The notes beneath the pieces were generated by a model that was not told where the DNA came from, made no database searches, and saw nothing but the letters and a program-made list of their open reading frames with translations. A stretch of DNA of 64,000 nucleotides. It comes from Yeosuana aromativorans (lineage in GTDB: Bacteria > Bacteroidota > Bacteroidia > Flavobacteriales > Flavobacteriaceae). The stretch lies in NCBI RefSeq assembly GCF_014646655.1, contig NZ_BMNR01000007.1, positions 1-64,000 of the forward strand, read 5' to 3'. Below, one piece after another: positions 1 through 64,000 of this stretch. A program made the position numbers and the translations under genes. Within the stretch, counting starts at the first letter, position 1, and each line of letters opens with the position of its first letter.

Positions 1-104
1 GCCACTGCCTTTGAGGCCAAAACTGAATTCTCAAAAACCACGGTCCCTATGTTCTCAAATCGCTTTTCAAATCCCGTGGCCTTGTCTATGTTACTTTTCA
101 ACAT
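1..104 (-). CDS. nagB: Glucosamine-6-phosphate deaminase, N-terminal fragment (cut by window edge)
   Basis: Only the first 34 codons are inside the window. The ATG is at 104 and the reading frame runs off the left edge. The visible protein opens MLKSNIDKATGFEKRFENIG and continues with an FENS..ASKAVA pattern, which resembles the N-terminus of Bacteroidota NagB proteins. NagB converts glucosamine-6-phosphate to fructose-6-phosphate plus ammonia in the cytoplasm. It lies 16 bp downstream of the sugar permease on the same strand, so it is probably the last visible gene of the amino-sugar operon. The call rests on a short N-terminus only; sequence left of the window would settle it. Confidence 0.6.
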   Translation of the reverse strand, partial: MLKSNIDKATGFEKRFENIGTVVFENSVLASKAV

Positions 105-120
105 TTTTTATTTTTTTTGA

Positions 121-1464
121 TTATTTCTTCAGTACTTTAGAAAATTTATTTTTTGTCCAACTCTTATAAGTATGTCCCCATATCGCAAAAAACAGAATGA
201 TGGTATAGCATGGGATCAATATCCAATAACTGTGTGTTGCAGCTGTTGCCATGGCTTCTGCCTTATCTACTCCTTGAGCTATCAATTCAAGTTTATTTGC
301 ATCTACCATGCGCCCGTATAAAGGCGGGATGATGGCTCCTCCTGAAATGGCCATTATCAATAAAGCTGAGGCCGTTTTTGTAAACTTGCCCAAACCTTCC
401 AATGTCAAGGGCCAAACTGCTGGCCAAACCAATGCGTTTGCTATGCCTAGTGCAGCTACAAATAAAACAGAGATAAATCCTGTTGTTGACAAGATGCAAA
501 TACTAAAAATGATTCCTAAAGTTGCGCTGATTTTTAATGCTACTCCTTGTTTTAAATACTTTGGGATCAATATTACACCTAAAGCATAGGTACATACCAT
601 GGCCAAAAGAGTAAAAGTGGTGAAAAACTTGGCATCAGCCGCTGAAAACCCAAGAGAGATCCCATATGATATAATAGTGTCTCCCGCTATAACCTCCGCT
701 CCTACATATACAAATAAGGTCAACACTCCCAACCATAAATGAGGGAACTGAAAAATATTTGTTTTGTTAGTTTTTCCAGTGGAATCCTTTTCAATTTCGG
801 CAGCTTCTACATGAGGCAATGGAGCCTTTCTTATCAAGATACCCAAAACAAACAAAACAATGGCCATTGTTAAATAGGGAAGAAAAACGCTGTCAGCCAT
901 TTTATCCAAAAGCATAGCTTTTTCATCTACAGTAACATGCCCCAGTTTTTCCTTTACTTCATCAATACCTGACAATAATAATGCTCCAAAAATCAATGAC
1001 CCTAAAGCCCCTGCTGTTTTATTGGCAATTCCCATGATGGCAATTCGTTTTGCTCCACTTTCAATAGGACCTAAAATGGTAATATAAGGGTTAGCCGCAG
1101 TTTGCAATAGGGTCATCCCAATGCCTTGAACAAAAATACCGGTCAAGAACACCCAATAGGTCCTTGCTTCTGCCGCTGGAATAAAAATCAAGGCTCCGAT
1201 GGCCATGACAAAAAGCCCAAGAGACATCCCTTTTCTATATCCAATTCTATTTAAGATGTAGGATGCCGGTAATGCCATGGTGACAAATGATATATAGGAC
1301 GCCGTGGCCACCAAGTAGGATTGCGCATCGGTCAGTTCATTAATCGTTTTCATAAACGGGATGAGCGCTCCATTGATCCAGGTCACAAAACCGAATATGA
1401 AAAACAAGCCCGCTATTATCATTATTGGAACTATATTTCCTTTTGATTTAATATTTTTTTTCAT
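121..1464 (-). CDS. Sugar MFS transporter, FucP/NagP-type proton symporter
   Basis: 447 aa integral membrane protein with about twelve hydrophobic segments. The opening FFIFGFVTWINGALIPF and the later GMTLLQTAANPYI segment are typical of the FucP/GluP/NagP branch of the major facilitator superfamily, which imports fucose, glucose/galactose or N-acetylglucosamine with protons across the inner membrane. The length is normal for the family. It sits between a GH31 glycosidase and a NagB-like start on one strand, so an amino sugar or a sugar released by the glycosidase is a reasonable substrate. That substrate is inferred from context, not from binding residues. Confidence 0.88.
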   Translation of the reverse strand: MKKNIKSKGNIVPIMIIAGLFFIFGFVTWINGALIPFMKTINELTDAQSYLVATASYISFVTMALPASYILNRIGYRKGMSLGLFVMAIGALIFIPAAEARTYWVFLTGIFVQGIGMTLLQTAANPYITILGPIESGAKRIAIMGIANKTAGALGSLIFGALLLSGIDEVKEKLGHVTVDEKAMLLDKMADSVFLPYLTMAIVLFVLGILIRKAPLPHVEAAEIEKDSTGKTNKTNIFQFPHLWLGVLTLFVYVGAEVIAGDTIISYGISLGFSAADAKFFTTFTLLAMVCTYALGVILIPKYLKQGVALKISATLGIIFSICILSTTGFISVLFVAALGIANALVWPAVWPLTLEGLGKFTKTASALLIMAISGGAIIPPLYGRMVDANKLELIAQGVDKAEAMATAATHSYWILIPCYTIILFFAIWGHTYKSWTKNKFSKVLKK

Positions 1465-1528
1465 ATTCTTTCTGTAGTTTGATGTATTTTATTAGTTTTT
1501 AAATTTTTTTTATTAATTGCCTTTAGTA

Positions 1529-3148
1529 TCAATTGATCTTAGTGAAAAAAGGAATTCTACTAATTGGAGCATCTATTTCAATAGTTTGATTTCCTTTAAT
1601 TATCTTGCCATCGTCTCCTTTCCATTTGCCTTTAGGCAAAATTACTTGTCTCTTGTAAACTCCTTTTTCAACAACCGGAGCAACCAATATATTTTCACCA
1701 AGCATAAATTGATCTTTGATGGTTTCGTAACCACTATCAGGGAAGGCTAAAGCCATTGGTTTAACAATGGGTTCCCCTGTTATTGAAGCTTGTTTGGCTA
1801 ATTCGAGAATAAGGCTCCCCATTTTATCATGTAGTTGAGCTGCCTGGAGACATAATTTCGCATTTTCTTTTGATAAAACCCTCCAAGGCGCAACAGAGAA
1901 TTGCATCATCGGCATTAGAGCGTGTACTTGTGCGGATCTTACAACAAGTTCCTCATCAATCGAAGAAATTTCCATGAATGATCCATATTCACCTCCACCT
2001 ATCATATCGGGGCAAGTATAGGCATATCCCATCAAACTTTGAGACATTTGGTCGGGAATAAGTTTTTGTAAATCAGCCCAATTATGTCCTTTGTCTCTTA
2101 GTCTTTGAGTCAAAGGTAAACCGGCCATTTTCCATGAGGCTCTGTATTCATTTAAAGGATAATCAAGACCTATTTCAGCAAAGAAAGCTGTATGGTCATT
2201 TGGTATAGCTGATTTATAGGAAACAACATCATTAACATAAAAGTCAGCATCTCCAGCATCAAATTTGAATCCATCTATGCCATATTCATTTACTAAATGG
2301 TCAAGTCTGTCTTTAAACCATTTTTTAGCCTTTGGATTACTTAAATCCAAGCAAGCGCTAGCTCCATTCCACCAACGTATAATAGCTGCTTTATTCTGGG
2401 TATTTGCCCATAATACGTCTTGTGTTTTTTGAGGGTCTAGTAGAAGCATGCCTTCTTTGGCCAAATAACGAAAAACTTCTGAATCTGGACTAATGAAAGG
2501 GCATACCCAAAGCATGACCATAAAACCCATGTCGTGTAATTTTTTAACCATAGCTTTTGGGTTCTTAAATCTACGCGGAGAAAAATCCCAAATACCATAA
2601 TTTTCCTGCCAATTATCATCGATCATCAGTACTCCGGGAGGATAACCATTATCAATGATTCCTTGGGCGTATTTTAAAATATCTTCTTGGTTTTGGTTGT
2701 ATATTAACTCAATCCATGTATTGTACTGTGGATGGGTAAATAATTGTGCTTCAGGAATTTTTCCGTTGGGAGGGAAGAAGTTAGTTACAGCATATTTATA
2801 TGCATCTTGTAAATTATTTCCAGCTTTCCCGAAAATAATTTTACTATTTCGAGTGGTAATTTTTATAAGACCATTATTAAAGTAATATTTAATTGGATTA
2901 TCACTCCACACATATCTGCCTTTACTTGAAAGAAGAATTGGTTGCGCTTGGTTCCCTTCATTATTGCCCCACAAATCATGTGTAACATTTGATGTAGCAT
3001 CATATGGAGTATTATGACCTTCAGTACTTAGTCCTCCCCACCAGTACTCGCCCTTAATCATTTTTATTGCTAGGGAATCTGCTTTTTGAGAAAACGTGTT
3101 AATTGAAGTGATGAATATCAATCCTATAACAACTATCTTTTTTTTCAT
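1529..3148 (-). CDS. Secreted glycoside hydrolase family 31 enzyme
   Basis: 539 aa with an N-terminal signal peptide (cleavage near Ser20-Gln21), so periplasmic or exported. A TIM barrel is recognisable: VLMIDDNWQ near 173-181, a MLWVCPF strand near 212-218, and DGFKFDAGD near 292-300 with Asp297 as probable nucleophile. A conserved RDKGHNWADL segment near 351-360 carries Asp352 as a candidate acid/base, followed by CPDMIGGG near 379-386. The FKFDAG signature fits the GH31 branch that includes MYORG and bacterial alpha-galactosidases or alpha-N-acetylgalactosaminidases better than classic alpha-glucosidases. The substrate is not fixed by sequence. It is 27 bp downstream of the nucleotidyltransferase and 64 bp upstream of the sugar permease, suggesting one operon. 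Confidence 0.85.
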   Translation of the reverse strand: MKKKIVVIGLIFITSINTFSQKADSLAIKMIKGEYWWGGLSTEGHNTPYDATSNVTHDLWGNNEGNQAQPILLSSKGRYVWSDNPIKYYFNNGLIKITTRNSKIIFGKAGNNLQDAYKYAVTNFFPPNGKIPEAQLFTHPQYNTWIELIYNQNQEDILKYAQGIIDNGYPPGVLMIDDNWQENYGIWDFSPRRFKNPKAMVKKLHDMGFMVMLWVCPFISPDSEVFRYLAKEGMLLLDPQKTQDVLWANTQNKAAIIRWWNGASACLDLSNPKAKKWFKDRLDHLVNEYGIDGFKFDAGDADFYVNDVVSYKSAIPNDHTAFFAEIGLDYPLNEYRASWKMAGLPLTQRLRDKGHNWADLQKLIPDQMSQSLMGYAYTCPDMIGGGEYGSFMEISSIDEELVVRSAQVHALMPMMQFSVAPWRVLSKENAKLCLQAAQLHDKMGSLILELAKQASITGEPIVKPMALAFPDSGYETIKDQFMLGENILVAPVVEKGVYKRQVILPKGKWKGDDGKIIKGNQTIEIDAPISRIPFFTKIN

Positions 3149-3175
3149 TGTTTATTTTGAATTAAATTAACCGTT

Positions 3176-4093
3176 TCACCAAAGCTTTGATGGATAAACA
3201 TTTTTATTTTTTAATTTTTCTATGGCGATTCTTACAATTTCTTTATCCTCTTTATAGGTAACTCCAAACCATTTGGCATCAGATTTTAAAACTTTAAAAC
3301 TTGCCAAACTTGATTTTAATATTTCATTTACGATGTTTGGAATATAAAATTCAGCCTTTATATTTTCTTTATTAGTTTCCAGAAATTCTTCAAATAATTG
3401 ACTTCCAAACTCAAAACATTTGGGTGTGAAGCCAAAAAAATTCATCGATACTATTGTGTCTTCATCAATGTCAACAAGTTGTCCGTTATCGTCTTTTCTC
3501 ATCAATTTCCCATCAATTTTTTCTATATGCGTCCGTTCCGTAACATTTGTTAAAAACCCTTGATTATTAACTTTACATTCACCTCTAGATACATAGCCAT
3601 AATCTGAAACTGTGTTCTTTAATAGATAAGCCATCATACTAAAATTGTAAGATTCCTTTTTTATACTCATTAAGTATTTTGCCATTGTCTTGAAAGCCTC
3701 TGCCCCATAAAAATCGTCAGCATTTATAATTGCGAAATTTTCCTTCACAGCATCTTTGGCCATTAATAATGCATGCCCTGTCCCCCAAGGTTTGGTTCTG
3801 TCAGGGTTAATATATTTTTCAGGGACATTGTCAAGTTCTTGGTATACATAATCTACTTCCAATTTCCCTACTAATTTTTTATTAAAAATCTCTTTGAATT
3901 CCTTTTCGAAACTTTTTCTGATAATAAATACAACTTTACCAAATCCTGCTCGAAAAGCATCGTATAATGAAAAATCTATAATTGTGTCACCCTCTTCTGT
4001 AAAAGTGTCCATTTGTTTTAAACCACCATAACGACTACCCATTCCAGCAGCCAAAATCACTAATGTTGGTTTTTTTCTTTTCTTTTCTTTCAT
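3176..4093 (-). CDS. Sugar-phosphate nucleotidyltransferase
   Basis: 305 aa cytoplasmic protein. Residues 9-26 hold the nucleotidyltransferase signature LAAGMGSRYGGLKQMD (nucleotide-binding G-x-G-x-R), followed by GTGHALL near 105 and NADDFYG near 124, the expected substrate- and metal-binding segments. It belongs to the NTP_transferase fold. Relatives in Bacteroidota often sit beside N-acetylhexosamine kinases, and this one heads an operon with GH31, a sugar permease and NagB, so activation of a hexosamine-1-phosphate is plausible. No kinase gene is visible in the window. It is the first gene after the twin operator at 4207-4248. The exact sugar and nucleotide are unknown. Confidence 0.8.
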   Translation of the reverse strand: MKEKKRKKPTLVILAAGMGSRYGGLKQMDTFTEEGDTIIDFSLYDAFRAGFGKVVFIIRKSFEKEFKEIFNKKLVGKLEVDYVYQELDNVPEKYINPDRTKPWGTGHALLMAKDAVKENFAIINADDFYGAEAFKTMAKYLMSIKKESYNFSMMAYLLKNTVSDYGYVSRGECKVNNQGFLTNVTERTHIEKIDGKLMRKDDNGQLVDIDEDTIVSMNFFGFTPKCFEFGSQLFEEFLETNKENIKAEFYIPNIVNEILKSSLASFKVLKSDAKWFGVTYKEDKEIVRIAIEKLKNKNVYPSKLW

Positions 4094-4162
4094 TTTATTT
4101 AAAAACCTGTATTACAAGTAGTTATACAATTATTATTTTTAGGTGATCACAACAGATTCAAA

Positions 4163-4190
4163 CAAAACTACATATTATTTATTCAACAAA
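4163..4190 (-). promoter_or_regulatory. Predicted promoter of the GH31/permease operon
   Basis: On the minus strand TAGTTTTG (4170-4163) matches the Bacteroidota -7 consensus TAnnTTTG. TTTG at 4190-4187 could be the -33 element, with 16 bp between them, slightly short. The predicted transcript would start about 60 bp before the nucleotidyltransferase ATG at 4093. Confidence 0.45.
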
Positions 4191-4206
4191 AAAGAAAAAT
4201 GACAAA

Positions 4207-4248
4207 AAATGTGCTCGAACACATTAAAAAATGTTTTCGAGCACATTT
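4207..4248. promoter_or_regulatory. Twin palindromic operator
   Basis: Two 14-bp palindrome-like sites, TGTGCTCGAACACA (4210-4223) and TGTTTTCGAGCACA (4232-4245), lie 22 bp centre to centre. They are also arranged as arms of a larger inverted repeat spanning 4207-4248. The half-site/central TCGA pattern fits a dimeric regulator such as a LacI-family protein, whose operators usually have a central CpG. The pair lies about 20 bp upstream of the predicted -33 element of the operon ending at nagB. No LacI-type gene is in the window. Confidence 0.6.
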
Positions 4249-4638
4249 AAAACAATTAGAGACTTAATGTTTTTTTATTCACGATTTAATTTACAGTTAG
4301 ACTTTTATAAGAATTTCTAATTACGGGAAGCTTACAATATCTTAATTAAGTATGCGTAATTTTAACTCAACTATTAATCTAAAGATTAAAATGTCTTAAT
4401 ACTTAGAAGATATTTGATGTATCGTTCTTTAAAAAATAATTATGTGATTTTATTTTGATTTATTTTGATATTACTTGTCTCATATTTGTGCCTTTTTATG
4501 TTAAAGCCTTATTAATATTAACAAATTACTTTCTGCATCGGCAAATAGTTTGAAATAATTGTACAATTTTGTACTAATCCACTTGAAAGATATAAGAATA
4601 GGAGCGAAGTACTTTACAAATCCTAATCATACTATATA
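4249..4638. other. Intergenic region without recognised gene
   Basis: About 390 bp of AT-rich sequence between the operator pair and the convergent end of the VOC-like gene. No open frame of note, tRNA-like fold or strong terminator was seen. Upstream control elements of the sugar operon could extend into it. Confidence 0.5.
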
Positions 4639-5385
4639 TTAGCTTATTTGCAAAAATTCTATTGGGGCACCATTCTCCTCTATGAAGGCAACCCAAACGC
4701 TTTTTGACGGACTATAAGGCTCAACGATTACGTTCCTACATTTAATAGCCTCTTTAAGATTGTCAACTTGAAAAGCAATATGGGAGATTTTTTGGACAAT
4801 AGTTGGTAATTTACAATCTGCATAATATTTTATCCATTGTATTCCATAGGGATTTACTTGATGTTCGGAACAACACAATTTATTATCTTTCAAATAAACT
4901 GTATCTCTATTTCTAGAAGTTGTGCAGATTCCAAAGTGATGATATTTAAAATTAACAGATTCTTTCTTATTCTTGATTCTGTTGACTGGATTTATTAATT
5001 TATTGTCATTAGGCCATATTTTATTTTCTGGTCTATCAAATTGTAAAAATTCTATTGGCGCTCCATCTACTTCAATAAAACAAACTGTTACTCCTTCTGC
5101 TGGATTATTCGGTCCATAAATTACTTTTTGTCCTAAAATAGATTTATCAATATCTTTAACAACAAATGCAATATGAGGAACAGTTTTAATTAATGGGGGT
5201 AATGGGGAATTTTTTTCAATTCTTAACCATTCAATCCCGAATTTACTTTCAAAATAACCTGATCCATAAAACTTCCATTCTTCGTTATATTCCTCGTTTT
5301 TCTGAGAAATAATTGTTGGTAATCCAATATGATGATATTTATATTCTTCTTTAACCATAAAACTTTTTCTGAATTTTGAATTCAT
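4639..5385 (-). CDS. Tandem-duplicated VOC/glyoxalase-like protein
   Basis: 248 aa, no signal peptide. The protein is two copies of one domain offset by 131 residues: KYHHIG at 16-21 matches KYHHFG at 147-152, GIEWLR near 50 matches GIQWIK near 181, HIAFVV at 71 matches HIAFQV at 202, and GAPIEFLQ at 108-115 matches GAPIEFLQ at 239-246. The regularly placed His and Glu residues are those expected for metal binding in vicinal-oxygen-chelate proteins. The substrate is unknown; such proteins include lyases, dioxygenases and resistance proteins. It stands alone between the sugar operon and the S41 protease gene. Confidence 0.6.
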   Translation of the reverse strand: MNSKFRKSFMVKEEYKYHHIGLPTIISQKNEEYNEEWKFYGSGYFESKFGIEWLRIEKNSPLPPLIKTVPHIAFVVKDIDKSILGQKVIYGPNNPAEGVTVCFIEVDGAPIEFLQFDRPENKIWPNDNKLINPVNRIKNKKESVNFKYHHFGICTTSRNRDTVYLKDNKLCCSEHQVNPYGIQWIKYYADCKLPTIVQKISHIAFQVDNLKEAIKCRNVIVEPYSPSKSVWVAFIEENGAPIEFLQIS

Positions 5386-5484
5386 TACGTTTTTTTAGAA
5401 TTAATATTTGATACAATTTGATATTATTTTTTATGATTTTCTTTTAATTATTTTCAGAATTCTTTTTCAAATTTACTGGGTATA

Positions 5485-6900
5485 TTAATTTTTAACAATA
5501 TATAATGTTGCGGACTTTTCATTGCTTACATCTAAGCTAAATTTTAGCTTTAAGTCATTTTCAATTTCGAGAGTCAGATTCTTGCTTCCCTTTGCTTTTG
5601 AGAGAGAAATCTTTTCTTCAAGAACTACTTTTTCTTGATTTGGGTTTGCACCAAAGTCAAAATTCCAATTCATTGGAGCAATCTTAAACTCATAAATTCC
5701 TTTTTTCAATGTGACTTTAGCTTCATAGACACCTTTGCCTTTATACTCAAAGCAAGGAGTGATACTCCACTTTTTACCCCAATCATTCATATTTCCTAAC
5801 AAGTATATTTCATCTTTTCCCAACGGTTGCTCATCAGCTCTGTCAATTTTTAGTTGTACTTTTTTTAAAGCATCCTCCAATTTCACATCATTTATCAATA
5901 ATATGGCTAAATCCATAGCTACACTTTGATCAATGCTAATATCTGGTTTTACACCTTTACCTTCAATTTTTCCAATTCGTATTGAGTAATATTCAGCTAT
6001 TGGTAAGGATAATTGAAATCCATATGGTAAGTCATACATTTTTTGTGATAACATTTCTCCAGCAGTAGTTTGTCCAATTATAGTCACCATTTCTTCATGG
6101 GCAAGGGCGTCTATTGCAAACTCGGCGGCACTTGCAGATTTGTCACTTGTCAAGACATATACGTGACCATTAAAGTGAGGATACATTGGGGTAAATTGCA
6201 CACGAGTTAGCGGTTTCTCTTGTATATCATTCCAGAAAGTCTTCAATGACCATCCTTGCCACGACTTTAAATTTTTTACATCTTCAAGCTTTGGTTCCCT
6301 TGTGTTGTTTTTCCACCATTTTCGTGAAACAAATATCCCCACATCAACGGAGTCGGTTAGCACATGGCTAACAAGAGGTACACCTGCAAAAGTTCCTCCT
6401 TTATTATTGCGAAGATCAATAATTAGGGATTTTGCTTCATTACTTGCTATTTCACGGTAAGCCTTAAATATTCGTTCTTTTGTATCCACACCCATCATGG
6501 TATTCACTGTAAGTATTGCTGTTTTATCAGCCCATTGTAGCGAAACGCTCTGATTGCCTACTCTCAGTGTATCAACAAATTCAGCCATTTCACTCGACTT
6601 TCTTTCAGAAAAACTCAGTGATACATGTGAAAAGGGTCCATTTTCCCAAAGTTCATTGAACCCGGTTATGAATTCTTCTTTTGTTTTTACCCTTTTTGCA
6701 AGATTTTTTACTTTTTTTTCTAATACAAGATAGTCACCCTTTTTGAGTTCCTTAGGATTGTAATGATATTTGCTCATAAGTTGAGAAATACTATCTGAGA
6801 CAGTCAACAGCTCTTGATTTAAGAGGTTACCTTTTTTAGAAGTTGGAAAGTTGCATGAGACTATCATTAAAGCTACAAATATAATAGATAATTGTTTCAT
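5485..6900 (-). CDS. S41 family peptidase lipoprotein, tricorn-like, with C-terminal E-set/CBM48-like domain
   Basis: 471 aa lipoprotein: the signal ends at IVSC with the lipidated Cys16. Residues about 120-325 are an S41 peptidase core: IIDLRNNKGG near 160-169, the serine segment SASAAEF (255-261, Ser257 likely nucleophile) and IEGKGVKPD (312-320, Glu313). The lysine of CtpA-type enzymes is missing at TTAGEMLSQ. A Ser-His pair (Ser91-His92 in GPFSHVSL) fits the tricorn-like Ser-His-Ser-Glu tetrad instead. Residues about 360-471 begin EIYLLGNMNDWG and look like a CBM48/AMPK-glycogen-binding or related beta-sandwich. Probably a periplasm-facing or surface protease; its substrate is unknown. 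Confidence 0.8.
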   Translation of the reverse strand: MKQLSIIFVALMIVSCNFPTSKKGNLLNQELLTVSDSISQLMSKYHYNPKELKKGDYLVLEKKVKNLAKRVKTKEEFITGFNELWENGPFSHVSLSFSERKSSEMAEFVDTLRVGNQSVSLQWADKTAILTVNTMMGVDTKERIFKAYREIASNEAKSLIIDLRNNKGGTFAGVPLVSHVLTDSVDVGIFVSRKWWKNNTREPKLEDVKNLKSWQGWSLKTFWNDIQEKPLTRVQFTPMYPHFNGHVYVLTSDKSASAAEFAIDALAHEEMVTIIGQTTAGEMLSQKMYDLPYGFQLSLPIAEYYSIRIGKIEGKGVKPDISIDQSVAMDLAILLINDVKLEDALKKVQLKIDRADEQPLGKDEIYLLGNMNDWGKKWSITPCFEYKGKGVYEAKVTLKKGIYEFKIAPMNWNFDFGANPNQEKVVLEEKISLSKAKGSKNLTLEIENDLKLKFSLDVSNEKSATLYIVKN

Positions 6901-7195
6901 TTTGAGTTGTTTAATTATTGAACAAAGTGTGATTTTTTACCTTTTTATTTTCAATATGAGATATGGCGATGACTTGAAAGATTGAATCTTTAAAAATAAT
7001 GGGTACCACCTGAAATGATTTAAAAAATGATTTGAAAGCCTTTGATTTTGATTTAAATGAAGATAAAATCTATTGGTATTACTTTAATGTATTATGAATG
7101 GGTGAGAACAGTAGCAAGTCAAAAAGTATCAGAATATAAGCGTTTCACATCTTAATATAACGGGTTCAAATCAAAATAGTGATCAAAAAAAATAC
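6901..7195. other. Divergent intergenic region
   Basis: About 300 bp between the start of the S41 gene (minus) and the promoter of the NTF2-like gene (plus). It is AT-rich and holds no coding frame or RNA fold that I can support. Promoters for both directions are expected here. Confidence 0.5.
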
Positions 7196-7220
7196 TTGAC
7201 AGATATTAGTACATACTTTT
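7196..7220 (+). promoter_or_regulatory. Possible promoter of the NTF2-like gene
   Basis: TTG at 7196-7198 (in TTGAC) and TACTTTT at 7214-7220 are separated by 15 bp. The -7 element is one base from TAnnTTTG and the spacing is short, so this is only a candidate. The ATG follows at 7239. Confidence 0.3.
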
Positions 7221-7238
7221 CTAATAAAAGCAATTATC

Positions 7239-7793
7239 ATGTCATTAATTTACCAGTTCCAAACAAAGTCTGCCTACTTTGTTTTATTAATACTGACACC
7301 ATTTTTATTTTATTCTCAATCAGACCCAGAAAGTCAATCTTCTAAAATTATAGCTTTGAAATATATGGAAGCTTATGGCGATTGGGACTTTGATACAATG
7401 AAAACTTTTTATGCTGAAAACATTCATTTTGAAGATCCGACTGGAAGTGAAGCGTTTAATCAAAAATTTGATTTTAATGGAATAGAAGAGGTCTATAACT
7501 TTTTTAAGGGTGTCTTTAAAAATGGTTTTGAAAATGAAAAGCCTCCCTATGTTGATTTTAGGATTGAAAAAGTGTTTGAATCGGGATCGTTCGTAATAAT
7601 CAATTCAACATTTGAATGTCAATTGCCCAATTCATGGTTTAAGGAATCGAGTTTAGAGAGAATATTAATTTCGATCCCATTTTTAACAATACTTCAAATT
7701 GAAAATGGGAAAATAATAAGTCATGCAGATTATGGAGGGTACGACAACTACATGAAGCAAATTCAGGTACAAATAACCAATAACAAAGAATAA
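7239..7793 (+). CDS. Secreted SnoaL/NTF2-like protein
   Basis: 184 aa. Residues 1-27 form a signal peptide ending near FYSQ. The rest has the SnoaL/NTF2-like cone pattern: a helix with YMEAYGDWDFDTMKTFYAEN, then HFEDPTG, a helix around GIEEVYNFFKGVF, and beta strands ending in LQIENGKIISHADYGG. This fold serves as small-molecule binding pockets, isomerases or accessory domains; no catalytic set is obvious. The gene is 17 bp upstream of a T9SS repeat protein and likely shares its transcript. The function is unknown and the fold call is from pattern only. Confidence 0.65.
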   Translation: MSLIYQFQTKSAYFVLLILTPFLFYSQSDPESQSSKIIALKYMEAYGDWDFDTMKTFYAENIHFEDPTGSEAFNQKFDFNGIEEVYNFFKGVFKNGFENEKPPYVDFRIEKVFESGSFVIINSTFECQLPNSWFKESSLERILISIPFLTILQIENGKIISHADYGGYDNYMKQIQVQITNNKE

Positions 7794-7810
7794 ATCCTAA
7801 AACATTGACT

Positions 7811-9439
7811 ATGAAAAACATTACTACATCATTATTAGCACTCTTAACCTATATGTTCACAAATGCCCAAGAATTTGGTAATAACGATTTTAGAATTAGT
7901 GATATGGGTACAGATGGTTCAATATCTTTTGTGTCATTTAAACCAAGGGTTGCCTACAGCATTACTGAAGATAAGTATTTAGTTGTATGGGCAGCAGATG
8001 ACGACAGAGGAAGTGTTGTGGATAATGAGTTCGAAATATATGGTCAATTTATTGATGGAGACGGTAATGAAGTAGGGGCAAACGATTTTAGAATTAGTTT
8101 TTTAGGAACGGATGGAGATACTGCATTTAGGGCTGAAGATCCTGATGTTACCTACAACTCAATTGATAATGAATTTTTTGTGGTTTGGAAAGGAGAAACA
8201 TCAGTCGATGGTGAAAATGAAATTTTCGGACAGCGAGTTGATGCCAGTACAGGAAATTTGATCGGATCCAACTTTAGAATAAGTGATATGGGTACGGAAG
8301 GGGATACAAGCACGGGAGCCTTTCTTCCAAAAGTTGACTGTAGTAAAACCAATAATGAGTATTTAGTGGTTTGGGAAGGAGATGATGTAATCAATAATAA
8401 AATTGAAATTTATGGTCAGAAAATTTCAAACCTGGGTGTTGAAATTGGCAGCAATGACTTTAAGATAAGTAACCAACTGCCAATTGATGATGCAAGTTTT
8501 GATGCCAGATACCCAAATCTTGTATGGAATGAAATAGACAATGACTTTTTAATAGTCTGGCAAGGAGAAACATCTACTGATAACGAAACAGAAGTATATG
8601 GTCAATTATTCGATTTAGATACTAATTCTTTTATTGGTGGGAATTTTAAAATAAGTGATATGGGAACAGATGGTGACACATCATTTACTGTTGGACAAAA
8701 TTTGAGTTTAGCATATAATAGTACAGATAATGAATACTTAATAGTGTGGTCAGGCTCTGATTTTACCCCTAATGTATATGAAATATATGGTCAAATACTT
8801 TTGTCAAATGGTTCTGAAACCGGGTCTAATGATTTTAGAATAAGTAGCTTAACAAATATAGATTCATCCTATGATGCTTGGGCACCTGAGATTGTTTGGA
8901 ACCAAATGAACAATGAATACTTTGTAACTTATAGAGGTGACACCAATACTTTAAATGAAGAAGAAATATATGGTCAAATACTTTCCAGTTCAGGAAGCTT
9001 AAAGGGTGGAGCATTTTTATTAAGTGATATGGGACCGGATAATGACGCTAATTATGACGGTGATTATCCTGCAATAGCTACTAATCATCAAAATGGATAT
9101 CTAATTACTTGGCAAGGAGATGATAGTTTTTCACCAAATGATGGCGAAACGGAAATCTATATTCAAATGTATGGCAATAGTACTCTTGGGACTTCTAATA
9201 CCAATCCAGATAATGTTATTTTATTTCCTAACCCCACTAATAAATATCTGCATATAAACATATCAAGGATAAATATCTCTTCAATTTGTATTTACAATTT
9301 ATTAGGTCAGAAGATAGATTCTTTTAATTTTTCAAATCAAATTATTGATTTGGGTAATTTAAAAAAGGGGATTTATCTGTTTAAAATTTGGACTAATGAT
9401 AAAAATACGCAGGTTTTTAAAATTATAAAATCGGAGTAA
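7811..9439 (+). CDS. T9SS type A cargo protein with seven 62-residue repeats
   Basis: 542 aa using the ATG at 7811; an in-frame TTG six bases earlier is less likely. Signal peptide to about Ala19. Seven repeats start at FRIS-like segments at residues 27, 93, 155, 217, 279, 341 and 402. Each has an NDFRISDMGTDGD-like lead, a YN..DNEYLVVW strand and an EIYGQ strand. Seven near-equal units suggest a seven-bladed beta-propeller. The C-terminal 75 residues (ILFPNPTNKYLHI, IYNLLGQKI, GIYLFKI) are a type A T9SS sorting domain, so the protein should be secreted across the outer membrane and perhaps surface-attached. The ligand is unknown. It is followed 42 bp later by another secreted propeller-like gene. 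Confidence 0.8.
   Translation: MKNITTSLLALLTYMFTNAQEFGNNDFRISDMGTDGSISFVSFKPRVAYSITEDKYLVVWAADDDRGSVVDNEFEIYGQFIDGDGNEVGANDFRISFLGTDGDTAFRAEDPDVTYNSIDNEFFVVWKGETSVDGENEIFGQRVDASTGNLIGSNFRISDMGTEGDTSTGAFLPKVDCSKTNNEYLVVWEGDDVINNKIEIYGQKISNLGVEIGSNDFKISNQLPIDDASFDARYPNLVWNEIDNDFLIVWQGETSTDNETEVYGQLFDLDTNSFIGGNFKISDMGTDGDTSFTVGQNLSLAYNSTDNEYLIVWSGSDFTPNVYEIYGQILLSNGSETGSNDFRISSLTNIDSSYDAWAPEIVWNQMNNEYFVTYRGDTNTLNEEEIYGQILSSSGSLKGGAFLLSDMGPDNDANYDGDYPAIATNHQNGYLITWQGDDSFSPNDGETEIYIQMYGNSTLGTSNTNPDNVILFPNPTNKYLHINISRINISSICIYNLLGQKIDSFNFSNQIIDLGNLKKGIYLFKIWTNDKNTQVFKIIKSE
7886..9165 (+). repeat. Seven in-frame repeats of about 186 bp
   Basis: The unit length is 62 codons for most copies (first 66, last about 61), giving FRIS/GTDGD ... 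LVVW ... EIYGQ in each. Copies have diverged at DNA level, so this is an old duplication, not a recent expansion. Confidence 0.7.
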
Positions 9440-9481
9440 TTATTAGTATAAAATGCAGATTATCCTAAAACAATAAATCAA

Positions 9482-10333
9482 ATGAGAAGTATAGTTGTTA
9501 TTATTTTTTTAGTTTCAAGTAGTTGGGTTTTTTCTCAAAGCGTAAGTACATTGGCCAAAATAGAACCTAATTTTGGTGATGGTATGATTGTAACACCAAA
9601 AGGCGACATATTGGTTTCTGGTGGTTACAATAAAACCAAGATTTTGAAAATTACAAAAGAAGGATTGGTTTCAACTTATATTGACAGTTTGCCGGGCCCA
9701 GTTGGCCTGGGGTTTGATTCTAAAGGTAATTTGTACGTTGCAAATTATACTGGAAATTCAATATCTAAAATCACACCTACTAAAGAAATCAATGAATTTG
9801 CCATCAACCTCGATGGCCCAGCTGGACTTATAGTTAATGATAGTGATGAAATATTGATCACTTTATACGGGGCTAATTTTAGTGGAACAGGAGGTAAAAT
9901 ATTAAAATTTAAACCAGATGGAAGTTTTATGGAAATTACTTCTGAAAATGGTTTACTGGATGCTATAGGTATTGTGCTTGATGACAACAAAAACTTATAC
10001 GTTACAAACTTTTTAGGTGGAAATTTATTTAAAGTAGACAGAAATAATCAATTAGAAAAGGTAGCAACAATACCAAATGCTAAAATCAACCAGATAACTT
10101 ATTTTAATAATTATGTTTACTTGCCAAGTCCTAACCTAAGGAAAATATTCAGATTTAACATTTCAAATGGAACAATAGAACATTTTGCAGGAACAGGAGC
10201 AGATACTATTATTGACGGGCCGCTATTAACTTCTGGGTTTAATATGCCTAACAGTTGTGCTATTGATGTTTCTAGGAGAATACTCTATATTTTAGAACAC
10301 AAGAAGGGGTTAATTAGAAAGATAAAGCTATAG
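9482..10333 (+). CDS. Secreted NHL/SMP-30-like beta-propeller protein
   Basis: 283 aa with a signal peptide ending near WVFSQ. The remainder repeats a propeller blade pattern: GDGMIVTPKGDILVSG, GPVGLGFDSKGNLYVAN, GPAGLIVNDSDEILIT, AIGIVLDDNKNLYVTN and NSCAIDVSRRILYILE. This G-x-D..GNLYVA pattern is typical of NHL repeats and SMP-30/gluconolactonase-like propellers. There is no T9SS sorting domain, so it is probably periplasmic. It is the third gene in a row of secreted proteins on the plus strand, likely one operon. The role is unknown; propellers of this kind often bind sugars, proteins or metal-dependent lactones. Confidence 0.7.
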   Translation: MRSIVVIIFLVSSSWVFSQSVSTLAKIEPNFGDGMIVTPKGDILVSGGYNKTKILKITKEGLVSTYIDSLPGPVGLGFDSKGNLYVANYTGNSISKITPTKEINEFAINLDGPAGLIVNDSDEILITLYGANFSGTGGKILKFKPDGSFMEITSENGLLDAIGIVLDDNKNLYVTNFLGGNLFKVDRNNQLEKVATIPNAKINQITYFNNYVYLPSPNLRKIFRFNISNGTIEHFAGTGADTIIDGPLLTSGFNMPNSCAIDVSRRILYILEHKKGLIRKIKL

Positions 10334-10344
10334 TTTTTAATTAA

Positions 10345-10358
10345 AAAGACATGTCTTT
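10345..10358. terminator. Palindrome between convergent genes, possible terminator
   Basis: AAAGACATGTCTTT is a perfect 14-bp palindrome 12 bp after the NHL-like stop, flanked by A and T runs. It has almost no loop, so it is a weak terminator candidate for either strand. Confidence 0.3.
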
Positions 10359-10440
10359 AAAATAATCAAATGTTCCTGTGAAAATTGGTGGCAGAGAAAT
10401 TTTTAATAGAAATGTATTTGGCACAAATAGTTTATTTTTT

Positions 10441-11520
10441 TTATTCATATTTAACGGGGAATATTAGCTTAGTAACCACTCCTTTTTTATTTGGAATATT
10501 TTTAATTGAGAACTTATAATCATCATACAAAGTCTCTAAACGCTCAATGGTATTTTTTAAACCTGTTCCATAAATGACATTGGTTTTATCTAAAGGTGCC
10601 CCATCATTTTTGATCGTAATTTCTAAATTGTCTTTATTCTGTTTAATTGTTATCTCAATTTTTAAACTTGTGTTTTTATCAGAATAACCATGATTAAAAG
10701 AGTTTTCTATTATAGGTTGAATTATTAAGCTAGGAATTAAAACATCTTCAAGGCCTTTTTGGACATTTAAGTTGACTTCCAAATGATCTGAAAAACGAAT
10801 ACTCATTATATCCAAATAACGTTTTAAAATATCAATCTCTTTTCCAAGATTTAAAAAATTGGTGTCCTTTAAATATACAATGTCCCTTAACAAATCACTA
10901 AAATCCGCTAAAGTGTTTTGTGCTAGTTTTTTATCGACTTCTATTAGATGGGATATACTATTGAGTGTATTGAAAAAGAAATGGGGATGTAATTGATACT
11001 TTAAGATATTTACTTTAACATCTGATAATTGCTGTTTTAGTTTAGCTTTTTGTACCTCAGTGTTTTTTATTTTGTCTAAATAGTAATATGTGTTAACGAT
11101 AAACACATTGGTAAAATAGATTAAAAAATGCACATTAGAATAATCTACAATATTTAATACATAATATCTTAATGTTCTGGTTCCTGTAAGGTTTTTAAAA
11201 TAGTAAGTATAAAAATCATAAGTAAAGAAAATTATGACTAGTGTGACTATGGATAATAAAAAATGAAAGGCAAATCTTGTAAACCAGCTATCATAAATAT
11301 CTAGGAATTTTTTAGCGGTATACATAATGAACATAAAAAGAGCTATGCTGTAAAGGTTTTCTATTATAAAACCATCAAATAGAAAACTCAGCCAGCTTTT
11401 GTCCTTGAATCCAAGTCCATTGTATTTTAAAATACTGTTTTTTGATAAGTTAATTAGGTTATAAAAAACCCAGAAGAACAATAAGAGATTGAATAATTTT
11501 TTTGGAAATATGTTTCTCAT
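10441..11520 (-). CDS. LytS-type sensor histidine kinase
   Basis: About 359 aa from the ATG at 11520; an upstream in-frame ATG at 11538 would add six residues and overlap the regulator gene. Four hydrophobic segments fill the first 150 residues, followed by a short coiled coil and the His_kinase domain. QLHPHFFFNTLNS carries the phospho-acceptor His180 (in PHF). QPIIENSFNHGY is the N box, and the GTGLKNTIERL segment and final strands complete the ATPase. It phosphorylates the LytTR regulator encoded just upstream. The pair is divergent from susC, so nutrient-responsive control of susCD is likely. No periplasmic sensor domain is visible between the membrane segments. Confidence 0.88.
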   Translation of the reverse strand: MRNIFPKKLFNLLLFFWVFYNLINLSKNSILKYNGLGFKDKSWLSFLFDGFIIENLYSIALFMFIMYTAKKFLDIYDSWFTRFAFHFLLSIVTLVIIFFTYDFYTYYFKNLTGTRTLRYYVLNIVDYSNVHFLIYFTNVFIVNTYYYLDKIKNTEVQKAKLKQQLSDVKVNILKYQLHPHFFFNTLNSISHLIEVDKKLAQNTLADFSDLLRDIVYLKDTNFLNLGKEIDILKRYLDIMSIRFSDHLEVNLNVQKGLEDVLIPSLIIQPIIENSFNHGYSDKNTSLKIEITIKQNKDNLEITIKNDGAPLDKTNVIYGTGLKNTIERLETLYDDYKFSIKNIPNKKGVVTKLIFPVKYE

Positions 11521-11521
11521 G

Positions 11522-12292
11522 TTAAAGCCCCATAGCATTAGTGAAATCTTTTTTATAGCTTTTGCTTATTCTGAACAGTTTATTGTCGTTCATCTTTACG
11601 TCAATTTCTCCATAGTTTGAATTTATTAGTTCGCTTATATAATTTAGGTTTATAATGGTTGATCGATGGATTCTGAGAAAATTGTTGGAATTCAATTGTG
11701 TGATTAAATTATTTAATGAATCCCTCAACAGGTATTTTTTGTTCTCAGTGAAAATCTCAGCATAATATCCAGAAGCTGTTATGTATATGATATCTTGGAT
11801 ATCTATAAACAAGACTTTATTACCTATTTTAACAGGAATTTTTTTTATAAAATCTTTCTTTTCTCCCTGTGAATTCATATAATCAAGAATATTTTTGATT
11901 TTGTTATCAAACAAGGGATAGTGCTTGTCTTTAATAACTTCTATGGCTTTGTTAACCGATTTCATAAAACGGTCTTCTCTAAAAGGTTTTTGTAAATAGT
12001 CCAAAGCAAAGTAATCAAACGCCTTTATTGCAAACTCATCATAAGCTGTTATAAAAACAACTACAGGCTTTACATTTGGAGATATCTTTTCCAAGACCTT
12101 AAACCCAGTCATATCTTTCAATTTAATATCCAGAAAAACCAGAGCGGGAGCAAATTCATTAATAAATTGTATAGCCTTTTTTCCTGTAGAACATTCTTCA
12201 ATTAAGTTTATGTCTTCAAAATGCTCCAAAAGTTTAATAACTCTCTGTCTAGCAAGAGGTTCATCGTCTACAACAATGGTGTTTATCTTCAT
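11522..12292 (-). CDS. LytTR-family response regulator
   Basis: 256 aa. Residues 4-115 are a receiver domain with acidic Asp9/Asp10, phospho-acceptor Asp55 (LVFLDIKL), Thr82 and Lys102 (YLQKPF). Residues about 150-250 are a LytTR DNA-binding domain, seen as KIPVKIGNKVLFIDIQDI, ASGYYAEI, LRDSLNNL and FLRIHRSTIINL. It forms a two-component system with the kinase that starts one base after its stop. LytTR proteins bind paired direct repeats about 21 bp apart; such repeats are present at 12411-12448 upstream of the divergent susC. Confidence 0.92.
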   Translation of the reverse strand: MKINTIVVDDEPLARQRVIKLLEHFEDINLIEECSTGKKAIQFINEFAPALVFLDIKLKDMTGFKVLEKISPNVKPVVVFITAYDEFAIKAFDYFALDYLQKPFREDRFMKSVNKAIEVIKDKHYPLFDNKIKNILDYMNSQGEKKDFIKKIPVKIGNKVLFIDIQDIIYITASGYYAEIFTENKKYLLRDSLNNLITQLNSNNFLRIHRSTIINLNYISELINSNYGEIDVKMNDNKLFRISKSYKKDFTNAMGL

Positions 12293-12410
12293 AAAAAAGA
12301 ATCAATTTTTGTTTGATTTCTGTAAAATTAACATTTTGAAATAACTTGATAATCATTGTTTTATAAATAATATCAAAATATAAGGCACTCGCCGCTAGCA
12401 AAAAGGTTTT

Positions 12411-12449
12411 CACATCATATTTAAAATGATACACTTCATGCGCATCATA
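12411..12449 (+). promoter_or_regulatory. Candidate LytTR binding repeats upstream of susC
   Basis: CACATCAT (12411-12418), CACTTCAT (12432-12439) and CGCATCAT (12441-12448) repeat in one direction. The first two are 21 bp apart, the spacing of a LytTR dimer on adjacent turns. They lie 50-90 bp before the susC ATG. No good TTG/TAnnTTTG pair follows, as expected if activation is needed. Assignment to the neighbouring regulator is inferred. Confidence 0.4.
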
Positions 12450-12500
12450 AATTTGCTCCTGTCCCTCTAGATTTACACAACTAACTTAAAATTAATTTCA

Positions 12501-15500
12501 ATGGACAAAGTTTACAAGATTCTTTTTCTTGTCTGTATGTTTACAATTCATGTAAATGCTCAAGAAAATTCAATTTCAGGTGTTGTTTCAGATAATTCTG
12601 GAGTGCCCATACCTGGTGTTAACATTATTGTTGGGGGAACTAGTGTGGGAACCCAAACTGATTTTGATGGAAAATATTCCATTCATGCTAAAACTGGAGA
12701 TGTTTTGGTTTTCTCTTTTTTAGGATTAAAGACAGAACGGGTAACAGTTGGAACATCTAATACAATTGATGTGACCATGCAAGAAGATGCTTCTGTGTTA
12801 GATGAGGTTGTGGTTACTGCGCTAGGCATCAAAAGAGAGAAGAAAAGTTTGGGTTATGCCACCCAAGAAGTTAAAGGTGATGCCGTATCAAAGGTACAAA
12901 GCCAAAACTTTGTTAACTCCCTGTCAGGTAAAATTGCTGGTTTGCAAATTAAACCTTCTGGAACTTTAGGGGGTTCCACACAAGTGGTTATTAGGGGAAA
13001 TTCTTCTGTTGCCGGTAATAATCAAGCGCTATTTGTAATTGATGGCGTTCCTATTGACAATGGTGTTAATAACCAAATCACAACAGCTGTTACTGCTGAT
13101 AATCGTTCACAAACAGTTGGGCGTGGTGGCTATGATTACGGTAATGCGGCATCAGACATTAACCCAGATGATATTGAGTCAATCAATGTGTTGAAAGGCG
13201 CTGCGGCCTCTGCACTGTACGGTTCTCGTGCTGCAAATGGGGTTATTATGATTACAACAAAAAAGGGAACTAAAAGAAAGGGGATTGGCATTACAGTTAA
13301 TTCAAGTGTTACTGTTGGTACTGTAGATAAAGAAACCCTGCCCAAATTTCAACATAAATATGGTGCTGGTTATGGTCCTGGATACGGAGCTGCTGGTGAT
13401 GGCTATTTTAATGATCAGTTTGATATTAACGGAGATGGTATAAACGACATTTCTGTACCGTTTACAGAAGACGCTTCTTGGGGTGCAGAATTTGATCCAA
13501 ATCTATTGGTTTATCAATGGAATTCTATATTCCCTCAATTGGATGGTTATCAACAGGCAACTCCTTGGGTAGCAGGGGCACATGATTTTAATTATATATG
13601 GGAAACGTCTACCAATACTGTAAATTCTGTATCATTAGATGGAGGAGGAGATAATACCTCTTTTAGATTAGGAATAACTAATTTAATGAACCAAGGTAAT
13701 TTGCCTAACAGTTTAATAAAACGAAATAGCATTAACTTTAATGGAAGCCTTGATTTATCGGATAAACTAAAAGTTTCTACATCATTTAACTTTGTTAAAA
13801 CAAATGGTAAAGGAAGGTATGGAACTGGATATGATTCCAACAATGTTATGCAGCAAGCTAGGCAGTGGCACCAAACAAATATAGATTTCGAAGAACAAAA
13901 AGAAGCCTATTTTGCTACTAGGGAAAACATTACTTGGAATGCTAGTTCCTATGATAATTTGTCGCCTATTTATTCTGATAACCCGTATTGGACTTTCTAT
14001 GAAAATTATGAAACTGATATGCGCTCAAGATTTTTTGGAAATGTTGTATTGGATTATAATATAAATGATTGGTTAAGTGCGCTTGGTAGGTTTACCTATG
14101 ATACATATTCTGAATTACAAGAGGAAAGAACCAATGTAGGAAGCTCAAATGTACCAAGATATACCAGATTTAATAATAGTGTTTCTGAATATAATTATGA
14201 TGCGATTTTAAGTTTTAATAAAGATTTGACGGAGGATTTAAATCTTGACGGAAACCTTGGTTTTAACTTAAGCAGAAAAGAATGGAACAATATTTATGCG
14301 CTTACTAATGGAGGTCTGAATTTAGCTGGACTTTACTCTCTCAACAATAGTGTAAGCCCCATTAATGCTCCTACCGAATATGCAGCTATCCAAATGGTTG
14401 ATGGTTTGTTTGGTCGTGTTAGTCTGGGGTATCTTAATACTTATTTTGTTGAGGGAACATACAGAAGAGATAGGAACTCTAGTTTGCCTAAAGCCAAGAA
14501 TACTTATAATTATTGGTCAGCTACCGGAAGTATAATCTTCTCACAATTGATAAATGCAGATTGGTTGAGTTTTGGTAAGGTACGAGGTAATTATGGTACA
14601 GTGGGCAATGGTACAACCCCATATCAAGTGTTCAACACTTTTGCCATCTCATCACCTTTTGGTGGTGAAGGGAATGCTTCAAATCCGTCAAGTAGGGCAA
14701 ACCTTAATTTGCTTCCAGAGGAGCAAGAAAATTGGGAGATTGGCCTAGAGATGTCTTTTGTTGATAAACGTGTTGGCTTTGACATAACTTATTACAGCAC
14801 ACAAAATAAAAACCAAATTACAAGAGTTCCCGTAACGCGTTCTACTGGGTATGCATCGGTGCTTTTAAATGCGGGTACAATAGAAAACAAAGGTTGGGAA
14901 GTTCAATTTCATGCTACTCCTTTAAAACTAAATAATTTCCAATGGGATTTGACTTTAAACTGGGATAAAAACAAAAATAAAGTTGTGTCTTTGGCACCAG
15001 GTATTGAAACCTTGGAATTAGCAAGTAGTTTACAAGGTGGAATATCTATAAATGCGGCAGTGGGTCAACCATACGGAATCATAAGGGGGCGCGATTGGGT
15101 GTATTATGATTCAAATGGTAATGGTGTTACAGATAAATCTGAAAGGTATGATGCCAATAGGGTAATTAGTTCAAGCGGTAGACCTATGCGGACTTCTACA
15201 AGTAACGAAAACATTGGAGATGTTAATCCTGATTGGAAAGCTGGAGTTTACAATAGTTTTACCTATAAAAATTTCAACTTAAGTTTCTTGATTGACATAC
15301 AAAAAGGAGGCGATGTGTTTTCATTGGATACCTATTATGGTTTTGGAACTGGTCTGTATGATTTTACAGCTGCTGATAATGATTTGGGTAATCCACTCAG
15401 AGACCCTATTGTAGGAACTCCTGGAAATTATGCGGCTAATAGTGGAGGTTATCTTTGGGAAGGCGTGCAAGCTGATGGTACACCAAACAATGTTAGGAGA

Positions 15501-15803
15501 AGCATGACGTATCCCGGAGAGTTTGGTTATGCCCTTCCAAGTGCTGCCCATGTTTGGGATGCAGGTTATGTAAAACTTAGAGAGGTTTCTTTAGCATACA
15601 GTTTTGATAAGAAAATTTTAGATAAAACACCTTTTACCAATGCTACTTTGTCACTAATAGGAAGAAATTTATGGATCATACACAAAAACATTCCTTATGC
15701 AGATCCAGAAGCTGGTTTGAGTGCTGGTAATATTCAAGGATACCAATCAGGTTCTTATCCTTCTGTTAAAGAAGTAGGGGCTAGTCTTAAATTACAATTC
15801 TAA
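12501..15803 (+). CDS. SusC/RagA-type TonB-dependent outer membrane transporter
   Basis: 1100 aa. Signal peptide to about Ala20; a carboxypeptidase-regulatory-like beta-sandwich at about 24-95 (ISGVVSDNSGVPIPGVNI); TonB-box-like DEVVVTALGIKREKKSLGYA at 101-120; plug domain to about 255 ending ALYGSRAANGVIMITT; then a 22-strand-type barrel with a final aromatic-ended strand VGASLKLQF. It imports a substrate bound by the SusD partner encoded 5 bp downstream, powered by TonB. The substrate is not clear from sequence. The neighbouring alpha/beta hydrolase and absence of glycosidases argue against a classical polysaccharide locus. The divergent LytTR system is the likely regulator. Confidence 0.95.
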   Translation: MDKVYKILFLVCMFTIHVNAQENSISGVVSDNSGVPIPGVNIIVGGTSVGTQTDFDGKYSIHAKTGDVLVFSFLGLKTERVTVGTSNTIDVTMQEDASVLDEVVVTALGIKREKKSLGYATQEVKGDAVSKVQSQNFVNSLSGKIAGLQIKPSGTLGGSTQVVIRGNSSVAGNNQALFVIDGVPIDNGVNNQITTAVTADNRSQTVGRGGYDYGNAASDINPDDIESINVLKGAAASALYGSRAANGVIMITTKKGTKRKGIGITVNSSVTVGTVDKETLPKFQHKYGAGYGPGYGAAGDGYFNDQFDINGDGINDISVPFTEDASWGAEFDPNLLVYQWNSIFPQLDGYQQATPWVAGAHDFNYIWETSTNTVNSVSLDGGGDNTSFRLGITNLMNQGNLPNSLIKRNSINFNGSLDLSDKLKVSTSFNFVKTNGKGRYGTGYDSNNVMQQARQWHQTNIDFEEQKEAYFATRENITWNASSYDNLSPIYSDNPYWTFYENYETDMRSRFFGNVVLDYNINDWLSALGRFTYDTYSELQEERTNVGSSNVPRYTRFNNSVSEYNYDAILSFNKDLTEDLNLDGNLGFNLSRKEWNNIYALTNGGLNLAGLYSLNNSVSPINAPTEYAAIQMVDGLFGRVSLGYLNTYFVEGTYRRDRNSSLPKAKNTYNYWSATGSIIFSQLINADWLSFGKVRGNYGTVGNGTTPYQVFNTFAISSPFGGEGNASNPSSRANLNLLPEEQENWEIGLEMSFVDKRVGFDITYYSTQNKNQITRVPVTRSTGYASVLLNAGTIENKGWEVQFHATPLKLNNFQWDLTLNWDKNKNKVVSLAPGIETLELASSLQGGISINAAVGQPYGIIRGRDWVYYDSNGNGVTDKSERYDANRVISSSGRPMRTSTSNENIGDVNPDWKAGVYNSFTYKNFNLSFLIDIQKGGDVFSLDTYYGFGTGLYDFTAADNDLGNPLRDPIVGTPGNYAANSGGYLWEGVQADGTPNNVRRSMTYPGEFGYALPSAAHVWDAGYVKLREVSLAYSFDKKILDKTPFTNATLSLIGRNLWIIHKNIPYADPEAGLSAGNIQGYQSGSYPSVKEVGASLKLQF

Positions 15804-15808
15804 AAAAG

Positions 15809-17242
15809 ATGAAAATGAAAAAAACAATAATAACAACAATTCTTTCTATGATTTTAGTATTGGTCTCCTGTAAAACTGATGATCAATATGAAAATTACAA
15901 CAGAAATCCTAAGAGCCCAACTAAAGTGGCTGCAGGTTTCCTGTTCAATGGAGCTACCAAGAGTTTAATAGATCAAATGACATCAATAAATGTTAATATT
16001 AATGTGTTTAGATTTTTTGCTCAAACCAATACAACAACAACTTACACAGATGAACCAAATTTTGACCTTACAACCAGAGGGATTCCAGATTATCATTGGT
16101 CTGAAATGTACAGGGATGTGTTGTTGGATTTAAAAACATCTAAAGAAGTTGCATTAGCAGACGAAATGCTCACAGAAAGCGAGAAAAAGGCAAGAGTTGC
16201 CCAAGCAGAAGTGTTGATGGTCTATACTTTTCAGCAAATGGTAGACACTTGGGGGAATATTCCTTACAGTGAAGCTCTTAGTGATGTGACTTTGCCTAAA
16301 TATGATGATGCAGCAACTATTTATAATGACCTTATTTCTCGTATTAATGCCGCAATTCCAGATTTAAGTGGTTCTGGCTATAGTTCATCAGACCAAATAT
16401 ATGGTGGTAATTCTGCTGCTTGGGTTAAATTTGCCAATTCTTTAAAGTTAAGAATAGGTATTCGTCTTACGGATGTGAATCCTTCTTTGTCACAATCAAC
16501 GGTAGAGTCTGCTGTTAGTGCAGGGGTATTTACTTCAAATGATGATAACGCAACTATTCAATATGAAGGATCTACACCAAATACCAATCCTATGTGGATT
16601 GATTTAGTGCAATCTGGTCGTTTAGACCATATTCCTTCTAATACAATTATTGACATCATGAATAATCTCGATGACCCTAGAAGACAGGTTTATTTTGATG
16701 ATAACTTAGGAGCAGGTGTTTATACAGGTGGAAACTTTGGTACTTTAGCAAGTTACCCTACTGTCTCTCATTTGGGTGCTGCCCTAATGGATCCAACAAA
16801 CCCAGCTTCACTAATGGATTATGCTGAGGTATCTTTTATGCTTGCTGAAGCGGCTGAAAGAGGGTATAATGTAGGCGGAACTGCGGAGCAATTTTACAAC
16901 AATGGAATTGCAGCTTCATTTGACTACTGGGGAGCAACAGGACTTACTACTTATATGGCCAACCCGGATGTTGCTTATACAACAGCTCCCGGTACTTGGA
17001 GACAAAAAATAGGGCTTCAATTCTGGTTGGCTATGTTCAACAGAGGATTTGAGGGATTTACAGTTTGGAGAAAATTCGATTGGCCTGCTTTTCAACTTCC
17101 AGTCGACCAGATGAACCCTTTGCCATATAGGTACACCTATCCAATTGATGAACAGAACTTAAATGAAACCAATTGGGAGGCCGCATCTACAGCTATTGGT
17201 GGAGATTCTCAACAGACCAAAATATTCTGGGATGTAAATTAA
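15809..17242 (+). CDS. SusD/RagB-family outer membrane lipoprotein (SusD-like_2 type)
   Basis: 477 aa lipoprotein with the signal ending LVLVSC (lipid Cys). The RNPKSPTKVAAGFLFNGATKS-like start, helical TPR-like segments such as VAQAEVLMVYTFQQMVDTWG, YSEALSD and the late LQFWLAMFNRGFEGFTVWRK are typical of the SusD-like_2 subfamily. It sits on the cell surface over the SusC barrel and binds the substrate. The gene begins 5 bp after susC and is clearly co-transcribed. A hairpin at 17268-17310 follows, so the downstream esterase gene may be expressed at a lower level or separately. Confidence 0.93.
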   Translation: MKMKKTIITTILSMILVLVSCKTDDQYENYNRNPKSPTKVAAGFLFNGATKSLIDQMTSINVNINVFRFFAQTNTTTTYTDEPNFDLTTRGIPDYHWSEMYRDVLLDLKTSKEVALADEMLTESEKKARVAQAEVLMVYTFQQMVDTWGNIPYSEALSDVTLPKYDDAATIYNDLISRINAAIPDLSGSGYSSSDQIYGGNSAAWVKFANSLKLRIGIRLTDVNPSLSQSTVESAVSAGVFTSNDDNATIQYEGSTPNTNPMWIDLVQSGRLDHIPSNTIIDIMNNLDDPRRQVYFDDNLGAGVYTGGNFGTLASYPTVSHLGAALMDPTNPASLMDYAEVSFMLAEAAERGYNVGGTAEQFYNNGIAASFDYWGATGLTTYMANPDVAYTTAPGTWRQKIGLQFWLAMFNRGFEGFTVWRKFDWPAFQLPVDQMNPLPYRYTYPIDEQNLNETNWEAASTAIGGDSQQTKIFWDVN

Positions 17243-17267
17243 GAATCTTATTTTTTAGTGTGAGTTT

Positions 17268-17310
17268 TAAAATGATAGGTTTTTTATATAATGAAAGACC
17301 TATCATTTTA
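17268..17310 (+). terminator. Terminator or attenuating hairpin after susCD
   Basis: A 13-bp perfect stem, TAAAATGATAGGT (17268-17280) with its complement at 17298-17310, and a 17-nt loop. It starts 25 bp after the susD stop. The flanking A/T allows action on either strand. Confidence 0.6.
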
Positions 17311-17350
17311 CTTTCAATTATTACTTGTTTGAACAGTTAAAATTAAAACA

Positions 17351-18154
17351 ATGAAACAGTTATTTAAATATTTATTGACTTCTTTATTTTTTTTGATTAT
17401 AAGTTGCAATAAAAGTAGTGTAGATTCACCTGGTACCGAAACAGCTAGAACAGCCGATGATGTTCGGCAGGATTTTGAAAGTTTTGATTTTCAACCAGGC
17501 GTTAATGATGTGTCCCTTGAGTCAACTACAAAAGGCTTTTTTTGGAACTTTAGGATTATTGTGCCTGAAGGAGCAAGTGAAACCAACAAAAAGCCCTTGA
17601 TCTTTAATTTGCACGGAGGGGCCCAAAATAATATTCCAGAGGCACATAAATCAACAGACTGCTTAATAAGTCCTGGACTGGATGGTATTATTGAAGCTTT
17701 TATTATTAGTCCGAATAGTAACGCTCAACTTTGGTACGAACCAAACAATCAAATACAGATACTGGCTCTTTATGATTTAGCAACTTCGTATTTACCAATT
17801 GATACTAGCAAAATAGCAATAACTGGTTATAGTGACGGGGGCAATGGTAGTTGGTTTTATGCCCAGTACTATCCAAATATGTTCTCGGCAGCCATACCCA
17901 TGGCAACCTCATACAATACGGCCAAAAGCAATGGAAGTGTTGAGCCTATAACCATCCCTTTATATGTCATTCATGGAGAGAATGACACATTGTTTCCTGT
18001 GGAGACGACCCAGGGTTATGTTGATGAATCAATTGCTGCTGGATCTGATATTAATTTTGTAATAGCACCTGGATTAGATCATTATCATCCTTGCGACTAT
18101 GTTTCTTATTTAAGAGAAGCAGCTCAATGGCTAAAAACAACCGTATGGAATTGA
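17351..18154 (+). CDS. Alpha/beta-hydrolase lipoprotein, esterase/PHB-depolymerase-like
   Basis: 267 aa. The signal peptide ends FLIISC with lipid Cys19. Alpha/beta-hydrolase features: oxyanion segment FNLHGG (85-90), nucleophile elbow ITGYSDGG with Ser161, Asp212 in HGENDTLFP and His244 or His246 in GLDHYHPC. The fold and order match the LpqC/feruloyl esterase/polyhydroxybutyrate-depolymerase group and small carboxylesterases. It follows susCD by about 110 bp with a hairpin between. It could hydrolyse an ester on the substrate handled by SusCD, either at the cell surface or in the periplasm. The substrate is unknown. It converges with the next gene, only 4 bp apart. Confidence 0.8.
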   Translation: MKQLFKYLLTSLFFLIISCNKSSVDSPGTETARTADDVRQDFESFDFQPGVNDVSLESTTKGFFWNFRIIVPEGASETNKKPLIFNLHGGAQNNIPEAHKSTDCLISPGLDGIIEAFIISPNSNAQLWYEPNNQIQILALYDLATSYLPIDTSKIAITGYSDGGNGSWFYAQYYPNMFSAAIPMATSYNTAKSNGSVEPITIPLYVIHGENDTLFPVETTQGYVDESIAAGSDINFVIAPGLDHYHPCDYVSYLREAAQWLKTTVWN

Positions 18155-18158
18155 CCTC

Positions 18159-20909
18159 TTATATTTTCAAGGTAAAATGCCCTCTGTAAACCTTTCCATT
18201 TGGAAGTTTCATAAAATACCAATAGTCGTCTGGTGTTAAAAGAACACCATTAAAAGTTCCGTTCCAACCATTAGACATCAATGGATTAAAAGATTTTATA
18301 AGCTTGCCATATCGGTCATAAATATGAATGCGTAAGGGGTTTGATACAAATTGATTTGGATTCAACCCATATACGTTCCAAGTATCATTATTGCCATCAT
18401 TATTGGGAGTAAAATATTTTGGAAAACCGAATATATAAAAGTCCCTAAAAACCGTTTCACAGCTATTGACATCTTTGATATAGACTTGGTGTAGGCCTTC
18501 ATTGATATTTAAAAACACATTGCTTTCCTGATAAGGACCGTTTACGTCATCCAATGCAAAAAGAAAAGTTTCTTCTGAATTTATTAAAACCTGAATGCTT
18601 TGCCCATTGATTGCAATATCTTGAATATCTGGTATTTCATTCTGTTTTACGTCTATAGTGATAACATCTTCACAAATTGATGTCTCATCATAAACCGTAA
18701 CACTATAAACACCTGGTTGGTTTACCAATATTTCATTGGTTGTTTCTCCAGTGTTCCAAGAATATCTGTAGAAATTTACTTGAGCATTGCTTATGCCAGA
18801 ATTGATTGTGACCGGAAAGTCATCTTGGCAAACGCTGATAACTTGATCACTTAATTGAGGAAAAGGCTTAACATTCAAATTCAAAATGCCATCGCCATAA
18901 CAAGCGTTATCGCTTTCTGCTCTTATGAATAAGGTTTGAGGGCCAGAAGAATAGATACTAGGAACCGCATTAACCCCAATGGCTGCATCGTTTTTATTGT
19001 CATAAAAAGTTATAGAGACATTTGATGGTAAATTCAATTGAGTTGCAATTTTGTTTCCTTCTGCCTCTAAATCAAAATTGGCCATATTCACATTATCAAA
19101 ATCACAGGCAGATAGCTCATGTGAACCGATATCAATTGGATTGGTGGTTTTCAGTCTAATGGTTGCCATGTTGAAGCATTCGGTATTTGTTTTATATACC
19201 TTAGCATATAATACTTCATTCTGGGATTGGTTTCTATAAATATTGTTAAGAGGGTTGGTATTCAAGGTGTCCTTTACGGCATCGGATATTGAGCGGTAAT
19301 AATACACTTGTATGGCTTCAGAGGTATTTAAACTGATTGGGGCATTGGCCAGTTGCAGATTATAGGTCGTAATTCCATCATTTGGGTTGCTATCATATGA
19401 ATCGCACTGAACCAATTCATAAATACCACTAATTATATTTGGAGGTTCTGAAATAATAACCTGTTTTATTAATGGATCACTTTCTATGCCGTTTAGTGAC
19501 ATGGTCAAACTAACAGAATAGGTGCCTGGGGATGTATAAACATGATAAGGGTTTTCGTCTGTCGAAGTATACCCATCTCCAAAATTCCAAACAACACTAT
19601 CAAAGGGCTCTTCAGATGTTATGTAAAAAGAGGTTTGGTCGCCTAAACATGTGTGTCTATAATCAAATGTGTATATAAAAATGGATTGTACAAATGGTGG
19701 CAATCCAAGCAAAGATGCTTTACCGCCCAAACTCACCGTATTTTCATAATAATTGCACGATGTTCCCAAGTTGTTGGGGTCTTTAATTACAGAAATGCTT
19801 GAGCCTGCCTTGGATATCCTAAATCCTGCTCTATAAATTTTTCCATTCATAGCTAATTGCAATGCTCCTGCAACATTGGTAGATGTTGAAATCTCAACTT
19901 TAGAGGTAGCAATATCATTCGCTTCTAAATTATACTGAAATAAATGGCTATTAATGAAAACATTATTTTCGTTATAAAAATTATCAGTCACGTACAATAA
20001 CTTAGAGTTTGGAGAAAATTCCAATCCGTAAGGATAAGCATCTGAAAGAATAGTTACTTGATTTGATACTTTTCCAGAGGCATTGTCAAAATCATACAAT
20101 AGAACTTTACCTGACTGCTTTTTTGGTTGTTTAGGGCCGCCTTTCCCTAAAATAGTAGAACTATGGGCTATGGCTATTTTTTTTCCGTTGGGAGAAACTT
20201 TTAAATACCCTATTGCACTAATATTTACGCCGCTATCATTAAAAAGTGGAGCAACAGTCAATGGAACTTTTGATGTTACTGGAGTTTCATCTACACCGTT
20301 AACATCAATCTTAAATGAGTAGAACTTATCCCAAAATTGAGTTGTAACCCAATATGAACTTCCGTCCTTATGGCTAACAGCTGTGATCTTTTCAGATGAT
20401 TTGTACTCTTTTTGTAGAGTATTGCCACTGTCATAGGTAATTAAATGTCTGTTTTTAACACTGGTTATTACATCTCCAAAATTATTGTTTAAGGACAGAT
20501 CAATTTCTGAATAATTAACGCCGTCTATGGATTCCCCTTCTGTTAAATAATAGCTTGGTTTGTCAACGGTAAAAATGTAATATCTTGAATTACTGCCTGG
20601 TTTTGGAATTATTAAAGCGGATTCAGTACTTGAACCGTGACCTAATAACCCTTGTCCATTTGGCATTACTTCATGACGTCTGTCCCAAACTGTAATGCCG
20701 TCTGTATAAAACAACAGATTCCCGTTGACATCTGATATGGAGGCACAGCCTTCGCTTGTATTAAGCTTGCCATTTAAAAGCGGTGACGGATTCCCTGAAT
20801 TAAAATCAAGACCGGCGAATTGTCCAAAATACCAATTGGCAGATTCTTTCTGTGAGTAAACCAAAGAAACATGCAGTACAAAAATGAGTCTTAAAATTCG
20901 AGCATTCAT
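18159..20909 (-). CDS. Large T9SS type B secreted protein with PKD domain
   Basis: 916 aa. Signal peptide to about Ser19. Residues about 24-410 form a propeller-like region beginning NWYFGQFAGLDFNSG with ISDVNGNLLFYTDG. A PKD domain follows at about 418-490 (VVWNFGDGYTSTDENP, HVYTSPGTYSVSL), then Ig-like segments, and finally a CHU_C gliding-associated C-terminus (FTPNNDGNNDTWNV, IYDRYGKLI, GWNGTFNG, DDYWYF). This last domain directs type IX export. The protein is a probable surface or secreted adhesin-like component. It is monocistronic and ends 4 bp from the convergent esterase stop. The ligand is unknown. Confidence 0.85.
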   Translation of the reverse strand: MNARILRLIFVLHVSLVYSQKESANWYFGQFAGLDFNSGNPSPLLNGKLNTSEGCASISDVNGNLLFYTDGITVWDRRHEVMPNGQGLLGHGSSTESALIIPKPGSNSRYYIFTVDKPSYYLTEGESIDGVNYSEIDLSLNNNFGDVITSVKNRHLITYDSGNTLQKEYKSSEKITAVSHKDGSSYWVTTQFWDKFYSFKIDVNGVDETPVTSKVPLTVAPLFNDSGVNISAIGYLKVSPNGKKIAIAHSSTILGKGGPKQPKKQSGKVLLYDFDNASGKVSNQVTILSDAYPYGLEFSPNSKLLYVTDNFYNENNVFINSHLFQYNLEANDIATSKVEISTSTNVAGALQLAMNGKIYRAGFRISKAGSSISVIKDPNNLGTSCNYYENTVSLGGKASLLGLPPFVQSIFIYTFDYRHTCLGDQTSFYITSEEPFDSVVWNFGDGYTSTDENPYHVYTSPGTYSVSLTMSLNGIESDPLIKQVIISEPPNIISGIYELVQCDSYDSNPNDGITTYNLQLANAPISLNTSEAIQVYYYRSISDAVKDTLNTNPLNNIYRNQSQNEVLYAKVYKTNTECFNMATIRLKTTNPIDIGSHELSACDFDNVNMANFDLEAEGNKIATQLNLPSNVSITFYDNKNDAAIGVNAVPSIYSSGPQTLFIRAESDNACYGDGILNLNVKPFPQLSDQVISVCQDDFPVTINSGISNAQVNFYRYSWNTGETTNEILVNQPGVYSVTVYDETSICEDVITIDVKQNEIPDIQDIAINGQSIQVLINSEETFLFALDDVNGPYQESNVFLNINEGLHQVYIKDVNSCETVFRDFYIFGFPKYFTPNNDGNNDTWNVYGLNPNQFVSNPLRIHIYDRYGKLIKSFNPLMSNGWNGTFNGVLLTPDDYWYFMKLPNGKVYRGHFTLKI

Positions 20910-21204
20910 AAAAAAATAGCATTACTAACTTGTGTGGAATTAATGTGTGTAACTCATTATAAAAACCAGTCAAGAGTTCATAGCAAAATAGATATTCTTG
21001 TTGTACTCAGTAGGTATTTTGAATTGTAAGCCATTGTTTTTGATATGAATGTCTTTTTAAACTGTGATTAAATAAGAATTAATGTTTATTTAAATCATAA
21101 ATAAGGGGATTCAAATCATCTTCCTGATAATTAGAGTATAGGCTCTTTAATTTTGAGTAATTATCTATAAAACTTTATTTTATGAATAATTTGGATTAGT
21201 CTCC
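20910..21204. other. Intergenic region, possible small RNA upstream of an orphan terminator
   Basis: No coding frame of note. TAATTTTG at 21148-21155 matches a -7 element but lacks a clear -33 TTG. With the hairpin at 21205-21235 it could delimit a short plus-strand RNA of about 75-80 nt. Otherwise AT-rich, with the promoter of the minus-strand T9SS gene near its left end. Confidence 0.25.
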
Positions 21205-21235
21205 AAAAGGCCTTGAGTTTAAACTTAAGGCTTTT
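21205..21235 (+). terminator. Orphan intrinsic-terminator hairpin
   Basis: Arms AAAAGGCCTTGAGTTT and AAACTTAAGGCTTTTT pair over about 14 bp with only two mismatches and end in a T run. No gene ends here: the nearest genes start 295 bp to the left (minus) and 417 bp to the right (plus). Confidence 0.55.
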
Positions 21236-21240
21236 TAAAT

Positions 21241-21651
21241 TTGGCTCATTTTAAATCACCTATAAAAATTATAGTTACTATCCATAAAACAAGCACAGCA
21301 TTAGAAATAAAAAAAAACTACATATTAAATAATTTAAAAAATGGATAGTAAATACTTAAACAAAGTTGGAGTAAACATCTTCTTTTAAATATAGAATGAG
21401 AATACTGCAAAAGGACAAATTGATTTGTTCATGGTTTATGTGGATTTATTATCTGTTTTTTTTAATGTAGTCAAACTTCGATTCCGCTTTATGCACCTTT
21501 CTATTCTTTAACTTTATCCATAAGTTTTCATATCTTTATTTGGTATTGAAGTATTTAATAATCATTATCTTTTTTTAATTAAAAATCTTTGAAATATCTT
21601 ATTTTCACATAAGCAGAAAAAGGGCTTATTCACACTAATCTTTTTAAAATC
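21241..21651. other. Intergenic leader region of the small beta-barrel gene
   Basis: About 410 bp, AT-rich. The only frame starting with ATG after an A-rich stretch is 15 codons (21341-21388), too short to support as a gene. No clear TAnnTTTG promoter was found before 21652. Confidence 0.3.
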
Positions 21652-22185
21652 ATGATTAAGAATATTATATTTTTAGGGTTGACTTTAAGTTTAGCCTTTG
21701 TTACTTATGCCCAAGAGGTAAATAAAGAAGAAGTTCAAGAAGTGAATAGGCATAAATTGGCATTGGTTTTTGGGTATACGCATATTCCTAAAGCATTTAT
21801 AGATGGTCATTCAAGAGAGTCCGTTTACGCTCCAACAATTGGTTTGGATTATTTTTATCAATTCACGGATAGATGGGGAATTGGAGCCGTAATAGATCTT
21901 GAGTTCGCAAATTATACAGTGGATTACAATAAAGAAGATTTAGAGAGAGAAAGACCTGTAATTACAGGATTTTTGGTAGGTTACGAATTTGCCAAAGGAT
22001 GGGATTTTTTATTGGGTCCTGGAATAGAATTTGAAAAAAACAAAGATTTGTTCATTCTTAGGGCAAGTACAGAATATGAATTTGAATTAGATCATGGTTG
22101 GGGTCTTTTCCCGGCAATTAATTACGATTTTAAAAAGGAATATAGCACGTGGTCAATTAATTTAGGTATAAGCAAAAGGTTGTAA
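21652..22185 (+). CDS. Small outer-membrane beta-barrel-like protein
   Basis: 177 aa. Signal peptide to about Ala20. Alternating hydrophobic and polar strands follow: KLALVFGYTHIP, APTIGLDYFYQF, WGIGAVIDLEFANY, ITGFLVGYEFAKGWDFLLGPG, FILRASTEYEF, WGLFPAINYDF and a last strand STWSINLGISKRL. The pattern and length suggest an eight-stranded OmpX/OmpW-like barrel; the exact family is not recognised. It is transcribed alone, about 240 bp before the Crp/Fnr gene. A role in envelope adaptation is possible but inferred from the neighbourhood. Confidence 0.6.
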   Translation: MIKNIIFLGLTLSLAFVTYAQEVNKEEVQEVNRHKLALVFGYTHIPKAFIDGHSRESVYAPTIGLDYFYQFTDRWGIGAVIDLEFANYTVDYNKEDLERERPVITGFLVGYEFAKGWDFLLGPGIEFEKNKDLFILRASTEYEFELDHGWGLFPAINYDFKKEYSTWSINLGISKRL

Positions 22186-22359
22186 TTTTTAAGAGAATTC
22201 AAACTATTAATGATTTTTTTAGACTAAAGGCATATTTAATCTTAACCTGATTTCTTAAGATAATTCATATAGTTTTAATAACAATTAGAACGTTCCCAAC
22301 ATCTTTTTTACGGACTAGAAGTTTAGATTTTGTTTAACATAATATGGATTTTTAATTAG

Positions 22360-22367
22360 TAACTTTG
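22360..22367 (+). promoter_or_regulatory. Candidate -7 element for the Crp/Fnr gene
   Basis: TAACTTTG matches TAnnTTTG and lies 55 bp before the ATG at 22423. No TTG at the usual distance upstream, so this is a partial match only. Confidence 0.35.
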
Positions 22368-22422
22368 GTTTAGTACATAGGTTTTTTAAAATTCTTTTAT
22401 ATGAAACCAAAAGCCCAACAAA

Positions 22423-23121
22423 ATGTCTCCAGATAATAAGCATTATCTACGTTGTTTAGAAACTCTTAAAGATTCCGTAATTTTTAAAAATCTTGAAAAA
22501 AGAGATATTCAGTCTGTTTTAAAATATATGACGAGAATAAAATGGGAAAAAGGGGTTTTTAAAAATAGTACAGAGTTTAATTCTTCCTTACATTTTATTA
22601 TTTCGGGGCGAATAAAAGGCTATCAAATAAATCCAAATACTGGTAGAGAGCATACCATGTTCATTCTCACTAAACACGATGTTTTTGATATTTTGAATTT
22701 GATGGACACAGAAACCCATGTGTTGTATTGGGAAACTTTAGATGACTTAGAAATCTTAACAATATCAATTACTGAAATGAGACGAATGTTGGCCGAAAAC
22801 CCTAAATTGAATTTTTCAACCTTAAAGTATTTAGGAAGTAGGGTTAGGATTCTTGAAGATGCGTCAAACGATATTTGTTTGCATAATACCTTAAGTAGAT
22901 TGTCAAGTTTACTCTTAAAATATTTCAACCAGCAATCCCATAAATTGGAAACCATCAATAATTTGCCAAATAGTGAAATAGCTAATTTAATTGGAACTAC
23001 CAGGGCAGTAGTAAACAGACATATTCAAGAACTAAAAAAAGCAGGAGCTATTTCTGTAAAGCGTAAGGAAATTGACATAGAAAATGTAGAAACCTTAATT
23101 GCCTTTGCTCATGACAATTAA
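22423..23121 (+). CDS. Crp/Fnr-family transcriptional regulator
   Basis: 232 aa. Residues about 20-135 are a cyclic-nucleotide-binding-like jelly roll (SSLHFIISGRIKGYQINPNTG, TMFILTKHDVFDILNLMD) joined by a long dimer helix to a winged helix-turn-helix at about 155-225. LPNSEIANLIGTTRAVVNRH is the HTH, with recognition helix TTRAVVNRHIQELKKAG. There is no N-terminal cysteine cluster as in Fnr, and the classical cAMP-contact motif is absent, so the signal is unknown. Two palindromes of 5-6-5 geometry at 23177-23192 and 23730-23745 just downstream are good candidates for its binding sites, making it the likely local activator of the following genes. Confidence 0.9.
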   Translation: MSPDNKHYLRCLETLKDSVIFKNLEKRDIQSVLKYMTRIKWEKGVFKNSTEFNSSLHFIISGRIKGYQINPNTGREHTMFILTKHDVFDILNLMDTETHVLYWETLDDLEILTISITEMRRMLAENPKLNFSTLKYLGSRVRILEDASNDICLHNTLSRLSSLLLKYFNQQSHKLETINNLPNSEIANLIGTTRAVVNRHIQELKKAGAISVKRKEIDIENVETLIAFAHDN

Positions 23122-23173
23122 CTCTTAAAATATTCATTTTTCATTTTACTATCTTATTTTGTTTTAATCTAAT

Positions 23174-23221
23174 AACTGCTACTTAAGTAGTAGTTAAATG
23201 ATTCTCTTCTAGCTATATTTG
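23174..23221 (+). promoter_or_regulatory. Palindromic Crp/Fnr-like site plus -7 element (site 1)
   Basis: Core palindrome TGCTACTTAAGTAGTA (23177-23192; near-symmetry extends to 23174-23195) is centred at 23184.5. TATATTTG (23214-23221) is a perfect TAnnTTTG -7 element beginning 29.5 bp downstream. The site covers the place where the -33 element would be. With a start near 23226 the palindrome centre lies at about -41.5, the class II activator position. It drives the PepSY-like gene at 23265. Confidence 0.65.
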
Positions 23222-23264
23222 ATTTAAAAATAAAGCCTGTAATCTCCCAGTAAATTTAATTGTT

Positions 23265-23705
23265 ATGGGAAAAATTCAAAATTATTTGAAATCAATATTG
23301 GCAAAAACACTCTTTGTTGCAGTGAACTGGCTACATAAAAACCCTGGCATAAAGATTAAAAAAGCCTTCAGAAAAAAGTATCCTAAATCGTCATTCCCAA
23401 CCTGGCAACAAATAGACAGATTTACTTGGGAAGTATCTTTTATTCTAAATAAAAATGAATATAAAACCTTTTTTGATACGAATGGGAACTGGTTACAAAC
23501 CAAACATTATGTTTCCTATTATAATTTGCCAAATTTAATAAAGAACAATTTCCGGTCATATGACAATTTTAAGAATCTTCAAAAAGTGTTATTGATAGAA
23601 AAGCCAGATGAATCATTGTTTGAGTTCCAAATGAATTCTGGTAATGGACCTTACAAAATAGTTGTTGACATAAATGGTAATGAAGTTAATCATAAAGCTT
23701 CATAA
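23265..23705 (+). CDS. PepSY-like (DUF2874-type) protein
   Basis: 146 aa. The C-terminal two-thirds resembles a PepSY-like/BLIP-like repeat: FPTWQQIDRFTWEVSFILN, EYKTFFDTNGNWLQTKHYV, a helix LPNLIKNNFRSYDNFKN, then LFEFQMNSGNGPYKIVVDIN. In Bacteroidota such domains are usually periplasmic, but the N-terminus here (LAKTLFVAVNWLHKN) is only weakly hydrophobic, so export is uncertain. The gene is directly downstream of the first palindrome/-7 promoter and begins the set that the Crp/Fnr protein may control. A binding or inhibitory role is possible; no enzyme motif is present. Confidence 0.6.
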   Translation: MGKIQNYLKSILAKTLFVAVNWLHKNPGIKIKKAFRKKYPKSSFPTWQQIDRFTWEVSFILNKNEYKTFFDTNGNWLQTKHYVSYYNLPNLIKNNFRSYDNFKNLQKVLLIEKPDESLFEFQMNSGNGPYKIVVDINGNEVNHKAS

Positions 23706-23727
23706 AGTTTTCTAAAAAAAATATTAA

Positions 23728-23774
23728 AGTGCTATTTAAGTAGCAGAACTCCTTTTAAAACTGATGTAATTTAA
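23728..23774 (+). promoter_or_regulatory. Palindromic Crp/Fnr-like site plus -7-like element (site 2)
   Basis: TGCTATTTAAGTAGCA (23730-23745) is centred at 23737.5 and differs from site 1 at two of 16 positions. TAATTTAA (23767-23774), a partial TAnnTTTG match, begins 29.5 bp after the centre, the same distance as at site 1. It would drive the transcript with the short frame at 23828 and the lipoprotein/YceI/Hsp20-like genes. Confidence 0.6.
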
Positions 23775-23827
23775 TTGATAATTAAAAAAATATTTAAAAA
23801 AGCATTAACAATTTAAAACGTATTAAA

Positions 23828-23902
23828 ATGAAAACATTAATTGATGAGAATTTATTTAAACGCTACTGGAGGTATATTGATCAACCAAATGCGAGTTCTT
23901 AA
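23828..23902 (+). CDS. Possible 24-residue peptide, first frame of the envelope/stress operon
   Basis: An ATG after an A-rich stretch opens a 24-codon frame starting MKTLIDENLFKRYWRYIDQP and ending at TAA. It begins about 50 nt after the start predicted from site 2 and 42 bp before the A-rich leader of the lipoprotein gene. It is charged and aromatic, without signal peptide or membrane segment. It could be a leader peptide, a remnant of a longer gene, or chance. I recognise no family. Confidence 0.3.
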   Translation: MKTLIDENLFKRYWRYIDQPNASS

Positions 23903-23946
23903 AAATCATATGAAATTGAATAAAGAATCTTAAAAACGATATTAAA

Positions 23947-24627
23947 ATGAAACCAAATAAAATTTTAACAATTTTTTTTATATCAGTTTTATTTGTTGGA
24001 TGTAAAAAAAATAATGACAATGATAATGCAAGCAAAGTCTTGGACAGCATAGTAAAAGATGAAGCGATAGATGAAGTGCCATACAAATCTGATGATTATT
24101 TTGATAAAGCGATAAAAGCTTATGAAGCAAATAATAAAATTGAAGCTTCAAAAGATATACATAAAGGTGTTGAAGCATTACATGCTGAGAGCAAGGATTT
24201 ATTGAGCTTGAATAAATTGAGTCTTGAAAACAGTATTGAACAACTAGAAAATATTTCTGGCAGACTTGACAACAACGAGGATATTTCATTAGAAGGTTTC
24301 AAAGACGCTGTTGTAAATGCAGAGTTGAACATTGCCCATGAGTATCTGTCACCAACAGAGGGCGTTTATATGCTGGTAAAACCTGAAAATATATCCTCAG
24401 CCAAAACAAAAAGGAATTTTAGTGCCATGATTTCAAATCTAAAACAAGAAGAAGGCAATATGAACAAATATGCAAAAAAAGAGAGTGAGGATTTATTAAA
24501 AGAAGGTGAGGAGCTTAAAAAAGAATTAGCTGCTTGGGAAACAAAAGCAAAAGAGTACTCCAAAAAAACTAATGAACATTTTAAAGTTTTCTATCCTGAT
24601 GAAAACTATCGAGATCTTGATTTGTAG
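23947..24627 (+). CDS. Lipoprotein with helical coiled-coil domain
   Basis: 226 aa. Signal peptide MKPNKILTIFFISVLFVGC with lipid Cys19, then an Asn/Asp-rich linker. The remainder is almost all helix: KAIKAYEANNKIEASKDIHK, ALHAESKDLLSLNKLSLENS, a middle segment around LNIAHEYLSPTEGVYML, and a strongly charged coiled coil KYAKKESEDLLKEGEELKKE. The family is not recognised; the layout is reminiscent of YfdX-like or other helical stress lipoproteins. It is the first full gene after site 2 and is followed by YceI, membrane and Hsp20-like genes, so an envelope-stress role is inferred. Confidence 0.6.
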   Translation: MKPNKILTIFFISVLFVGCKKNNDNDNASKVLDSIVKDEAIDEVPYKSDDYFDKAIKAYEANNKIEASKDIHKGVEALHAESKDLLSLNKLSLENSIEQLENISGRLDNNEDISLEGFKDAVVNAELNIAHEYLSPTEGVYMLVKPENISSAKTKRNFSAMISNLKQEEGNMNKYAKKESEDLLKEGEELKKELAAWETKAKEYSKKTNEHFKVFYPDENYRDLDL

Positions 24628-24684
24628 AATGTTTTTTTTGGTTTTTATTCAAGAATTAGAATTTAATAATTTAAATAGTTAAAG

Positions 24685-25242
24685 ATGAAACGGTCTAATT
24701 TTTTTCGATTTATCACAATAGTCTTTTTTACGTGTTATACAGTAATTGGGGCTTATGCGCAAGTAAACGATTCTTCCACCCAAATATCTTACAAGGTAGA
24801 TTTTGGTCCCACCTATCCCATAGAAGGTGATAGTAATCAAGTAGAAGGGAAAATTGAATTTAATGACGAAACGAGTGCGATAGAGAAAGTTTCTTTTGAG
24901 GTGCCCTTAAATTCATTCACTGGAATTAACTCTGGATATCTTGAATGGATAGCAAATGGTTGGTATAACCCAGATATGAGTTTTAAAAGCAATAAAATAA
25001 CCAAGACATCAGATAATAAATTGGTGGTTAAAGGTTATTTAGAATTCCGAAGAAGAAATGCTCCCATTGAAATTGATTTAATACGTAAGGATATAAACAA
25101 CAAAATCATTATGGAAGGCAATTTTGATATGAGTACAGGTGACTACTTTACTTTTCACCCGCCTTTTGAACTTGTGCCAAGTAGGATATCATTTAAAATT
25201 AAGTTGATTTTTGATGAGCCAGTTAAAAGTAATATGAGTTAA
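24685..25242 (+). CDS. YceI-like periplasmic lipid-binding protein
   Basis: 185 aa. Signal peptide to about Ala25. The mature part follows the YceI lipocalin-like order: ISYKVDFG, EGDSNQVEGKIEFNDETSAI, a VSFEVPLNSFTGINSGYLEW segment, MSFKSNKITKTSDNKLVVKG, then APIEIDL and a C-terminal FKIKLIFDEP strand. YceI proteins bind isoprenoid-like or amphiphilic molecules in the periplasm. The gene lies 57 bp after the helical lipoprotein and 9 bp before the membrane protein, in one operon. Divergence from typical YceI is moderate, so the ligand is open. Confidence 0.75.
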   Translation: MKRSNFFRFITIVFFTCYTVIGAYAQVNDSSTQISYKVDFGPTYPIEGDSNQVEGKIEFNDETSAIEKVSFEVPLNSFTGINSGYLEWIANGWYNPDMSFKSNKITKTSDNKLVVKGYLEFRRRNAPIEIDLIRKDINNKIIMEGNFDMSTGDYFTFHPPFELVPSRISFKIKLIFDEPVKSNMS

Positions 25243-25251
25243 AAATTAAAT

Positions 25252-25746
25252 ATGAAAACCGTAAAAAAACAAGAGTTAAGTATAACCAAACGCCATAATT
25301 GGTCCAAAAACCGCTTTGCATGGTTTTATGCCGTAATGATATTATTGGCGTCTGTTTTATTGGGAGTTGTACTTAAAATGGGTGGTACTTATGAATCTAT
25401 GGGGCTTCGTTCTATCAACATCTTTTTTATCATGATAGGGTTTTTTGTTCTCATCTGGGATTATAAAAGGACGAAGCACAAAAACCTGAAATTTATAGAC
25501 GCCTTTCTGCTTTGTGCCAGAACAGGATTTTATTATTGCTTGCTATATCTTCCAATCATATTGGTTTTTTTGGCCGATAGCAAAAATGAGTTGCAGCTAG
25601 TAGAAACTGATGAAACCTTTAATAACAATTTTTCCATAATTGCTATTGTGTTTTCAACCTATATAGAAACGGTTGCAACAGTTGTTATTGTTGGCATTGT
25701 AGCAGCTTTTACAGGCAACATGGGAGGGGGTAAATTAAAAAAGTAA
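25252..25746 (+). CDS. Four-helix inner membrane protein, DUF4199-like
   Basis: 164 aa. Four hydrophobic helices: WFYAVMILLASVLLGVVLK, INIFFIMIGFFVLIWDY, FYYCLLYLPIILVFLAD and the final IETVATVVIVGIVAAFTG. The layout of two helix pairs separated by a basic loop (KRTKHKNLK) resembles DUF4199-type proteins common in Bacteroidota. The function is unknown. It is 9 bp after the YceI-like gene and 9 bp before the Hsp20-like gene, so tightly co-transcribed. Confidence 0.55.
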   Translation: MKTVKKQELSITKRHNWSKNRFAWFYAVMILLASVLLGVVLKMGGTYESMGLRSINIFFIMIGFFVLIWDYKRTKHKNLKFIDAFLLCARTGFYYCLLYLPIILVFLADSKNELQLVETDETFNNNFSIIAIVFSTYIETVATVVIVGIVAAFTGNMGGGKLKK

Positions 25747-25755
25747 TATATAATT

Positions 25756-26199
25756 ATGTCACCAAGTACATATCCAAAAACACATTTTAATCTTGTTTCT
25801 GCTTATAATATGCCAACTCATGGCGAATATAAAACCAATGTTCCATATCTAGATATAATTCCAAATACAAAAAGCCTATCTCAAATTAAAATGACAGAAA
25901 CAGGTTTCGGTTATCATTATGAAATGAAAATACCGGGCTATATTAAAGAGGATTTTAATTTTTATAAGAGTAAAAATGATTTGGTTTTAACAACAGAGAA
26001 ACGAAAAGAGATCAAAACTGATAAAAAAGGAAATGATAATGGCTCAAGTCATTCATATTGTTATGCTTCTGCCTATTTCAAAATAAGTTTTCATTTGCCA
26101 AATAACGTAGATTGTGATGAAATTTTTGTGGACTATAATAATGAAATCTTGAGTTTTGATTTACTTAAATCAAAAAAACAAAATCAGCATAAAACATAG
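25756..26199 (+). CDS. Divergent Hsp20/alpha-crystallin-like protein
   Basis: 147 aa cytoplasmic protein. Residues about 50-140 follow the alpha-crystallin order: FGYHYEMKIPGYIKEDFNF, DLVLTTEKRKE, then an aromatic strand YFKISFHLPNNVDCDEIF and VDYNNEILSFDLLK. The last segment occupies the place of the usual G-V-L-x-I plus I-x-I region but lacks the clear Gly-Val-Leu. The N-terminal 45 residues are unlike typical small heat-shock proteins. It probably acts as a holdase-type chaperone or a derived scaffold. Its operon with envelope proteins suggests stress expression, likely through the upstream Crp/Fnr site. Confidence 0.65.
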   Translation: MSPSTYPKTHFNLVSAYNMPTHGEYKTNVPYLDIIPNTKSLSQIKMTETGFGYHYEMKIPGYIKEDFNFYKSKNDLVLTTEKRKEIKTDKKGNDNGSSHSYCYASAYFKISFHLPNNVDCDEIFVDYNNEILSFDLLKSKKQNQHKT

Positions 26200-26202
26200 A
26201 TT

Positions 26203-26673
26203 ATGAAAAAGGCATTAATTCTTAATTTCCTATTATTCACACTCAACGTAACCAATGCACAAAATGGGTTTCAAGTTATTGAACAAAATGTGCCTTATAA
26301 AAGATTTGCCACAAGCTTTACCACTAACATTATTGGTGAAAACGAAAATTTTGTGATGTATAATTGGCAAAAATTTATTGAAAAACACAAAGGTGTCACC
26401 TATTTGATTTCAAATGCGGAAGGAGATGTTGAGTTTGAAAGTGAACATGTAAGATTTCCACTTTTGGATAACAAATTAGTAACAATACATTCTAGGTTCA
26501 CTCCAAATAGTACAGAAACAGGCGTATTGTTAACATTATGGATCCAAATGAAAGATGGGACCTATTATTCTTCAAAAACAGATGAGCATTCTGCAGATAA
26601 GATTAAAAAATGGTTACTAACGTTTAATGAGCAGTTAATGGGGCCAACCAATTTGGATTTGAATACTAATTAG
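26203..26673 (+). CDS. Secreted protein of unknown function
   Basis: 156 aa with a signal peptide ending VTNAQ. The rest has mixed strands and a C-terminal helix: VPYKRFATSFTTNI, FVMYNWQKFIEKHKGVTYLI, GVLLTLWIQMKDGTYYSS and KIKKWLLTFNEQL. No family or catalytic motif is recognised. It starts 3 bp after the Hsp20-like gene, so it is translated from the same message and is the last gene of that operon. Probably periplasmic. Confidence 0.6.
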   Translation: MKKALILNFLLFTLNVTNAQNGFQVIEQNVPYKRFATSFTTNIIGENENFVMYNWQKFIEKHKGVTYLISNAEGDVEFESEHVRFPLLDNKLVTIHSRFTPNSTETGVLLTLWIQMKDGTYYSSKTDEHSADKIKKWLLTFNEQLMGPTNLDLNTN

Positions 26674-26805
26674 TTCAAAACATTAAGTGTGGGGCAAGAC
26701 TTTTTATGATAATGATTTTTAAGCATATAAACATTTATTCGTAATATAAGACTTACAAAATAGTTTAGTTTTTTAAATTTATCATTAAAAATTTCGACAA
26801 AATGA

Positions 26806-26835
26806 TTGTTTTTTACGATTAATTGCATAAATTTG
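26806..26835 (+). promoter_or_regulatory. Consensus Bacteroidota promoter
   Basis: TTG at 26806-26808, 19 bp, then TAAATTTG at 26828-26835: a full match to TTG-N19-TAnnTTTG. Transcription would begin near 26841, about 20 nt before the ATG at 26861. Confidence 0.7.
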
Positions 26836-26860
26836 TTTTTTAATCCCTTAAGTCTTAGAT

Positions 26861-27307
26861 ATGAAAATAAAGATTATTTTATTAAGTTTCAGTATATTTT
26901 TTGTTACTGGTATTGGTTTTGCCCAAAAAAAGAATGAACCCCAAAGCATAATCAGTGAAGGAGTTGCCATAAAAAAATATCATAATATAGATGAGCTGGA
27001 GCGTATGCAAAAAGGAGAGTTGTTGACACTTTACATAGAACGTATTGAAGCTCTCACCAGGGTATTGCCATACATTGCTTTTGCCACAAAGCCCGGGGTT
27101 ACCATGTCAACTTTAGGAATACCTAATGATAAAGATAATAGAAAGGTTTTGGAAAACCAGTTTGAAGCCACCGACGACTATTTAAAAAGTACTGTGGAAT
27201 TTCAAAAAATAATCTTACCATATTCTGATACTAATAAACTCATAGCAGCCATTTTGTTTTACGAAGAAACCATGAAGTCACTGCACCAGTACAGTGAATT
27301 TCACTAA
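26861..27307 (+). CDS. Secreted helical protein of unknown function
   Basis: 148 aa. Signal peptide to about Ala21 (GIGFAQ). The remainder is mainly helical: DELERMQKGELLTLYIERIE, TRVLPYIAFATKPGVTMSTL, then a helical C-terminus EFQKIILPYSDTNKLIAAIL. No family recognised. It has its own strong promoter (26806-26835) and a perfect-palindrome terminator (27376-27417), so it is a single-gene unit, separate from the preceding stress operon. Probably periplasmic. Confidence 0.6.
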   Translation: MKIKIILLSFSIFFVTGIGFAQKKNEPQSIISEGVAIKKYHNIDELERMQKGELLTLYIERIEALTRVLPYIAFATKPGVTMSTLGIPNDKDNRKVLENQFEATDDYLKSTVEFQKIILPYSDTNKLIAAILFYEETMKSLHQYSEFH

Positions 27308-27375
27308 AACATTTAGCTTTTTAAATTTTAATGTGTTGTATGTCCAATCAAAGAGATATTTTAAATACATAATAT

Positions 27376-27420
27376 AAAGCAACAAAGGAAAACGGTACCG
27401 TTTTCCTTTGTTGCTTTTAA
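27376..27420 (+). terminator. 42-bp perfect palindrome, strong terminator
   Basis: Arms of 21 bp (27376-27396 and 27397-27417) are fully complementary around ACGGTACCGT with no spacer. The left arm begins AAAGCAACAAAGGAAAACGG. It is followed by TTTT-type sequence and preceded by A-rich sequence, so it may act on both strands. It lies 69 bp after the secreted-protein stop. Confidence 0.75.
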
Positions 27421-27561
27421 CAGTATAACAAAATTATTTTTAAAAATTTTTATCCAGAATTTCTATATTAGAAAAAATATGTATTTTAACTTGAAAATAT
27501 TGCATTTCGTCGATTAAATATTTTGATAATTCTTATTGTTTAATGTATTTCATCGAATAAA

Positions 27562-27593
27562 TTGGTATTTTAATAGATTTTTTTTTAGATTTG
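27562..27593 (+). promoter_or_regulatory. Promoter of the beta-helix gene
   Basis: TTG at 27562-27564 and TAGATTTG at 27586-27593, 21 bp apart. The -7 element is a full TAnnTTTG match; the spacing is at the long end. The ATG follows at 27646. The rest of the 27308-27645 gap holds only the palindrome terminator and AT-rich sequence. Confidence 0.55.
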
Positions 27594-27645
27594 AGCTGTA
27601 AAATGACGAAAATTCTTATTTAGATTTTAATATAAATAATTTACT

Positions 27646-28959
27646 ATGAAAAATGCTACTCAAACAGTATTGATATTTCTTCTCTTAATTGGAAATGTCT
27701 TTGCTCAGCAAGAAAAGGGGATTATAGGCGCTAACAATTGGTTGTATAACTGGACAGAGTTTAAACCTAGCTTAGAGGATTACGGTGAGCCAACACAAAT
27801 CTTGGCTGGCAATATCACTGAAGACACAAAACTTGTAAAGAGGAATATTTACTTGTTAATGGGCAGCGTGTTTGTTACCAATAATGCAACCTTAACCATA
27901 GAGCCCGGAACAGTCATAATTGGAGACTATGCCTCAAAAGCTTCATTGACCATTACTAAAGGAGCCTCAATAATAGCAAATGGTTTGGAAACCGATCCTA
28001 TTGTTTTTACATCAAACAGAAGTGTAAAACGTGAAGGTGATTGGGGAGGCATAATAATACTGGGAGATGCTCCTACCAATAAATTTGGAAATGGTTCTGT
28101 AGCTTCTTTTTATCCAGAGCTACCGCCATCGTCTTATGCTTACACCAATTATGGTGGTTCTAACCCCAATAGTAATTCAGGGATTTTAAAATACGTTAGA
28201 ATAGAATATGCCGGAAAACGAATCGAAAGAGGAAATTATTTCAATGGCTTATTATTGGCCAGTGTGGGCAAAGAGACAACTCTTGAAAACATAATGGTAA
28301 GTTATTCTGCAGGTAATTCCTTTGAAATTTGGGGAGGTGAAGTGAATTTAGATAAAGTTGTTTCTTACAGAGCAAGTAGCAATGATTTTGCATTTAATTT
28401 TGGAACCCAATGTGAGCTTAATAATTCACTAGCCGTTAGGTCACCGTATATATCAAGTAGTAGCGGTGCCAGATGTATGCAAATTTTGTCTTACAATAAC
28501 AAACAGGAAGTTGATTTTTCAAAAAAAGGAACCTCCGTTATAGCGAAAAACTTAACCTTGGTAAACAGAAGTGATGATTTAAGTTCAGATATCAAAATGG
28601 GTTTAGTAAAAGAAGCCTTGTTTGTGGGTGAGAATTCTTCGTTAGATATGAACAAAAGCGTTATTTCAGGGTTTAATCCTGCTGTGATTTTGGAAGATGA
28701 CATAGCAATTAGTCAAGAAAATCTTGAGAAGATCAAATTTACAGATATGTATTTCAATAATTGTAATGGAAATATTTTTGTTGAAAACAATTATAACAAT
28801 GAAGATCTAGAAAATTGGTATGGCAATAGTGCTTTTTTTAATGTGTATTCAAAAAGTCAAGATTCTGAAACCTTTATAGAGGTTAAGAATGAAAGACGAC
28901 CAGACTTTAGATTGCGAATTAATAAAATTATTGCCACAAATGATATCAATATGGATTAG
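27646..28959 (+). CDS. Secreted parallel beta-helix protein
   Basis: 437 aa. Signal peptide ending NVFAQ. A repetitive beta-helix pattern runs through the middle: VFVTNNATLTIEPGTVIIG, ASLTITKGASIIANGLE, DPIVFTSNRS, EGDWGGIIILGDAPTN, GILKYVRIEYAG, NIMVSYSAGNSFEIWGG and LDKVVSYRASSNDFAFN. The IEPGTVI and GDWGGI motifs are common in Bacteroidota surface beta-helix proteins. There is no T9SS sorting domain at the C-terminus, unlike many relatives. It has its own promoter and lies 150 bp upstream of sprC. Whether it works with the gliding locus is unknown. Confidence 0.7.
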   Translation: MKNATQTVLIFLLLIGNVFAQQEKGIIGANNWLYNWTEFKPSLEDYGEPTQILAGNITEDTKLVKRNIYLLMGSVFVTNNATLTIEPGTVIIGDYASKASLTITKGASIIANGLETDPIVFTSNRSVKREGDWGGIIILGDAPTNKFGNGSVASFYPELPPSSYAYTNYGGSNPNSNSGILKYVRIEYAGKRIERGNYFNGLLLASVGKETTLENIMVSYSAGNSFEIWGGEVNLDKVVSYRASSNDFAFNFGTQCELNNSLAVRSPYISSSSGARCMQILSYNNKQEVDFSKKGTSVIAKNLTLVNRSDDLSSDIKMGLVKEALFVGENSSLDMNKSVISGFNPAVILEDDIAISQENLEKIKFTDMYFNNCNGNIFVENNYNNEDLENWYGNSAFFNVYSKSQDSETFIEVKNERRPDFRLRINKIIATNDINMD

Positions 28960-29039
28960 AGGAATTTAATACAGCTTTATTGTTGGATGATAATTCCTTA
29001 ATCTTTTTTTGAGGAGTCAATAGTATCCCAAACATTTTA

Positions 29040-29066
29040 GTTCTAACCTAATTTTTAGGTTGGAAC
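29040..29066. promoter_or_regulatory. Hairpin upstream of sprC
   Basis: GTTCTAACCTAA and TTAGGTTGGAAC pair over 12 bp (one G-U) around a TTT loop. No T run follows, so it is either a weak terminator of the beta-helix gene or a leader/operator element 44 bp before sprC. Confidence 0.4.
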
Positions 29067-29109
29067 AAATTTGTTTATAGACGGTTTAATTAATGAAGAA
29101 AAATATTGA

Positions 29110-30549
29110 ATGCGAAACTTTACTTTAAAAAAAATCTGCTTTTTTATTTTTTTAATAATAGCTGAAACTATCCATGCCCAAATAGTTATTAGTACACCAA
29201 CTCTTGGTTTTAGTCAAGCGTGTGCAAGTCCTTCATTTAATACCTATTATACCACATTTACGTTTTCTCCAGATACGGCATTAGGTTCAACAAACCAATT
29301 CATTATTGAGCTATCTGATGAAAACGGAAGTTTTACAAATGCTACTACAATTTACACGTCTGCACAAGGGGCGGTTACAACTTCACCTGCCACATTGGGG
29401 TTTTCAATGCCAACTACAATTGCTGGAGAATCCTTTAAAATCAGAATAAAAAGTACAGACCCTGTTGCAACAAGCACCGGTTCGGTTTCTTTTGCTGCTT
29501 ATTATAAAATTCAGGACACACCTTTTACCATCAACAATTTAGTATCTACTGGTGTTTATTGTTCTGGTGGAAGTTATTTGTTGACTATAGACAACCCTGG
29601 TGATGCCTCAAATGACTCACCTTTGCAGTATTCATCTCTTACTTTTAATTGGTACAAAGAAACCAGTCAAACAACATCCGTTTTTGTGGCTTCAGGGGAA
29701 ACCTTATCTGTAAATCAACCTGGAACTTATTTTGTTGAAACTAATTATGGATCATGTACATCCAATTCCTACTCAAATCGCGTAACGGTTAGCGAAGCGT
29801 CTTCAGGAACCTCAGCTTCTGTTAACTCAAGTCTTGGTAACCCATATTGTTCCAGTCTTGGTGCAACAACTTTAAGTACCATTAATGGGAATAGCTATCA
29901 ATGGTATAAGGATGGAAAGGAAATTTCAGGAGCAACAAACCAAACCTACGTAACCAATGAATCTGGAAATTATACTGTTACAGTTGACTTGGGTAATTGT
30001 AGTACAAATGCATCAATAGATCTTCAAAATACAGATTTTACAAGTAGTATAGATGTTCCGGAAAACAACAGTTTATATGCAGGAGAAACACTGATTGTCA
30101 CAGTAACAACAGATGCAACGAACCCAGAATTTAAATGGTATTTAAATGATGCCATAATTTCTGGTGCTACTTCAAATAGTTATGAAGTGACACAAATTGG
30201 TAACTACAAAGTAGTTGTTAGCCAAACATCAGGATGCCTATCATCCCAAGAGTTTGCTTTTTCAGTAAATGAACCATTTCCAGATGTGGCAAACATCCCT
30301 AATTTAATTAGCCCAAACGGAGACGGCGTTAATGATACTTGGGTGATTCCGCAAGCCTATGTTAGTGGTTCAAATTCAGAAGTGATTATTATGAATTCTC
30401 AAGGCGATGTTGTGCTCAAAACAAATGATTACCAAAACAATTGGCCAGAAGTTGAATTGGATTTTAAAGAAATCAACCCCGTGTATTACTATGTAATAAC
30501 AACCCAAAATAATAAAACAATAAAAGGATCCATAACCGTGGTAAAATAA
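29110..30549 (+). CDS. sprC: SprC-like gliding motility protein with T9SS type B end
   Basis: 479 aa. Signal peptide to about Ala23 (TIHAQ). Ig-like segments follow, including two with the WYKDG and WYLNDA pattern (YQWYKDGKEISGATNQTY, FKWYLNDAIISGATSNSY). A CHU_C domain ends the protein from about residue 396 (PNLISPNGDGVNDTWVI, VIIMNSQGDVVL, VYYYVITT). In Flavobacterium johnsoniae sprC, sprD, sprB and sprF form an operon for surface display of the SprB gliding adhesin; the order here is the same, with sprD starting 1 bp after this stop. The assignment is by position plus domain content. Confidence 0.7.
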   Translation: MRNFTLKKICFFIFLIIAETIHAQIVISTPTLGFSQACASPSFNTYYTTFTFSPDTALGSTNQFIIELSDENGSFTNATTIYTSAQGAVTTSPATLGFSMPTTIAGESFKIRIKSTDPVATSTGSVSFAAYYKIQDTPFTINNLVSTGVYCSGGSYLLTIDNPGDASNDSPLQYSSLTFNWYKETSQTTSVFVASGETLSVNQPGTYFVETNYGSCTSNSYSNRVTVSEASSGTSASVNSSLGNPYCSSLGATTLSTINGNSYQWYKDGKEISGATNQTYVTNESGNYTVTVDLGNCSTNASIDLQNTDFTSSIDVPENNSLYAGETLIVTVTTDATNPEFKWYLNDAIISGATSNSYEVTQIGNYKVVVSQTSGCLSSQEFAFSVNEPFPDVANIPNLISPNGDGVNDTWVIPQAYVSGSNSEVIIMNSQGDVVLKTNDYQNNWPEVELDFKEINPVYYYVITTQNNKTIKGSITVVK

Positions 30550-30550
30550 C

Positions 30551-33004
30551 ATGATAAAACACCTATTACATATAGTTGTATGTTTTTGCTTTGTGCAGCA
30601 ACTCTTTGCTCAAGAAGATGGTGTTGTTGCATTTAGTTTACCCGTTAGAAATTCGTTAACCTTCAATAAATATGTTGTCAATCCAACGTTTAGTTTTGTA
30701 AGAGAGCAAAATAAATATTTGAGTTTTTACAATAAAAGGCAGTGGGTTGAATTTGATGATGCCCCTCAAACATATCTATTTAGTTATGCTGGAAGATTAA
30801 GTGAGAATACGGGTATGGGAATTGGATTGTTCCAACAAAACTATGGTGTACTGACTACTTTTGGAGGCGTATTGAATTTTGCTTATAATACGGTTATTGA
30901 TAGGGATAGTAATCTAACTTTTGGTTTGAATTTGGGTGTTTATAAAAGTGGGTTAAACCAGGGGAAAGTCGTTACAAATTATCCAGACCCATCATTGGAC
31001 AACATTCCTTCCAATTTTTTATTGACCATAAATCCAGGTATAAATTACGGTACAGGTTTTTTTGATTTTGGTGTTGGCATCAATAATTTGGCACTATATA
31101 ATATTATGTCATCCAAGCTTGTTGAAAATAATCCAGAACAAAGTGTGCAAGCACATGTTATGTACACGGGGTACTTATATAGTCGTGGTTTTTTTGATGA
31201 AAGTAAATTTTCCGGTTTAGTACGATCAGAATTCAAAAATGACCAAACAGTGATTTCGGGGGCCGTTATGTTGACCATTCCCAAAGGATTGTGGGTACAG
31301 ACTGGATATAATACCCTCTACGGTATGTCTGCCGGTATAGGATTCAATATTACTACCCAAATTTCAATGGAGTATAATTATGAAAAAGCGATGGGTAATT
31401 TATCAAATTTCGGTACATCGCATGAAATAACCATGGCTTTTAAATTTAAAAACAGATATCGATACGATTACAGTGATGAAGATGAAATGGGCGCATTGAT
31501 ATCACCAGTTAAAAAAGTAAAACCTGTTGAAAAAATAAGGGAAAGTGTTCTTGAAAAAGACAAAGCAAGAAAAGAAGCTATAGCCATAGCAAGAGAAGCT
31601 GCAAAGAATAAATCAGAACAAAATGCACAGGCAAAACAATTAGCTGAAACCCAAGCCAAAGAAGCTGAGCAAACTAGGTTAGAGGCAGAAGCTAAAGCCA
31701 AGGCAGAGGCAGAAGCTAAGGTTAAAGCAAAACAATTAGCGGCAACCAAAGCCAAGGAAGCTGAGCAAGCCCGACTTAGAGCCGAGGCCAAAGCCAAGGC
31801 AGAAGCTGCAGCCATGGCAAAAGCCGAGCAGGAAGCACAAGCAAAATTATTGGCAGCAACAAAAGCAAGGGAAGCTGAGCAAGCTAGATTAGAGGCTGAA
31901 GCCAAAGCCAAGGCAGAAGCTGAGGCTAAGGCTAAAGCAGAACAAGAAGCACAAGCAAAACTATTGGCAGAAACAAAAGCACGGGAAGCTGAACAGGCTA
32001 GATTAGAGGCAGAAGCCAAAGCTAAGGCTGAACAAGAAGCTAAAGCCAAAGAAGCTGAACAAGCCAGACTTGCAGCTGAAACCAATGCTAAAGCAGAAGC
32101 AGCGGCCAAGGCCAAAGAAAACTTAAAACCAATGGATGCTGCAACTAAATCCTTGAATGATTTAGCAAAACAAGCCCAAGCGGATAAAGCAAAACAAGAA
32201 GCATTATTGACAAAACTTGAAGAGACAGTTGCTAATAGAGAACAAGACCTTAAGGATTTAAAAAAAGAAAATGATTTGAGTGAGCAAGGTATTTATACAG
32301 AACCCAAGCCTTTTGTTAGTGTATCAGCACAAAATGCGGCTTTGGAATCTTTAAAAGTCCAAATTGATGATGTTATTAACTCCCAAGATATTAAAATAGT
32401 TAAACTGGAAAATCTCTATAATGAGAGAGTAAAAAATGGTGCTAAAGAACAAGATTCAATAGCTATGATTTACCTGAATGAAATTTTAATACTCAAAAAG
32501 TCACAATCAGAGGCCAAACGTTCAAAAGCAAATTTAGTTTCAGAATTGGAAGAGATTAAAAACCTTACTGAAATAGAAAGAAAACGAAGGATTAAACGTG
32601 CTGCTTATGATAATCAAGAGGTTAGGTACAAAAAAGATATGGCTGCTTTAAATGACATAAAACAAAACACACCACCAAGTTCAGCTCCATTAACAGTTGA
32701 TGATTTTGATTTTGGAGAAGATCTAGGGAATAATATACAGATTGTAAAAGATGTGAAAAATGAGGAAAGCGGATATTATTTGGTCATTGCTGTACATAGT
32801 GATGTTGCAAAACGCGATGACTTTTTAAGAAAAGCCGTATCTGCCGGACAAAAAAATATTAACTTTTTCTTTGATGTCAATACCAGTAAATATTACATCT
32901 ATTATGAAAAATTTGATACGATAGAGGAAGCTAGAAAAGCAATGCAATTGAAAGGAAGTAAACCTTACAATAGTAAAATGTCTATGGTGAAAATAGAAAA
33001 TTAA
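30551..33004 (+). CDS. sprD: SprD-like protein: PorP/SprF barrel, Ala/Lys/Glu coiled coil, SPOR-like end
   Basis: 817 aa. Signal peptide to about Ala20. Residues about 25-300 are a PorP/SprF-type outer-membrane barrel (FNKYVVNPTFSFVREQNKYL, GMGIGLFQQNYGVL, WVQTGYNTLYGMSAGIGF). Residues about 335-535 are a low-complexity helix made of repeated EAEQARLEAEAKAKAEAE units. Residues about 540-700 are further coiled coil. Residues about 733-817 look SPOR-like (GYYLVIAVHSDVAKRDDFLR, YYIYYEKFDTIEEARKAM). In F. johnsoniae SprD supports SprB function. The layout suggests a barrel whose long tail crosses the periplasm towards peptidoglycan. That is inference. Confidence 0.7.
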   Translation: MIKHLLHIVVCFCFVQQLFAQEDGVVAFSLPVRNSLTFNKYVVNPTFSFVREQNKYLSFYNKRQWVEFDDAPQTYLFSYAGRLSENTGMGIGLFQQNYGVLTTFGGVLNFAYNTVIDRDSNLTFGLNLGVYKSGLNQGKVVTNYPDPSLDNIPSNFLLTINPGINYGTGFFDFGVGINNLALYNIMSSKLVENNPEQSVQAHVMYTGYLYSRGFFDESKFSGLVRSEFKNDQTVISGAVMLTIPKGLWVQTGYNTLYGMSAGIGFNITTQISMEYNYEKAMGNLSNFGTSHEITMAFKFKNRYRYDYSDEDEMGALISPVKKVKPVEKIRESVLEKDKARKEAIAIAREAAKNKSEQNAQAKQLAETQAKEAEQTRLEAEAKAKAEAEAKVKAKQLAATKAKEAEQARLRAEAKAKAEAAAMAKAEQEAQAKLLAATKAREAEQARLEAEAKAKAEAEAKAKAEQEAQAKLLAETKAREAEQARLEAEAKAKAEQEAKAKEAEQARLAAETNAKAEAAAKAKENLKPMDAATKSLNDLAKQAQADKAKQEALLTKLEETVANREQDLKDLKKENDLSEQGIYTEPKPFVSVSAQNAALESLKVQIDDVINSQDIKIVKLENLYNERVKNGAKEQDSIAMIYLNEILILKKSQSEAKRSKANLVSELEEIKNLTEIERKRRIKRAAYDNQEVRYKKDMAALNDIKQNTPPSSAPLTVDDFDFGEDLGNNIQIVKDVKNEESGYYLVIAVHSDVAKRDDFLRKAVSAGQKNINFFFDVNTSKYYIYYEKFDTIEEARKAMQLKGSKPYNSKMSMVKIEN
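31661..32110 (+). repeat. In-frame DNA repeats in the sprD coiled coil
   Basis: The unit beginning GAAGCTGAGCAAGCTAGATT recurs at 31661, 31757, 31871, 31985 and 32051, giving steps of 96, 114, 114 and 66 bp, all multiples of three. Copies are very similar in DNA, so slippage or recombination could change the coil length without frameshift. The antisense frame across it is a low-complexity artefact. Confidence 0.75.
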
Positions 33005-33077
33005 AAATAGAATAGTTACAATGTTTATTTTTAAGCTGTTGCCCCGTTTGAAAATGAACTATTAAATATAGACCATC

Positions 33078-36000
33078 ATGAAAAAACCTACTTTATTAAA
33101 ACTTGCATTTGTTGCTTTATTGTTATTGGTGTGCTTTAAAAGTAATGCTCAAAATGTTGTTCCTTTTTCACCTAGATATGATCAGGCCATTAAAGGAGAT
33201 ATTCTTTTGATTGGGAATAGTAATGTCGGAATTCATGTTTCTGACCCTTATAATGGAAATGATACAAATGACAGGATTGATGCAGCGGTATATGTTGACA
33301 TAGATGGTGATCCAAGTACTTTTAACTCAAGTAGTGCAGATTTAGATGTGCCAAATGATGTAAACTGTTATCAAATTGTTTATGCTGGTTTATATTGGAG
33401 TGCTGTTGTTAATGGGGCAGACCCAATTTCTGATGTTAAATTTAAAGTTCCTGGCGGAACCTATACTGATATCACAGGAACTCAAATTTATTTTCAAAAC
33501 GCTCCTAACAATGATGAATCAAATACTTATGTTTATTATCATGATGTAACGAGCTTGGTAACAGCTTTGGCAAACCCAGAAGGTACCTATACGGTTGCCA
33601 ATATTTCATCATTGGTAGGACCTAAACCCAATTCGGAAGGGCTCTCTGCAGGATGGTCGCTTTTTATTGTATATGAGGATCCATTATTGCCCAGTAAGTA
33701 CATAACATCTTTTGATGGTTTTACCAAAATAAACAATTATTCCCCTTACGATAATGAGACTTTTCCTGTTACTGGGTTCAAGACCATACCAGTTGGTCCT
33801 GTTCGTGCTAAATTTGCTTTTAGTACCATTGAAGGTGACCGCAGATATACAGGGGATTATTTAAGGCTTAACGGAACAACCATAAGTGCTACCAATAATG
33901 CTGGAACAGTTATACGTCCTGGAAATAATTTTTTCAATAGTACAGTTTCTTATATTGATCCGATAACCAATACACCTGAACTTTTTACAACCAGAAACCC
34001 GGGTGGCTCAAATACGTTAGGTTTTGATGCAGGTATTGTGAATATTCCTAATGCGGGCAATACCTTGATTCCCAATGGCGCCACTTCTGCAACTATAAGT
34101 TTAGGAAGTACTCTTGATATTTACTATTATTATTTTAGTGCTTTTGCCATAGATATTATTGCGCCAAACATAGTGCTGACCAAAATTGTAGAGGATACGG
34201 CAGGAAATGATATTGGGGGTCAATTAGTTAACCTTGGTGATGAGTTAAATTATGTTATTGGTTTTCAAAACACTGGAAATGATGATGCTACAGATTTAAC
34301 TATCAGAGATGTTTTGCCCACAAATATTGTATTTAATTATCCAGCAGATATTGTTTCATTGCCTTCGGGAGTAACGGTTGATAGTTATGATCCAACAACA
34401 AGAGAAATTGTTTTTAGAGTTGATAGATCTGTTGTTGAAGAAAATGATCCTGTTTTGGAAATTCGCTTTAAAGTTACTGTTGTGGCAACTTGTAGTTTAT
34501 TAAACGACGCCTGTTCAAACATTATAAGCAATCAAGCCTATGCCACTTATAAGGGGACTATAAACCCAACGTTTACCATTTCAGATGACCCAAGTTTTGC
34601 AACAAATACGGGATGTTTGCTAACCCCCGGAGCTACCAACTTTTTAGCTGATATCACTTGTGATTTTAAAGAAGACGTTATACTTTGTGGAGCTAGTACG
34701 GTTTTAACAGCTGGTGACGGATATGATTCATATTCATGGTCAACCAGTCCTTCAGGATCTCCTGTCATAGGAACCACGCAATCCATTACGGTTACAACCC
34801 CAGGAACCTATTATGTGCATGATACCGCTACAGCGCCATGTCAATCCATAGATCAAACATTTAATGTTATTACTTATGGAGCAGGTGTAACCAATCCTGT
34901 CATTCCATTTGCTGATCAGGTGGTTACTTGTCCAAATGATGGAAAGCAATTACCGAACATATTTTTATGTGGTGCTAACGATTCAAGATATATTCAAACA
35001 GGAATAACCGACACAACATCCATTATTTGGGAAAAATTGGATGAGTCAAGTTGTTCAGCCGTGGTTGATCAGGACTGCGCTAATGAAGATCCTGGCTGTA
35101 CTTGGAATCAAGTACAAACAGGACCTGATTTTATGGCGGATACTGCTGGACAGTATAGATTGACCTTAAATTATTCCGGAGGTTGTTTTAATCAGTTTTA
35201 TTTTAATGTTTATACTAACTTATTAGAGCCCACGGCCACGTCAAAAGATATTATTTGTACCACGCCTGGAGAAATAACCGTTGGAAATGTTCCAAGTGGT
35301 TATGAATACAGTATTGACAATGTGAACTATCAAGCTAGTAATGTGTTTTCTATTAACACACCTGGCATTTATTCGGTTTATGTCAGACAAATAGGAGTAT
35401 CGCCTAATCCATGTATATTCTCAGTTCCCGATGTGCAAATTAGGGAAAGAAATTTTACGGTTTCAACCGTTATAACACAGCCGTTTTGTAATAATGATAA
35501 AGGAAGTATAAAACTTGCAGCAAATGACGCAAGGCCTCAATATTTCTATTCAATATATCAGGGACCTACTTTAATTAATAGCGTGGGACCCATTACAGAT
35601 AGTGACTACACATTTGCTAATTTAAACCCTGGAACCTATACTGTCAATGTTTCTACAGATGATGGTTGTACTTATACTGGGGATATTGATATAATAGCTC
35701 CTCCATTGTTAACAGCTACTGCAGCACTTACCAAACCGTTGACTTGTACTGATGGAGAAATTACTGTTTACCCAGCTGGAGGAACACCACCATATTACTA
35801 TTTTGTGAACAGTACAACTGTTTTTCAAGGTAATCCAGAAATTGTCGTGACAGCACCAGGAGTTTATAATATCACTGTTGTTGATTCCAATAACTGCTCG
35901 GCTGATACATCAATAACAGTCAATGCAACACCTGCTCCAGATTTTAATGTTACAAAAACAGATATTTTATGTGCTAGTTCTGGCAATGATGGAAGCATAA

Positions 36001-39000
36001 ACATTAATGTTAACAATGCCTATGGGAATACTTTAATGTATAGTATTGATAATGGCGTTACATTTTTTAATTCTCCTACTTTTACAGGTCTAGCAGCTGG
36101 AGATTATGATGTAGTGGTTCAATACACATTAGGTACAGATGTTTGTTTGTCAACACCACAAACAGTAACCATAACGTCACCACCACCAATAACAGGAACA
36201 GCGACATTAACAGCACCATATACTTGCTCAACAAACGGGACTATTGATGTGTCTGGTGTATCTGGAGGAAATCCCCCTTATGAATACAGTCTTGATGGAT
36301 TGAATTTCCAAGTGGGAACTTCTTTCACTGGATTAACCAATGGAACTTATACGGTTACAATTAGAGATGCCAGTGGTTGTACTTTTGCTACGGCACCAAT
36401 AACCATTGATCCTTTAAATCCACCGACCGATTTAACTTTTAGTAATCCCATAACTTGTTCTGCAAGTACTTCATCCATAACAATAACTGGAACAACAGGA
36501 GGTACAGGAACCTTGGAATATCAGATAGTTGCACCTGCGGCATCATCAACGGCATATCAAACATCCAATGTGTTTTCAGGATTAATGCCTGGTACTTATA
36601 CATTTCAGGTAAAAGACGCTAATGATTGTACTTACAGTGAGTCTTACACTATTAACACATTGCCACCTATTATAGTCAATACAGTTTTAACAAAAGACCT
36701 AGATTGTACGGTCTCTCCAGATGCAACCATTACAGGAACGGTAAGTGGTGCCACATCACCGTTCACTTATGCCGTATCTATAAATGGAGGTGCTTATAGC
36801 TCACTTGGTTCAACAGGATCACCATTTACGTATTCAGCAGCAGCTGCCGGAACGTATCAGTTTCAGATAACCGATGCAAATGGCTGTACAACAGAATCTG
36901 GAATACAAACTGTTAATGCTATATCATTGCCTGAAATAACCTCGGTTACAGCAACTCCAAATATATGTAATGCCGATACAAACGGTGCCATTCAAGTGAA
37001 CATTAATAATAGTGTAGGTACGCCACCTTTTGTTATTAACATTAATAATGACACAACAGGTATTAATTATGGAACTCAGACTACAGGGTTGCCATCAGGT
37101 GACTACACGGTAACTTTAACTGATGCAAAATCATGTACTGATACTGCAACCATAACCATTAGCCAACCAGATCCAATAAACGTAATCTATCATGCTGAGG
37201 ATATTACTTGTGGCGCAGGTGGAATTTCTAAAGGATCTGTAATCATTGATAGTGTTACAGGTGGAACGGCGCCTTATGATTATTTGGTTACAGGTACCAA
37301 TGGGTATTCAAATTCAGAATTAAATGCAACCGGATCAACTTCAGTGACGTTTGATGTTGTTGATTTTGGTTTGTATCAAATCAATGTTGTGGATGCCAAT
37401 GGCTGTTCTGTTTTAATCCAGGATGTCTTGGTTGCTTCTCCTCCAGATGATTTGGATATTTCAATAACAGCAACGTCAGATTGTACGTTAGGCGGTGAAG
37501 CTGTTGTTAGTATAGGTACAGCTTTGGCAAGTAACGGGCCTTTCTTCTTTAGTATCTATCAAGGCCCTGGTACTGTTTACCCAGTAGGAACGTGGCTTCC
37601 AGAGGATGCTCCTAATAGTAAAACGGTAACGTTTACAGGGTTGATTCCTGGAGTAACGTATACCTTTATAGTGTATGATGATGATACAGGTTGTAGTTAT
37701 TATGAAACAGCTACCGTTCCAATTCCTACAAATTCAACGTTAACTGCCAGTGCGTTAACATCAAATAATATTACTTGCGTTGGAAGTGCTGACGGAAATG
37801 TATCATTCACTGTTAACAGTATTTATGCAACACCAACCAATATTGATTATGAGGTTTATGATTCGTTGTCATTGATGCCTACCGGTATTAATGGGTCAGG
37901 AACCGTTCCTGCAAATGGTTTATTGACAGTAAACAATTTAGGGTTAATACCTTATGGGACCTATTTTGTTTTGATAAAAGAAACGTCAGGTTCAAACGCT
38001 GGTTGTAGTGTTGTGACTGTTCCATTTAATATCACAGAATCAGCACGTGATTTAAGTATTACGGCAACGGTTGATAAAAACGCCAATTGTAATCCAAATT
38101 CAGGAGTTATAAGTGCTGTTGCAACAGATGGTACAGCGCCATATTTGTATCAAATAACCACATCTGCGGCTGCACCGTTGGCAACCGATCCAGCTTGGGC
38201 TTCAGTTCATGTTTTCAATATGGATGCAGGTAGTTATTTTGTGCATGTAAAAGACGCCTATGGATGTATAAAATCAACTCCAGTTTTGGTGCTTCCATCT
38301 GATCCAGAGCCAGTCATATCAGCTACTTTAAATGCTCAGTGCACAACATCTGAAGGTAATTTTTCAATAGATGTTACATTGACAACAGCCGGTATAGCAC
38401 CGTACAGTTATAGTGTGGATGGCGGTGCATTTCAAACAAAAACAGCTCCTTTTACGTTATCAAATATGTCGTCAGGAAGCCATACTATTGAAGTCAGGGA
38501 TGCTAACGGTTGTGGTAACTCCGTAACCGTAGATATAGCTCCACCTTTAGATTTGACACCAGCAGTAACGGTATTGCCCACTTGTAACGATAATGATGGT
38601 GAAATAACCGTTACCGGTTTAGGAGGAACAGGCACATATTCTTACTCAATAAATCCAAGTCCAGCGTCCATTGCTTTGAGTGGCAATGTGTTTTCAGGAG
38701 TTCCGTCAGGAACTTATACCATAACACTAACAGATGTTACAACATCATGTACAAAAGATGTTTCTGTTGTTGTGCCCGCTGCAGTCTTGCCTTTGGTATC
38801 TGCTGCTCAACTAAATGCGGTTACATGTTTTGGAGACTTAAATGGTTCTTTGGAAATAACTGTAAGTGGCTATTCAGGATCTTATGATTATGAGATATTT
38901 GATGGTTTAGGAAATTCCGTTTCAACAGGTTCTGGAGATACCACGTTAGCAAATCCACAAATATTATCAGGATTATCAGCAGGAAACTATACAGTGGTAA

Positions 39001-41309
39001 TCACAGAAACGGCAAGTCCATTTTGTTCATCAGCATCTAATTTTGTGACTATTGATTCACCAAGCAGTCCTTTAACAGTTTCTGCATCAGAAACGTCAAA
39101 TGTAACTTGTGACAATAATAAAGGAACCATTACGGCTGTTGCAAGTGGTGGTTGGGGAAATTTTGAATATGAACTTACAGGGCCTGTTACAGTTGCATAT
39201 TCGTCAAACAGAACGTTTAGGGATTTACCTGCTGGAAATTATACGGTAAATGTTAGGGATTCTTCAGGATGTATAGTTTCTGATAGTGTAACACTAACAA
39301 TTCCACCGCCAATAAATGCAACAATAACGGCTACACCATCTGTGTTGTCATGCTTTGGAGATAAAAATGCAACAATAACAGTTAGCGGTGTAACGGGAGG
39401 CCAAGGAAGCAATTATACCTATACGCTTAATATGGTAGCACCAACGGTAAGCTCATCCGGGCCACAGACATCACCTGTTTTTGGTAGTTTGGTTGCGGGA
39501 ACTTACAACGTAACCGTCACCGATGGTTATAATTGTGAATTTATTACAACCGATGTTGTTATATCAGAACCGCCACAAATACAGTCCTCTTTAGTAAAAG
39601 TAACGTCCCAAACCTGTTTAACGGACTCAAGTTTAACATTAAGTGCAACTGGAGGAACAGGCGTTTATGAATATAGTGATGATGCATCTTTTGGTACCAT
39701 TATAGGATCATTCAGCTCTAGTGTAACGTTTTCTGTAACACCTGGAACGTATTCATACTATGTTAGGGATGCCAATGGTTGTTCAGCAAGTGTGTCCAAT
39801 GAGATAACCATTGATCCGCTACCACCATTGGTTGTAAATTTAGATACAACCAATGCAACCATCAATTGTGCTGGTGATGCAACTGGTGTTATTGTGGCAA
39901 CGGCCCAGGGCGGGCTTGGTAGTTATGTGTATACCTTGCAAGATGGCTCGGGAACTGATATTCCAAGTGCTGTCCAAAACAGCCCGGGTGTGTTTACGGA
40001 ACTTCCAATAGGAACATATCAAGTTAATGTAACCAGTGGAGATTGTGAAGAAACGTCTATACCTGTAACTATTACAGAGCCTAGTCTGCCATTAACAGCC
40101 CAATTGACCATAACCGATGTTGCTTGTAATGGCAGTAATGATGGAATGGTTGAAATCAATGCATCTGGAGGAACAGGTATTATAAAATATGCCATTTCAC
40201 CACAATTGAATCAATTCTTTGATGACCCAGTCTTTGATAACCTGTCACCAGGAAATTATCAAATAATTGTTCAAGATGAATTGGGATGTTACCAGTTGTA
40301 TGACATCACAATTAACCAACCAGCACCAGTGACGCTTACTATTGTGCCCAATTCAATAATACCGGAAGTTTGTAGTGGAGATATGGATGGCGAGTTTAGT
40401 GTTGATATTTCTGGTGGTACCTTGCCGTACAGTGTGAGTTTGGACGATATCAATGGCGTATACACAACAGGAGGCTTAACACAGACACAGTTTGATTTTA
40501 CAGGACTGGGAGGCGGAGACCATACCGTTTATGTGCGTGATAGCCAAGGATGTGAATCTGAGTGGAACATTACGTTCCCAGAATCTGTTTTGATCAATCC
40601 TCAGGTAACCGTTGATTATGGTTGTGTTAACAATGCCTCAAGCAATAGCGTGACAGTAACTGTAGATGATAGCATCACTAACCTTTCAGATCTGGACTAT
40701 TCACTTGACGGTGGTCCTTATCAAGCCAGTAACGTATTTACAAACGTACCAGCAGGGTCAAACCATTTTGTAGATGTAAGGCACACCAATGGTTGTGTTC
40801 AAAGGACAGATAGTTTTGATATCACGCAATATGATCCATTGGCGTTAACGTTAAGCAATGGAGGGTTAAATGAAATTGTAGCTACCGCAACCGGCGGGTC
40901 TGGAGACTATGAGTTTACGCTCAATGGAGAATCTTATGGCAGCACAAACACATTCCTTATTTATGAGTCTGGTGATTATACAGTTACGGTAACGGATAGT
41001 TTTGGTTGTGTAGCTACAGCAACGGCTTATTTTGAATATATTGATGTGTGTATCAGCAATTATTTTACACCTAATGATGATGGAGATCAAGATGGATGGG
41101 GACCAGGTTGTACTTCACAGTATAAAAACCTGACCACGGACATCTTTGATAGATATGGCCGTAAAGTGGCAACCTTGCGTGTTGGGGACAAATGGGATGG
41201 AAAATACAATGGCATTGAGCTGCCAACGGGAGATTATTGGTACGTGGTAAAACTCAATGACTCAAAAGATAATCGTCAATTTGTGGGACATTTTACGTTG
41301 TACAGATAA
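33078..41309 (+). CDS. sprB: SprB-like giant gliding adhesin
   Basis: 2743 aa, secreted (signal peptide to about Ala24). Residues about 40-360 form an N-terminal domain. Residues about 365-475 are DUF11-like (VNLGDELNYVIGFQNTGNDD, TIRDVLPTNIVF). From about 790 to 2640 there are roughly 20 SprB-type repeats, each with a conserved Cys, a GG..PY.YS(I/L)D strand, F.GL..G.YTV.V and a D..GC signature. The last 85 residues are a CHU_C sorting domain (NYFTPNDDGDQDGWGPG, IFDRYGRKVA, WDGKYNGIELP). In F. johnsoniae SprB is a mobile surface adhesin moved by the gliding motor; that protein is over 6000 aa, so this one is short. It lies between sprD and sprF. Confidence 0.85.
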   Translation: MKKPTLLKLAFVALLLLVCFKSNAQNVVPFSPRYDQAIKGDILLIGNSNVGIHVSDPYNGNDTNDRIDAAVYVDIDGDPSTFNSSSADLDVPNDVNCYQIVYAGLYWSAVVNGADPISDVKFKVPGGTYTDITGTQIYFQNAPNNDESNTYVYYHDVTSLVTALANPEGTYTVANISSLVGPKPNSEGLSAGWSLFIVYEDPLLPSKYITSFDGFTKINNYSPYDNETFPVTGFKTIPVGPVRAKFAFSTIEGDRRYTGDYLRLNGTTISATNNAGTVIRPGNNFFNSTVSYIDPITNTPELFTTRNPGGSNTLGFDAGIVNIPNAGNTLIPNGATSATISLGSTLDIYYYYFSAFAIDIIAPNIVLTKIVEDTAGNDIGGQLVNLGDELNYVIGFQNTGNDDATDLTIRDVLPTNIVFNYPADIVSLPSGVTVDSYDPTTREIVFRVDRSVVEENDPVLEIRFKVTVVATCSLLNDACSNIISNQAYATYKGTINPTFTISDDPSFATNTGCLLTPGATNFLADITCDFKEDVILCGASTVLTAGDGYDSYSWSTSPSGSPVIGTTQSITVTTPGTYYVHDTATAPCQSIDQTFNVITYGAGVTNPVIPFADQVVTCPNDGKQLPNIFLCGANDSRYIQTGITDTTSIIWEKLDESSCSAVVDQDCANEDPGCTWNQVQTGPDFMADTAGQYRLTLNYSGGCFNQFYFNVYTNLLEPTATSKDIICTTPGEITVGNVPSGYEYSIDNVNYQASNVFSINTPGIYSVYVRQIGVSPNPCIFSVPDVQIRERNFTVSTVITQPFCNNDKGSIKLAANDARPQYFYSIYQGPTLINSVGPITDSDYTFANLNPGTYTVNVSTDDGCTYTGDIDIIAPPLLTATAALTKPLTCTDGEITVYPAGGTPPYYYFVNSTTVFQGNPEIVVTAPGVYNITVVDSNNCSADTSITVNATPAPDFNVTKTDILCASSGNDGSININVNNAYGNTLMYSIDNGVTFFNSPTFTGLAAGDYDVVVQYTLGTDVCLSTPQTVTITSPPPITGTATLTAPYTCSTNGTIDVSGVSGGNPPYEYSLDGLNFQVGTSFTGLTNGTYTVTIRDASGCTFATAPITIDPLNPPTDLTFSNPITCSASTSSITITGTTGGTGTLEYQIVAPAASSTAYQTSNVFSGLMPGTYTFQVKDANDCTYSESYTINTLPPIIVNTVLTKDLDCTVSPDATITGTVSGATSPFTYAVSINGGAYSSLGSTGSPFTYSAAAAGTYQFQITDANGCTTESGIQTVNAISLPEITSVTATPNICNADTNGAIQVNINNSVGTPPFVININNDTTGINYGTQTTGLPSGDYTVTLTDAKSCTDTATITISQPDPINVIYHAEDITCGAGGISKGSVIIDSVTGGTAPYDYLVTGTNGYSNSELNATGSTSVTFDVVDFGLYQINVVDANGCSVLIQDVLVASPPDDLDISITATSDCTLGGEAVVSIGTALASNGPFFFSIYQGPGTVYPVGTWLPEDAPNSKTVTFTGLIPGVTYTFIVYDDDTGCSYYETATVPIPTNSTLTASALTSNNITCVGSADGNVSFTVNSIYATPTNIDYEVYDSLSLMPTGINGSGTVPANGLLTVNNLGLIPYGTYFVLIKETSGSNAGCSVVTVPFNITESARDLSITATVDKNANCNPNSGVISAVATDGTAPYLYQITTSAAAPLATDPAWASVHVFNMDAGSYFVHVKDAYGCIKSTPVLVLPSDPEPVISATLNAQCTTSEGNFSIDVTLTTAGIAPYSYSVDGGAFQTKTAPFTLSNMSSGSHTIEVRDANGCGNSVTVDIAPPLDLTPAVTVLPTCNDNDGEITVTGLGGTGTYSYSINPSPASIALSGNVFSGVPSGTYTITLTDVTTSCTKDVSVVVPAAVLPLVSAAQLNAVTCFGDLNGSLEITVSGYSGSYDYEIFDGLGNSVSTGSGDTTLANPQILSGLSAGNYTVVITETASPFCSSASNFVTIDSPSSPLTVSASETSNVTCDNNKGTITAVASGGWGNFEYELTGPVTVAYSSNRTFRDLPAGNYTVNVRDSSGCIVSDSVTLTIPPPINATITATPSVLSCFGDKNATITVSGVTGGQGSNYTYTLNMVAPTVSSSGPQTSPVFGSLVAGTYNVTVTDGYNCEFITTDVVISEPPQIQSSLVKVTSQTCLTDSSLTLSATGGTGVYEYSDDASFGTIIGSFSSSVTFSVTPGTYSYYVRDANGCSASVSNEITIDPLPPLVVNLDTTNATINCAGDATGVIVATAQGGLGSYVYTLQDGSGTDIPSAVQNSPGVFTELPIGTYQVNVTSGDCEETSIPVTITEPSLPLTAQLTITDVACNGSNDGMVEINASGGTGIIKYAISPQLNQFFDDPVFDNLSPGNYQIIVQDELGCYQLYDITINQPAPVTLTIVPNSIIPEVCSGDMDGEFSVDISGGTLPYSVSLDDINGVYTTGGLTQTQFDFTGLGGGDHTVYVRDSQGCESEWNITFPESVLINPQVTVDYGCVNNASSNSVTVTVDDSITNLSDLDYSLDGGPYQASNVFTNVPAGSNHFVDVRHTNGCVQRTDSFDITQYDPLALTLSNGGLNEIVATATGGSGDYEFTLNGESYGSTNTFLIYESGDYTVTVTDSFGCVATATAYFEYIDVCISNYFTPNDDGDQDGWGPGCTSQYKNLTTDIFDRYGRKVATLRVGDKWDGKYNGIELPTGDYWYVVKLNDSKDNRQFVGHFTLYR
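35457..41045 (+). repeat. SprB repeat array (protein-level)
   Basis: Roughly 20 units of 75-100 codons, recognised by endings such as DASGCTF, DANGCTTES, DAYGCIKS, DANGCGNS, DSSGCIVS, DANGCSAS, DELGCYQL, DSQGCESE and DSFGCVAT. The units are diverged in DNA, so this is not a recently expanded tandem array. Confidence 0.65.
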
Positions 41310-41345
41310 CTAAATTAGTGGTTGAATCCTCTGATAAATAATATT

Positions 41346-42332
41346 ATGCAAAAGCGAAAAATAATCATATATCTAATGCTCTTGGTCATGGTAACAAGTT
41401 ATGGCCAAGAGCTGAATTTGCCGGTCTTCACCCAATATTTGGCAGACAACAATTTTGTGGTATCCCCAACCTATGCTGGAATAGGGGACAATTTAAAGAT
41501 ACGTGCCAATGGTTTGACACAGTGGGTTGGTATTAAAGATGCTCCTGACAACCAGTCTATCTATGGCGATTTTAGGATTTCTGACCGTTCTGGGATAGGA
41601 TTGTCGTTTTACAATGACAGGAATGGAAATACCATCCAAACAGGTGCCAAATTTTCATTTGCCCACCATCTCATTTTGGATTATTACTCCAAACAGTACC
41701 TGTCATTTGGGATATCTTATAACATCAACAATTTTAGGATAGATGTCAACAATTTCCAAAGCTACAATGAAAGCACCGGAGCGCCCTATCCTACAACCAT
41801 AACAGATGACAGGAGGACTTCCAACAATAATTTTGATGTTGGTGTCCTGTACCGGAACAAAGGGTTCTTTTTCAGTTTTAATGCCAACAATATTTTGGAG
41901 AAAAAGATAGATGAGGATATTAGGGTGGCAGAACCCAATCTGCTCTTGAACTATCAGATTTACACGGGGGTTGTTTTAAATGGCCCCAAGAAGAGCGGGC
42001 TAGAATTTGAGCCTTCCATCTACTATCAAATGTTCAGCAGTGACAGACGTTCCAGTACAGATGTGAATTTCAAATTGAGAAAGTACAATAGAAATGAAGA
42101 CTATGTCTGGGCGGGCATATCATACCGTTATCTTAACGACCAGTTTTTTAAGCCATTGAATATTGGCCCTATGTTGGGCTTTAAAAAATCCATTTTTTAT
42201 TTTGGTTATGCCTATCAGATCACAATGAACGATTTGTCCAGCTTCAACTCGGGCACGCATGTGGTCACAATTGGTATCGATTTCCTTCAGGGCATCAGTA
42301 ACTGTCCCTGTACGCAAAGCCCGGTGCATTAA
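41346..42332 (+). CDS. sprF: PorP/SprF-family outer membrane protein
   Basis: 328 aa from the ATG at 41346; an earlier in-frame TTG at 41322 would add eight residues before the signal peptide. Signal peptide ends VTSYGQ. The NLPVFTQYLADNNFVVSPTYAG start, GLTQWVGIKDAPDNQS and a run of amphipathic strands (GIGLSFYNDRNGN, YLSFGISYNINNF, FNVGVLYRNKGF-like) are the PorP/SprF pattern. SprF is needed for secretion or surface attachment of SprB by T9SS, as PorP-type partners are for other type B cargo. It follows sprB by 36 bp and is the last gene of the locus. Confidence 0.85.
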   Translation: MQKRKIIIYLMLLVMVTSYGQELNLPVFTQYLADNNFVVSPTYAGIGDNLKIRANGLTQWVGIKDAPDNQSIYGDFRISDRSGIGLSFYNDRNGNTIQTGAKFSFAHHLILDYYSKQYLSFGISYNINNFRIDVNNFQSYNESTGAPYPTTITDDRRTSNNNFDVGVLYRNKGFFFSFNANNILEKKIDEDIRVAEPNLLLNYQIYTGVVLNGPKKSGLEFEPSIYYQMFSSDRRSSTDVNFKLRKYNRNEDYVWAGISYRYLNDQFFKPLNIGPMLGFKKSIFYFGYAYQITMNDLSSFNSGTHVVTIGIDFLQGISNCPCTQSPVH

Positions 42333-42544
42333 TGTTGTTTTTGAGGTTAAATGTTTGTGTTTGGCTCAAGGAGCTAATTTTTGGGTTCAAAATCTGAATA
42401 TTTTGTAAACTATTGATAATAAATGTGTTATTTTCTTATATAACGTTGTAGTTAAGTCAATTTTCACAAAAATTAACATTATTTTAACATAAATTTCTTT
42501 CAGGTTGGCTCTTGTTTTTTACCTTATCGCAAAACAAAATTTTC

Positions 42545-42736
42545 ATGAAAATCATTAGAGTAAAAAGACAAACAAAATTAGAAAAGCGTTACAGTGTAAA
42601 AATGGGTGAGTTAACAACCAATGTTACTTACATTAAAAAACATCTTTTTGGGTTGCCAGTTAAAACCCTTCACAAATACCGAGAAACTTACTATGGTATT
42701 GTAAAAGATTGTAAAGATTGCTCTTTGGCTCGTTAG
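42545..42736 (+). CDS. Small basic conserved-looking protein
   Basis: 63 aa from the ATG at 42545, starting MKIIRVKRQTKLEKRYSVKM. A TTG start 33 bases earlier is less likely. It is rich in Lys/Arg, has no signal peptide, and ends with KDCKDCSLAR, where a C-x-x-C pair could bind metal or form a disulfide. The family is not recognised. It stands alone between sprF and proC. A weak hairpin at 42775-42798 follows. Confidence 0.5.
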   Translation: MKIIRVKRQTKLEKRYSVKMGELTTNVTYIKKHLFGLPVKTLHKYRETYYGIVKDCKDCSLAR

Positions 42737-42774
42737 TCAATACATTACATACAAAGAATATTTTATAAAAAAAT

Positions 42775-42798
42775 GTTATCCATTTTAGGATAACTTTT
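42775..42798 (+). terminator. Weak hairpin before proC
   Basis: GTTATCC (42775-42781) pairs with GGATAAC (42788-42794), then TTTT. A seven-bp stem with a six-nt loop ending 22 bp before the proC ATG; may separate the small gene from proCB or act in the proC leader. Confidence 0.4.
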
Positions 42799-42820
42799 GC
42801 CTAATTTTTAAAACAATTTA

Positions 42821-43621
42821 ATGAAAGTACTAGTAATAGGCGCAGGTAACATGGGGCTTACCTATGCGCAAGGTATGTCTAAATCAAAACTTCTTAAAAA
42901 AAGAAACATCATGATTTTAGACACTTCCGAAGAAAAAATTCAAGAACTGAATAAAATTTCCCATTTTGATGTCTACGAAGATTTAAAAGATTGCGTTCCG
43001 CAGGCTGACATCGTATTTATAGCTGTTAAACCATATCATTCAGAGGAGCTGTTTAAAGCATTGGCTCCTTTATTGAATAAGGAACAAATTTTAATATCAA
43101 TAATGGCTGGTATCACTATTGATTATATGAAAGACTTAACAGGGCTTGACAAAGTTGTAAGAGCGATGCCAAATTTACCAGCTCAAATAGGTAAAGGGCT
43201 TACCTCATATATAGCTTCAGATGCTGTGTCTAAAGTAGAACTTATTTTGGTTGAAAACTTATTGGATACTACTGGAAAATCAATATTGGTCAGTAATGAA
43301 AATTTCATTGATGCTTCAACAGGTATTTCTGGAAGCGGGCCGGCTTACGTGTTCTACTTCATGCAAAGTATGATGGAAGCTGCACTACAAATGGGGTTTT
43401 CAAAAAATATTTCCAAAGTATTGGTTAGCGAAACCTTTACCGGTGCGGTTGAACTTTTCAACCAATCTGATTATTCTCCTAACAAATGGATGGATATGGT
43501 AGCTTCAAAAGGCGGTACCACACGTGCAGCACTTGACTCCATGGAAGACAATAATGTGAACGAATTAATAAAAGAAGCTGCATTTGCGGCATTTAACAGA
43601 GCTGTTGAATTAGGAAAATAA
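42821..43621 (+). CDS. proC: Pyrroline-5-carboxylate reductase
   Basis: 266 aa. It reduces pyrroline-5-carboxylate to proline with NAD(P)H in the cytoplasm, the last step of proline synthesis. The N-terminal Rossmann motif VIGAGNMGLTYAQG, the IAVKPYHS segment, ISIMAGITIDYM, VVRAMPNLPAQIGKG and the dimer-domain signature GISGSGPAYVFYFMQSMMEA plus SKGGTTRAALDSM are all present. Normal length. ProB starts one base after the stop codon, so the two are translationally close. Confidence 0.95.
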   Translation: MKVLVIGAGNMGLTYAQGMSKSKLLKKRNIMILDTSEEKIQELNKISHFDVYEDLKDCVPQADIVFIAVKPYHSEELFKALAPLLNKEQILISIMAGITIDYMKDLTGLDKVVRAMPNLPAQIGKGLTSYIASDAVSKVELILVENLLDTTGKSILVSNENFIDASTGISGSGPAYVFYFMQSMMEAALQMGFSKNISKVLVSETFTGAVELFNQSDYSPNKWMDMVASKGGTTRAALDSMEDNNVNELIKEAAFAAFNRAVELGK

Positions 43622-43622
43622 G

Positions 43623-44399
43623 ATGGGAAAATACAAACAAAAAATAGTAATTAAAGTTGGTACCAATGTAATGACCAACAAAGACAAACGAATAGTAAGA
43701 CCAGTTTTAAGACGATTGGTACGGCAGATTGCAGAACTTTATGAGAGAGATATCATAACCATTCTAGTGTCTTCTGGTTCTGTTATTGCTGGAAAAGAAG
43801 TCTTAGGACGCTCAAAAATAAAGGATAAAACCCAACGTAGACAAGTGTATTCTGCCATAGGTCAACCTAGAATGATGCGCTTGTATTATAATATCTTTAT
43901 GGATTATGGTATGAAATGTGCCCAAGTGCTCCCTACAAAAAGAGATTTTAGCCCAGGCGTTCACCGGGAAAACATGATTAATTGTTATGAAGGATTGTTG
44001 TCTGAAGGTGTAATCCCAATTTTAAATGAGGATGATGCCGTATCGGTAACCATGTCCATGTTTTCGGATAATGATGAATTGGCCAGTTTAGTGGCACAAC
44101 TTATCAATGCCGATAAGCTAATTATCTTAACTGATATTGATGGCTTATACGATGGACATCCTGATTCTGAAAACAGTTCTCTTATTGAAGAGGTGAGTTC
44201 TGATGAAAATGTTGAAAAATATATTAAAGAAAGCAATAAAGGTGAAGCAGAAGGAAGAGGTGGCATGGGCTCAAAATTAGATTATGCAAAAGAGGCCGCC
44301 GCACAAAATATTCCTACCTTTATAGCCAACGGAAAAAGGGACAATACCATTATTGATATTATTGACGGAAAAAGTGTAGGAACTAAAATCATGCATTAG
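43623..44399 (+). CDS. proB: Glutamate 5-kinase, no PUA domain
   Basis: 258 aa. It phosphorylates glutamate to gamma-glutamyl phosphate, the first step of proline synthesis. The amino-acid-kinase fold is clear: KIVIKVGTNVMTN at the start, VSSGSVIAGKEVLG, PILNEDDAVSV, FSDNDELASLVA, LILTDIDGLYDG and GRGGMGSKLDYAKEAA. It lacks the C-terminal PUA domain of enterobacterial ProB, as in many Bacteroidota. It is directly after proC. The usual partner proA is not in the window; an MFS transporter follows instead. Confidence 0.93.
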   Translation: MGKYKQKIVIKVGTNVMTNKDKRIVRPVLRRLVRQIAELYERDIITILVSSGSVIAGKEVLGRSKIKDKTQRRQVYSAIGQPRMMRLYYNIFMDYGMKCAQVLPTKRDFSPGVHRENMINCYEGLLSEGVIPILNEDDAVSVTMSMFSDNDELASLVAQLINADKLIILTDIDGLYDGHPDSENSSLIEEVSSDENVEKYIKESNKGEAEGRGGMGSKLDYAKEAAAQNIPTFIANGKRDNTIIDIIDGKSVGTKIMH

Positions 44400-44448
44400 T
44401 TTTTTCTTAATTTTGCTGTTTTTCTAAATATTTTATTTCCTACCAATA

Positions 44449-45597
44449 ATGGAATTAAGGGTCAAGCAGCGAATAGCTTTAAGTGTATATTTTTTTCTAA
44501 CAGGTATCAGTTTTGCTACGTGGGCCTCACGCATCCCAACTATAAAAACCATGTTTCATTTTAATGACGCGCAATTGGGCACGGTTCTTTTGGCCATGCC
44601 CATAAGTTCTTTAATAGGGTTGCCCATTTCGGGGTGGTTGGTCTCAAGGTTTGATAGTAGAAAACCGCTAATTGTTTCCTTTATGGCGTTTTCTTTGGCA
44701 TTAATTGGCATTGGAACAGCACATACGCCTTTTGCATTGGTAACAGCTATTTGTTTGTTTTCATTTAGTATGAGAATACTCAATATTGCAATCAATACGC
44801 AATCCATAACCTTGCAAAAAAAGTTTGAGAAACGTATTGTGGGCTCGTTTCATGGGCTTTGGAGTACGGGTGGGTTAGTAGGTGTAGCTTTTTCAACGCT
44901 TATGGTAAAAATGGGTGTTTCCATGCAAGTTCATTTGTTTGTCATTTCAATAACCATTTTATTGGTTGCTTTAATAGTCTATCGGTTTACCTTAAAGAAT
45001 GATAAATCGAATACAGGAAACAAACTGATTTTTGGAAAGCCAGACCCGTTCATTTTGTATCTGGGAATGCTTATTTTTTTAGCGGCTATTTGTGAAGGCG
45101 GTATGTTTGATTGGAGCGGCGTGTACTTTAAAGAGGTCATAAAAGAACGGGTTTTTACCTATGGATATTTGTCTTTTATGACATGTATGGCCATTTCTAG
45201 ATTTTTTTCTGATAAATTGATTCATCAAATTGGTATCAAAAAAACCTACGTATTTAGTTCCGTTGTCGTATCAACTGGCATGTTGGTTGCTATTGTATTT
45301 CCTTACTTTTGGTCGGCACTTTTAGGGTTTTGTTTGGTTGGATTTGGTACGGCAGCTATTTTTCCAATGACATTTGCGTTGGCGGGGACATCAAAAAAAT
45401 ATTCGCCTGGCATGGCCATTTCAATAATTACAACCTATGGAATCTTGGGAATGTTTATTGGGCCACCGGTTATTGGTTATTTGGCCCACGCCTTTGGATT
45501 GCAGAACGCCTTTTTTATTTTTGTTGTTATTGGTCTTTTGATTATCCCTTTTTCAAAAATGTTCTTCAGATACCAATCAAAAGGAATCAATAATTAA
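44449..45597 (+). CDS. MFS transporter
   Basis: 382 aa with about twelve membrane helices. The start VYFFLTGISFATWASRIP, the loop SRFDSRKPLIVSF and FHGLWSTGGLVGVAFS resemble the YbjJ-like branch of the major facilitator superfamily, often of unknown substrate. It follows proB by 49 bp, but nothing ties it to proline. Its stop overlaps the stop of the convergent glutaminyl-cyclase gene within a shared TTAA at 45594-45597. Confidence 0.85.
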   Translation: MELRVKQRIALSVYFFLTGISFATWASRIPTIKTMFHFNDAQLGTVLLAMPISSLIGLPISGWLVSRFDSRKPLIVSFMAFSLALIGIGTAHTPFALVTAICLFSFSMRILNIAINTQSITLQKKFEKRIVGSFHGLWSTGGLVGVAFSTLMVKMGVSMQVHLFVISITILLVALIVYRFTLKNDKSNTGNKLIFGKPDPFILYLGMLIFLAAICEGGMFDWSGVYFKEVIKERVFTYGYLSFMTCMAISRFFSDKLIHQIGIKKTYVFSSVVVSTGMLVAIVFPYFWSALLGFCLVGFGTAAIFPMTFALAGTSKKYSPGMAISIITTYGILGMFIGPPVIGYLAHAFGLQNAFFIFVVIGLLIIPFSKMFFRYQSKGINN

Positions 45598-46628
45598 TTT
45601 TCAACAATCTCAACTTCAAATAACTTATCCCAACGTTTACCGGTCACAAAAAGTGTTTTGGTTTTTGGGTTATAGGCAATACCATTTAAAACATCTAAGC
45701 CTTGGTGTTGTGTAACCAGTTTTTTCAGCGGCGAAAAATCTATTACGGCTATCACAGCACCATTTTTTGGATTAATAATGGCCACACCATCTTTTTGGTA
45801 GCGATTGGCATAAATGCGACCATTTACCCATTCCATTTCATTAATTTCAATTATTTTCCCTTTGTTGGTATACACTTGTATGTGGTCGCCCTCCACTAAT
45901 GTTTGTGGGTTTAATGTCCAGATATTTTCGGTACCATCGCTTTTGTAAATTATATGTGAGTCATTACACAAACCCCAACCTTCTTTACTGTTGCCGTATT
46001 TAAAGCTATCCAATTTTTCAAAAGTATTCACATCATACACAAAGCCAATGCCCTTACGCCAGGTTAATTGGTAAATCTTGTTGTTTAAAATAGTGAGCCC
46101 TTCACCAAAATACTCATCAGCTAAATTGTAATTTTTCAATACGGTTCCTGTTTTATAATCAACCTTTCTAAGTTTTGATTCTTTGTATTGCCCAGTGCTT
46201 TCGTAGAGCGTATCATTAAAAAACTCCAATCCTTGCGTATATGATGTAATGTCATGTGGGTATTCATGAAGAATTTTGTAGGTGAAAATCTTAGGCGTCT
46301 CATTATTTAAAATGGTAATGGTTCTAGTTATCGATTGTTGCTCATTATTAGAGTAAACAGTAGCTTCAATAGATTGTTTGCCTAATTTAAAGTCCTTTAA
46401 AGGTGTTATCTTGTTTATTTTTTTTCCATCAAAGGAGAAGGCAACAGAATCTATGACATGGTTTTTTTTGTTCTCTATGGAAAGTTTCAAGGTGTCGTCA
46501 ATGCTGAGGATATCGTTTTTAGCATTTGTTTTTATTGTAAAATCACTTTTTTTATTCCCGGATTTAGGTCCACAAGAAACCAATGAGGTGGTTAAAAATA
46601 TGATTGTTAGGTATTTGAAAATATTCAT
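45594..46628 (-). CDS. Glutaminyl-peptide cyclotransferase (glutamine cyclotransferase), lipoprotein
   Basis: 344 aa. Signal peptide ends SLVSC (lipid Cys). After an Ig-like segment at about 25-110, residues 115-344 form the five-bladed propeller of plant/bacterial glutamine cyclotransferases: YPHDITSYTQGLEFFNDTLY, STGQYKESKLRKVDYKTG, YFGEGLTILNNKIYQLTWR, KEGWGLCNDSHIIYKSDGT, INEMEWVNGRIYANRYQKD and LDVLNGIAYNPKTKTLFVTG. The enzyme converts N-terminal glutamine to pyroglutamate in exported proteins. The gene is divergent from the SRP RNA gene. Some Bacteroidota T9SS cargo receive pyroglutamate, which would fit here. Confidence 0.88.
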   Translation of the reverse strand: MNIFKYLTIIFLTTSLVSCGPKSGNKKSDFTIKTNAKNDILSIDDTLKLSIENKKNHVIDSVAFSFDGKKINKITPLKDFKLGKQSIEATVYSNNEQQSITRTITILNNETPKIFTYKILHEYPHDITSYTQGLEFFNDTLYESTGQYKESKLRKVDYKTGTVLKNYNLADEYFGEGLTILNNKIYQLTWRKGIGFVYDVNTFEKLDSFKYGNSKEGWGLCNDSHIIYKSDGTENIWTLNPQTLVEGDHIQVYTNKGKIIEINEMEWVNGRIYANRYQKDGVAIINPKNGAVIAVIDFSPLKKLVTQHQGLDVLNGIAYNPKTKTLFVTGKRWDKLFEVEIVEN

Positions 46629-46681
46629 TTTGATTATAAATTTTGAGCAAGATATTTATTTAAAATCAGTTTAGAAAATCA

Positions 46682-46711
46682 TTGTGAAAATTTTAAAAGG
46701 TTGTATCTTTG
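46682..46711 (+). promoter_or_regulatory. SRP RNA promoter
   Basis: TTG at 46682-46684, 19 bp, then TATCTTTG at 46704-46711: a full Bacteroidota promoter. The RNA start would be at about 46716, where the outer SRP stem begins. Confidence 0.8.
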
Positions 46712-46715
46712 CACC

Positions 46716-46809
46716 GGCAAGTCCTACACAACCAGCTCCTGTTGAATCCTCCAGGTCGGGAACGAAGCAAAGGTAAATGGTCGTAGCGGTGTGATGTAGG
46801 TAGCTTGCC
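46716..46809 (+). ncRNA. ffs: Bacterial small SRP RNA (4.5S-type)
   Basis: About 94 nt. The outer stem pairs GGCAAG...CCTACA near 46716-46728 with TGTAGG...CTTGCC at 46795-46809. The apical domain carries the conserved SRP core CCAGGTCGGGAACGAAGCAA at 46751-46770 with the tetraloop region, which binds Ffh. A T run follows at once as terminator. It guides membrane-protein and secretory ribosomes to the membrane with Ffh and FtsY. It is transcribed from its own consensus promoter. Confidence 0.92.
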
Positions 46810-46879
46810 TTTTTTTGTGCTTTTTTCTTTCCTAAAAATCATTTACAATAGTAACTTTACAATTTTAAGAGAAATATCT

Positions 46880-47683
46880 ATGTCTGAGGTTGTTTTAATA
46901 ACAGGAGGTTCTTCTGGAATAGGAAAATCCATTGGTGAGCTATTAACCACAAAAGGCTTTAAAGTTTATGGAACCAGTCGAAATCCTGAAAAATACAAGG
47001 ATAGCCTGTTTCCTATTTTGGCTTTAGATGTAAGGGATTTAAATACTATTCAGCAAACTGTTAAAACAATTATTGAAAAAGAAAACAGATTGGATGTTTT
47101 AATAAACAATGCTGGAGCGGGAATTACGGGACCAATTGAAGAAATACCCGAAGCAGAGATTAAAGCCAATTTTGAGACTAATTTTTTTGGCCCCATTAAT
47201 GTTATAAAATCGGTTTTACCACAAATGCGAAAGCAAAGGTCTGGATTGATCATAAATATTACATCCATAGCTGGTTATATGGGTTTGCCTTACCGTGGGA
47301 TTTACAGTGCAAGTAAAGGAGCCTTAGAGCTTATAACCGAAGCTTTTAGAATGGAGCTTAAAGACTTTAATATTAAGATGACCAATGTAGCACCTGGAGA
47401 TTTTGCCACCAATATTGCAGCAGGTCGTTATCATGCACCTATTTTAAATGATTCACCATATCAAAAGCCTTATGGAAACACATTGAAGCTTATGGATGCA
47501 CATGTAGATAAGGGGAGTCCTCCAAATCTTATGGCAGAGGCTATTTTTAATATTATAAATTCTAAAAACCCCAAAATACATTATAAAGTAGGGAATTTTA
47601 TGCAAAGGTTTTCTATTGTTTTGAAAAGAATTTTGCCTGATAAACTGTATGAAAAGCTACTGATTAATCATTATAAATTGTAG
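46880..47683 (+). CDS. Short-chain dehydrogenase/reductase
   Basis: 267 aa from the ATG at 46880. An in-frame TTG at 46805 would run into the SRP RNA and is rejected. The NAD(P)-binding start VVLITGGSSGIGKSIGE, LINNAGAGITG, the catalytic ITSIAGYMGLP...GIYSASKGALE (Ser, Tyr, Lys) and VAPGDFATN are typical of classical SDRs. The substrate is unknown. Its C-terminal half (GSPPNLMAEAIFNIINSKNP, YKVGNFMQRFSIVLKRILP) resembles membrane-associated or sterol/lipid-type SDRs. Single gene between SRP RNA and the aldolase. Confidence 0.88.
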   Translation: MSEVVLITGGSSGIGKSIGELLTTKGFKVYGTSRNPEKYKDSLFPILALDVRDLNTIQQTVKTIIEKENRLDVLINNAGAGITGPIEEIPEAEIKANFETNFFGPINVIKSVLPQMRKQRSGLIINITSIAGYMGLPYRGIYSASKGALELITEAFRMELKDFNIKMTNVAPGDFATNIAAGRYHAPILNDSPYQKPYGNTLKLMDAHVDKGSPPNLMAEAIFNIINSKNPKIHYKVGNFMQRFSIVLKRILPDKLYEKLLINHYKL

Positions 47684-47788
47684 CTATTTAAATACTAGAA
47701 TAATTAGAGTCTATTCTTTTAGAAAAAGCATCTTAATGTTGTAATTTTACTCCGAAATTTTTAAAAATAATTTTAACAACCATAAACA

Positions 47789-48442
47789 ATGAAATTTTTT
47801 ATAGACACGGCCAATCTGGATCAAATTAGAGAAGCACAAGACCTTGGAGTCCTTGATGGGGTAACAACCAATCCGTCATTAATGGCAAAAGAAGGCATAA
47901 CAGGGCATGACAATATTATGAAACACTATGTTGACATTTGCAATATAGTAGATGGTGATGTTAGTGCAGAGGTAATAGCAACAGATTTTGATGGCATGAT
48001 TCGCGAGGGTGAAGCCTTGTCAGAACTACACGAACAAATAGTGGTTAAGCTTCCCATGATTAAAGACGGTGTTAAAGCCTGTAAGTATTTTTCTGAAAAA
48101 GGTGTCAAGACCAATGTCACGTTGGTATTTTCTCCAGGTCAGGCATTATTGGCAGCCAAAGCCGGAGCAACGTATGTGTCACCTTTTATTGGTCGTTTAG
48201 ATGATATCTCAACAGATGGTTTGAATTTAATTTCTGAAATGCGGCTTATTTATGACAATTATGGGTTTGATACCCAAATATTGGCAGCATCGGTTCGTCA
48301 TACCATGCATGTTATTGATTGCGCTAAACTAGGTGCTGATGTTATGACAGGACCGTTAAGTTCCATTGAAGGCTTATTAAAACATCCTTTAACAGATATT
48401 GGACTGGCTAAATTTTTGGAAGATTATAAAAAAGGAAACTAA
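47789..48442 (+). CDS. fsa: Transaldolase/fructose-6-phosphate aldolase-like enzyme
   Basis: 217 aa. The short TalC/Fsa type: [45 protein letters not shown] and VKLPMIKDG with Schiff-base Lys87, then [20 protein letters not shown] and [20 protein letters not shown]. These enzymes act as transaldolases or dihydroxyacetone-type aldolases in sugar-phosphate metabolism; sequence alone does not separate the two. It is a single gene with a strong terminator at 48461. Confidence 0.9.
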
Positions 48443-48460
48443 ACTAGTTTTTATATAGAA

Positions 48461-48495
48461 AAAAGCCTCAATTTTCTTAAATTGAGGCTTTTAAA
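48461..48495. terminator. Bidirectional terminator
   Basis: AAAAGCCTCAATTT (48461-48474), loop TCTT, and the exact complement at 48479-48492, with flanking A and T runs. It serves the aldolase gene (plus) and the convergent thioredoxin-fold lipoprotein (minus). Confidence 0.85.
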
Positions 48496-48510
48496 TTTTA
48501 AGTTCATTAC

Positions 48511-49926
48511 TTATCTATTGATTAAGCCCAATAACTGTTCTTCAAAATTATTGGCAAACATATTGGTATTGCTGTTTACAATGGTATTGTCCTTGTCAAT
48601 GATCATAACTTTGGTCATTGGGTAAATGGCTAAAGTATGCATGGATTCCTCAGGATTTTTAAACTTATATTCGTTTTGCAAAGGAAAATGATTTCTATTT
48701 AACGTATTGATCCAAGTTTTAAAATTGTTGTCATCAATATTTATGGCAATAAAATCAATTTCCGGGTATTTGTTTTTCAATTCATAAACCTTTCGATGGC
48801 TTTCCTTAAAGTGATCATAAAAATTATGGGACCAAAAATAGATGGCTGTAGGTTTTGAAATCAATGAATTGATACCAGATTCAGTATTTTCAGCGTTAAC
48901 TAATTTTATATTTGGAAATTGGGCTCCAGGTCTTAAATTGTTTAATGATTGAACAAGATTAGTCAGGATTTCTTTGTCTTTGGTATCAGTACTTTTGCTT
49001 AAAAACGACTGTAAAATAGTACCGTCATTTTCTATATTACTGTTCTTGGTTAAAAATGAAATAGTAAAATAATAGAGTAGATTATTTTTTATTGAAGGAT
49101 TAGAAACTAAACTATCAACAATATTTAGTTTGTCAAGATTATAGCATAAGGAAACATTATTGAACTGCTTGTCTTTTGAATGTTCAAAATGTTTTTCAAG
49201 TGCCAGATTATTAAAATTTGAACGCAAAAAGGAACTGTAATTCAAATACTCGTTAAAGGACACATTATTATATTCAATATTGGTTCTGTAACTGTAAAAA
49301 TCTTTAGGTAACGAGTTTAGAACATGACGTTTATTAAAACTGTAATTTACAAACGGGTATATTTCCTTACTGGTGTAATAACTGTAATCAATATTGGACT
49401 GGGCTATTTTATCAAACAATGCTGAAGTATGGTATTTATTTTTAAAATGTTTTAACCGTTCAGATTTGCTGTTTCTAATGGCTTCAATTTGTTTTTCAAA
49501 TGCAGTTGGGTCTAGCTGACACAATTTAAACACTTGCTTTTCGTCAATCTCATTCTGTAAAAACTCATTGATCAAGTAATTATTTTTTTTGGCTCCTTCA
49601 CCGGTATATACCAAAGATTCATCAAAATCAAGTGTGTTAAGCCTAAACATGATACTGTCATGTGGTTCTAAAAGTACGGTTTGTATTTCACTGCCATGGC
49701 TAAAAGTGTACATGCCAGGATCAAGGTTCATTATTTTATAGACAAATCTGTTGTTATTGTCCAATGGAATGGTATCAATAACCGTCTCGGCTTTTGATAA
49801 AACCACAAAATTACTGTTTGGGTTGATTATTTCACCACCCAAAAACGCATAATCATCTTGACCATTATCCTTATTGCAAGAGAATAACGATAAAAGAATA
49901 ATAATTAAATAAAAATATAGTTTCAT
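48511..49926 (-). CDS. Thioredoxin-fold lipoprotein without CxxC
   Basis: 471 aa lipoprotein (signal ends SLFSC). Residues about 25-115 form an Ig-like/DUF4369-type beta domain (LGGEIINPNSNFVVLSKAET). A helical middle follows, and residues about 330-465 are a TlpA/AhpC-type thioredoxin fold (PGAQFPNIKLV, AIYFWSHNFYDHFKESH, PEIDFIAINIDDNNF, IYPMTKVMIIDKDN). At the active-site position the sequence is WSHNFYDHF, so the usual Cys-x-x-Cys is missing. It cannot act as a normal disulfide reductase and may be a binding or scaffold protein. Monocistronic. Confidence 0.75.
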   Translation of the reverse strand: MKLYFYLIIILLSLFSCNKDNGQDDYAFLGGEIINPNSNFVVLSKAETVIDTIPLDNNNRFVYKIMNLDPGMYTFSHGSEIQTVLLEPHDSIMFRLNTLDFDESLVYTGEGAKKNNYLINEFLQNEIDEKQVFKLCQLDPTAFEKQIEAIRNSKSERLKHFKNKYHTSALFDKIAQSNIDYSYYTSKEIYPFVNYSFNKRHVLNSLPKDFYSYRTNIEYNNVSFNEYLNYSSFLRSNFNNLALEKHFEHSKDKQFNNVSLCYNLDKLNIVDSLVSNPSIKNNLLYYFTISFLTKNSNIENDGTILQSFLSKSTDTKDKEILTNLVQSLNNLRPGAQFPNIKLVNAENTESGINSLISKPTAIYFWSHNFYDHFKESHRKVYELKNKYPEIDFIAINIDDNNFKTWINTLNRNHFPLQNEYKFKNPEESMHTLAIYPMTKVMIIDKDNTIVNSNTNMFANNFEEQLLGLINR

Positions 49927-50084
49927 AAAAACTCCCTCTTATCAGCGCTCAACTGCTTGAGCCACTAATTATACAAATTTATGCCTTGTATTTAAGATGT
50001 CTTGTTAATACGCTGTTAAATGTTAAAATTTAGGCTTAAATAAGATTTAAAAATAGCTTGGGGATGTTTCGTCTTACGGTTTGA

Positions 50085-51979
<1,895 letters not shown>

Positions 51980-52056
51980 GGCCTTAAAATTAAAACGATT
52001 CTTCTTAAAGATACAAATTTTTGATAGGTTCTATCTTGTTCTACCAAAAAATAAAT

Positions 52057-52088
52057 TTGTTAATTAAAAGTTAATAGTTTTATCTTTG
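52057..52088 (+). promoter_or_regulatory. Cold-shock gene promoter
   Basis: TTG at 52057-52059 and TATCTTTG at 52081-52088 (perfect TAnnTTTG), 21 bp apart. Transcription near 52094 would leave a leader of only about 20 nt before the GTG at 52115, unlike the long cspA leader of E. coli. Confidence 0.55.
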
Positions 52089-52114
52089 TTATTATTAATA
52101 CTACTTAAAGTCTA

Positions 52115-52309
52115 GTGAAAAACGGTACAGTAAAGTTCTTCAATGAGTCTAAGGGATTTGGATTTATCATTGAAAGTGGTTCTTCAAATGAATATTTCGT
52201 GCACGTATCTGGCTTAATTGACAAAATTAAGGAAGGTGACAAAGTTGAGTTTGAATTAAAAGAAGGTAAAAAAGGATTAAACGCAGTTAACGTTTCAGTT
52301 ATTAAGTAA
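52115..52309 (+). CDS. Cold-shock domain protein
   Basis: 64 aa, single cold-shock domain that binds single-stranded RNA/DNA. The N-terminal KNGTVKFFNESKGFGFI holds RNP1 (KGFGFI), and EYFVHVSGL is RNP2. The C-terminal strands GDKVEFELKEGKKGLNAVNV complete the beta-barrel. The start is GTG at 52115; no ATG is available in frame and the family N-terminus aligns at this point. It has its own promoter and terminator. Confidence 0.93.
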   Translation: MKNGTVKFFNESKGFGFIIESGSSNEYFVHVSGLIDKIKEGDKVEFELKEGKKGLNAVNVSVIK

Positions 52310-52335
52310 GCGTCTTTAATTTTTTTAAGAAATTT

Positions 52336-52359
52336 AAGCCTGCATGTTGCAGGCTTTTT
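52336..52359 (+). terminator. Terminator of the cold-shock gene
   Basis: AAGCCTGCA and TGCAGGCTT (52336-52344 and 52348-52356) pair perfectly around TGT, followed by TTT. It starts 26 bp after the stop. Confidence 0.85.
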
Positions 52360-52374
52360 GCTTTTATAAGGTGC

Positions 52375-53382
52375 TTATTTGTCAACAACAATGCGTTTAT
52401 CTCTGTTGGCTAGCTCCCAAGCTGTACAGAAAACCAATCGAGCCCTTGTTTCAAGCAAATCGTATTGAATTTTATCAGGCGTATCTGTTGGCTTATGATA
52501 ATCGGCATGGGTACCATTAAAATAAAAAATCACAGGGATATTGTTTTTTGCGAAATTATAATGGTCAGACCTGTAATAAAAACGATTGGGGTCGTTCTCA
52601 TCATTATACGTATAATCTAATTCCAAATTAAAATAAGTCTTGTTTACAGTTTCAGAAATAGTATGCAGTTCTGTACTCAACTTATCCGAACCGATTAAAT
52701 AAATATAATTTCTATCATTTTCGTGCTTTGCATCTACACGCCCTATCATATCAATATTTAAATCGGCAACCGTATTTTCTAAAGGAAAAATGGGGTCAAC
52801 TTCTGTGTAATAACGAGACCCATAAAGACCTAATTCTTCACCGGTTACATGAAGGAACAGAACCGAGCGTTTTGGTCTGTGACCGTCGTCAACAGCTGCT
52901 TTAAAGGCTTTGGCAATTTCTAAAATGGCAACCGTTCCGGAACCATCATCGTCAGCACCATTATTGATTTGACCATCACTGGAAATACCAATATGGTCTA
53001 AATGGGCAGAAATAATAATCACTTCGTTTGGCTTTTCAGAACCCTTAATATAAGCAACCACGTTTTCAGAAGCCTTGATGCCATTTGAAAAGAATGATTC
53101 TGGAATGTCTTGAAAATAATCACCTTCAGAAATAGGAGATGGGATTCCCATGCTTATGTAATGCTCTTTAAGAAACTCTACCGCTTTTTTCTGTCCGGGC
53201 TCTCCTGTTTTTCTTCCTTCAAAATCATCTGATGCATAGGTGTAGAGTGCTTCTTTTAATTCTGAAGAAGTTATGGTTTGAGCATAATCTAAAACGTTAT
53301 CAGAAAGGATTGTGTTGCTCTGTGAATTACAGGAATAGAACACAGAAACACTGATGGTCAATAATACGATAAGTTTTCTCAT
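52375..53382 (-). CDS. M28 family zinc peptidase, lipoprotein (copy A)
   Basis: 335 aa, signal ends FYSC (lipid Cys18). The two-zinc aminopeptidase ligands are present: His127 in SAHLDHIG, Asp in GADDDGSG (142-149), Glu182/Glu183 in TGEELG, Asp211 in NIDMIGR and His274 in RSDHYNF. It likely hydrolyses peptides in the periplasm or at the surface. It is a clear paralogue of the gene starting 23 bp upstream (same order of motifs, very similar throughout), so the pair arose by tandem duplication. Confidence 0.9.
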   Translation of the reverse strand: MRKLIVLLTISVSVFYSCNSQSNTILSDNVLDYAQTITSSELKEALYTYASDDFEGRKTGEPGQKKAVEFLKEHYISMGIPSPISEGDYFQDIPESFFSNGIKASENVVAYIKGSEKPNEVIIISAHLDHIGISSDGQINNGADDDGSGTVAILEIAKAFKAAVDDGHRPKRSVLFLHVTGEELGLYGSRYYTEVDPIFPLENTVADLNIDMIGRVDAKHENDRNYIYLIGSDKLSTELHTISETVNKTYFNLELDYTYNDENDPNRFYYRSDHYNFAKNNIPVIFYFNGTHADYHKPTDTPDKIQYDLLETRARLVFCTAWELANRDKRIVVDK

Positions 53383-53404
53383 TTTTCTATTTTAAAGTCC
53401 TTTT

Positions 53405-54451
53405 TTAGGAATTTTCATAATTATCAATTTTTATGCGATCTTTTTGGTTTGCAAGTTGCCAGGCGGTTGCAAAAATCAATCTTGCGCGTTTGGTCAGTAA
53501 ATTAAAATCTATTTTATCTACTGTATCGGTTGGTTTGTGGTAATCCTTATGTTCACCATTAAAATAAAATATTACAGGAACTCCCATTCTCGCAAAATTA
53601 TAATGGTCAGACCGGTAATAGTAATGATTTGAGTCACCATCAATATCATATTTGTAATCTAAATCAATGTTGACGTAAGCGGTATTGACTTTTTCGGAAA
53701 TATAATGAAGTTCCTTGCTTAATTTTTCTGAACCAATCAAATACATGTAATTGGTATTATTGATGTGGTCATCATCAATTCTTCCAATCATATCAATGTT
53801 TAAATCTGAAATGGTATTGCTTAACGGAAAAACGGGATGCAGCGTGTAGTAATCAGAACCATATTTTCCAATTTCCTCAGCAGTTACATGCAAAAACAGA
53901 ATGCTTCTTTTCGGTCCGTGTCCTTCATCTTTAGCTATCTTAAAGGCTTGGGCAATTTCCATAATGGCAGATGTTCCAGAGCCATTATCATCAGCGCCAT
54001 TATTTATTTTGCCATCTTCAGTGATGCCTAAATGGTCATAATGGGCTGAAATAATAACGACCTCTTCAGGTTTTTCTGAACCTTTAATGTATGCAACCAC
54101 GTTTTCTGATGCTTTGGTGTTATTTGGCAAAAATGATTTTGGAATGGTTTGGTAATATGTTGAATCACCGTAAGGCGATGTAATTTGTTCTTTTTTATAA
54201 TAGGATTTAAGGAATTGTGCCGCTAGTTTTTGTCCCAATTCTCCAGTAGCACGCCCCTGAAACGCATCAGATGAGAATTTGCTGAGGTGCTTACGTAATT
54301 CATTAGGTGTAATGGTATTGCTATATTTTACCACCAAAGCACTATCAACCAATTGAATACTATCTTTTAAATTTTGGATTTGAGTAGTGTATTTTGTGGT
54401 TGCGCATGAACCGACTAAGGTCAATGCAGAAGCAATTAGAGCAATTTTCAT
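53405..54451 (-). CDS. M28 family zinc peptidase, lipoprotein (copy B)
   Basis: 348 aa, signal ends TLVGSC. Ligand motifs SAHYDHLG, GADDNGSG, TAEEIGKYGS, NIDMIGR and RSDHYNF match the copy just downstream almost position by position. The N-terminal 40 residues differ more than the catalytic core. The two copies keep all ligands, so both should be active, perhaps with different substrate preference. It has its own good promoter (54472-54500), and copy A lies 22 bp after its stop, so both are probably co-transcribed. Confidence 0.9.
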   Translation of the reverse strand: MKIALIASALTLVGSCATTKYTTQIQNLKDSIQLVDSALVVKYSNTITPNELRKHLSKFSSDAFQGRATGELGQKLAAQFLKSYYKKEQITSPYGDSTYYQTIPKSFLPNNTKASENVVAYIKGSEKPEEVVIISAHYDHLGITEDGKINNGADDNGSGTSAIMEIAQAFKIAKDEGHGPKRSILFLHVTAEEIGKYGSDYYTLHPVFPLSNTISDLNIDMIGRIDDDHINNTNYMYLIGSEKLSKELHYISEKVNTAYVNIDLDYKYDIDGDSNHYYYRSDHYNFARMGVPVIFYFNGEHKDYHKPTDTVDKIDFNLLTKRARLIFATAWQLANQKDRIKIDNYENS

Positions 54452-54471
54452 TGAGGGAATTTTTTAAAACT

Positions 54472-54500
54472 CAAATATATACAAAAAATGTATACTTCAA
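54472..54500 (-). promoter_or_regulatory. Promoter of the M28 pair
   Basis: On the minus strand TTG (54500-54498), 18 bp, TATATTTG (54479-54472). A full match to the Bacteroidota consensus. Transcription would begin about 10-15 bp before the ATG at 54451. Confidence 0.65.
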
Positions 54501-54504
54501 ATTA

Positions 54505-54846
54505 TCACTCAATACTAATATCGTCTAAATCAAGATCTTCCAATTCTTTTATGGCTTCTTTTTTTGAAGAGGCTTCTTTTTCTTTAAGCTCTTGGTTATT
54601 AGTAACTTTAGAGGTGTTGAACAAGGCCTTGTAGGTTGTTATTGCCAATGAGATGATTGCCAAAAGAAAGGTGAATTGTATTATTTTTTTTATTTGCCCA
54701 CTTTTTTTTGAAAGATAAAAGGCTATCAGTACAAACAAAAGTGCAGCCACAGCTGGAAATATAGCCAGATTTGACAGCGGTAAAACAGACAAGATAACGG
54801 CTAATATGGCAGCAATCATTCCAAGAATTGTAAAAAGGCGTTTCAT
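54505..54846 (-). CDS. Small inner membrane protein with acidic tail
   Basis: 113 aa. Three hydrophobic helices: LFTILGMIAAILAVILSVLP, LAIFPAVAALLFVLIAFYL and IIQFTFLLAIISLAITTY. A charged tail rich in Lys/Glu follows, ending in LEDLDLDDISIE. It is unrecognised beyond being a typical flavobacterial small membrane protein. It follows the DUF3108 gene by 16 bp on the same strand, so they are probably co-transcribed. Confidence 0.6.
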   Translation of the reverse strand: MKRLFTILGMIAAILAVILSVLPLSNLAIFPAVAALLFVLIAFYLSKKSGQIKKIIQFTFLLAIISLAITTYKALFNTSKVTNNQELKEKEASSKKEAIKELEDLDLDDISIE

Positions 54847-54862
54847 TTTTTAAAATATGATT

Positions 54863-55627
54863 TTAATTTTTTAATCCTTCAGCAGATTTAAGTTTTAACT
54901 CACCGGTACCAACGGGAATTTTAAACTTGCCATAAACAATGATTTTGTTTTCATCGGCGGTAAGCCACAACAAGTTATTGTTTTTACCTTGAAGCACATC
55001 ATCACTTGAGCTGATTGCTAATTTATAACATTCTTTTTTTCCTATGTTGGTACCTATGGTTTCTTTTCCAAGATAAGTTATTTGAGCGTTTACTTCTTCT
55101 CTGTCAAACACAATGGTAAAACTTTTTTTAGAGCCTATGCTCATCGATTTGTAGTCAAAAAGCCTAATGTTGTATAAGGTTGATACAATGTCTTTTGTAC
55201 CACTATGTATAGTAAAACTCTTGTTTTCCTCTTTATTATTCTTTTTGCGCTGTAGTGACTTGATGGTATTTGTTTTATGGTCATAGGTATATTTCATAAA
55301 CTTGTAATATCCACCTTCATTAATGTCGCGTTTGTATAGGTAAGGAATTAAGTTGTTGGGATTGACGTAACTTTCATATAAATCAACAATTTTAAAGAAG
55401 TTGTCCCACTTACTGTATGTTGAAGCCGTGCATTTGAGTCTTAAAAGGGTAGCCTTTGATGTTTTTACGGTACTGGTTTCCATGGTTACCTGAGCTAGTT
55501 CAGTTAAGATTCCAGACATGTTATAGGAAGCTGTGTAAGTGAGTTTTTCGCCAGCAGCAACAGCATTATTTTGAGCATGGAGCGACATGGAAAGAACTAA
55601 CAATACAATTGACAATGTACGCGTCAT
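54863..55627 (-). CDS. DUF3108 secreted protein
   Basis: 254 aa. Signal peptide to about Ala19. The mature protein has the DUF3108 beta-rich pattern: GEKLTYTASYNMSGILTELA at the start, LRLKCTASTYSKWDNFF, IPYLYKRDINEGGYYKFMKY, KKSFTIVFDREEVNAQITYL and YGKFKIPVGTGELKL at the end. DUF3108 proteins are periplasmic and of unknown function. A short membrane protein gene follows. It is divergent from the universal stress protein gene. Confidence 0.8.
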   Translation of the reverse strand: MTRTLSIVLLVLSMSLHAQNNAVAAGEKLTYTASYNMSGILTELAQVTMETSTVKTSKATLLRLKCTASTYSKWDNFFKIVDLYESYVNPNNLIPYLYKRDINEGGYYKFMKYTYDHKTNTIKSLQRKKNNKEENKSFTIHSGTKDIVSTLYNIRLFDYKSMSIGSKKSFTIVFDREEVNAQITYLGKETIGTNIGKKECYKLAISSSDDVLQGKNNNLLWLTADENKIIVYGKFKIPVGTGELKLKSAEGLKN

Positions 55628-55813
55628 ATATAAATAGATTAAGTTTTTATAACGTTGATATCTTCATTTATTGTGCCGAAAATACAATCCTTTGCAGTTA
55701 AAAACTAATTTTATGTTTTTAAAAATATAACTAAATGTCTAACTGACTTTTGTCATAGTTTTAGTTGGTTTCAAATAGTATATTTAGATATAACAATTTA
55801 AATACTAATTTAG

Positions 55814-56662
55814 ATGAAATCGATACTACTACCCACAGATTTCTCTAAGAATTCTGAAAATGCCATTAACTATGCCATGGATTTGTTTAAAGATGTTCCA
55901 TGTAACTTTTATCTGTTAAATGTGCAAAAGGCTTCTTCTTTTATTTCAGATGATATGATGGTCATGGCATCATCAGCAACTATTTATCAAACCATTGTTG
56001 ACGTTTCTAAAAAGTCATTGACAAACTTGATAACCAAGATTCAGAAGAAATTTCACAACGAAAAGCATACGTTCCAATCGGTTGTTGATTATGATAATTT
56101 TATTGATTCCATTAATCAAATGGTTATTAACAAACAGATAGATTTAATAGTCATGGGTACCAAAGGCGCATCGGGATTGGAAAAAGTTGTTTTTGGAAGT
56201 AATACCGTTCATGTTATGCAACGTTGCATTGCCCCGGTGTTGGCAATCCCCGACGGTTGTGTGTTTACCAATTTAGATAGAATAGCATTTACCACAAATA
56301 ACCTAACGCTTCATACCATAGAAGAATTAAAGCCGCTTAAGGATTTATTGATTTTGTATGGTTCTAAGTTGAATGTGCTCCATTTTGATGATTTGGAAGG
56401 TACCAGTAATCAAAAGAAAGCCAATAAAATGTTTTTGAAAGCGCATTTCAGCGATGTCACAACCTATGAAAACATAGATTCTTACAGTAAGGATTTATAT
56501 AAAACACTGGTTGGTTATATTCATGCCAATGACATCAAGTTGATAGCTTTAATGCGTAAAAAACATTCTTTTTTAGAACGGTTGTTTACCAGACATCCAG
56601 AAGAAACATTGGCTTTTAATATTGATATTCCTTTTTTGGTGATGGAAAATGTTGTAGCCTAG
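55814..56662 (+). CDS. Universal stress protein, two tandem domains
   Basis: 282 aa. Domain 1 (1-150) starts KSILLPTDFSKNSENAINYA and ends with the nucleotide-binding loop MGTKGASGLEKVVFGSNT (G-2x-G-9x-G-S). Domain 2 (about 155-282) keeps the fold (RIAFTTNNL, LNVLHFDD, LIALMRKKHSFLERLF) but lacks the glycine loop. Such tandem UspA proteins are typical of Bacteroidota; they bind ATP or other ligands and help survival under stress. It is monocistronic, with a strong terminator at 56673, and converges with the DsrE gene. Confidence 0.88.
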   Translation: MKSILLPTDFSKNSENAINYAMDLFKDVPCNFYLLNVQKASSFISDDMMVMASSATIYQTIVDVSKKSLTNLITKIQKKFHNEKHTFQSVVDYDNFIDSINQMVINKQIDLIVMGTKGASGLEKVVFGSNTVHVMQRCIAPVLAIPDGCVFTNLDRIAFTTNNLTLHTIEELKPLKDLLILYGSKLNVLHFDDLEGTSNQKKANKMFLKAHFSDVTTYENIDSYSKDLYKTLVGYIHANDIKLIALMRKKHSFLERLFTRHPEETLAFNIDIPFLVMENVVA

Positions 56663-56672
56663 CTATCAAATT

Positions 56673-56720
56673 AAAAGAGAATCTGGGTATAAAGACTTAG
56701 CACAGATTCTCTTTTTTTTT
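56673..56720 (+). terminator. Terminator of the universal stress gene
   Basis: AAAAGAGAATCTG (56673-56685) pairs with CAGATTCTCTTTT (56703-56715) and runs into a long T tract. The complementary A tract means it could also serve the minus-strand DsrE gene. Confidence 0.85.
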
Positions 56721-56737
56721 GAATTTCAAAATAGCTT

Positions 56738-57151
56738 TTATTGGCCTTCTTTAATATAGCCCCAACCTTCTTGTTGTTTTTCAATTATTTCAATGATGCC
56801 ATCAGGAACACTTTTAACGCCTGTAATGATTTGTGAGGCATCTACATTATGACGTTTCATGGTTCCTTCACATATTACAAAGTCTATGTTGTCTTTTTTT
56901 GTAAGCTCTTCAATTTCTTTGGCGGCAACAGATTTATCCTTAAGGACCATATCCATAGCGCCACTATACATTACAACCTCAAATTTTGAATCTGGATAGG
57001 CTTCGGACATGGCTTTTACATGCCTCACGGCCGACTTGTGAACATCGGTATTGCTACTCGTAACATCAAACACGATTTTCACGGGTTTTTCTTGAGCAAA
57101 TGCTATTGTTGTAATGAGCAAAGCTATCAGTAATTTAAAATAATATTTCAT
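56738..57151 (-). CDS. Periplasmic DsrE-family protein
   Basis: 137 aa. Signal peptide ends AFAQ. The DsrE fold is clear: VKIVFDVTSSN, FEVVMYSGAMDMVLKD, FVICEGTMKRHNVDAS with candidate reactive Cys94, then GIIEIIEKQQEGWGYIKEG. DsrE-type proteins carry persulfide sulfur or bind partners in sulfur metabolism. It is the third gene of the operon with a Tat-exported DsrE-like protein and a TsdA-like cytochrome. A role in sulfur handling follows from this context but is not proved. Confidence 0.8.
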   Translation of the reverse strand: MKYYFKLLIALLITTIAFAQEKPVKIVFDVTSSNTDVHKSAVRHVKAMSEAYPDSKFEVVMYSGAMDMVLKDKSVAAKEIEELTKKDNIDFVICEGTMKRHNVDASQIITGVKSVPDGIIEIIEKQQEGWGYIKEGQ

Positions 57152-57172
57152 GATTTTTTTAATTTAAAAGTG

Positions 57173-57847
57173 TTATCCTGCAAAAATATATCCACAGCCA
57201 TGTTCTTGTGCTCTTCCCAAAGCCCATACACCAGAAGGAACCAGTTGTACATTGGGAAGAATACCGGCAACCCAATCTTCATATACTTCTTTGGGGTCCA
57301 AGTTCATTTTGGTTGCCACCGCATTGCTATATACTTTAGTGGCTAAATCACAAGCGCAAAACATAGCACCACGTTCCTGCATACGTTTTATGCCATCAAT
57401 TCCAGGTAATGGAAAGTCGCCTTCTTGTGGTTCGTAAAAAGGATTTCGCATATAGGGTTTTCCAGAGCCATCATTCATTTCAAACACCTCACCTAATGGG
57501 TATTTTTCCCATAAACGATCTTCAAAAGCTATGGGTAGTGCTTCATGTCTTAAAACAGTTACCGCCGTCATATCTTCATCTGGAGTTCCTGTTCCATTAT
57601 TGGTTAAGTAAAAAGCCCAGTTCCAAATAACCGGAAATCCATGGTTTGGAGTAGAGCCATCATAAACTATTCGGTGTGTTCCTTTAATGTTGTCAAACCA
57701 TTTGTCGGCATCACCCATGATTTTTATGTCAAAAGTAGTTTCGTTTGCATAAATGGGGTTTGTAAGTACAGAAAGTGTACTTGCCGTGGCTCCTAGTGCT
57801 AATGCTCCTAAAAAGCCTCTTCTTGAGTTAAAATTGGTTGTTTTCAT
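57173..57847 (-). CDS. Tat-exported DsrE-like protein
   Basis: 224 aa from the ATG at 57847. A start at 57940 would add 31 residues ahead of the Tat signal and overlap the cytochrome gene. The twin-arginine signal NFNSRRGFLGALALGATAS is followed by a mature part with a DsrE-like order: VIWNWAFYLTNNG, MTAVTVLRHEALPIAFEDRL, RGAMFCACDLATKVYSNAVA with a Cys-x-Cys, and VPSGVWALGRAQEHGCGYIF. Tat export suggests folding or cofactor binding before transport. It sits between the DsrE gene and the TsdA-like gene, 13 bp after the latter. Confidence 0.7.
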   Translation of the reverse strand: MKTTNFNSRRGFLGALALGATASTLSVLTNPIYANETTFDIKIMGDADKWFDNIKGTHRIVYDGSTPNHGFPVIWNWAFYLTNNGTGTPDEDMTAVTVLRHEALPIAFEDRLWEKYPLGEVFEMNDGSGKPYMRNPFYEPQEGDFPLPGIDGIKRMQERGAMFCACDLATKVYSNAVATKMNLDPKEVYEDWVAGILPNVQLVPSGVWALGRAQEHGCGYIFAG

Positions 57848-57860
57848 AATGTTTATAGAT

Positions 57861-58886
57861 TTATTTGGTTTTGGTGATATTATACTGTTGCTTATAAAAT
57901 TTGATGATAGGTTGGAATGGTCCAATTTGGTGTTGCTCAACTGAAAAATCGTCAGCGTAAGGTGGGTAAGGTGTAGAGACGGGTTTTTTCTTTAGGTCGG
58001 GAAAGTCTTTTTCGGGGTTGGATTTCTTTGGCCGTTCTTGCTGATTGATATAACCAGCTACATCATAAGCGTCTTCATCTGTTAGAATCGGGCTATTGTA
58101 AGTGGCGCCAAATGGCATATTGACTTTTATAAACTGGGCAGCCGTTATAACACGTGCCATACCTGCACCGTTATTATATGAATCATTCCCCCATAATGGT
58201 GGATATATATAGGTATGACCATCTGGCGACATCAAACCATTGCCCTTGGCTGTATGGCAAACAATACAGTTTTTTATAAACACTTGTTTCCCTTTTCTTA
58301 AATCAACGGCTCTGTTTGGAATGTTGATTTTAACAAATCCCATTCCACCTACATTGCCGTCCTGAGGAGCAAAACGGCTCAACCATTTTAGATAGGATAC
58401 AAAAGCTGTCATTTCTTTACTATCAATTGGGAGCACACGCCCATTCATACTCCGTTCCATGCATCCATTGATGCGTTCCTCAATAGTGCCAATTTTGTTT
58501 TCTCTTCCTCTAAATTGGGGAAATCGTTGTATCACGCCAATTAATGGCGCAGAATACGGTTTGGTTCCTGAATTGAGATGGCAATTTTTACAGGATAATC
58601 TGTTGCCCGAATACATTTTATTTGGATCTTCATTGTAAGGTCCAATGTAATTAGGGGTGTTAATGAATAAGTCATAACCATATTTAATAAGGTTGTTTTC
58701 TTTGGAATTTTTTAAAGTTGAAATATCATAGTCCCTAAAAAAAATATCTGATACGTTTTCAAGTTTTGTTACCGTGTTTTTGGGAGTTATGTTAAAGAAC
58801 AATAATATAACCACAAGAGCGATTATGGAAATTGCACAAAGGCCCTTCAAAAGGATTTTGGTTTTAGTTGGTTGGTTTATTGCCAT
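57861..58886 (-). CDS. tsdA: TsdA-like di-heme cytochrome c (thiosulfate dehydrogenase family)
   Basis: 341 aa. An N-terminal membrane helix (IISIALVVI-like, about 17-32) anchors it on the periplasmic side. Two heme motifs are present: CKNCH (99-103) and CIVCH (207-211). Cys142 in RINGCMERSMNGR lies where TsdA enzymes have the unusual axial Cys ligand, and Met257 in KVNMPFGATY is the likely second-heme ligand. YPPLWGNDSYNNGAGM, DEDAYDVAGYINQQERP and YPPYADDF also match TsdA. TsdA joins two thiosulfates to tetrathionate or does the reverse. The DsrE genes downstream support a sulfur role. It is the first gene of the operon. Confidence 0.78.
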   Translation of the reverse strand: MAINQPTKTKILLKGLCAISIIALVVILLFFNITPKNTVTKLENVSDIFFRDYDISTLKNSKENNLIKYGYDLFINTPNYIGPYNEDPNKMYSGNRLSCKNCHLNSGTKPYSAPLIGVIQRFPQFRGRENKIGTIEERINGCMERSMNGRVLPIDSKEMTAFVSYLKWLSRFAPQDGNVGGMGFVKINIPNRAVDLRKGKQVFIKNCIVCHTAKGNGLMSPDGHTYIYPPLWGNDSYNNGAGMARVITAAQFIKVNMPFGATYNSPILTDEDAYDVAGYINQQERPKKSNPEKDFPDLKKKPVSTPYPPYADDFSVEQHQIGPFQPIIKFYKQQYNITKTK

Positions 58887-59157
58887 TGTTATTTATTGGA
58901 TAATTCCAAGGCAAATAAGGGGAGCAAATAAATTGAGTAATGATTTTTTTGGTATGCTTGAGCTAAAAAAAGTATTTATAGTACTAATATAATCATTTTT
59001 AGATACTTATGCTGTATTAAAAAAAAACATTTTGAAGCGTTTATAAAAAATTATATTATCTTGATTTTAGGCTTAGTTTTTAATCCTAATTTGGATGTTT
59101 GTAACATATTGGCTGTTTTTTCGTCTATTAAGTATAAGAACACAACAAATAACCATC

Positions 59158-59496
59158 ATGAGACAAGATAATCAACTTTTGGTCATTACCCATTTAAGCC
59201 AGTTAGCGACTTTGTTAACAGGTTTTGGCGGTTTATTAATCCCTTTGATTCTTTGGGCTACCCAAAAAGAAAAGGTTTATAATATGGACGAGCAAGGAAA
59301 AAGGATTGTAAACTTCCAATTGAGCTTAATTATTTATGCAATTATTTGCATCCCGCTTATATTATTATTGGGCTTAGGAATTTTAGGATTTATTGTTTTG
59401 GGCATTATTTCTATTGTTTTCCCAGTAATTAATGCTATTAGAGCCAGTAATGGGGAAACCCCGGATTATCCTATGTCAATACAATTTATTAAATAG
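59158..59496 (+). CDS. DUF4870 membrane protein
   Basis: 112 aa from the ATG at 59158, which gives the usual length of the family; an earlier ATG at 59095 would add 21 residues. Three hydrophobic segments: THLSQLATLLTGFGGLLIPL, FQLSLIIYAIICIPLILLLG and LGFIVLGIISIVFPVINAIR, with the ILWATQKEKVYNMDEQGKRI loop typical of DUF4870. Function unknown. Single gene with a hairpin at 59551. Confidence 0.82.
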   Translation: MRQDNQLLVITHLSQLATLLTGFGGLLIPLILWATQKEKVYNMDEQGKRIVNFQLSLIIYAIICIPLILLLGLGILGFIVLGIISIVFPVINAIRASNGETPDYPMSIQFIK

Positions 59497-59550
59497 CATA
59501 TATTCCATAAATTCTAATCTCTTTATTTTATTAGTTAGTTAGAGATAAAC

Positions 59551-59582
59551 AAAACGCCCACTACATATTTGGTGGACGTTTT
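59551..59582. terminator. Terminator between DUF4870 and dnaN
   Basis: AAAACGCCCAC (59551-59561) and GTGGACGTTTT (59572-59582) pair with one mismatch. A/T flanks let it serve both convergent genes. Confidence 0.7.
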
Positions 59583-59608
59583 GCATTATATAAGAAAGTT
59601 TAGTTTGT

Positions 59609-60727
59609 TTAACTGTTAAGCATAACGGGCATGACCAACATGGTGATAAATTCACCTTCGTCAAGGCCATCAATAGGTGTTAAAATACCAGCACGGTTGG
59701 GTAAACTCATTTCCAATTTAATCTCATCGGCATTTAAATTGTTCAGCATTTCTGTTAAAAACCGTGAGTTGAAGCCAATTTGCATATCATCACCTTGGTA
59801 GTCACAAGTCAAACGTTCTTCTGCTTTGTTGCTGTAATCAATATCTTCTGCAGAAATATTAAGCTCTGCGCCTGCAATTTTTAATCTGATTTGATGTGTG
59901 GTTTTATTAGAGAAAATACTAACACGACGAACGGAATTTAAGAACTGTGTTCTGTCAATCGTTAGTTTATTTGGATTTTCTTTGGGAATAACCGCTTCAT
60001 AATTGGGATATTTACCATCAATCAAACGGCAGATTAACTGCGAATTTTCAAAAGTAAACTTCGCATTGGAATCATTATATTCAATCACAACATCTTCTTC
60101 GCTTCCAGCTAAAATCCCTTTTAAAAGATTTAAAGGTTTTTTCGGCATGATAAATTCAGCACTTTGTGATGCTTTTAAGTCTTCTCTGGTATATTTTACA
60201 AGTTTATGGGCATCAGTGGCCACAAAGGTTAATCCTTCTCCAGAAAACTGAAAAAATACGCCGCTCATAACAGGGCGTAAATCATCATTTCCAGCAGCAA
60301 AAATGGTTTTACTGATGGCGGTAGCCAACACATCACCAGTAACAATGGTTTTGCTTGGGTCTTCAAGCGCTACAGCTTTTGGAAACTCTTCGCCATTGGC
60401 ATAGGCCAAGGCATATTTACCATGATTTGAACTGATTTCAACCGTATTGTTGTCTTCAACCTTAAAGGTCAATGGCTGCTCTGGGAATGTTTTTAAAGTA
60501 TCCAATAATAATCTTGCAGGAAGCGCAACACTTCCTTGGCTGTCACTTTCCACATTAAGCACAGAAACCATGGTTGTTTCAAGATCACTGGCAGAAACAG
60601 TAAGTTTTGAATGATCTAGTTCAAATAAAAAGTTATCTAAGATAGGCAGGGTATTGGAGTTATTGATAACACCACCCAATACTTGTAATTGTTTTAATAA
60701 ATATGTACTTGATACTATAAATTTCAT
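59609..60727 (-). CDS. dnaN: DNA polymerase III sliding clamp (beta subunit)
   Basis: 372 aa from the ATG at 60727 (MKFIVSSTYLLKQLQVLGGV); a longer frame opening nine codons earlier has no family support. The three-domain clamp order is clear: LPILDNFLFELDHSKLTVSA, LPARLLLDTLKTFPEQPLTF, RPVMSGVFFQFSGEGLTFVA, TDAHKLVKYTRED, LICRLIDGKYPNYEAVIPKE, FNSRFLTEMLNNL and the final TMLVMPVMLNS. It tethers polymerase III to DNA. It is alone here, not beside dnaA, which is common in Bacteroidota. Confidence 0.97.
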   Translation of the reverse strand: MKFIVSSTYLLKQLQVLGGVINNSNTLPILDNFLFELDHSKLTVSASDLETTMVSVLNVESDSQGSVALPARLLLDTLKTFPEQPLTFKVEDNNTVEISSNHGKYALAYANGEEFPKAVALEDPSKTIVTGDVLATAISKTIFAAGNDDLRPVMSGVFFQFSGEGLTFVATDAHKLVKYTREDLKASQSAEFIMPKKPLNLLKGILAGSEEDVVIEYNDSNAKFTFENSQLICRLIDGKYPNYEAVIPKENPNKLTIDRTQFLNSVRRVSIFSNKTTHQIRLKIAGAELNISAEDIDYSNKAEERLTCDYQGDDMQIGFNSRFLTEMLNNLNADEIKLEMSLPNRAGILTPIDGLDEGEFITMLVMPVMLNS

Positions 60728-60901
60728 TTGATTGATTATGTTTTTAGTTGACAAACGGTACTTTCAAATCATTAAAATTCCACTTTATATAAAACTTGGA
60801 ATCATGAATGGATCATACATTTACCAATTAGTTTAGCTGAAAAAATACTACTTACAAATATATTGGATACGAACAAATTTAGGAAACAAACTTATTAACA
60901 T

Positions 60902-62569
60902 TTAGTGGGAGAATTTTTTCCTTCGGATATAATTGAAAACAAAACCAAAAACAAGGAGTAACACTAGTGGTAGCAATATATTTACGAGTTGCCACTTGGT
61001 TTTTTCTTGGGCTATTTTTTGTTGATCCAAAAAGGCTACTGCTATTTGTTTTGAGCGAATGTTTATAAGTCCATCATCATCGAGCAGATAATTAACGGCA
61101 TTCAACAAAAATTCTTTGTTACCATAGGTTTTTCCTGTCCATCTGTCAAAGCCTAATTCCTGTGGTGCATTTCTAACAACATCGTTTTTTATGATGTCAC
61201 CATCTGAAATAACAATCATCTTTGTAGGAACACTTTCGTCTTTTTCAGCAGACAAATCAAAGGGCTTGATCCGGTTTTTATAAACCGAGGTAAATGTACC
61301 TTCCAACAGTACGGCCAGCGTTTGGTTTCCTTTATTGAAAAGTGATGGGTTTTGTTCTTGAGTTACAATGTCTAAGCTAATTTCCCTTGGTGTTCCTTCT
61401 AGTTTGGACAATGGCGCACTTTCCAATAAGATAGTCTTTTTCACCTTGTTTTTTAGCGTGTCAATTTGCGTGGCAAAATCAAATTTTACCAAATTTAAAT
61501 TATTGACAATTGGGTGCGTGCTATTGGTTGAGGCCAATGGCGAATAAGGCCACCGTAAATTTTGGAATTGTGAATTACTGCCTTCTCCTAAGGCTAATGT
61601 TATAGGAGCTGAGTATAGGGTACTAACCAATAATGGGTTAACACGTACTCCGTATTTAAAAAAGAAATCGGTCAGGTTTAAATCACGAGGAATGGCATAG
61701 GATTTCCCGGAGTCATTATATAAACTGTCTTTTTCGGCTATAACATTGTCAATAAGCCATAGACTTTTGCCACCGTTCATGGTGTATTGATCCAATACTT
61801 GTTTTTCTTTTTCGGTAAATGCTTGCGTTGGTTTGGCCGTAATGATAAGGTCAAAAGCCTTTAATTCCTCTAGTGTTCGGTCTGGGTTTTTAGCAACACT
61901 ATCCAATGTAAACGGTGCGATTTTGTAATATTCGCCTAGTTTTTTTACAAAATCATAAATATGGATATCGTCCAGTTCGCCATTACCTCTAAGGATGGCT
62001 ATTTTTCGGCGCTTCGGTTTTGTTAATTTACTAAAAGCATCTGCAAAGGCATATTCTAAATGTTGCACCGAATTGGTCACCAACTCTTCCTGGGATGCTC
62101 CAATTTTATTTTTGATTAATGAAACAGGTACTGTCTTTCCATTATAGCTGGCCAAAGCCCAAGGGAAAATGACTTCTTGTGAGGTTTTTCCGTTTTCCTG
62201 AACGCTCAATTGCATGGGTGTTAAACCACGCTTACTTAATTCCTCGATGTTTTTGTTACCCTTAGAATCTTCTTCTAACGGATTGATAAAATGAAAAATA
62301 ATGTGGCTATTATGGGCTGAAAACTCTTCAAGTAATTGCCTGGTTTCGCGTTGAAGACGTCTAAATTCAGACGGAAAATCATTACCAGTTAAATAAATAT
62401 CAACCACAATAGGAGAATCAATATCTTTAATTATGTTCAGAGATGCTTGGCTTAATGTGTAGCGTTTATCATAAGTCAAGTCAAAACGCTTAAAAACGAG
62501 ACTGCTCAAATAGTTTATCGCAATTAAGGCAATAATCAGAATAATGATATGTTTACTGTTTTTCTTCAA
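60902..62569 (-). CDS. gldG: Gliding motility ABC transporter protein GldG
   Basis: 555 aa. An N-terminal helix (IIILIIALIAINYLSSLVF) and a C-terminal helix (LVNILLPLVLLLVFGFVFNY) anchor a large extracytoplasmic domain of the GldG/ABC-type uncharacterised (DUF7088/Gld-like) family: PIVVDIYLTGNDFPSEFRRL, AFADAFSKLTKPKRRKIAIL, LWLIDNVIAEKDSLYNDSGK. GldA, GldF and GldG form an ABC transporter needed for gliding in F. johnsoniae. The start is TTG at 62569, 17 nt inside the preceding gene; no ATG is close, so translational coupling is likely. Confidence 0.9.
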   Translation of the reverse strand: MKKNSKHIIILIIALIAINYLSSLVFKRFDLTYDKRYTLSQASLNIIKDIDSPIVVDIYLTGNDFPSEFRRLQRETRQLLEEFSAHNSHIIFHFINPLEEDSKGNKNIEELSKRGLTPMQLSVQENGKTSQEVIFPWALASYNGKTVPVSLIKNKIGASQEELVTNSVQHLEYAFADAFSKLTKPKRRKIAILRGNGELDDIHIYDFVKKLGEYYKIAPFTLDSVAKNPDRTLEELKAFDLIITAKPTQAFTEKEKQVLDQYTMNGGKSLWLIDNVIAEKDSLYNDSGKSYAIPRDLNLTDFFFKYGVRVNPLLVSTLYSAPITLALGEGSNSQFQNLRWPYSPLASTNSTHPIVNNLNLVKFDFATQIDTLKNKVKKTILLESAPLSKLEGTPREISLDIVTQEQNPSLFNKGNQTLAVLLEGTFTSVYKNRIKPFDLSAEKDESVPTKMIVISDGDIIKNDVVRNAPQELGFDRWTGKTYGNKEFLLNAVNYLLDDDGLINIRSKQIAVAFLDQQKIAQEKTKWQLVNILLPLVLLLVFGFVFNYIRRKKFSH

Positions 62570-63047
62570 AAGTCTTTTTTAGCTGATATTGAGTCACATT
62601 GTTAACGGTATCTTGTTTAAAGACAAATTCCATGCATTCTTGCATCATGTTAAACGCACCTGGTTTAAAGCCTAAGTTATAATTCCACTTGTCGGGCGAA
62701 TTGGCTTTTATGGAATCGTCCCAACCATACCATTCACTGGTTCCTAACGTACTTTGGATTTCATTTTTATGTTTACCAATAAATAAGCTATCACGAATCA
62801 TTTCATCGCTCATTTCATAGCGTAAAGCTGGTTTTTCTTTCCATGCTTCGGCATCAAAATATTTTTGGTGGTGATAACTACAAAAAATATTTATAAATGG
62901 ATAGAATACATAAAAATAAATGATGGGGGTCAACACCAAACTTATTAAAAACGTGACCCATTTGCGTTTGTCAATGGTTCTAGCAAATATCCAAACCAAA
63001 ATATAGACGATAGTAAAAAAAACAACAAAAAGAGGTGTTATGATCAT
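62553..63047 (-). CDS. Unknown membrane protein between gldF and gldG
   Basis: 164 aa. Two N-terminal hydrophobic segments (PLFVVFFTIVYILVWIFA and WVTFLISLVLTPIIYFYVFY) are followed by a soluble part: YFDAEAWKEKPALRYEMSDE, MIRDSLFIGKHKNEIQSTLG, SEWYGWDDSIKANSPDKWNY and LGFKPGAFNMMQECMEFVF. The IGKHKNEIQSTLGTSEW...WNYNLG pattern resembles SmpA/OmlA-like (BamE) small domains, as G-x-x-x-x-E...LG...W. The family is not recognised. It overlaps gldG by 17 nt and starts 4 bp after gldF, so it is within the gld operon. Confidence 0.6.
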   Translation of the reverse strand: MIITPLFVVFFTIVYILVWIFARTIDKRKWVTFLISLVLTPIIYFYVFYPFINIFCSYHHQKYFDAEAWKEKPALRYEMSDEMIRDSLFIGKHKNEIQSTLGTSEWYGWDDSIKANSPDKWNYNLGFKPGAFNMMQECMEFVFKQDTVNNVTQYQLKKTFEEKQ

Positions 63048-63051
63048 TTGG

Positions 63052-63762
63052 TTATTTGTTGAAATTTAGTTTGGTAATAACGATGAAAAACACAGCTATA
63101 CTCAAAAAATAGATAATATCCCGGCTATCCAAAACACCACGGCTCATACTTTTAAAATGGTAGCTCATACCTAATTCTTCAATAAACGTACTGGATGTGA
63201 CATCAGCCAAACCATCAAATCCTATGTAAAACAAAAAACAAATGGAGATGGCTATTAAAAACGCTACAATTTGGTTTTCTGATATGGTTGATGCAAAAAC
63301 TCCAATGGCCGTGTATGATGCAATTAAAAATAACAATCCAAAATAAGAACCCAGTGTACTGCCAACGTCAAGATTGCCTGTTGGATTTCCCAATTGGTAA
63401 ACGGTATACACGTAAAGAAGGGTGGGCAACAAGGCAATGATGATTAAAATGAGCGCACCGAAATACTTACCTAGAACAATGTGCAATTTTGAAATAGGCT
63501 TGGTGACCAATAATTCTAAAGTGCCTTGTTTTTTCTCATCAGAAAAACTGCGCATGGTTACGGCTGGAATTAAAAACATCAAAATCCAAGGGGCAATTAA
63601 AAAGAATGAGGATAAGTCTGCAAAACCATAATCCAATATATTGAAATCACCTTTAAATACCCACAAAAACAAACCATTGAGCAATAAAAAAATGGCAATG
63701 ACCATATACCCAATGGGCGATGAAAAAAAGGTGTTTATTTCTTTTCTTAAAATAGCAAACAT
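63052..63762 (-). CDS. gldF: Gliding motility ABC transporter permease GldF
   Basis: 236 aa, six membrane helices of an ABC-2-type permease. Start FAILRKEINTFFSSPIGYMV; PAVTMRSFSDEKKQGTLELL and TKPISKLHIVLGKYFGALIL are typical. GldF with GldA (ATPase, not in the window) and GldG forms the gliding ABC transporter. The protein is of normal length for GldF. It precedes the unknown gene and gldG on the same strand. Confidence 0.92.
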   Translation of the reverse strand: MFAILRKEINTFFSSPIGYMVIAIFLLLNGLFLWVFKGDFNILDYGFADLSSFFLIAPWILMFLIPAVTMRSFSDEKKQGTLELLVTKPISKLHIVLGKYFGALILIIIALLPTLLYVYTVYQLGNPTGNLDVGSTLGSYFGLLFLIASYTAIGVFASTISENQIVAFLIAISICFLFYIGFDGLADVTSSTFIEELGMSYHFKSMSRGVLDSRDIIYFLSIAVFFIVITKLNFNK

Positions 63763-63794
63763 GTATTCTTTTTAAGGTAAATCATTAAAATTTG

Positions 63795-64000
63795 TTACTT
63801 AAGCGATTCAATTTTGTCAACACTCCAAGCTTCTGGTTTTGCATTAAATAATGGTTTGGTTTGAGACCAAACGGTTTTAAATAATTCAGATTGCCGGTAC
63901 TGTTCCAAATCGCTTTCAGAGTCCCAATAACTATAGGTGAAAAAAATAGTTGGGTCCTTTTTATCCCTGTAAAGCTCCAATAGCTGGCAACCTTTAAAAT
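63795..64000 (-). CDS. Antibiotic-biosynthesis-monooxygenase-like (ABM) protein, C-terminal part
   Basis: The reading frame enters from the right edge and ends at 63795, so only the last 68 codons or so are visible. The sequence GCQLLELYRDKKDPTIFFTY, SYWDSESDLEQYRQSELFKT and VWSQTKPLFNAKPEAWSVDK follows the ABM/quinol-monooxygenase dimeric beta-barrel pattern (G..LELYRD..DP..F..YE.W.S...L..Y..S..F). Such proteins are cofactorless monooxygenases or small binding proteins. It lies 32 bp upstream of gldF, but no functional link is known. Confidence 0.7.
   Translation of the reverse strand, partial: FKGCQLLELYRDKKDPTIFFTYSYWDSESDLEQYRQSELFKTVWSQTKPLFNAKPEAWSVDKIESLK

Follow-up and report, generated by a model that had tools for sequence, protein, structure and literature searches.

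Palindromic sites at a fixed distance from a -7 box beside a flavobacterial Crp/Fnr-family regulator, and an apparently undescribed regulon

Downstream of a gene for a Crp/Fnr-family protein in Yeosuana aromativorans lie two nearly identical palindromes, each followed by a -7 element at the same distance. The first-pass annotation of this DNA had read the arrangement as an undescribed Crp/Fnr regulon, which raises the question of whether the palindromes are the binding sites of the neighboring protein and, if so, how they would act on the genes behind them. To our knowledge, few activators have been worked out in Bacteroidota, where the -7 box is TAnnTTTG, unlike in E. coli. The window is the whole 64,000-nucleotide stretch that was analysed (contig NZ_BMNR01000007.1, positions 1-64,000), taken from a genome of 3.76 Mb, and the features of interest within it are as follows:

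22423-23121, + strand: Crp/Fnr-family regulator of 232 aa, the proposed activator (Pfam HTH_Crp_2 1.9e-12, cNMP_binding 1.6e-6).
23177-23192, + strand: site 1, TGCTACTTAAGTAGTA, proposed regulator binding site, center 23184.5, with counterparts behind orthologous regulators.
23214-23221, + strand: box 1, TATATTTG, a -7 element; with the box at -12 to -5, transcription would start at 23226.
23265-23705, + strand: small PepSY_like protein of 146 aa, the first proposed target (PF11396 8.8e-7, above the cut-off).
23730-23745, + strand: site 2, TGCTATTTAAGTAGCA, proposed second binding site, center 23737.5.
23767-23774, + strand: box 2, TAATTTAA, a poorer -7 element; transcription would start at 23779 on the same placement of the box.
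23776-23946, + strand: stretch in which Yeosuana marina has a conserved 181-aa PepSY-like gene, absent here (gene order, pairwise alignment).
23947-24627, + strand: 226-aa protein with a lipoprotein-like N-terminus (by eye), the first gene of more than 80 aa after site 2; no Pfam family.
24685-25242, + strand: YceI-domain protein (PF04264 3.5e-6).
25252-25746, + strand: 164-aa protein, probable membrane protein; no Pfam match in the window.
25756-26199, + strand: small heat-shock protein, HSP20 (PF00011 9.2e-6).

The basic geometry was found as it had been annotated: TGCTACTTAAGTAGTA and TGCTATTTAAGTAGCA differ at two positions (6 and 15), the regulator gene ends 55 bp before site 1, and the center of each site lies 29.5 bp before its -7 box, with 37 nt from the first base of the site to the start of the box in both cases. 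A flavobacterial transcriptome study assigns positions -12 to -5 to the TAnnTTTG box (PMC9723704), and on that numbering this distance predicts that the sites are centered at -41.5. Box 2 fits the TAnnTT type less well than box 1; its counterpart in Y. marina reads TAATTTTA at an equal offset, and site 2 itself aligns with the Y. marina site preceding the 181-aa PepSY-like gene.

Within the window, a scan allowing three mismatches returned 14 matches against 7.5 expected, a number reached by 8 of 100 shuffles and thus weak evidence. Sites 1 and 2 are the only matches to TGCTACYTARGTAGCA in the whole genome at up to one mismatch, and the reversed control of this pattern has none. At up to two mismatches, TGCTAYTTAARTAGYA shows no excess over its control in the same genome (20+13 vs. 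13+18), the other places being inside ORFs in 15 of 17 cases and intergenic in two (contigs C11 and C13 left out), and six relatives pooled at this threshold gave 28 sites and 28 control sites, which is no enrichment. Since loose matches do not rise above controls, the case for the motif is carried by position and spacing.

Both were followed across relatives of the regulator. A query with an alignment (family profile) yielded 75 loci with regulator orthologues, or 76 with the window, whereas a single-protein query of genome contigs found no relative. The titles of the 75 loci name flavobacterial genera or Flavobacteriaceae bins, with the exception of L094, titled Chlorobiota; Bizionia arctica accounts for two of them and several genera appear many times over, and the loci are mutually related rather than independent. 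The nearest orthologue (71% identity) is that of Y. marina, from the same genus as the window. An order-wide profile search (E 1e-35) returned 3 of 296 genomes, two of which belong to a single further genus of that family, and left the range as it was.

Beside these orthologues the dyad site is conserved. A core site lies within 300 nt past the regulator stop in 18, 35 and 54 of the 76 loci at up to zero, one and two mismatches, respectively; in the same test, palindromes whose halves had been shuffled gave means of 0.03, 0.95 and 9.1 (maxima 2, 4 and 26). The full site (up to two core mismatches) is present within about 160 nt past the stop in 53 loci, and in 49 of these TAnnTT begins at offset 37, with the full TAnnTTT in 39; the remaining four comprise Y. 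marina, with its box at 38, and three that resemble chance matches. When similar spacers were removed, a step that takes away kinship only in part, 33 of 37 loci retained TAnnTT at 37; the remaining offsets had 0.45 on average and never more than 3. The mean identity of these dereplicated spacers between site and box is just 28%, indicating that the spacing itself is constrained.

The same distance is also seen where the palindrome is incomplete: 15 of 26 loci without a convincing full site carry the promoter-distal half with a box at 37 (at most two mismatches in 9 positions), while no other offset exceeds three. The expectation that relatives would keep the motif near the regulator, at the same distance from a -7 box, was therefore borne out in 49 of the 76 loci for the full site and in 64 when the distal half is counted. 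In four loci the box stands at 38 instead of 37 (L092, L159, L162, L163). The last three of these are related loci with a half-site and a box at 38, like site 1 of Y. marina. In eight of the 76, the sequence right behind the regulator holds neither a site nor a distal half (up to two mismatches) combined with a box at either 37 or 38; among them, L150 has only a three-mismatch half at 37, and L095, L096, L098 and L101 have site-plus-box places elsewhere in the locus.

Across the entire set of 76 sequences (953 kb), exact core sites gave 70 strand-specific matches with 28 full TAnnTTT boxes at offset 37 and at most 4 at any other offset, while 30 shuffled-half palindromes averaged 1.9 exact matches with no box at 37. 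At up to two mismatches there were 57 boxes at 37, against at most 12 at other offsets and at most 10 for the shuffled palindromes. The distal half, TGCTA, is almost invariant, and the proximal half is looser (C or T at position 15, often T at position 16).

Two variations on this pattern were observed. In 10 of 14 Christiangramia/Gramella loci (L130, L133, L134, L136, L138, L139, L143, L144, L152 and L165), and additionally in Tamlana (L148), the box at 37 reads TAnnTTG(C/T) and not TAnnTTT; such boxes resemble the SM5 class among the promoters of F. psychrophilum (PMC9723704), and equal spacing may here serve a different promoter type. In genome G160, diverged palindromes with the half-sites TGCGA and TGTGA lie behind two regulator paralogues (L041:2288 and L044:2268), each with TAnnTT at 37, a case of drifting half-sites under constant spacing.

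The association of motif and regulator was also examined at the level of genomes. Among 199 genomes of the family, including that of the window, 22 carry an orthologue that reaches E 1e-20. At up to one mismatch, the motif is present in 15 of the 22 vs. 13 of the 177 without an orthologue; for the reversed control the counts are 4 of 22 and 17 of 177. An intergenic site with TAnnTT at 37 is found in 14 of 22 genomes with an orthologue vs. 1 of 177 without (Fisher p 4e-15, counting one match per genome and leaving out the match of G124 near a contig end). That single genome, G037, has the only intergenic site-plus-box among those lacking an orthologue, the matches in the other twelve being inside ORFs or without a box. 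It is a real exception, with several site-plus-box promoters and no orthologue at 1e-20; its regulator-like frames are diverged, the best profile match being 6.3e-19 with a stop inside the frame. The promoters of G037, together with the several first-look candidates for Crp/Fnr-type proteins per genome, could be taken to mean that the sites belong to a different regulator of this type encoded elsewhere, but the strong co-occurrence with orthologues of the neighboring gene and the physical linkage of the two in 64 of 76 loci make this improbable.

The neighboring protein has the domains expected of a Crp/Fnr-family member. A C-terminal Crp-type helix-turn-helix is present (PF13545, 47.4 bits vs. 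a cut-off of 27), its fold matching CRP structures, as is an N-terminal cyclic-nucleotide-binding-like domain (PF00027, 28.5 bits vs. 27.5). The AlphaFold model (mean pLDDT 91.8) has GlxR and Mycobacterium tuberculosis CRP (MtbCRP) as its top PDB matches, and these are the nearest solved structures by both sequence and fold. Both structures contain cAMP, which in CRP is held by a Glu and an Arg of the pocket. Aligned to GlxR, 40 orthologues differ at these positions: that of the Glu is Val, Ile or Leu in 39 and Thr in one, and that of the Arg is His in 33, Ser in 3, Arg in 2 and Thr in 2. Membership in the cAMP-dependent CRP subfamily was rejected on this ground, the pocket Glu and Arg being replaced in most of the 40. 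The FNR subfamily is marked by conserved cysteines that together carry an iron-sulphur cluster, and membership in it was likewise rejected; none of the alignment columns is all-Cys in the 40 orthologues, and the best (28 of 40) is a gap in the window protein. Because the pocket residues are replaced and a complete cysteine column is lacking, cAMP and an FNR-type iron-sulphur cluster are, from sequence, both unlikely as the signal. The best NCBIfam match of the regulator is NtcA, a cyanobacterial regulator with a ligand other than cAMP, but the score of 51.6 is far under the cut-off of 244.95, and the motif here, TGCTACYTARGTAGYA, is unlike the GTA-N8-TAC of NtcA.

Residues T193, R194, V196, N198 and R199 of the recognition helix are identical in all 40 sequences, and A195 is shared by 39. 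When the helix is aligned to SRETVNK of GlxR, Ala stands at the position of CRP Glu181; in the light of CRP genetics, this agrees with a half-site that lacks the second G of TGTGA. Glu181 is one of three base-contacting residues of CRP (PMC12531629). Upstream of the regulator gene (300 nt, up to one mismatch), no site was found in any of the 74 loci with enough sequence, and in the window the region before the regulator has none even at up to two mismatches; therefore, the regulator is not directly self-controlled through this motif.

Combined, these observations make it very probable that the palindromes, with the consensus TGCTACYTARGTAGYA, are sites for the neighboring homodimeric Crp/Fnr protein and serve class II-type activation. 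In this mechanism, the homodimer encoded just upstream would bind the palindromes, and a dimer at -41.5 would sit over the DNA adjoining the missing -33 element and, in class II style, switch on promoters with a -7 box of the TAnnTT(T/G) type. The class II geometry had been proposed from the two sites of the window, and it extends to the relatives, with the predicted -41.5 placement in 49 of the 53 loci with a site. Likewise, the remark that neither promoter has a clear -33 TTG holds more generally; since no one offset between 14 and 23 has TTG in more than 5 of the 49 loci, there is no consistent -33 element. We infer class II-type activation from this promoter geometry, which has a known model: at class II promoters of E. 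coli CRP and FNR, the dyad is centered at -41.5, the activator has two domains, and the -35-type element is weak or absent, all of which have counterparts here, the center at -41.5 being a prediction. The half-sites of those proteins are TGTGA (CRP) and TTGAT (FNR), whereas the half-site here is TGCTA and the box is the TAnnTT of Bacteroidota; the replaced cAMP pocket and the lack of the cysteine set further distinguish the present regulator from CRP and FNR, respectively.

As activation would follow from geometry, and as members of the Crp/Fnr family can also repress, the regulator might instead be a repressor at these sites; this we regard as very improbable, as a constant center at -41.5 without a consistent -33 TTG is the layout of class II activation and a repressor site would have little cause to hold one spacing across many promoters. 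Least probable of all, to the point of being hardly credible, is that the palindrome is an RNA hairpin terminating the regulator transcript at a coincidental distance from the box: most loci do have it some tens of nt past the regulator stop, the arms could pair into a 6-bp stem around a 4-nt loop, a T-run follows several copies and 29 of 50 sites have G-T at pair 2/15, a pairing still allowed in RNA, but pair 1/16 is T-T in 12 of 50 and T-G in one with no compensating change, the promoter-proximal arm is degraded in the 15 loci that keep the distal half and its box spacing, copies occur away from any regulator gene, including at a divergent promoter, and the fixed offset of 37 is left unexplained.

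The genes behind the sites indicate what activation by the regulator would produce. Genes were clustered over 79 sources (the 75 loci, the window slice, L072, L074 and L091, with L072 and L074 overlapping L092 and L098). In 64 of the 75 loci, the next gene on the same strand after the regulator belongs to one PepSY-like family (167-245 aa, median 184), which is probably secreted because of a signal-like helix at its start. Matches to PepSY_like are weak and limited to 7 of 50 members. In its predicted fold (mean pLDDT 83.5) the family most resembles periplasmic proteins of the DUF2874/BLIP-like kind, at a TM-score of about 0.4, and by sequence the family gave only weak matches to solved structures (best E 0.0016). 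This probably secreted PepSY-like protein, encoded right behind the site, would be the commonest output of the regulator.

In Y. marina, an orthologue of the 146-aa PepSY_like protein follows the regulator, and the order is site, 146-aa PepSY-like gene, site, 181-aa PepSY-like gene, 226-aa gene, YceI. The window has this order minus the 181-aa gene, with the second site retained. The 226-aa protein belongs to a cluster (15) present in 9 of 79 sources. Judging from the gene spacing, the YceI-domain and HSP20 genes are probably in the same operon; the Y. marina orthologue of the intervening 164-aa protein has a weak DUF4199 match (PF13858 0.003, below the cut-off).

Elsewhere in the 75 loci, 16 further strand-specific site-plus-box matches (up to one mismatch) were found; 14 are intergenic, and for 12 of the 14 a gene on the same strand lies no more than 450 nt away. 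The first genes behind further sites in the loci, G037 and G133 include those for ArsC-like, M1 peptidase, DUF6515, TolC-type (OEP), OMP beta-barrel, NDH-2 and DUF308 proteins, and one more has a DUF748 match just below the cut-off. Universal stress genes occur in the same gene runs, never as the first gene. In some genomes, the same promoter design is placed before NDH-2, DUF308, TolC-type exporter, ArsC-like and M1 peptidase genes, and universal stress protein genes come later in some of these runs. In Pareuzebyella, a DUF308 gene with such a site is followed by genes that look, by eye, like those of terminal oxidases. One palindrome of Pricia antarctica is flanked by divergent genes and has a box at 37 in both directions; the right-hand gene is the first ORF of at least 70 aa (a 65-aa ORF is closer).

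Several individual loci add to this picture of the downstream genes. At L095:8797-8812, one palindrome has a -7 box at 37 on both strands, between M1 peptidase and DUF6515 genes. In G037 (L091, L188), two universal stress genes and NDH-2 are near site-plus-box promoters. At L108:6733-7598, a sigma-70-family (ECF-like) factor replaces the PepSY-like protein after regulator and site, which suggests a rewired output. In the flanks of L099-L166, the regulator and PepSY-like pair is found in at least two unrelated gene contexts, either between helicase-like and cysteine-synthase-like genes or beside dnaK-like genes (all named by eye), as if the pair had moved as a unit.

Within the genome of the window, the regulon looks small, with the two local sites and a single weak candidate that precedes a gene for cytochrome c. 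This intergenic candidate (L015) was set aside as weak, as its nearest Y. marina matches are 28-32% identical. No extra candidate target was found to be shared by the two Yeosuana genomes, an empty answer that proves little.

Within Bacteroidota, a palindrome has also been assigned to BT4338 of Bacteroides thetaiotaomicron, known by the other names MalR and Cur. BT4338 is called Crp in its description and has the motif wwwTATGTTnTAnAACATAwww, obtained by comparative genomics, with sugar-use targets, a site upstream of its own gene and a metabolite signal of unknown identity (PMC3878776). It is the nearest described Bacteroidota case, being likewise a Crp-family regulator with a palindrome derived by comparative genomics, but the motif TGCTACYTARGTAGYA and the targets are different here and no site (up to one mismatch) precedes the regulator in 74 of 74 loci. 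Among the matches listed, the open-licence literature gave no description of the motif or the regulon, which is limited evidence, and the main text of the flavobacterial transcriptome study has no mention of Crp or Fnr (PMC9723704). The original proposal of an undescribed Crp/Fnr regulon is supported, with the qualifications that the regulon looks small in the genome of origin and that binding by this protein and the transcription starts are predictions; the regulon is real and strongly conserved, and apparently undescribed.

A broader reading is possible and decidedly tentative: that this is a widespread flavobacterial activator with its cAMP residues swapped for His (33 of 40) and a recognition helix of its own, responding to a respiratory, redox or envelope signal novel for Crp/Fnr proteins, with one secreted BLIP-like protein as its chief output, the two genes forming a sensor-effector module in different chromosomal settings. 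For the homodimeric Crp/Fnr protein acting in class II style at TGCTACYTARGTAGYA, the signal would probably be neither cAMP nor an FNR-type iron-sulphur cluster. The regulator, its predicted site and a base-pair-exact spacing are now defined across about twenty named genera, which brings class II-type activation on Bacteroidota promoters, as well as the role of the still unexplained PepSY-like proteins, within reach of direct tests.
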